A stretch of 20,538 bases of DNA from positions 1 through 20,538 of IMG/VR virus record IMGVR_UViG_3300025132_000395; one strand, written 5' to 3'. This DNA comes from a virus. A program made the position numbers and the translations under genes. Below are positions 1 through 20,538 of this stretch, piece after piece. The notes under the pieces were generated by a model, which saw nothing but the letters and a program-made list of their open reading frames with translations, searched no databases and was not told where the DNA came from. Position 1 is the first letter of the stretch. The number at the start of each line of letters is the position of its first letter.

Positions 1-138
1 GTGACACATAGGCACCCATACTTTAGAAAATATGTTTTCTTGTTCTTGTTCATGCAAACTGCGGTCAGAATATATAAGAGAGTTTATGTACTCTATTTTA
101 GGTTTCTTTGTCCAGTCTTTATGGTTACGTGGGGGCAT
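1..138 (-). CDS. Rieske-type aromatic-ring/methanesulfonate oxygenase alpha subunit, N-terminus only
   Basis: The reading frame starts at the ATG complementary to 136-138 and is open to the window edge, giving 46 residues. Residues 35-46 read ENIFSKVWVPMCH-like, which matches the conserved start of Rieske non-heme iron oxygenase alpha subunits (an IF-x-x-x-W segment followed by H). Residues 14-25 (KIEYINSLIYSD) resemble the same N-terminal region. HMO-2011 phage is reported to carry a methanesulfonate monooxygenase-like gene, so a related auxiliary metabolic gene is the best guess. The Rieske [2Fe-2S] and catalytic iron ligands would lie outside the window and are not seen. It begins 3 nt after the stop of the 68-residue gene and is probably cotranscribed with it. 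Substrate is inference. Confidence 0.6.
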   Translation of the reverse strand, partial: MPPRNHKDWTKKPKIEYINSLIYSDRSLHEQEQENIFSKVWVPMCH

Positions 139-141
139 AGG

Positions 142-348
142 CTACTCTACAATCTCCAATATCTCACCGTCTTTTACTTTAACTTTTAATTCTTTGCATG
201 ACCATTTCTGGTCAAAGTTGTTGGTTGGGCCTACGTTACGTTTTATTTTACGCCGCACAGACAAACACTCAGATAAAGATTGGTATGGTGTGTATTCTAC
301 CTTCTCTCCACCCATAACTAGCAACAATACAAAAGTAAGTTCAACCAT
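142..348 (-). CDS. Small protein with hydrophobic N-terminus and two cysteines, function unknown
   Basis: Encodes 68 residues. Residues 2-13 are hydrophobic (VELTFVLLLVMG), possibly a short signal or membrane anchor, followed by a basic middle and two cysteines, C28 and C51 (WSC). The layout (hydrophobic start, then EC, then a later W..C) is shared with the 79-residue protein at 4060-4299, so the two may be distant relatives or both be exported disulfide proteins; that is inference. The start overlaps the stop of the upstream coiled-coil gene by 8 nt and the stop lies 3 nt before the oxygenase start, so it is embedded in the leftward operon. No known family recognised. Confidence 0.65.
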   Translation of the reverse strand: MVELTFVLLLVMGGEKVEYTPYQSLSECLSVRRKIKRNVGPTNNFDQKWSCKELKVKVKDGEILEIVE

Positions 349-739
349 CGCCGTTTCTCAACTTCTCTAAGTTTTCTTCTAAATTTGTAATACGTTTCTC
401 ATAAAACTCTAGCGTTAGCTTTTGCTGCTGGTCATATGGAGCTTTACCACCCTCAATATCTGTTTGCAACTTTTCTAGTTCACCTGCAAGATGTTCTATT
501 AACATATACTGCTCAGAGTCTGCTGGCAAGCTACCCATATCACCACGAGGCCACTTTATACGAAACTCAGTATTCTGCGCTAAATCAGATTCCATCATGG
601 TGATGTTAGTTTCTATCTGGTTCAGTCTTTCTATAATACCAAAGTATGCCCATGTTGCAAGAGATGCTGCAGCAACCATACTTATAATGTTACGTAGGGG
701 TAGTGCAACTTCTGTGTTCTCGTTTAGCTTTGTAGCCAT
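341..739 (-). CDS. Membrane-anchored coiled-coil phage protein, function unknown
   Basis: Encodes 132 residues. A single membrane segment at about residues 14-36 (ending in ATWAYFGII) is followed by a long helical, charged region (ERLNQIET, then residues 78-130) that should form a coiled coil. I recall similar proteins (an LPLRN-type start, WAYFGI-ERLN-LET, then MLIEHLAG) as common uncharacterised membrane proteins in marine T7-like phages. The single anchor plus coiled coil is compatible with an inner-membrane spanin or another lysis role, but no lysis motif proves this. The start shares the TAATG overlap with the upstream 72-residue membrane protein at 739. Confidence 0.75.
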   Translation of the reverse strand: MATKLNENTEVALPLRNIISMVAAASLATWAYFGIIERLNQIETNITMMESDLAQNTEFRIKWPRGDMGSLPADSEQYMLIEHLAGELEKLQTDIEGGKAPYDQQQKLTLEFYEKRITNLEENLEKLRNGDG

Positions 740-957
740 TATTCAATACCTAGTACCCTAGATAGTCCAAATACTTCTAATAACATAAATGTAAAAAATA
801 ATAATAGAATACTACCTGCAATCAATTTACCACTAAAATTTGTAGAACCTATTCTAATTGCTATAAACTCATTACCTAGTATTCTTAATATAAGTTCAAA
901 ACTATTTTCATTGATACCTACAGATATAGGTTTCTTTTGCTTTTCTTTTTCTTCCAT
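739..957 (-). CDS. Small single-span membrane protein, holin-like possibility
   Basis: Encodes 72 residues: a charged Lys/Glu N-terminus, a middle part (residues 15-42) that looks folded, then one hydrophobic helix at about residues 44-63 (KLIAGSILLLFFTFMLLEVF) and a short C-terminus. It sits directly upstream of the membrane-anchored coiled-coil protein. Both of its boundaries are TAATG overlaps, so it is translationally coupled on both sides. Size and topology would fit a small holin or accessory membrane protein, but no family is recognised and the role is inference. Confidence 0.65.
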   Translation of the reverse strand: MEEKEKQKKPISVGINENSFELILRILGNEFIAIRIGSTNFSGKLIAGSILLLFFTFMLLEVFGLSRVLGIE

Positions 958-1181
958 TAGGTTTTATAACCGCCACCAGCAGCTTTATACGCTTTAGCTA
1001 GCATCTGTGCCTTACGTGCAGACCACTGACCCGGATTGCCACCTTTACCACCAGCTTTAATACGATTAAACTGTTGCTTTCTCATTCCGGGCTTTGTATA
1101 GTTACCTGCTTTATTTACTGTAGAACCACCAGTTGACATCCGCACTCGTTTTTTTGCAGGTGCTTTTTTTCTTGGAGCCAT
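957..1181 (-). CDS. Small basic protein with KGGxPGQWSARKAQ motif
   Basis: Encodes 74 residues from the ATG at 1179-1181 (MAPRKKAPAKKR). A longer frame to 1214 exists but would run 32 nt into the upstream gene, whereas the chosen start lies 1 nt past that gene's stop. The N-terminus is Lys/Arg-rich; the C-terminal half (residues 43-74) carries GGKGGNPGQWSARKAQ and ends in KAAGGGYK. I recall this compact motif from small uncharacterised proteins of marine viruses (possibly the family named DUF5872; label from memory). Charge suggests nucleic-acid binding or a virion-internal role, unproven. Confidence 0.7.
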   Translation of the reverse strand: MAPRKKAPAKKRVRMSTGGSTVNKAGNYTKPGMRKQQFNRIKAGGKGGNPGQWSARKAQMLAKAYKAAGGGYKT

Positions 1182-1182
1182 T

Positions 1183-1539
1183 TTATATCCTATTTGGGTC
1201 GTAGTATTCTTCAACAGATATTAATGCAGATATAGTCCCTGCTGTTTCCGCTGATAATACAATCTTATCATTAGCGTTAAGGCTAATAAAGTTTCCATCA
1301 ACTATATTGACAAATGCGTTAGCTGCTATGGATAAGTCTTCAGTTAAAAAATAATACCTAGCTGCTTTAGAATCATAATACTGCACAGTTATTTTCTTTG
1401 CCGCACTATTATTATTATTTAAACTCAAGTGGCGTATGGCTGCTGCATGATTAGCTGGAACTGTATACAGTGCAGTTGCACCTGTGCCTACAGTAACGCC
1501 TACCGTTGTAAATTTAGCACTGTCAGATATTCTAGGCAT
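1183..1539 (-). CDS. Probable phage virion structural protein (small beta-rich)
   Basis: Encodes 118 residues with alternating hydrophobic/polar patterns typical of beta sandwiches and little charge, unlike its basic neighbours. Segments such as VGTGATALYTVPANHAAAIR and AETAGTISALISVEEYY resemble small capsid-decoration or tail-associated proteins of marine phages in which a TVP-N stretch precedes the first strands. No enzyme motif is visible. The start shares a TAATG junction with the SET-domain gene, and a GGGAAAG stretch precedes it. Assignment as structural rests on composition, context and recall only. Confidence 0.6.
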   Translation of the reverse strand: MPRISDSAKFTTVGVTVGTGATALYTVPANHAAAIRHLSLNNNNSAAKKITVQYYDSKAARYYFLTEDLSIAANAFVNIVDGNFISLNANDKIVLSAETAGTISALISVEEYYDPNRI

Positions 1540-1889
1540 TATCTACTTTCCCAGTATGGCTCACCATAGTCGTGCAATATCTCCTCGCCCTTTTTTATTT
1601 GTTGAAGGGCAAAGAACCTAATAAATCTTTCATCTTCGTCAGCAATGTCCCACTCAGCGTTTGGAGTTTCGCTGTGATTGTAGACCATAGCCAGACCAAG
1701 CGGGACCAAGTAGTCTTCATCATCTTCGTAAGGAGAGTAAAACATGTAATCGTGTAAGACACAAGTATCTCCAAAGTCATTTTTATCCGCGACCAGATAA
1801 GGACACATCTCGATTGTATCACCTTGAGAATAGTCCTTATCTGCGAAGACACCATGTCCATGTATTGGCGAATCTTTGACATACGGCAT
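1539..1889 (-). CDS. SET-domain protein (putative protein lysine methyltransferase)
   Basis: Encodes 116 residues, essentially a minimal SET domain. The landmarks are in order: GHGVFA (11-16) for the N-terminal cofactor-binding loop; YNHSETPN (70-77), matching the NHS-x-x-PN signature at the SAM site; and GEEILHDYGEPYW (101-113), containing Y108, the position of the usual catalytic tyrosine. Known SET proteins transfer methyl groups from S-adenosylmethionine to lysines on proteins. No pre-SET zinc cluster or other domain is present. It lies among genes for very Lys-rich small proteins, which makes those neighbours conceivable substrates (inference). TAATG junctions at both ends show coupling in the leftward operon. 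Confidence 0.8.
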   Translation of the reverse strand: MPYVKDSPIHGHGVFADKDYSQGDTIEMCPYLVADKNDFGDTCVLHDYMFYSPYEDDEDYLVPLGLAMVYNHSETPNAEWDIADEDERFIRFFALQQIKKGEEILHDYGEPYWESR

Positions 1890-2062
1890 TACTTCTTCTT
1901 TGTCATTCCACCGCGCATCATTTTTTTCTTCTTAGCCATTTTAGCCATACCGCCGCCCATCATTTTCTTTTTCATCATACCGCCGCCACGCATCTTTTTC
2001 TTCATCATGCCGCCACCGCGCATTTTCTTTTTAGCCATTTTAGCTTTGCCGTGCATTGCCAT
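1889..2062 (-). CDS. Tiny Lys/Met/Gly repeat protein (KKKMRGGGMM repeats)
   Basis: Encodes 57 residues from the ATG at 2060-2062, below the usual size cut-off. Residues 11-40 are three tandem 10-residue units (KKKMRGGGMM, twice, then KKKMMGGGMA), and KMMRGGM recurs at 47-53. The protein is about one third lysine and very rich in methionine and glycine, so it is probably disordered. An AGAAGGGAAC sequence lies about 10 nt upstream of the start; the stop overlaps the SET gene start as TAATG. The start overlaps the end of the 193-residue gene by 23 nt. A KKAKMMRGGM stretch occurs in the 76-residue protein at 2962-3192. Function unknown; nucleic-acid condensation is only a guess. Confidence 0.65.
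   Translation of the reverse strand: MAMHGKAKMAKKKMRGGGMMKKKMRGGGMMKKKMMGGGMAKMAKKKKMMRGGMTKKK
1943..2032 (-). repeat. Three in-frame 30-nt tandem repeats
   Basis: Within the tiny repeat gene, three consecutive 30-nt units encode KKKMRGGGMM, KKKMRGGGMM and KKKMMGGGMA. Copies differ at a few third-codon positions and one Arg/Met change, so the array is not freshly duplicated. The period of exactly ten codons keeps the frame. Confidence 0.8.
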
Positions 2063-2621
2063 TTCTAAGTTCCCTTCTATCTAATACTAGACTCTCATAC
2101 ACTTCTTTGGGGAAGTGTTTATAATAGCCAGACTTCTCCAGACTAAGTGCTGCATCATCTAGCGTAGATAGCCTCTGTACAAACACCATGCAGTACACAA
2201 GACCGTCATCTGTTGCATCCTCATCAACTAGAAAGTCCAGACCCGCCTGTACAGCGTCATAGTCTGGATGAAATACCATGAGGTGCATATCTCGACCTGT
2301 TATGGACATGGCTTCGTTTATACCGTCACAGTAGCCATCTATGTATTCCATGTCAGGTAAGTATTGATTTGCCCACACTACAATATCATAGTTATGGGTT
2401 TCAAAATTTTTAACTTCTTCTACCAGTCCCTCTATACCAGTATTAATACTGAAGGATACCTTGTTATCAAGCCATGCTTGTTTTGCATAGGGGCATGGTG
2501 GCAGTCCATTTAGCTTTGCATTGGGAACTTCAAGAAACTCGTTTGACCATTTGCGTATATCAGCTTCTACGGGATGCACGTGTCTTCTTCTTTTGTGACT
2601 CAATAAATCTTCGGTATACAT
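2040..2621 (-). CDS. Conserved phage protein of unknown function with PPCPYAKQAW motif
   Basis: Encodes 193 residues from the ATG at 2619-2621; a TTG four codons upstream is possible. Near residues 39-50 there is LPPCPYAKQAW, a Cys-Pro motif I recall from uncharacterised marine phage proteins. The rest is a mixed alpha/beta fold with acidic stretches (VDEDATDDG) and ends in a basic tail. No catalytic signature is recognised. The 5' end overlaps the 100-residue upstream gene by 62 nt out of frame, and the 3' end overlaps the repeat gene by 23 nt, so start choice is not certain. Confidence 0.65.
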   Translation of the reverse strand: MYTEDLLSHKRRRHVHPVEADIRKWSNEFLEVPNAKLNGLPPCPYAKQAWLDNKVSFSINTGIEGLVEEVKNFETHNYDIVVWANQYLPDMEYIDGYCDGINEAMSITGRDMHLMVFHPDYDAVQAGLDFLVDEDATDDGLVYCMVFVQRLSTLDDAALSLEKSGYYKHFPKEVYESLVLDRRELRNGNARQS

Positions 2622-2862
2622 TAGCTGCAGCAATCTTCCCTGCTGCCCTAGCCCTTTGCTCCATTGCGATAGCTGCCTGTGTCTTATGATTGTGACTTCT
2701 GTTAGACGCTTTTATTTTACGCACAGATGCCTCTGCATCTTTGACTGTAGCAAACTTCAGACCTCTGATTGTACCCTTGGGGTTCTCATCTGTATACAGG
2801 TCGCTGTGCTTTTTAGACCCGGCGGGTTGCCCTTTTTTTCTTGGTATTCTTTTTAGCGACAC
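2560..2862 (-). CDS. Small basic phage protein (RIPRKKGQPAGSKKHSDLYTDE)-type start, unknown function
   Basis: Encodes 100 residues, starting at a GTG (complement of 2860-2862) preceded by AAAGGA about 10 nt upstream. It begins RIPRKKGQPAGSKKHSDLYT, continues with a compact helical middle (KDAEASVRKIK, then AAIAMEQRARAAGK) and ends in KKKTRASRRS. I recall close relatives as small conserved proteins of pelagiphages, without known function. The strong positive charge fits the other products of this operon. It overlaps the upstream 49-residue gene by 50 nt in another frame and the downstream gene by 62 nt. Confidence 0.7.
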   Translation of the reverse strand: MSLKRIPRKKGQPAGSKKHSDLYTDENPKGTIRGLKFATVKDAEASVRKIKASNRSHNHKTQAAIAMEQRARAAGKIAAANVYRRFIESQKKKTRASRRS

Positions 2863-2962
2863 TTGGTAACAATCCTTTGTTTACTGCTCTTGCTCTTTCA
2901 CTGAAGCCTAGCTTTTGGCCTGAACGTATCTTACGTTTTATTGTAGATACTTTAGCAACCAT
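2813..2962 (-). CDS. 49-residue very basic protein, function unknown
   Basis: Encodes 49 residues from the ATG at 2960-2962: MVAKVSTIKRKIRSGQ at the start, GFSERARAVNKGLLPS in the middle, and a Lys/Arg C-terminus (KKNTKKKRATRRV). It is too short for a usual ORF list. Support comes from the TAATG junction with the gene upstream, the pattern used throughout this operon, and from a composition like its neighbours. The last 50 nt overlap the next gene in a different frame. Small size and charge suggest nucleic-acid binding; nothing specific is recognised. Confidence 0.6.
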   Translation of the reverse strand: MVAKVSTIKRKIRSGQKLGFSERARAVNKGLLPSVAKKNTKKKRATRRV

Positions 2963-3192
2963 TATGACTTTTCAAGAATGTTCTTAACTACGTCAGGGCG
3001 TACCTTTTGCAATGCACGTAAGCCGGGGTTTAGTTTATCTGTCACAGAACCGCCATTAGAATACATATGCTCTTTATTATTAGCCATGCCCCCACGCATC
3101 ATCTTAGCCTTTTTGCTTGGGTCTTTTTTCATTTCAGCCATACCCACAGATATAGCAATGACAGGGACTTTCTTTTTCTTTTTATCTGCCAT
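2962..3192 (-). CDS. Small Lys/Met-rich conserved phage protein
   Basis: Encodes 76 residues. A poly-Lys start (ADKKKKKVP) precedes a short hydrophobic strand, then KKAKMMRGGM, an echo of the repeat protein at 1889-2062. The C-terminal third (NGGSVTDKLNPGLRALQKV, ending in DVVKNILEKS) resembles an N-P-G-L-x-A-L-x-K module that I recall from small marine phage proteins. No catalytic motif. TAATG junctions at both ends put it inside a coupled set with the LysM protein upstream. Confidence 0.7.
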   Translation of the reverse strand: MADKKKKKVPVIAISVGMAEMKKDPSKKAKMMRGGMANNKEHMYSNGGSVTDKLNPGLRALQKVRPDVVKNILEKS

Positions 3193-3758
3193 TACTTTTT
3201 CCTTCCTTGGCGTCTGCTAGGCTTCTTCTTAGGTTTTGGTTTTGGTGTAGCCATCTTAGTGCCATTTTTACTTGCAACCTTTTTACGTAGTGCAGCTAAT
3301 CTTTCTCTATTTTTTTTCTGTCTTTCTTTTTCTTTTGCAGCTTCTGCACGTTTTTTAGCTACACCAGATACTGGCAGCTTACCTTCTTTTTGTAGCTTCT
3401 TCGTTTTTGCTTTTGCCAAAAGAGCAGAACGGCCAGATTTTTCATCTACAGTTGCTCTAGCTTTCTTTGGTGTTGGTGTTGTTTCTGCACCAGCTTCCAT
3501 CTTAGCACGTACACCACGAGCAAACGCTTTACCATCACCACGCATCATGTTCATTTCAGTTTGTGATACACGACCAAATGGACCTTGTGAGCCAATGTTT
3601 TTACCAGTGCGAGGCTTTGGTATTTTTAAACTTTGACCAACGCGAATTTTATTTACATCTTTTAAGTTGGGATTAGCTGCTACAATATCTTGAATACGAA
3701 TACCAGCATCTTTTGCAATTTGTGATACAGTGTCTCCGCTTTTAACTTTATATGCCAT
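3192..3758 (-). CDS. LysM-domain protein with long Lys/Arg-rich tail
   Basis: Encodes 188 residues. Residues 2-48 form a LysM module: YKVKSGDTVSQIAKDAGI, then IVAANPNL and KIRVGQSLKIPKP, the normal order of the domain, which binds N-acetylglucosamine polymers such as peptidoglycan. Residues 50-188 are low-complexity and strongly basic, with Ala/Lys-rich helical segments and a KPKPKKKPSRRQGRKK end. No hydrolase domain and no signal peptide are present, so it is not a complete endolysin. A virion-associated wall-binding protein is plausible: LysM would contact the cell wall and the tail would bind DNA or virion proteins (inference). TAATG at both ends. Confidence 0.75.
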   Translation of the reverse strand: MAYKVKSGDTVSQIAKDAGIRIQDIVAANPNLKDVNKIRVGQSLKIPKPRTGKNIGSQGPFGRVSQTEMNMMRGDGKAFARGVRAKMEAGAETTPTPKKARATVDEKSGRSALLAKAKTKKLQKEGKLPVSGVAKKRAEAAKEKERQKKNRERLAALRKKVASKNGTKMATPKPKPKKKPSRRQGRKK

Positions 3759-4060
3759 TAGTACTTTCCTTTCCTTGCTTTAGGGCTAGACTGTTTTGGT
3801 TTACCTGCCCCACCCCACAAGGTACGACATGCCCAATATCGTGCTGACAATATGTCACTAGCTGTATCACACTTGTGTCTGGCACGAAACGACTTACGTG
3901 CTGCAGCACTATAGTTGTGACCATAGCCTGTAGCACCAAAATGAATTAATCTAATTGTCTCACCCTTCTTGGCAAGAACCATTTTCTTTTTACCCGCACG
4001 ATTACTCTTGATAGGTTTGTTGTAACCGGGAAATGTTATGCCACGATATTTGACAGACAT
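3758..4060 (-). CDS. Small basic conserved phage protein with RKSFRARHKC...ARYWAC motif
   Basis: Encodes 100 residues. After a basic N-terminal half there is FGATGYGHNYSAAARKSFRA followed by RHKC and ARYWAC, ending in GKPKQSSPKARKGKY. The spaced H-x-C and C could bind metal, but only two cysteines and few histidines are present. I recall relatives (Y-S..AR..FRARHKC...T/SARYWAC) in cyanophage and pelagiphage genomes as uncharacterised proteins. Its place beside the LysM protein and its charge suggest a virion-associated role. TAATG junctions at 3758 and 4060. Confidence 0.7.
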   Translation of the reverse strand: MSVKYRGITFPGYNKPIKSNRAGKKKMVLAKKGETIRLIHFGATGYGHNYSAAARKSFRARHKCDTASDILSARYWACRTLWGGAGKPKQSSPKARKGKY

Positions 4061-4299
4061 TACGTAGGCAACTCCTCTGCAGGTGGTTCAGGTATTTTAG
4101 GCGGCTCGTTAAACATTAATGTCATTGGACCACAAGATGCTGCCCAATCTTTTATAGTGCCGTTTTCCATTTTAGGCACGTGCATCTGCAAGACAGCTTC
4201 TTCTGTAGGACACTCAACTACATTTTCTGTATAGCTTTTAAGTGTGCCATCTGGCATAACAATCACAGATAGAAACACATAGAAGGTAATAGGTATCAT
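4060..4299 (-). CDS. Small secreted-like protein with two cysteines, function unknown
   Basis: Encodes 79 residues. The first 15 residues are hydrophobic (IPITFYVFLSVIVM) and could act as a short export signal or anchor. C30 (VEC) and C56 (WAASC) follow, then a Pro/Glu-rich tail (EPPKIPEPPAEELPT), acidic unlike most neighbours. The architecture parallels the 68-residue protein at 142-348. The start overlaps the end of the upstream gene by 4 nt. No known family. Confidence 0.65.
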   Translation of the reverse strand: MIPITFYVFLSVIVMPDGTLKSYTENVVECPTEEAVLQMHVPKMENGTIKDWAASCGPMTLMFNEPPKIPEPPAEELPT

Positions 4300-4517
4300 T
4301 GTTCATCTTTCTCTGTCCACCCTTCAGCCCTCATAGCATCTTCTACGTGCTTCAAAGTAAACTTACGTCCGTAATGTGCTTCAACAGCACTACGCACATA
4401 GAACACATCGCTGTGTGGTATGTGTAAACGGTCTAATGAATTAGTACGGATAGCATGATAAAATGCATCAAGTACATTATCTGTATATAGTTTTACGGAT
4501 TTCTTAGCCAAAGTCAA
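4296..4517 (-). CDS. Conserved small phage protein, first gene of the leftward operon
   Basis: Encodes 73 residues when started at the TTG complementary to 4515-4517; no ATG lies near the 5' end and no clear ribosome-binding site is visible, so the start is uncertain (a second TTG lies at 4509-4511). The body LHIPHSDVFYVRSAVEAHYG followed by FTLKHVEDAMRAEGW matches a motif recalled from uncharacterised cyanophage and pelagiphage proteins. It is the gene nearest the strong minus-strand promoter at 4687-4715, separated from it by a repeat-rich leader of about 160 nt. Confidence 0.6.
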   Translation of the reverse strand: MTLAKKSVKLYTDNVLDAFYHAIRTNSLDRLHIPHSDVFYVRSAVEAHYGRKFTLKHVEDAMRAEGWTEKDEQ

Positions 4518-4548
4518 GAACTTTTTTAATTATAGGCACGAATACTAT

Positions 4549-4670
4549 CACTTAAAGTGTATTAGCAAAGAAAATCTTATAAGAACTCTTAACTATACAC
4601 TTAAATGTCTATAGTTAAAGAGTCTTTTTAAGAGTTATTAAGTAAACATTTAAGTGAGTCACTTTAAGTG
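4549..4670. repeat. Nested inverted repeats (CACTTAAAGTG / CACTTAAATGT family)
   Basis: CACTTAAAGTG at 4549-4559 is the exact reverse complement of 4660-4670. Inside it, CACTTAAATGT at 4598-4608 is the exact reverse complement of 4646-4656. Between these, TTAACTATA (4589-4597) pairs with TATAGTTAA (4610-4618), and AACTCTTAA (4584-4592) pairs with TTAAGAGTT (4628-4636), offering alternative hairpins. The block lies between the leftward promoter and the first leftward gene, so it would be either operator DNA or the structured leader RNA of that operon. Confidence 0.8.
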
Positions 4671-4686
4671 TGTCTAGTTATACATA

Positions 4687-4715
4687 ATTATACCATATTT
4701 TTTTAAGCATGTCAA
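4687..4715 (-). promoter_or_regulatory. Strong sigma70-type leftward promoter
   Basis: On the minus strand TTGACA (complement of 4710-4715) is followed after exactly 17 nt by TATAAT (complement of 4687-4692), with TGG just before it, giving an extended -10. Both hexamers are perfect consensus. Transcription would start near 4680 and run into the 4517-to-1 gene set. Confidence 0.8.
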
Positions 4716-4814
4716 CCCCTATCACGTAATTATTTTTAAAAAGAGGTAAATATAGCGTTGCTCATGTATGGCGAACTGTCAGTTGCACTTGTGGTTAACA
4801 CTTAATTTTCCTAA

Positions 4815-4832
4815 TCTGTGTATTTCTGTGTA
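4815..4832 (+). repeat. Two TCTGTGTA direct repeats one helical turn apart
   Basis: TCTGTGTA occurs at 4815-4822 and again at 4825-4832, start-to-start distance 10 bp, so both copies face the same side of the helix. This spacing suits cooperative protein binding. It lies just before the GC-rich hairpin. Confidence 0.6.
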
Positions 4833-4842
4833 CACGTAACGG

Positions 4843-4872
4843 GGGTACGGGGTGGTGTCCCCTGCCCTACCC
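4843..4872. other. GC-rich hairpin in AT-rich surroundings
   Basis: GGGTA (4843-4847) pairs with TACCC (4868-4872) and GGGG (4849-4852) with CCCC (4859-4862), enclosing a TGGTGT loop, with an asymmetric internal loop. No T-run follows on either strand, so an intrinsic terminator is not well supported. Origin structure, protein site or a remnant of an attachment sequence are alternatives. Confidence 0.55.
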
Positions 4873-4971
4873 GCTTGATTTTAAAAGATATGCCGCTAAA
4901 TCAGCCAAAAAATAAAAAATAATAGCAGAATAGATGCTTTTTTATTTAATATCAACGAGTTAGCCTATCAA

Positions 4972-4996
4972 ATAGACTGTTGTGTTATCAGTCTAT
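4972..4996. repeat. 8-bp inverted repeat ATAGACTG / CAGTCTAT
   Basis: ATAGACTG at 4972-4979 is the exact reverse complement of 4989-4996, with a 9-nt spacer. The size and spacing are those of a dimeric regulator operator or a short hairpin. Confidence 0.6.
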
Positions 4997-5018
4997 GCCT
5001 ATATTGTGCCGATTATGG

Positions 5019-5042
5019 TTGTAAATTGTAAAATGTTTACAA
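5019..5042. repeat. Tandem TTGTAAA plus inverted TTTACAA
   Basis: TTGTAAA occurs in tandem at 5019-5025 and 5026-5032, then its exact inverse TTTACAA at 5036-5042 after ATG. One direct and one inverted repeat in 24 bp is a strong candidate protein-binding site. Confidence 0.6.
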
Positions 5043-5091
5043 AAACACAGCGGCGGTGCATGTAAATGTCTACACACTACACCCCTCAAAA

Positions 5092-5220
5092 AATATGCAT
5101 ACTTATATAATACAAAAAAAATTTTTATCTTTTCAACTTTTTTTAAAAATAATTATTCAATAAAATCAATAGCTTATTTTACTGAATGCTATTTTATCTT
5201 TATAAATCAATATGTTAGTT
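5092..5220. other. AT-rich stretch, candidate unwinding region
   Basis: About 130 nt with long A and T runs and very few G or C, beside the dyads at 4972-5042. It could be the melting element of an origin. No gene is visible in it. Assigned by composition only. Confidence 0.4.
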
Positions 5221-5379
5221 GGGGGTTTACTTTATTAATCACTTGGTGCTAATGTTTAGAGACTGAAGCGAACAAAGCAAAGCATCAGCGACAAGCCCTA
5301 GAGGTAGCGACAAGATGCCAAGCGGAAACGACGACCGATTGAGCCAATGGGCAAGGGTACAGTTTCAGATACTAGGCCA

Positions 5380-5389
5380 GCCTATAGGC
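5380..5389. promoter_or_regulatory. Perfect 10-bp palindrome with flanking TAGGC repeats
   Basis: GCCTATAGGC is a perfect palindrome. TAGGC also recurs at 5373-5377 and 5399-5403, so three copies are found within about 30 bp. This is operator-like and lies upstream of the first rightward gene. Confidence 0.45.
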
Positions 5390-5423
5390 CAATAGAATTA
5401 GGCTAGATGCTAACAAGGGTTTT

Positions 5424-5465
5424 GATAATTTTTCCGATTGTTAGATGAAGCACTAAAAAATTATC
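5424..5465. repeat. 10-bp inverted repeat GATAATTTTT / AAAAATTATC
   Basis: The arms at 5424-5433 and 5456-5465 are exact reverse complements separated by 22 nt. It stands immediately upstream of the possible TTGACT -35 at 5468-5473, and so could be an operator or leader structure. Confidence 0.5.
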
Positions 5466-5467
5466 GC

Positions 5468-5500
5468 TTGACTAACTAGGCATTACGAATTAACGTAATG
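5468..5500 (+). promoter_or_regulatory. Possible rightward promoter overlapped by a dyad
   Basis: TTGACT (5468-5473) has only a poor -10 match (TAACGT, 5491-5496) after 17 nt. The -10 region coincides with the inverted repeat CATTACG (5481-5487) / CGTAATG (5494-5500). A weak or regulated promoter occluded by a bound protein would give this picture. It is 33 nt upstream of the first rightward gene. Confidence 0.4.
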
Positions 5501-5532
5501 AGACATTAACAAAACAGCGATAGGTGGATACC

Positions 5533-5742
5533 ATGGCTAGGCAAAGATTAGGTAAGCGAGAGCGTGCCGCAATGCGAGAATGCAATCAAATTGCAAACAT
5601 CAGAACAAGTGGCATGATATATCGCGACTATTACGAATTGAGTTTTACCGCTAGAGTGTGTAAAAATCACAAGGGTAGCTATGCCAAATCAAAGCCTAGT
5701 CATGCCATCTATGACAAATGCCAAAAAGCAAAGAGAGCATAA
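5533..5742 (+). CDS. Small basic early protein, function unknown
   Basis: Encodes 69 residues from the ATG at 5533, which is preceded by AGGTGG five nt upstream; a GTG at 5524 in the same frame falls inside that ribosome-binding site. The product is basic (RQRLGKRERAAMREC at the start, KCQKAKRA at the end) with three cysteines and several Tyr residues. No family is recognised. It is the first gene of the rightward block and is followed by an A-run and two possible promoters before the next gene. Confidence 0.6.
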   Translation: MARQRLGKRERAAMRECNQIANIRTSGMIYRDYYELSFTARVCKNHKGSYAKSKPSHAIYDKCQKAKRA

Positions 5743-5753
5743 AAAAAAAACGA

Positions 5754-5783
5754 TTGACAAAAAATTAGCCACAAGGCTAGGAT
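5754..5783 (+). promoter_or_regulatory. Possible rightward promoter
   Basis: TTGACA (5754-5759) is a perfect -35. TAGGAT (5778-5783) follows after 18 nt and matches four of six -10 positions; a more AT-rich TTATAT lies too far downstream. It sits in the non-coding gap before the 51-residue gene. Confidence 0.4.
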
Positions 5784-5829
5784 TATATAGAGCTTGCAGG
5801 TGGATACCTCGCTCATAGAAACCTAAAGG

Positions 5830-5857
5830 TTGACAAAGTGTAGTCATGGGGTGTAAT
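5830..5857 (+). promoter_or_regulatory. Probable rightward promoter of the early small-gene block
   Basis: TTGACA (5830-5835) and TGTAAT (5852-5857, five of six) are 16 nt apart. The predicted start near 5865 is about 30 nt upstream of the ATG at 5898, which rules out the in-frame ATG at 5856 as the gene start. Confidence 0.55.
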
Positions 5858-5897
5858 GTATACCCATAACGTAACCACAATCAAAAGAGGTGATATT

Positions 5898-6053
5898 ATG
5901 ATTGTAACACAAAACAACGGTTTTCTTTCAGTAGCACGTGATAAGCAGGGGCTTTTCGTACCTATTACGACAGTAAATGCAAAGCCAATTATCAGCGAGT
6001 TAATTGAAAAAGAACGTGCAATCATGTTTGAAGCAAAACGTGATGCGGCATAA
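5898..6053 (+). CDS. 51-residue early protein, function unknown
   Basis: The ATG at 5898 follows AGAGGTG at a proper distance. An upstream in-frame ATG (5856) lies within the -10 region of the promoter at 5830-5857 and is not used here. The protein begins MIVTQNNGFLSVARDKQG, has a short strand-like core (LFVPITTV) and a helical charged C-terminus (SELIEKERAIMFEAKRDAA). No family recognised; size and position fit a small early host-interaction protein, which is inference. Confidence 0.6.
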   Translation: MIVTQNNGFLSVARDKQGLFVPITTVNAKPIISELIEKERAIMFEAKRDAA

Positions 6054-6058
6054 GTTAT

Positions 6059-6089
6059 GGTGCAATGTGCTATCGTGGTGCATTGCACC
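6059..6089 (+). other. Stem-loop between early genes
   Basis: GGTGCAATG (6059-6067) and CATTGCACC (6081-6089) are exact reverse complements around a 13-nt loop. No T-run follows, so a strong intrinsic terminator is unlikely; RNA processing, attenuation or an operator are alternatives. It fills most of the gap before the gene at 6126. Confidence 0.55.
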
Positions 6090-6125
6090 CCATGAATACA
6101 CTTAAACCAACAATAGAGGTGAATT

Positions 6126-6725
6126 ATGACTGTAGAAAACATATTGACCATTTACAAAATGGCAACACCGGAAGAAAAGCGTGACGGTATCGTATGGTAT
6201 GCCAACGCGCTATCAGAATGTAACCGCATATCACTAGACCTAGATGTACCGTTACACATCGTGACGGGTGTATGTGCGGCACTATCCCCCAATAATAAAT
6301 GGGATAGAAACATTGTTAATGCGCGTGATTTATGCCAAGCGTTTATTAACGGTGATGATATAGACAGCGTGAAAGTGTCCACATATCATGCCATGAAGCG
6401 CAAGGCATGGGCTATACTTGAAGCAATGCCCAATCATAGCGGTGTTATTGATATCTTGAATGGGCAAAAGATTGTCTCATTCTATCGTAACATTATGGGT
6501 GATGACACTTGCACGATAGACGGTCATGCGCGTAATATCGCATATGGTGAGCGTGTAGGCTTGACCGATGACAAGACAAACATAGGTGTAAAAGAATATC
6601 GCGAGTTACAAGCACAATATGTGCAAGCGTGTAAGCGTACCCGTGTTAATGGTCGCGCACTCAAAGCGTTTGAATTGCAAGCCATTACATGGGTAACATG
6701 GCGTAGAATACATAACATTACATAG
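6126..6725 (+). CDS. Conserved phage protein, AALSPNNxW family (DUF7178-like)
   Basis: Encodes 199 residues; GAGGTG precedes the ATG. The markers are AALSPNNKWDRN (51-62), KAWAIL (93-98), QKIVSFYRNIMGDD (114-127) and TIDGHARN (130-137), then QAITWVTWR near the end. This order (ALSP-x-x-W, K-x-x-x-FY, T-x-D-x-HA, QA-x-x-W) matches a widespread actinophage and marine phage family that I recall as DUF7178 (label from memory). The helical pattern with a conserved D-x-H is reminiscent of helix-hairpin-helix DNA-repair folds, but the activity is unknown. It is the largest gene of the early small-gene block. Confidence 0.7.
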   Translation: MTVENILTIYKMATPEEKRDGIVWYANALSECNRISLDLDVPLHIVTGVCAALSPNNKWDRNIVNARDLCQAFINGDDIDSVKVSTYHAMKRKAWAILEAMPNHSGVIDILNGQKIVSFYRNIMGDDTCTIDGHARNIAYGERVGLTDDKTNIGVKEYRELQAQYVQACKRTRVNGRALKAFELQAITWVTWRRIHNIT

Positions 6726-6735
6726 GGGTGATAAA

Positions 6736-7029
6736 ATGAATAGCGCAAACACACTAATTGAAAACCTATCTATCAATAGGCTTGTGCCTTACTATCTTAT
6801 GAGTAGTTATCTATATTACAAAGAGGACAAGCAGGTATTGACCGATGATGAATTTGATGCACTATGCAAGCGGCTATTGGCTAATTGGGACAGCATAGAA
6901 CATATGCACAAGCACCTAATCACTAAAGGTGACTTGACCGCTGGCACTGGGTATGCTATCAAATATACCAACATGATAATAGGTGCTGCCAATAGGTGGT
7001 ATGAATTAACACAAGCTGAGAGGGCGTGA
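6736..7029 (+). CDS. Small early protein resembling the N-terminal part of NAD-dependent DNA ligase
   Basis: Encodes 97 residues with AGGGGTG before the ATG. The segment YYLMSSYLYYKEDKQVLTDD followed by EFDALCKRLL resembles the Ia domain of bacterial LigA (tyrosine pair, then D-x-E-[YF]-D-x-L), the part that binds NAD. The adenylation lysine motif and all later ligase domains are absent, so this is not a ligase. I recall comparable short phage proteins without known function. The stop overlaps the region before the next gene's start, which suggests coupling. Confidence 0.6.
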   Translation: MNSANTLIENLSINRLVPYYLMSSYLYYKEDKQVLTDDEFDALCKRLLANWDSIEHMHKHLITKGDLTAGTGYAIKYTNMIIGAANRWYELTQAERA

Positions 7030-7031
7030 CA

Positions 7032-7223
7032 ATGGAAAATCTACTAAACTTTAGCGTAAAGGATGTCTACGGGACAGCAAGATACTATCCACAGGACAGG
7101 CAAAGCAGGTGCATTGTGAATGAATTGATGCAACAAAAATGCTTGAACGCAACACAAGTTAAAAAACTAAAGGTGGTGGGTGGTTTTGCCATTAACATTC
7201 TGAGAGATTGGGAGATAGACTGA
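7032..7223 (+). CDS. Small conserved phage protein with NVYG-like motif
   Basis: Encodes 63 residues from the ATG at 7032, which has GAGAGGG seven nt upstream; a GTG at 7026 is less well placed. The sequence NFSVKDVYGTARYYPQDRQS matches a small protein recalled from many marine phages (V-x-VYG...YYP then LA/ELT..KxxT). A short basic helix (QVKKLKVVGGF) and an INILRDWEI end follow. Function unknown. The stop TGA overlaps the next ATG (ATGA-type junction). Confidence 0.6.
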   Translation: MENLLNFSVKDVYGTARYYPQDRQSRCIVNELMQQKCLNATQVKKLKVVGGFAINILRDWEID

Positions 7224-7414
7224 TGAAAAAATTTGAAATGCTAGACTTGTTTCTGATTGCAATGCTTATGGTGGGCATATTTTTTGGGCTTGCCATGTTA
7301 TCACTACATGGTGTAGGCTCTATGTCGTGGCTATCATGGACACTGTTTGGATGCAGTGCATGGTGCCTAGTCGTAGGCTGGGGCATTGTGGCATATAACC
7401 TAGAAAAGAGGTAA
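7223..7414 (+). CDS. Two-span small membrane protein
   Basis: Encodes 63 residues from the ATG at 7223, overlapping the previous stop. Two hydrophobic helices are evident at about residues 8-27 (LDLFLIAMLMVGIFFGLAML) and 39-58 (containing GCSAWCLVVGWGIVAY), with a short loop between and a charged EKR end. Size and topology could suit a small holin, superinfection-exclusion or host-membrane modifying protein, but nothing decides between these. It belongs to an early block unusually rich in tiny membrane proteins. Confidence 0.65.
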   Translation: MKKFEMLDLFLIAMLMVGIFFGLAMLSLHGVGSMSWLSWTLFGCSAWCLVVGWGIVAYNLEKR

Positions 7415-7417
7415 CAC

Positions 7418-7579
7418 ATGGCTATTAGAGTAACAAGAGTGCATAACCCAGTGGCGGCTTACAATAGGCGAAGACCTATAGTAGAAAAGCCAAGCAAGGG
7501 TAAGGGTTCACACAATAGACAGAAGGATGAAAACAATGCGATTAAATACGAACAAGATGCGTATAAAAAAGGTGAGTAA
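7418..7579 (+). CDS. 53-residue very basic protein, function unknown
   Basis: The ATG at 7418 follows AAGAGGT. The product begins MAIRVTRVHNPVAAYNRRRP and continues with a Lys/Gly/Asn/Gln-rich hydrophilic tail (KPSKGKGSHNRQKDENN), so it is probably disordered and may bind nucleic acid. It is open throughout and precisely spaced between its neighbours, which is the main support. It overlaps the next gene by 44 nt in a different frame. Confidence 0.5.
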   Translation: MAIRVTRVHNPVAAYNRRRPIVEKPSKGKGSHNRQKDENNAIKYEQDAYKKGE

Positions 7580-7712
7580 AAAAGCCCCTGAGTGGAAGCG
7601 TAATAGAATGATAGAACAATCTATGCGTGTCACCATTATTAACAAGGCGTTTGACTTGGCAGAATCAGATGGTGAAGCCGTAGCCACACACATGGGCAAG
7701 CGTTACCCATGA
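7536..7712 (+). CDS. 58-residue basic protein, function unknown
   Basis: AGAAGG at 7521-7526 is 9 nt before the ATG at 7536, preferred over in-frame ATGs at 7527 and 7557, though the latter cannot be excluded. The N-terminal half is basic (NKMRIKKVSKKAPEWKRNR) and the second half helical (TIINKAFDLAESDGEAVATH). No family recognised. The stop overlaps the next ATG as ATGA, and the first 44 nt overlap the previous gene. Confidence 0.5.
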   Translation: MRLNTNKMRIKKVSKKAPEWKRNRMIEQSMRVTIINKAFDLAESDGEAVATHMGKRYP

Positions 7713-7840
7713 CTAAGTGTGTTACAGCACTGTGCATATACAATCAGATGCCGTGGGACAGTGTGTTCATTGGCGGTTATCTGGTTGTATCTGTAATCGG
7801 AATATGTTATATAATATATAAACTGTACAAGGATGGATGA
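7709..7840 (+). CDS. 43-residue single-span membrane protein
   Basis: The ATG at 7709 overlaps the previous stop (ATGA). After MTKCVTALCIYNQMPWDS comes one hydrophobic helix at residues 19-38 (VFIGGYLVVSVIGICYIIYK), then a short basic end. It is too short for normal gene calling, but the coupled start and clean membrane helix support it. Function unknown. Confidence 0.5.
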   Translation: MTKCVTALCIYNQMPWDSVFIGGYLVVSVIGICYIIYKLYKDG

Positions 7841-7841
7841 T

Positions 7842-8075
7842 ATGACACCTAGTTGGCAACCAACAGAAGCAACGTGGGCTAACGCCCAGCTATATCGCTG
7901 TGACCTATACGACACACGCTATCCTGTATGCGGCACACGCCTTGTCTGGGTAGTGGTGGGCAGAAAGTGGGTACGCTTTTGCACACCTATACAGCACGAC
8001 AAGTGGCGTATCCGGCGTGAGGAGTGGGATAAGATACCACATGAACTATTTGTAAAGGATGAAGACGATGACTAG
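7842..8075 (+). CDS. Small early protein with Trp-rich fold, function unknown
   Basis: Encodes 77 residues from the ATG at 7842, which has AAGGA 8 nt upstream; the ATG at 7833 has no room for a ribosome-binding site. The protein has many aromatic residues (WQPTEATWANA, VWVVVGRKWVRF, HDKWRIRREEW), two potential Cys-containing strands and an acidic KDEDDD end. The pattern suggests a compact beta-rich domain. No family recognised. The stop overlaps the start of the next gene by 8 nt. Confidence 0.6.
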   Translation: MTPSWQPTEATWANAQLYRCDLYDTRYPVCGTRLVWVVVGRKWVRFCTPIQHDKWRIRREEWDKIPHELFVKDEDDD

Positions 8076-8196
8076 AGATGAATTATTTGAATGGCTTGAA
8101 ACCTGCCCCACCAATGGGTGGCATTGGGTAGGCGAGGACGAGGGATACATTCGTATCTTGTTTGAGATTGACGAGGAGATTGATGATGATTGTTAA
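8068..8196 (+). CDS. 42-residue acidic protein, function unknown
   Basis: The ATG at 8068 lies within the end of the previous gene. The sequence MTRDELFEWLETCPTNGWHW is followed by an acidic half (VGEDEGYIRILFEIDEEIDDDC). The W-x-x-x-C-P motif with a small acidic beta hairpin recalls tiny conserved phage proteins, although I cannot name one. Overlap with its neighbours on both sides supports translation. Confidence 0.5.
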   Translation: MTRDELFEWLETCPTNGWHWVGEDEGYIRILFEIDEEIDDDC

Positions 8197-8347
8197 GAAA
8201 GCACAGCACTTGCTATGCCTTGTGCATGAGATAGAAATACTCAAAGAACGCCTACAACCACATGACACAGGCCACATCAGTACGGCTATCAGTGTGTTGC
8301 AACAGCGCGTAATTGAAATGCAAAAGGAGATTGATGACGATGCGTAA
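8183..8347 (+). CDS. 54-residue helical protein, probable coiled coil
   Basis: GAGGAG at 8173-8178 serves tandem ATGs at 8183 and 8186; either could be used. The product is almost wholly helical (HLLCLVHEIEILKERLQ, then ISVLQQRVIEMQKEIDDDA) with heptad-like hydrophobic spacing, which suggests a dimeric coiled coil. The first 14 nt overlap the previous gene. Function unknown. Confidence 0.5.
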   Translation: MMIVKKAQHLLCLVHEIEILKERLQPHDTGHISTAISVLQQRVIEMQKEIDDDA

Positions 8348-8621
8348 CACATACAAACTAATCATGGACAGTAGATACAACCCGCTGTCTAACATACCAG
8401 ACACAAACACAAGGCACATGGTCATGCAGATACTGGCTTGGATGTGGTGCATTATCTTCAGCATGTGGATGGGCAGCATCGTTGTCTTTGGCATCAGTGC
8501 CGCATTACACGCCCTGCTGATTGCTGGTGTGTTCATCACGGCTGGTGTATTTGAAACAGCCAAGCGCAAGCCACAGTATTTTGGTGGGCTAGGCAGGGGT
8601 AATGGGGGTGAGCATGAATAA
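8340..8621 (+). CDS. Conserved small phage membrane protein
   Basis: Encodes 93 residues from the ATG at 8340; an ATG at 8334 is nearly as good (AAGGAG at 8324-8329). Residues 11-22 (DSRYNPLSNIPD) precede two hydrophobic segments: about residues 30-50 (LAWMWCIIFSMWMGSIVVFG) and about 52-72 (AALHALLIAGVFITAGVF). The N-P-L...P...MQ-x-LAWMW pattern is recalled from cyanophage and pelagiphage membrane proteins of unknown function. A Gly-rich hydrophilic tail ends the protein. Both ends overlap neighbours by 8 nt. Confidence 0.65.
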   Translation: MRNTYKLIMDSRYNPLSNIPDTNTRHMVMQILAWMWCIIFSMWMGSIVVFGISAALHALLIAGVFITAGVFETAKRKPQYFGGLGRGNGGEHE

Positions 8622-8793
8622 GCTGTATGAGATACATGACGTAGAGGATGGGTCTATCTACCTGATGACATTGCCAATGATACTAGAGGAAATAAACCGT
8701 GATAGGTCAGAGGGGTGGACGAACTACGATGAAACTGATTGGCGTGAGGGACTAGCACAATTTACAACATATGAGGTGATGAACGATGAATAA
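8614..8793 (+). CDS. Small conserved acidic phage protein (LEEINRDRSEGW motif)
   Basis: Encodes 59 residues from the ATG at 8614, inside the end of the previous gene, with GGGGGTGAG just upstream. The core TLPMILEEINRDRSEGWTNY is followed by ETDWREGLAQFTTYE; this LP-x-I-x-EEINR-DRSE...W motif is recalled from uncharacterised marine phage proteins. It is strongly acidic and aromatic. The stop overlaps the next ATG by 8 nt. Confidence 0.6.
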   Translation: MNKLYEIHDVEDGSIYLMTLPMILEEINRDRSEGWTNYDETDWREGLAQFTTYEVMNDE

Positions 8794-8929
8794 GTATTGG
8801 CACAAAGTGAAATATTATTATCTAACGCATGATGGTATTGAAATGTTCGTGTTCTTCTGCATCTTTGCGTTTTTAGGCTGGGCAGGTTATCATGCCATAG
8901 CTGGTGTTATAGAAAGGATAATAGGATGA
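8786..8929 (+). CDS. 47-residue single-span membrane protein
   Basis: The ATG at 8786 is inside the end of the previous gene. A basic aromatic start (MNKYWHKVKYYYLTHDG) is followed by one membrane helix at residues 18-37 (IEMFVFFCIFAFLGWAGYHA) and a short end. The stop and the next start share ATGA at 8926-8929. Function unknown; one of several tiny membrane proteins in this block. Confidence 0.5.
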   Translation: MNKYWHKVKYYYLTHDGIEMFVFFCIFAFLGWAGYHAIAGVIERIIG

Positions 8930-9135
8930 ATGGTGTAGCAGTTATTCTTGCCTGTCTAGGCACAATCAGTACCGACAAAGTAGAACTAGATGTATGGTCA
9001 GGACATAAGTGGTTGTCGCAGTGTCATGTGGCATCTACCATAAGAAGTTTTGACTATCCACAACAGCAATGCTTTTGCATAGAAAGGAGTGACGACAATG
9101 TACATAGACCCAATATACCCGGACAAGGCCAGTGA
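8926..9135 (+). CDS. Small secreted-like cysteine-containing protein
   Basis: Encodes 69 residues. A short hydrophobic N-terminus (MNGVAVILACLGTIST) could direct export; C10, C33, C49 and C51 could form disulfides. The order hydrophobic start, W..C, then a later Cys group is similar to the small proteins at 142-348 and 4060-4299. The last 13 codons overlap the next gene in another frame, so its C-terminus may be poorly constrained. No known family. Confidence 0.5.
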   Translation: MNGVAVILACLGTISTDKVELDVWSGHKWLSQCHVASTIRSFDYPQQQCFCIERSDDNVHRPNIPGQGQ

Positions 9136-9301
9136 CAAACGACTGGTTCATGTAACAGACGAGAGACGTAGGCTCATGCGTGAACATAGTGACTTAATAT
9201 TTGAAGGTGCAGACCAAACCCTGATAGATGCTAAGTGGAAAGAATACATGGCTATGAGGCAGTTAGATAAAGAGGGTGTCACTTTAGTGACTAAGTTTTA
9301 A
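9098..9301 (+). CDS. Small helical early protein, function unknown
   Basis: Encodes 67 residues from the ATG at 9098, with AAGGAG 8 nt upstream; a GTG at 9089 overlaps that site. The start MYIDPIYPDKASDKRLVH precedes a charged helical region (TDERRRLMREHSDLIF, then DAKWKEYMAMRQL). No family recognised. It closes the early small-gene block: a promoter follows in the next 80 nt. Confidence 0.6.
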   Translation: MYIDPIYPDKASDKRLVHVTDERRRLMREHSDLIFEGADQTLIDAKWKEYMAMRQLDKEGVTLVTKF

Positions 9302-9306
9302 AACAC

Positions 9307-9335
9307 TTGACCCCTGTTTTTTTCTGTGCTATAAC
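9307..9335 (+). promoter_or_regulatory. Sigma70-type extended -10 promoter
   Basis: TTGACC (9307-9312), a 17-nt spacer, then TATAAC (9330-9335) preceded by TGC, an extended -10. It stands in one of the few non-coding gaps, upstream of the 79-residue gene, DUF932-like gene and integrase. The layout matches the promoter at 15668-15696. Confidence 0.75.
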
Positions 9336-9378
9336 CTGTACAAGATAATCGTCAGTTGATATGAAAGGAGATAATAGA

Positions 9379-9618
9379 GTGGATATAACACACGAAGAGA
9401 GACTTGAATTTCTCAAGGCTCACAATGACTTGAGGAGCATAGTTCAGACATTACATGAGATGAGTGATTTATGGGTGTCTGATGTAGGTAAGTTAGAGAG
9501 AATTGAATGTTTACTACACAGAGTGATGAAGTTTGTACCTCAGATGGATGATGAGGGCAGACCAAAGTATTACGCAGACTATGTGCTTGCCGATGATAAC
9601 AACGAGAAAGGAGAATAG
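9379..9618 (+). CDS. Small helical protein, function unknown
   Basis: Encodes 79 residues when started at GTG 9379, which lies 9 nt after AAGGAG (9364-9369). An ATG at 9361 lies before that site and has no ribosome-binding site of its own. The protein is helical and acidic (EERLEFLKAHNDLRSIVQTL, KLERIECLLHRVMKF) and ends ADDNNEKGE. No known family. It is the first gene after the promoter at 9307-9335. Confidence 0.6.
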   Translation: MDITHEERLEFLKAHNDLRSIVQTLHEMSDLWVSDVGKLERIECLLHRVMKFVPQMDDEGRPKYYADYVLADDNNEKGE

Positions 9619-9620
9619 AT

Positions 9621-10469
9621 ATGCCGTTTGATATTCCAATGAATACAATGATTCCAGAAAGCCTAAACTTTGATGTAGTGTTTGAGCCTACAAAGGTGAA
9701 AGATAAAAAATACGTCATCAACGGTAACACTGGTGAATACATCGGTGTGGTGGGTGATACGTTTAACTGTGCCAGCCATACAGCTTTCTTTGAGGGTGTG
9801 CATAACACCATCACAGAAAACCTTGGTGATGCAGAGTGTGAGGGCATGAATATGAAGTGGAACATTGCCCGACAGAATGCATGGGCTATGCTCGACATGA
9901 CCCTGCCTAACGTGACTGCTCGTATTGAGACAGACAAGCACAGCACCACCATCGCACAACGTATCATTGCTCTGCATGGTATTGATGGTAGCTGTTCCAA
10001 CCAGACCTATTTTGGTGCGATAGATTTCTTCTGTACCAATGGTATGATTCGTGGTGAGCATGACAAGATACGGCGTAAGAACTCTGCCAACTTTAGCATG
10101 GGTAGGTTTATTCGTGACCTGCGTGAATCTACGCAGTCATTCTACGCACAGTCAGAACGCTTACAGGGCTGGGCTAACAAGCCTCTGTTTGTTGGTGACG
10201 TTAAGTCTATGCTTGAGTCTTTGCTAAAGTCTGACAGGACATCTGAGAAAATGCTTAACTTGTACAATCAAGAAGCATCAGTTCGTGGACAGAATGTCTG
10301 GGCTTTGTACTCTGCGTTTACTAACTATGCAAGCTATGCTGATGAGCGTAACGGCTTTGCCCTGCGTAACACTGGCAAGGATACCAATGCAGTGTCTATG
10401 TTTCAACGCGAGAGTAAGGTGTCTCAGTGGATTGACAGCAAGCCATTCAAGGAGTTGATTGCAGCATGA
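9621..10469 (+). CDS. DUF932-like phage/plasmid protein
   Basis: Encodes 282 residues; AAAGGAG precedes the ATG. It has the layout of DUF932 proteins: a strand-rich N-terminal part (residues 15-50, with GVVGDTFN), a middle region with HSTTIAQRI, and FFCTNGMIRG (136-145), the C-x-N-G-M signature I associate with the family, followed by a helical C-terminal half. DUF932 proteins occur in phages and plasmids and their molecular role is unsettled. The next gene starts in its stop codon (ATGA), so both are coupled under the 9307-9335 promoter. Confidence 0.7.
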   Translation: MPFDIPMNTMIPESLNFDVVFEPTKVKDKKYVINGNTGEYIGVVGDTFNCASHTAFFEGVHNTITENLGDAECEGMNMKWNIARQNAWAMLDMTLPNVTARIETDKHSTTIAQRIIALHGIDGSCSNQTYFGAIDFFCTNGMIRGEHDKIRRKNSANFSMGRFIRDLRESTQSFYAQSERLQGWANKPLFVGDVKSMLESLLKSDRTSEKMLNLYNQEASVRGQNVWALYSAFTNYASYADERNGFALRNTGKDTNAVSMFQRESKVSQWIDSKPFKELIAA

Positions 10470-10753
10470 AAAGGTATGTAATTCAGTTTGCACCCAATTG
10501 GTGTGATGGGTGTTTATCGTATGACACTGATGCTGTTTCTGAAGAAGCAGCATTGGCTACCATAGACAGACTTCTAAAAGAAAATGCAAGTGTAGATTTA
10601 CATGATGTAACAGCAGTCGATGTTTGGGAATATCCCAAAGACGATGACACTTTGCACCTTGGATGCCCTAGTTATCCTAATTGTGATGAGGCTCCCCTTG
10701 GCTGTCTAGTATCTATGGGAGATAATGTTGAGTGGTATGGACATAGAGATTAG
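10466..10753 (+). CDS. Cysteine-rich small protein, function unknown
   Basis: Encodes 95 residues from an ATG overlapping the previous stop. It opens with a strand and CDGC (residues 13-16), then a helix (EEAALATIDRLLK), and near the C-terminus carries LGCPSYPNCDEAPLGC (70-85). The five cysteines could build a zinc site, but spacing matches no family known to me. It sits directly before the integrase, spaced 9 nt. Confidence 0.6.
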   Translation: MKRYVIQFAPNWCDGCLSYDTDAVSEEAALATIDRLLKENASVDLHDVTAVDVWEYPKDDDTLHLGCPSYPNCDEAPLGCLVSMGDNVEWYGHRD

Positions 10754-10762
10754 GAGAACAAA

Positions 10763-11641
10763 ATGAAGACAGTAAAACATCTTGTGGATAAGTACTATAA
10801 TTCCAATGATTTCAAGATGTTACGAAGCAGAACTAAGAAAGACTATCAATACTTTCTTAGTATAATGGTGGACGATTTTGGCTCTGTGAATTTTTGTGAA
10901 CTCACAAGTAAGCAGGCCAAACACGCATACGAATCATGGGTTGTGCGAGGCATCAGTCTCGCCAACCATGTATGCACTGTGTCATCTATCCTGTTTCGTT
11001 ACGCTATTGAAATGGAGTATACACACGTCAATCCATTTGCAAACATCAAACGTAAAACGCCACCACAACGAAAAGTTGTGTGGACAGAAGATGATGTACG
11101 TCAGTTTCTTGACACTGCCTATTCTAAATTTGAATGGCGTAGTATCGGATTGATAGTTCACATGGCTTATGAATGGTGTCAACGTCTAGGTGATATGCGT
11201 ATGTTAGTATGGGACAATATAGATTTTGATGGGCGTAAGCTACATCTTGAGCAGTCTAAGCGTAGGGCAGAGGTGACTTTGCCTATACAAGATGACCTGC
11301 TTGAAATGCTGACACAGCAGGAGCAAGATTTTGGCTTTCAACAGTACGTTGCTCCGCGAATAAAGCCCGTACACGGCGTTTACCATCCTTATGGTATAGA
11401 TAGACTAGGCCAAGCTGGTAGGCTTGTCATGCGCGAAGCTGGACTGCCTGATAAATTACGTCTAATGGATTTACGCAGGACAGGTACGACACAAATGGTT
11501 GAAGCTGGTGTCCCTATGGGACAAATTATGTCGGTTACAGGACACAGTAATCCACAATCAGTAAAACCATACATGAAAAATACATACGAGAGTGCAAATA
11601 ATGCCTTGACAGTACGTAAATCTTATGGTAAAAGCACTTAA
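10763..11641 (+). CDS. int: Tyrosine recombinase (phage integrase)
   Basis: Encodes 292 residues with AGGAG before the ATG. Residues 1-100 form a core-binding (SAM-like) domain and 105-292 the catalytic domain. Catalytic positions seen: R141 (CQRLGDMR), K166 in the beta-hairpin (EQSKRR), R238 of box II (MDLRR), H261 (TGHSN) and the nucleophile Y270 (KPYMKNT). The first residue of box II, usually His, is Met235. Such enzymes integrate and excise phage DNA at an attachment site. The gene is flanked by only 9 and 26 nt, so attP is not next to it. The N-terminal arm-binding domain of lambda Int is absent or minimal. Confidence 0.9.
   Translation: MKTVKHLVDKYYNSNDFKMLRSRTKKDYQYFLSIMVDDFGSVNFCELTSKQAKHAYESWVVRGISLANHVCTVSSILFRYAIEMEYTHVNPFANIKRKTPPQRKVVWTEDDVRQFLDTAYSKFEWRSIGLIVHMAYEWCQRLGDMRMLVWDNIDFDGRKLHLEQSKRRAEVTLPIQDDLLEMLTQQEQDFGFQQYVAPRIKPVHGVYHPYGIDRLGQAGRLVMREAGLPDKLRLMDLRRTGTTQMVEAGVPMGQIMSVTGHSNPQSVKPYMKNTYESANNALTVRKSYGKST
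11606..11634 (+). promoter_or_regulatory. Possible internal promoter before the replication block
   Basis: TTGACA (11606-11611), 17 nt, then TAAAAG (11629-11634, four of six) preceded by TGG. It lies inside the 3' end of the integrase gene and would serve the primase gene at 11668. The -10 is weak. Confidence 0.35.
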
Positions 11642-11667
11642 ATGCCGACAACGAAAGTGAGTATATA

Positions 11668-12435
11668 ATGAATAATATATATAACATTATAAGTGATATA
11701 GATATACCTAATGGACAGACTAAACGTATGGATTGTCCTAACTGTGGTGGCACAAAGACATTCACTGTAACCAATAATCTAGGTTCTCTTGTGTGGAACT
11801 GTTACAAAGCCTCTTGTAATGTACGTGGTGGTAATCGTGTACACTTAACAGTGGAAGATATACGTACCAGTATGAGTAATGCGCAGCACTTTGCTGAAGA
11901 GCAGTTTGAATTACCTGAATACGTTGTCCCATACCTGAGTGATAAAGCAAAAAGTTGGTTAGACTCTTGGGGTATTTATACAAACAAACTAAACTTTATG
12001 TATGATGTAAAAGAAAATCGTGTGGTGTTTCCCGTAATGCACAATAACAAAATTGTAGATGCTACAGGACGTGCTTTGAGTAATCGTTTGCCTAAGTGGA
12101 AACGGTATGGAAAAAGTGGCTTGCCTTTTAACTTTGGTTGTGGTAAAGTCGCAGTTGTTGTTGAGGACTGTGTGAGTGCAGCCGTTGTTGGTTACGGTTC
12201 CTTTGTCGGGGTTGCGCTTCTTGGTACATCTCTACAAGATTCGCATAAAGGGTATCTTGCACAGTTCTCAACAGCAGTTATAGCGTTAGACCCCGATGCG
12301 CTACCAAAGACTTTGCAAATGGCAAAGGAACTACGTGGACATGTAAACGATGTTCGTGTCCTACGTTTGAAGGATGATTTGAAATATCGTAACCCGACAG
12401 ATATGGAGAACTTAAATGGAATTGTCGATTATTAG
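11668..12435 (+). CDS. DNA primase (T7 gp4 N-terminal-like)
   Basis: Encodes 255 residues. An N-terminal zinc site is visible: C23, C26 (DCPNCGG), C45 and C50 (NCYKASC). A TOPRIM domain follows, with the acidic residues E166 (VVVEDCVSAA) and D208/D210 (ALDPDAL). It should synthesise RNA primers for lagging-strand copying. In T7 the primase and helicase are one protein; here the primase stands alone and the helicase is the next gene, overlapping by 20 nt. Two alternative upstream starts are not in frame; AAAGTGAG precedes the ATG. Confidence 0.85.
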   Translation: MNNIYNIISDIDIPNGQTKRMDCPNCGGTKTFTVTNNLGSLVWNCYKASCNVRGGNRVHLTVEDIRTSMSNAQHFAEEQFELPEYVVPYLSDKAKSWLDSWGIYTNKLNFMYDVKENRVVFPVMHNNKIVDATGRALSNRLPKWKRYGKSGLPFNFGCGKVAVVVEDCVSAAVVGYGSFVGVALLGTSLQDSHKGYLAQFSTAVIALDPDALPKTLQMAKELRGHVNDVRVLRLKDDLKYRNPTDMENLNGIVDY

Positions 12436-13648
12436 AAGCCTAATGGATAAATCATTCTATGATGACCATCGTGGTAGCAAGTGTCCACCACGTTTGTTCA
12501 GCAAGGATGCACGTAAAATTAAAGAAGCTATTGATACAGCCATGGATAGGTATGAGCGTACTGTCTCACCAGATGAAGTTGAGGCATTGTTTATATCTAA
12601 TAACCCCACGCTGACTACAGCACAGAAGCAAGCCTATGCTTCTATGTTTGCTTCTATCAAACGCGAACAGCCTATGGGCAGTGACATAGCACAAGAGGTG
12701 TTATCTAAGCTGTTCCAACAAGTAGTAGGCGAGGATGTAGCTAACATTGGATTTGATATGGTTAATGGTGATGCAGCCACGCTAGAGAAACTACGTAATC
12801 TGCTAGAAAAATACGGGGATGACTTTATTCCTAATCTTAATATTGAGTGGGATGATATTACTATCGAAACCCTCATGTCAAAAGCAGAGTTAGAGGCACG
12901 TTGGACATTCAACATACCATGCGTGACTATGAAGGTAGAAGGTGTTAGCGGTGGTCAGCTTATCGAAGTAGGTGCTAGACCCAATACAGGTAAGACATCC
13001 TTCCACGCTAGCTTGATTGCTGCACCGGGTGGCTTTGCACATCAGGGTGCTAAGTGTATTATCTTGTGTAACGAAGAGCCTACACACAGAGTTGGCGCAC
13101 GTTATCTAACTGCAGCAGCAGGTATGTCAGCAAGGGAAGTTAAAGATAACATGGCTAAAGCTAAATCATTATACGAACCAGTAATGAATAATATTAAAAT
13201 AAAAGAGGCTGGTGGTCGTGACATGGCTTGGGTTGAATCTGTATGCAAATCATACAAGCCAGATGTGTTAGTGTTGGACATGGGTGATAAGTTTAGTGCA
13301 GATGGTAATTTTGCTAGGCAGGATGAGGCACTCAAGGCTTGCGCTATATATGCTAGACAGATTGCTAAGACGTATGACTGTGCTGTATTTTATATGTCAC
13401 AGTTATCTGCAGAAGCAGAGGGTAGGTCACAGCTTAATCAGTCTATGATGGAAGGCTCACGCACAGGTAAAGCTGCTGAAGCTGACCTGATGATACTGAT
13501 TGGTAAGAGTCCAGCCAAAGATAAAATAGAGGGCGAAGAAGAAGATAGCCCACTACGTCATATTAATGTAGTAAAAAATAAGTTGACAGGCTGGCATGGT
13601 ATGGTAAACTGTAACCTAGATTATTTAACAGCGAGGTACACAGACTAA
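12416..13648 (+). CDS. Replicative DNA helicase (DnaB/T7 gp4 family, RecA fold)
   Basis: Encodes 410 residues. Residues 1-165 form an N-terminal helical region; the RecA-type motor occupies about 170-410. Walker A is GARPNTGKT (186-194), the catalytic Glu pair is E220-E221 (CNEEP), Walker B is VLVLDMGD (D288), and MSQLSAEAEGR (327-337) with GSRTGKAAEADLM (347-359) gives the later motifs including the arginine finger region. Homologues are hexameric 5'-3' helicases moving on single-stranded DNA. The gene starts within the primase end and ends as TAATG with the polymerase, so the three replication genes are coupled. Confidence 0.85.
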   Translation: MELSIIRSLMDKSFYDDHRGSKCPPRLFSKDARKIKEAIDTAMDRYERTVSPDEVEALFISNNPTLTTAQKQAYASMFASIKREQPMGSDIAQEVLSKLFQQVVGEDVANIGFDMVNGDAATLEKLRNLLEKYGDDFIPNLNIEWDDITIETLMSKAELEARWTFNIPCVTMKVEGVSGGQLIEVGARPNTGKTSFHASLIAAPGGFAHQGAKCIILCNEEPTHRVGARYLTAAAGMSAREVKDNMAKAKSLYEPVMNNIKIKEAGGRDMAWVESVCKSYKPDVLVLDMGDKFSADGNFARQDEALKACAIYARQIAKTYDCAVFYMSQLSAEAEGRSQLNQSMMEGSRTGKAAEADLMILIGKSPAKDKIEGEEEDSPLRHINVVKNKLTGWHGMVNCNLDYLTARYTD

Positions 13649-15690
13649 TGAAACTTACTCTTGACGTAGAAAACACAGTAACTAAACGAGATGGCAAGAT
13701 GCATCTTGACCCCTTTGAGCCAGAGAACTCACTGACCATGATTGGTGTATTGACTGACCAAGACGTAGAGCGACACTTCCCATTTGACCATTGTGACGTA
13801 CCTAATCAACAACATTTCCATGAGCAGGTGCAATGGTTTTTAGATGAAGCTACCATACTTATCTGCCACAATGCTGCGTATGATTTGATGTGGTTGTGGG
13901 AGTCAGGCTTCAAGTATGACGGGCCTGTGTTCGATACAATGCTTGCAGAGTATGTGCTACAGCGTGGCATCAAAGAGCCGTTGTCTCTTGAGGCTTGTGC
14001 AGAGCGTTACGAACTGGATACCAAAAAGCAAGATACTCTTAAAGAGTACTTTGCCAAGGGCTATACTACCCGTGACATACCATACAACGAGTTGTGTGAG
14101 TACCTGTCTGCTGACCTCAATGCTACGCAGCAGTTATGTGATAAGCAGGTAAAGCGGCTACACAGTTGTGATGATGCTGGGCTATTGAATACTGTGTTGC
14201 TAACTAACGAGGTAGCTGTGTGCCTAGCACGTATCTATCAGCGTGGCTTTGCTGTTGACTTGTCAAAGTTAAACGAGGTTCGTGACGAGTTTGTTGCAGA
14301 AAAAGAACAGATAGAAAAGAGATTAAAAGAACAAGTTATTGAGTTGATGGGTGACACACCAATTAATCTCAACAGTCCAGAGCAAATGTCTTGGGTAATT
14401 TATAGTAGAAAGCCAGACGATAAGGCTATATGGGCAAATATGTTTACACCCACCATGTCTAAGACAGAGTTTACACACACGGTAAATAGTCATTCATCTA
14501 TAATGTACAAGACTAAAGCTGGTCAGTGCTTTGCGTGTTATGGTACAGGCAGACAAAAGAAACTGAAGAAAGATGGAACACCGTATCTCAAAATGCCTAT
14601 ATGTAAAGAGTGTAATGGTGTTGGCTACAGGTTTACTCCAACCAAGTCTATCGCTGGCCTTAGATTTAAAGCACCTAATCCAAAGTGGATAAGTGCCAAT
14701 GGGTTTAGTACTAATAAAAAGATGCTAGAGATACTAGCTAACTCTGCTAAGAAGAGTAGCTTTGATAGAGCAGAAAACTTTTTGAATGATGTGCAGAGAC
14801 TATCTGCTTTAGATACATACCTTTCATCTTTTGTTGAAGGTATCCAGACGCACACCAAACAGGACGGTAAGTTGCATGTGCGTTTGCTTCAGCATCGTAC
14901 GGCTACTGGCAGGTTCAGTGGTGCAGACCCTAACATGCAGAACATGCCACGTGGCGGCACGTTTCCTGTAAAGAAAGTATTTGTGTCACGATTTGATGGT
15001 GGGAAAGTTATGGAGGCAGACTTTGCACAGTTGGAGTTTCGTGCTGCTGCCTACCTATCACAAGATGGAGTTGCTATTGAAGAAGTATCTACTGGATTTG
15101 ATGTACACGCATACACCGCTAAAGTTATTACCGATGCTGGTCAACCTACGGATAGGCAGACTGCAAAAGCTCACACGTTTGCACCGCTTTATGGCGCAAC
15201 GGGCTTTGGGAGAACGCCAGCGGAAGCTGCATATTATGAACACTTCACAAAAAAATATAGAGGAGTCAGAGAATGGCATACCAGACTGGCTGAAGAAGCT
15301 ATGACTAAGAAAAAGATTACTACACCTAGTGGCAGGGAGTTTTCTTTTCCAGAGGTTTATAGAAAGTCTAGTGGAACTATATCGCATTTTACACAAATTA
15401 AAAACTATCCTGTGCAATCATTTGCCACAGCAGATATAGTGCCTATAGCCATGTTACATATAGACGAGCTATTAGGTAATATGAAATCTTGTATAGTAAA
15501 TACGGTGCATGATAGTATAGTTATAGACGTGCATCCAGAGGAAGAAGCTAATGTAATTAAGGTGATAGACGACACAAATAAAGCATTGCCTTATCTAATT
15601 ACTCAACGATGGGGTGTAGAATTTAATGTTCCTCTACTTTTAGAAGCAAAAATTGGTCCGAATTGGCTTGACACCAAGGACATAACCTGA
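13648..15690 (+). CDS. Family A DNA polymerase with DnaJ-like zinc-finger insert
   Basis: Encodes 680 residues. The 3'-5' exonuclease part is N-terminal: D6/E8 (LDVEN), N75 and D79 (CHNAAYD), Y152/D156 (YLSAD). Polymerase motif A is MEADFAQLEFR (D458, E463), motif B is R503, K507, F511 and Y515 (RQTAKAHTFAPLYG), and motif C is H621-D622 (NTVHDS). Between them, residues 294-326 hold two CxxCxGxG units, CFACYGTG and CKECNGVG, like the central zinc region of DnaJ. That insert is a recalled marker of HMO-2011-type phages. The residue at the E. coli Phe762 position is Phe511. The gene starts with TAATG at the helicase stop, and its stop is followed by a promoter. Confidence 0.92.
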   Translation: MKLTLDVENTVTKRDGKMHLDPFEPENSLTMIGVLTDQDVERHFPFDHCDVPNQQHFHEQVQWFLDEATILICHNAAYDLMWLWESGFKYDGPVFDTMLAEYVLQRGIKEPLSLEACAERYELDTKKQDTLKEYFAKGYTTRDIPYNELCEYLSADLNATQQLCDKQVKRLHSCDDAGLLNTVLLTNEVAVCLARIYQRGFAVDLSKLNEVRDEFVAEKEQIEKRLKEQVIELMGDTPINLNSPEQMSWVIYSRKPDDKAIWANMFTPTMSKTEFTHTVNSHSSIMYKTKAGQCFACYGTGRQKKLKKDGTPYLKMPICKECNGVGYRFTPTKSIAGLRFKAPNPKWISANGFSTNKKMLEILANSAKKSSFDRAENFLNDVQRLSALDTYLSSFVEGIQTHTKQDGKLHVRLLQHRTATGRFSGADPNMQNMPRGGTFPVKKVFVSRFDGGKVMEADFAQLEFRAAAYLSQDGVAIEEVSTGFDVHAYTAKVITDAGQPTDRQTAKAHTFAPLYGATGFGRTPAEAAYYEHFTKKYRGVREWHTRLAEEAMTKKKITTPSGREFSFPEVYRKSSGTISHFTQIKNYPVQSFATADIVPIAMLHIDELLGNMKSCIVNTVHDSIVIDVHPEEEANVIKVIDDTNKALPYLITQRWGVEFNVPLLLEAKIGPNWLDTKDIT

Positions 15691-15696
15691 TATAAC
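15668..15696 (+). promoter_or_regulatory. Sigma70-type extended -10 promoter at the end of the polymerase gene
   Basis: TTGACA (15668-15673), 17 nt, then TATAAC (15691-15696) preceded by TGA, an extended -10. The -35 is inside the last polymerase codons; the -10 directly follows the stop. It should drive the SSB gene at 15730 and those downstream, giving this abundant-use protein its own start. Same layout as 9307-9335. Confidence 0.75.
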
Positions 15697-15729
15697 TATG
15701 CATCTTACAAAAGAAAAGGAGATAATTGT

Positions 15730-16608
15730 ATGAATCAAGTAATGACTATTGACACAAACAACTTTGGCGAAATGGCTAAAGCTATGGGTATTGCTAATGA
15801 AGCACCTGCTGCTAAAAAGCAGGGTGTGTTTCTTGCCCGTCTCAGAATAAACCACTCACCTATTCTTGGCTCTGATACTATTAAAGTCAAGGGCGGTACT
15901 TATAAGCTAGAGATTCCTGATGGCCCTGTTTATTATGCAGAGTCTGCTATCATGCGTCCATTCCTGCAACGCTTTATGTATAAAAAGTTTGTTATGGGTA
16001 GTGGTGGTAGTCCCAATCGTTATGTTAAGACTGTCATGGCTGACACGCTTAACTTGGACTTAAAGGATAATGATGGTGGCTTTAATTGTGGTAAACCTGC
16101 TGGTTGGATTGAAGATTTTAATTCACTACCCGATGCTACAAAGGAACTAATACGTTCTATTAAACGAGTTCGTGTGGTGATAGGAACCGTGCAACTTACT
16201 AATGCAAAGGATGTGGATGGTAAAGATGTGGAAGTTGGAGCCACTCCGTTTATCTGGGAAGTAGAAAATCGTGATGCATTTAAAACTGTGGGTTCTGTAT
16301 TTACACAACTAGCAAAGATGAAGCGTCTACCTGTGCAACACAATGTTACGTTGAATACAGAAGAGCGTAAGTTACCTAATGGTAATAGTTTCTATTTACC
16401 TGTAACATCTTTGGATGTTGCAAATAGCATTGACCTTACTCAAGATGACCAAAAAAAGTTTGCTGACTTCATGTCTTGGGTTACTAATTATAATCAGTAT
16501 ATCATTAATGCTTATACAGAAAAGACATCACAAAAAGCTGACGAGGCTTTAGATGATTTAGATATGGATGGGGTTGTTGATATCGAGTTTGAAGAAGAGG
16601 TGGCTTAA
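15730..16608 (+). CDS. Putative single-stranded DNA-binding protein
   Basis: Encodes 292 residues; AAAGGAG lies 8 nt before the ATG. Beta-rich segments (VFLARLRINHSPI, VKGGTYKLEIPDG, RVRVVIGTVQLT) suggest an OB-like core, and the protein ends in a strongly acidic tail (DEALDDLDMDGVVDIEFEEE). Acidic tails are typical of phage SSBs such as T7 gp2.5 and T4 gp32, where they contact polymerase and helicase. Its place right after the polymerase, with its own strong promoter, fits. Sequence identity to a known SSB was not established, so a different replication-accessory role remains possible. TAATG junction with the next gene. Confidence 0.6.
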   Translation: MNQVMTIDTNNFGEMAKAMGIANEAPAAKKQGVFLARLRINHSPILGSDTIKVKGGTYKLEIPDGPVYYAESAIMRPFLQRFMYKKFVMGSGGSPNRYVKTVMADTLNLDLKDNDGGFNCGKPAGWIEDFNSLPDATKELIRSIKRVRVVIGTVQLTNAKDVDGKDVEVGATPFIWEVENRDAFKTVGSVFTQLAKMKRLPVQHNVTLNTEERKLPNGNSFYLPVTSLDVANSIDLTQDDQKKFADFMSWVTNYNQYIINAYTEKTSQKADEALDDLDMDGVVDIEFEEEVA

Positions 16609-17465
16609 TGAAACATCCTGCTGAACTGGCACTGCATCAGTATCTTGATAATGCCACACGTGGTAAATCAAGCATGTCAACTGAAACAATCAAACAGATT
16701 GGTGATGATGTCATGGCTGCTGCACAACGCCAGTTTGGTGGGGGTAACAAGCGAGACAAGTTTAGTCTACGCATGTCTAATGTAGGTAGACCAACTTGTC
16801 AACTTTGGTATGACAAGAACAAGCCAGAGGTAGCGTTACCCTTTCCTACAACATTCGTTATGAACATGATGCTTGGTGATATAGTAGAAGCAGTGTTTAA
16901 AGCTATCTTAAAAGAAGCAGGAGTTAAATATGAAGACACGGATAAAGTTACTCTTGACCTTGGTGACGACAGCGTTTCTGGTAGTTATGACCTCATCGTT
17001 GATGGTGCAGTTGATGATATTAAATCAGCTTCAGACTGGTCATACAGAAACAAGTTTGAGTCCTATGACAGTCTTGCCAGCGGTGATGGTTTCGGGTATG
17101 TGGCACAACTAGCTGGATACGCAAAGGCTTCAGGCAAAAAAGCTGGTGGTTGGTGGGTAGTTAATAAAGCTAATGGGCAGTTTAAATATGTGCCAGCGAC
17201 AGGTCTTGACATTGATAAAGAGGTATCCCAGATAAAGGATACGGTTCACACAGTAAAGGAGAATAAGTTTGAAAGATGTTTTGAACCAGTGCCTGAGACT
17301 TTTCGTGGCAAGCCCACAGGTAATAAAGTCCTTAATGATGGATGCAAATTTTGTAGCTATCGTTTTGATTGTTGGGATAGTCTTATTGAACTACCTGCTG
17401 TAAAATCACAGGCAAAAAACCCGCCCATTGTGGCATATGTTGAACTAGCAAAGGAGTATGTTTAA
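16608..17465 (+). CDS. PD-(D/E)XK nuclease with putative Fe-S cluster (Cas4/AddB-like exonuclease)
   Basis: Encodes 285 residues. The nuclease core shows G90-D-I-V-E94, D128 (GSYDLIVDG), D137-I-K139 (VDDIKSAS) and Q167-x-x-x-Y171 (AQLAGYA), the order of the RecB-type fold. C64 (PTCQLWY) plus C246, C249 and C255 (GCKFCSYRFDC) match the one-plus-three cysteine pattern that holds a [4Fe-4S] cluster in Cas4 and AddB proteins. It probably processes DNA ends during recombination or host DNA breakdown, taking the place of T7 gp6. No CRISPR or cas gene is near, so a Cas4 adaptation role is not suggested. It starts in the SSB stop. Confidence 0.8.
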   Translation: MKHPAELALHQYLDNATRGKSSMSTETIKQIGDDVMAAAQRQFGGGNKRDKFSLRMSNVGRPTCQLWYDKNKPEVALPFPTTFVMNMMLGDIVEAVFKAILKEAGVKYEDTDKVTLDLGDDSVSGSYDLIVDGAVDDIKSASDWSYRNKFESYDSLASGDGFGYVAQLAGYAKASGKKAGGWWVVNKANGQFKYVPATGLDIDKEVSQIKDTVHTVKENKFERCFEPVPETFRGKPTGNKVLNDGCKFCSYRFDCWDSLIELPAVKSQAKNPPIVAYVELAKEYV

Positions 17466-17466
17466 G

Positions 17467-17673
17467 ATGGAGATTGAAGTAAATGAACTCGCAGAACAAA
17501 TTAAGGAAGCGGAACTGCACCTTTCGGAACTTCGGAAGGAGTATCGTGAACGGAAGACTGCAGGTTTACGTGCGGCGATATCAGCGCGTAATGAAGCAGA
17601 TAAAGTCTTGCGCGAAGAGCTACAGGCTTTAGGCTACCGTAGTCCATTTATCTCATGGCGTGATACGGCATAG
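17467..17673 (+). CDS. Small coiled-coil protein, function unknown
   Basis: Encodes 68 residues from the ATG at 17467, with AAGGAG 10 nt upstream; an ATG at 17458 is too close to that site. Residues 1-52 form one charged helix (EIEVNELAEQIKEAELHLSE then RKEYRERK), and a short LGYRSPFISWRD end follows. A coiled-coil dimer is likely. Its stop overlaps the GTG start of endonuclease I (TAGTG), implying coupling with the nuclease genes on both sides. Confidence 0.6.
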   Translation: MEIEVNELAEQIKEAELHLSELRKEYRERKTAGLRAAISARNEADKVLREELQALGYRSPFISWRDTA

Positions 17674-18128
17674 TGTCACCTTACAAACAATTTAGGGCAG
17701 CACGAAAGTATGGTTATCGTAGCGGTCTGGAACTAAAAATATCTGAGTACTTACAAGAACTAAAGATAAAGTTTTTGTATGAAGGTATTAAGATTGAATG
17801 GGAAGACTTAGCTTATAGAACATATACGCCAGATTTTGTGCTGCCTAACGGTATCATAATAGAAACTAAGGGTAGATTTACTGTAGCAGATAGAAGAAAA
17901 CACAAGTGCATAAAGAAACAACATCCGAATTTGGATATTCGTTTTGTTTTTACAAATAGTAAAAGCAAATTACAAAAAAATTCAAAGACAAGTTATGCTC
18001 AGTGGTGTATAAAACATGGGTTTCTTTACTATGATAGAATCATCCCTGAAGATTGGTTAAAAGAAAAGGGTAAGAATAAACACCCTAAGTTTATTAAATT
18101 TGGTGGTACAAAAGTAAAAAGGAGATAG
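17673..18128 (+). CDS. Endonuclease I, Holliday-junction resolvase (T7 gp3 homologue)
   Basis: Encodes 151 residues from a GTG overlapping the preceding stop. It aligns end to end by eye with T7 endonuclease I: RSGLE (16-20), YTPDFVLPNG (51-60), IIIETKG (61-67), RKHKCIKKQHPNLDIRFVF (75-93) and TSYAQWCIKHG. The PD-(D/E)XK catalytic residues E20, D54, E64 and K66 correspond to T7 E20, D55, E65 and K67. The enzyme cleaves branched DNA, and in T7 it also degrades host DNA and resolves replicating concatemers. The C-terminus is basic (KFGGTKVKRR), as in T7. Confidence 0.9.
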   Translation: MSPYKQFRAARKYGYRSGLELKISEYLQELKIKFLYEGIKIEWEDLAYRTYTPDFVLPNGIIIETKGRFTVADRRKHKCIKKQHPNLDIRFVFTNSKSKLQKNSKTSYAQWCIKHGFLYYDRIIPEDWLKEKGKNKHPKFIKFGGTKVKRR

Positions 18129-18130
18129 AC

Positions 18131-18505
18131 ATGGACAGGATGATGACTAAACTATCTAAAGAAATTAGTAACGAGGATTTTATTATTCGGGTTAGACCAT
18201 TCTCAGATGATAGTGGTAGGTGGTCTGGTGAGGTTGATATATCCATTATGGCTATGCCAGATAATCCACTGGTTGATGAAGACTATCATCAAGTTATGCA
18301 CTTTACTAAAATGATGTGTGCTTCTGTTCCCGTTATGGAAGAGGTTGAAGAATTACGCAACATTGCCCACGAATATGTAATGAAAGTTATTGACAATGAA
18401 GCTGATATTAGTGTAGAACTAGAGGAAGAAATGGGCGTTGAAAAAACTTACGATGGTAACGTAGTTCACTTACAGTTTAACACAAAAACTAAGGGGTCAG
18501 CATGA
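18131..18505 (+). CDS. Acidic phage protein of unknown function
   Basis: Encodes 124 residues; AAGGAG precedes the ATG. A strand-rich first half (FIIRVRPFSDDSGRWSGEVD, ISIMAMPDNP) is followed by a helical acidic second half (MEEVEELRNIAHEYVMKVI, VELEEEMGVEK) and a short final strand (VVHLQF). It lies between endonuclease I and the gp1.7-like gene; comparable acidic proteins occur at this place in related phages by recall. No activity can be assigned. The next gene starts in its stop codon region (4-nt overlap). Confidence 0.65.
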   Translation: MDRMMTKLSKEISNEDFIIRVRPFSDDSGRWSGEVDISIMAMPDNPLVDEDYHQVMHFTKMMCASVPVMEEVEELRNIAHEYVMKVIDNEADISVELEEEMGVEKTYDGNVVHLQFNTKTKGSA

Positions 18506-18801
18506 GTAGACATGAAGAATATATGAAAGCAATGATGATACAAGAGGAGTTACGTATGGCACAAGCAAAGAAACAAAGTGATAATGTTGTTGATATGGTC
18601 AATAGTCCACCTCACTATAATCAACAGGGTGTAGAATGCATAGATGCTATACATGCCGCTACAGATATTGGCTTTCAGTATTATTTACAAGGCAACATAA
18701 TGAAGTATGTCTGGCGTTATCGCTATAAGAATGGAAAGCAGGACTTACAAAAAGCTGCATGGTACTTAGAAAAATTAATAGAGACCTACGATGAAAGTTA
18801 A
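18502..18801 (+). CDS. DUF3310 protein (T7 gp1.7 nucleotide kinase-like)
   Basis: Encodes 99 residues. The DUF3310 signature is clear: NSPPHYNQQGVECIDAI (34-50), FQYYLQGNIMKYVWRYRYKN (58-77), then KQDLQKAAWYLEKL (79-92). T7 gp1.7, a member of this family, phosphorylates dGMP and dTMP, so a nucleotide-supply role beside the ribonucleotide reductase is plausible. The N-terminal 30 residues are a helical extension. Its stop overlaps the next start by 11 nt. Confidence 0.8.
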   Translation: MSRHEEYMKAMMIQEELRMAQAKKQSDNVVDMVNSPPHYNQQGVECIDAIHAATDIGFQYYLQGNIMKYVWRYRYKNGKQDLQKAAWYLEKLIETYDES

Positions 18802-18949
18802 AATGTTTATAACAATAGAGATAGATGACGAAGAATACCCTGTGCCAGCCGATGGTCGTGTTGGTGATGAACTAGAAGAAAGCATCCAAGAATACTTCTA
18901 TGATATTGAGGGTGCCGATATCAAACATATAAGAACAGTTACGGAGTGA
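18791..18949 (+). CDS. 52-residue acidic protein, function unknown
   Basis: The ATG at 18791 is inside the end of the DUF3310 gene. The product MKVKMFITIEIDDEEYPVPA continues with DGRVGDELEESIQEYFYDIE and ends in IKHIRTVTE: a strand, a helix and a strand, consistent with a tiny ferredoxin-like fold. I recall similar short acidic proteins near RNR genes in marine phages. Function unknown; the open frame between two solid genes and tight spacing (3 nt to RNR) support it. Confidence 0.6.
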   Translation: MKVKMFITIEIDDEEYPVPADGRVGDELEESIQEYFYDIEGADIKHIRTVTE

Positions 18950-18952
18950 GAG

Positions 18953-20538
18953 ATGATAAGCAATAAATTACCTACAGATTACCAAAACTTTATAGCACTG
19001 TCACGCTATGCACGTTGGAAAGAAGATGAACAGCGTAGAGAAACATGGGGTGAGACAGTCACACGATACTTTGATTATATGGAAAAGCATCTTGCTGACC
19101 AGCACAACTATGCCCTGCCAGAAACACTACGTGCAGAATTAGAAGAGGCTGTACTTAACCAAGCTATCATGCCTAGCATGAGAGCATTGATGACCAGTGG
19201 CCCCGCACTGGACAGATGCCACGTTGGTGGATACAACTGTTCCTATGTGCCTATAGATAGCCCACGTGCATTTGATGAGACTATGTATATTCTTATGTGC
19301 GGCACAGGCGTAGGCTTTAGCGTCGAGCGTCACAACATTGAAAAGCTACCTATAGTGGCAGAGGATTTCTATAAGACTGACACAGTTATTAAGGTAGGTG
19401 ACAGCAGACCGGGCTGGGCAAAGTCTCTAAAAGAACTTATTGCTATGTTATACGCAGGACAGATACCAGCATGGGACGTGTCAGAGGTACGCCCTGCAGG
19501 TGCTAGACTAAAGACGTTTGGCGGCAGAGCATCAGGTCCACAGCCGCTAGTAGAGTTGTTTGATTTCTGTGTTGAGAAGTTTAAGAGAGCAGCAGGACGC
19601 AGGCTCTACCCGATTGAATGTCACGACATCATGTGTAAGATAGGCGAGGTTGTAGTTGTCGGCGGTGTACGCCGTAGCGCACTTATCAGCTTGTCTAATC
19701 TAAACGATGACCAGATGGCACACGCCAAGTCAGGTAAGTGGTGGGAGAACGAAGGTCAACGTGCGTTGGCTAATAACTCTGTGGCATACAAAGGTAAGCC
19801 AGAGATGGGTACATTTATGCGTGAGTGGCTGTCTCTATATGACAGTAAGTCAGGTGAGCGTGGCATCTTTAATAGAAAGTCTGCACAGGTACAAGCTGCT
19901 AAGAACGGTAGGCGTGACGCTGAACAGGACTTTGGCTGCAACCCTTGCTCTGAGATTATTCTACGCCCCTATCAGTTCTGTAACCTATCTGAAGTAGTCA
20001 TCCGTGAAAGCGATACTATGGATACGTTAAAAGAAAAGGTGAGGCTTGCCACAATATTAGGCACGTTCCAAGCTACGCTGACTAACTTTAAGTATCTACG
20101 CAAAGTGTGGAAAGATAATACAGAGGAAGAGCGTTTGCTGGGTGTGTCTTTGACAGGTATCATGGACAACGCCATGACATCTACTACAGGCGATAAGTTG
20201 CCTATACTACTTGGTATACTAAAAGATGAGGCGGTGCGCACTAATGAAGCTATGGCAAAACAGTTAGGAATACCACAATCTACTGCAGTGACCTGCGTTA
20301 AGCCTAGTGGCACTGTGTCACAGCTTACTGACGCAGCGTCAGGTATACACGCTAGACACAACCCATATTACATACGCACCGTGCGTGGCGATAACAAAGA
20401 CCCGCTGACACAATTCCTTATCTCACAGGGTATACCTGCTGAACCTGACGTAATGAAACCCGACTCAACGACAGTGTTCAGCTTTCCTATGAAGTCACCC
20501 TTGGGTGCTATCACACGTACACAGATGAACGCAATAGA
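18953..20538 (+). CDS. nrdJ: Class II (adenosylcobalamin-dependent) ribonucleotide reductase, partial
   Basis: Starts at the ATG at 18953 with GGAG upstream and is open to the window end, giving 528 residues. Features match monomeric class II enzymes (RTPR type): SRYARW near the start; MPSMRALMTSGPALDRC (73-89); NCSYVP with C96, a redox-active cysteine; LMCGTGVGFSVER (114-126); GEVVVVGGVRRSALISLSNL (231-250); NPCSEI (330-335) with C332 as thiyl-radical cysteine and E334; FCNLSEV with C343, the second redox cysteine. It would reduce ribonucleotides to deoxyribonucleotides using B12 from the host. RTPR is around 740 residues, so the C-terminus, including the final cysteine pair, lies outside. 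Confidence 0.9.
   Translation, partial: MISNKLPTDYQNFIALSRYARWKEDEQRRETWGETVTRYFDYMEKHLADQHNYALPETLRAELEEAVLNQAIMPSMRALMTSGPALDRCHVGGYNCSYVPIDSPRAFDETMYILMCGTGVGFSVERHNIEKLPIVAEDFYKTDTVIKVGDSRPGWAKSLKELIAMLYAGQIPAWDVSEVRPAGARLKTFGGRASGPQPLVELFDFCVEKFKRAAGRRLYPIECHDIMCKIGEVVVVGGVRRSALISLSNLNDDQMAHAKSGKWWENEGQRALANNSVAYKGKPEMGTFMREWLSLYDSKSGERGIFNRKSAQVQAAKNGRRDAEQDFGCNPCSEIILRPYQFCNLSEVVIRESDTMDTLKEKVRLATILGTFQATLTNFKYLRKVWKDNTEEERLLGVSLTGIMDNAMTSTTGDKLPILLGILKDEAVRTNEAMAKQLGIPQSTAVTCVKPSGTVSQLTDAASGIHARHNPYYIRTVRGDNKDPLTQFLISQGIPAEPDVMKPDSTTVFSFPMKSPLGAITRTQMNAI

Follow-up and report, generated by a model that had tools for sequence, protein, structure and literature searches.

A putative zinc-stapled insertion at the thumb tip of an HMO-2011-type phage DNA polymerase

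Introduction

What does a pair of CxxCxGxG motifs, reminiscent of the chaperone protein DnaJ, do in the middle of a phage replicative DNA polymerase? The question is raised by a 20,538-nucleotide stretch of viral DNA (positions 1 to 20,538 of IMG/VR record IMGVR_UViG_3300025132_000395; hereafter, the window), in which the plus-strand gene at 13648-15690 encodes a polymerase of 680 amino acids. An earlier note, made from the letters of this DNA alone, had described a DnaJ-type zinc finger between the exonuclease part and polymerase motif A of this protein, and had likened it to the thioredoxin-binding loop of T7 DNA polymerase. HMO-2011-type phages are reportedly among the dominant marine phage groups, and it is by the insert that their polymerase is defined. 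In excerpts of three papers from 2019-2022 (PMC6918029, PMC8528129, PMC9038755), HMO-2011-type polymerases are defined by a "partial DnaJ central domain" with two CXXCXGXG motifs, a partial DnaJ-like stretch that the excerpt of PMC9038755 places between the exonuclease and polymerase domains; the GenBank record of Puniceispirillum phage HMO-2011 likewise notes PF00684 in the polymerase. The architecture is already known for the whole HMO-2011 group, and the same excerpts report no function for the insert. Here, we add its exact insertion site, a zinc-less relative, its separation from the T7 loop, a comparison with the antitermination protein Q and UvrA, and its conserved charge.

Results

The product of 13648-15690 matched the Pfam families DNA_pol_A (PF00476) over residues 350-674 (E 8e-53; 180.2 bits against a cut-off of 34.3) and DNA_pol_A_exo1 (PF01612) over residues 41-169 (E 3.6e-8; 33.8 bits against a cut-off of 23.6). 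In a 44-row alignment, the exonuclease acids D6, E8 and D156 were invariant, as were D458 of motif A, R503, K507 and F511 of motif B, and H621 and D622 of motif C. Both Pfam scores exceed their cut-offs and the catalytic motifs are intact, as expected of a family A polymerase with a 3′-5′ exonuclease, which substantiates the family assigned in the earlier note. Pfam and the alignment delineate the 3′-5′ exonuclease domain, with its invariant DxE motif (D6/E8), at residues ~1-170 (13648-14157, plus strand), and the remaining thumb, palm and fingers with motifs A, B and C at 14695-15669 on the same strand. The best PDB fold matches of the AlphaFold2 polymerase model were the large fragments of Bacillus and E. 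coli Pol I, and the protein is 71% identical over its full length to the polymerase of HMO-2011. The residue F511 (window 15178-15180) is an invariant phenylalanine in the 44 rows and, by our own reading of the alignment, presumably the counterpart of E. coli Pol I F762 and T7 Y526. The Pol I F762-equivalent site is used as a life-style marker in virioplankton studies.

The gene order of the window is that of HMO-2011, namely integrase, primase, helicase, polymerase, two conserved proteins, endonuclease I and RNR. Directly upstream of the polymerase lies a DnaB-like helicase (12416-13648, plus strand; phrog_19, E 1.5e-47, and Pfam DnaB_C), whose gene overlaps that of the polymerase by a single base, the first of the start codon; a T7-like acidic tail was looked for in this helicase and not found. 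Judged by the sequence of its polymerase and the order of its replication module, the window is an HMO-2011-type marine phage, and the kinship proposed in the earlier note is upheld by 71% identity, the same motifs and the same replication gene order. Replication modules can, according to the excerpt of PMC8528129, recombine with other structural modules. Matches were also found in bacterial metagenome-assembled genomes (MAGs), where identically named HMO-type contigs had been binned in a Flavobacteriales MAG and a Neomarinimicrobiota MAG; because the same contig was binned under two phyla, these matches are best read as phage contigs and not as host evidence. Elsewhere in the window, a 23-nt inverted repeat (5836-5858 and 6081-6103; 91% complementary, 222 nt apart) lies between the leftward and rightward gene blocks and possibly marks regulatory sites, and a 30-bp tandem repeat of 2.9 copies (1946-2032) adjoins leftward ORFs.

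Translation, motif search and alignment located the first CxxCxGxG unit, CFACYGTG, at C294-G301 (14527-14550, plus strand) and the second, CKECNGVG, at C319-G326 (14602-14625, plus strand), exactly where the earlier note had put them. Two units arose in none of 200,000 shuffles of the polymerase, and at least one unit in 102 shuffles. Across 90 aligned homologues, C294, C297, C319, C322, G299, G301, G310 and G326 were invariant. Moreover, all four cysteines were kept in 266 of 266 near-full-length HMO-type polymerases, a sample drawn from IMG/VR contig scans seeded with four different subgroups together with named phages; the loss of cysteines in close homologues, which the earlier note had set as a refutation, was not seen. 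Because the cysteines are invariant although both TGT and TGC are in use at each of the four positions, purifying selection on the residue itself is indicated. The second unit is, group-wide, strictly CxxCxxxG, with T, A, K or S in place of its middle glycine in 51 of 258 cases, and the sequence around the insert is more variable than the catalytic core among the 90 homologues. From these motifs, we infer zinc binding by a predicted C4 module.

An AlphaFold2 model of the polymerase, computed from 44 relatives with no metal or DNA placed, reached a mean pLDDT of 90.6. In the modelled thumb, INLNS comes after a long helix (205-234) and leads to a short helix (244-252); the insert separates this short helix from a further one (357-369). 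The location given in the earlier note, between the exonuclease and motif A, can thus be narrowed to the thumb subdomain, where these last two helices enclose the insert. The insertion, at residues ~255-351 (14410-14700, plus strand), stands where ordinary Pol I has a short loop at the thumb tip, according to the model and to an hhalign comparison with the polymerase of the Stenotrophomonas phage StenR_269. Within it, the model, together with weak matches to DnaJ and Q, points to a zinc beta-ribbon with strands at 287-293 and 327-335 and the four cysteines between them (14506-14652, plus strand). The pLDDT of the insert block was 78-94, with the cysteine-bearing tip less certain at 78-79.

The StenR_269 polymerase was the closest zinc-less homologue found; it is collinear with the protein studied here (hhalign E 1.9e-94) and has a short loop where the insert would be. 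Therefore, the zinc module enlarges the thumb tip of an otherwise ordinary family A polymerase by ~75-85 residues. In StenR_269, a protein annotated with a thioredoxin domain is encoded two genes upstream of the polymerase (record positions 1-54 and 254-2098), which may hint at another solution to processivity. Polymerases of the StenR_269 type and of Zobellviridae (ICP2, MEP401) are homologous family A enzymes without the zinc module, and those of the Zobellviridae type carry another, K/G-rich insert (consensus GHYKTGxRxGEVKYKW) in the same slot. Homology between this insert and the zinc module was rejected, residues ~279-351 being essentially unaligned by hhalign; with a different insert in the same place, the slot is thus a site where phages attach accessory elements. 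The S-beta-alpha-R motif of Thermus phage G20c was considered as a precedent and dropped, as it sits towards the end of its exonuclease domain and its presence in the same slot was not established. The polymerases of Alcaligenes phage QDWS535, Vibrio phage ICP2 and Methylophilales phage MEP401 are each encoded by two genes, split just before motif A, with a 77-aa ORF between the two genes in MEP401.

Between the cysteine pairs, charge counts and alignment columns revealed a basic spacer at residues 302-318 (14551-14601, plus strand) with conserved K305, K307, K308 and G310; at both 305 and 307, all 90 homologues have K or R, and 89 of them have K at 308. Over all 258 inserts, the net charge of this spacer ranged from +3 to +11 and averaged +5.9, against 0 to +2 for the corresponding inner spacer in DnaJ (six sequences of other genomes, a small control) and -1 to -4 for three UvrA fingers. 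As for the template, processivity partner or host factor named in the earlier note as possible targets, the sequence points to nucleic acid or an acidic partner rather than to DnaK.

The profile search proposed in the earlier note did return DnaJ_CXXCXGXG (PF00684) at residues 289-329 (E 0.024), but its scores, 15.3 bits on scanning the protein and 18.6 bits on searching the genome, remained below the curated cut-off of 32.7. PF00684 was the best Pfam match of the insert and was matched at E ≤ 1 by 42 of the 44 alignment members (best, 1.5e-6), the match corresponding to the inner motif pair of DnaJ. DnaJ itself has four CxxCxGxG units, which make up two zinc sites. When PDB sequences were searched, antitermination protein Q came first for the insert alone (E 0.07), and a profile built from nine inserts matched DnaJ of human and E. 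coli at E 0.005 and Q at E 0.015, all of them weak matches; among annotated phages, tblastn with the insert found nothing but HMO-type polymerases at E < 1. Pfam identified no J domain in the polymerase. With two motifs, scores of 15.3 and 18.6 bits, and no J domain, membership of the DnaJ family or of the J-domain co-chaperones was rejected. Of the DnaJ-type finger described in the earlier note, the two motifs and the weak PF00684 match stand; the implied chaperone surface does not, given a single C4 site, no J domain and about equal matches to Q. A fair statement, on sequence, is that the insert appears to be a C4 zinc ribbon of the kind seen in DnaJ, Q and UvrA.

Downstream of the polymerase, the gene at 15730-16608 (plus strand) encodes a 292-aa protein that is conserved at this place in HMO-type phages, has an acidic C-terminal tail and is a possible single-stranded DNA-binding protein (SSB). 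The mean net charge of the last 20 residues was -7.2 in 228 homologues, compared with -1.6 for all ORFs longer than 150 aa in the loci, and its AlphaFold2 model reached a pLDDT of 86.6, with a core above 90. No significant PDB match was obtained by fold or sequence, SSB chains appearing at E ~0.2 with poor TM-scores, and no PHROG of known function matched convincingly. The neighbouring SSB named in the earlier note was consequently not borne out; with a conserved acidic tail and no significant PDB match, its identification as a proven SSB was rejected and stays a guess, and the protein is possibly a new type of phage ssDNA-binding protein.

Discussion

Because the thumb tip of family A polymerases holds and tracks the duplex behind the active site, the module at this position most likely extends the grip on the duplex. 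Two studies cited in the excerpt of PMC10061031 illustrate what the thumb tip contributes: E. coli Pol I without it bound DNA less well, was less processive and had a lower frameshift fidelity (Minnick 1996), and Pol I gained processivity when it was given the T7 thumb loop (Bedford 1997). In the mechanism we propose, the short thumb-tip loop of Pol I would be replaced by an insert whose C4 zinc-stapled beta-ribbon carries a strongly basic tip; the module would extend the grip of the thumb on the primer-template duplex and raise processivity or strand displacement, and the basic ribbon may also dock an acidic replisome partner. We hold with moderate confidence that the insert is a zinc-stapled, basic thumb-tip element of a replicative polymerase that grips the duplex and perhaps docks an acidic partner. 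The analysis shows where the insert sits, that its cysteines are invariant, that a ribbon is predicted, that its spacer is consistently basic and that the nearest zinc-less homologue lacks it; its zinc, its contact with DNA and its effect on processivity we infer. A grip on DNA is likelier for the insert than chaperone work, and the basic surface would also fit the binding of an acidic protein.

This last property leads to an alternative in which the ribbon mainly docks a phage replisome protein, such as the acidic tail of the 292-aa neighbour. We regard such docking as unlikely, albeit worth serious attention, since a conserved neighbour with strongly acidic tails stands opposite a conserved basic spacer, and the thumb loop of T7 DNA polymerase docks the tails of helicase and SSB. 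A contact between thumb tip and SSB has also been predicted for a mobile-element polymerase, according to the excerpt of PMC10061031. However, acidic tails are common among phage proteins, the helicase tail is not acidic, and the neighbour, a putative SSB, has no PDB fold match. Recruitment of the host DnaK/DnaJ machinery appears improbable: PF00684 is the best Pfam match and covers the inner motif pair of DnaJ, and the excerpt of PMC9038755 recalls, with regard to the insert, that DnaJ is critical for lambda replication, whereas the score below the curated cut-off, two motifs in place of four, the missing J domain, a spacer charge unlike that of DnaJ and Q matches at comparable E-values all speak against it. 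Despite the four-cysteine likeness to one DnaJ zinc site, nothing supports a chaperone function.

The cysteines could also be the point at which a protein like thioredoxin or glutaredoxin binds or acts, or serve as a redox switch of the polymerase, as the thioredoxin on the T7 thumb might suggest. Glutaredoxin (GRX) is annotated in HMO-type genomes, as stated in the excerpt of PMC9038755, but the knuckle glycines are conserved as in structural zinc knuckles and the insertion site is not that of T7, which leaves the redox reading very unlikely. There is little more to be said for a zinc site whose sole role is to hold a long loop in shape. Loops are commonly stapled by zinc knuckles, and sequence variation is higher around the insert than in the catalytic core, yet in every subgroup the conservation of the basic spacer extends past the structural residues.

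Returning to the grip on the duplex, we tentatively raise the possibility, itself rather doubtful, that the insert is a built-in processivity clamp that works without a borrowed host protein, the role played by thioredoxin in T7, in one lineage across SAR116, Roseobacter and SAR11 hosts. An intrinsic clamp of this kind would be a way for family A polymerases to become processive without help from the host. The thumb-tip placement, the conserved basic spacer and the StenR_269 polymerase open the function of the insert to a simple deletion or mutation experiment.

Compared with known systems, the window shows no essential difference from HMO-2011-type phages, among which HMO-2011 is the nearest named phage; the polymerases of HMO-2011, CRP-1/2/3, HTVC033P and others are 37-71% identical and share domain order, cysteine motifs, their place and the neighbouring genes. 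The central cysteine-rich domain of DnaJ (PF00684) shares the CxxCxGxG pairs and a weak inner-pair match, whereas the insert has two units instead of four, equivalent to one C4 site, with a basic spacer, no J domain and a score below the cut-off. The zinc domain of Q (PDB 7ubj, 4mo1) has two CxxCxGxG-like units and a similar spacer (E 0.015 to 0.11), but lambda-type Q antiterminators are different proteins that act in transcription antitermination. T7 DNA polymerase is likewise a replicative family A phage enzyme with an accessory insertion in its thumb. In T7, the thioredoxin-binding loop comes after the long thumb helix and ahead of the NxxS-containing helix, which starts with FNPSS, whereas the HMO-type insert follows the counterpart INLNS helix and has no sequence similarity to the loop. 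Homology to the T7 thioredoxin-binding domain was thus rejected by position, and the analogy drawn in the earlier note holds for an accessory loop of the thumb, not for the same insertion: since the T7 loop and the zinc insert lie on opposite sides of the NxxS-containing helix, they are different insertions in the same subdomain.
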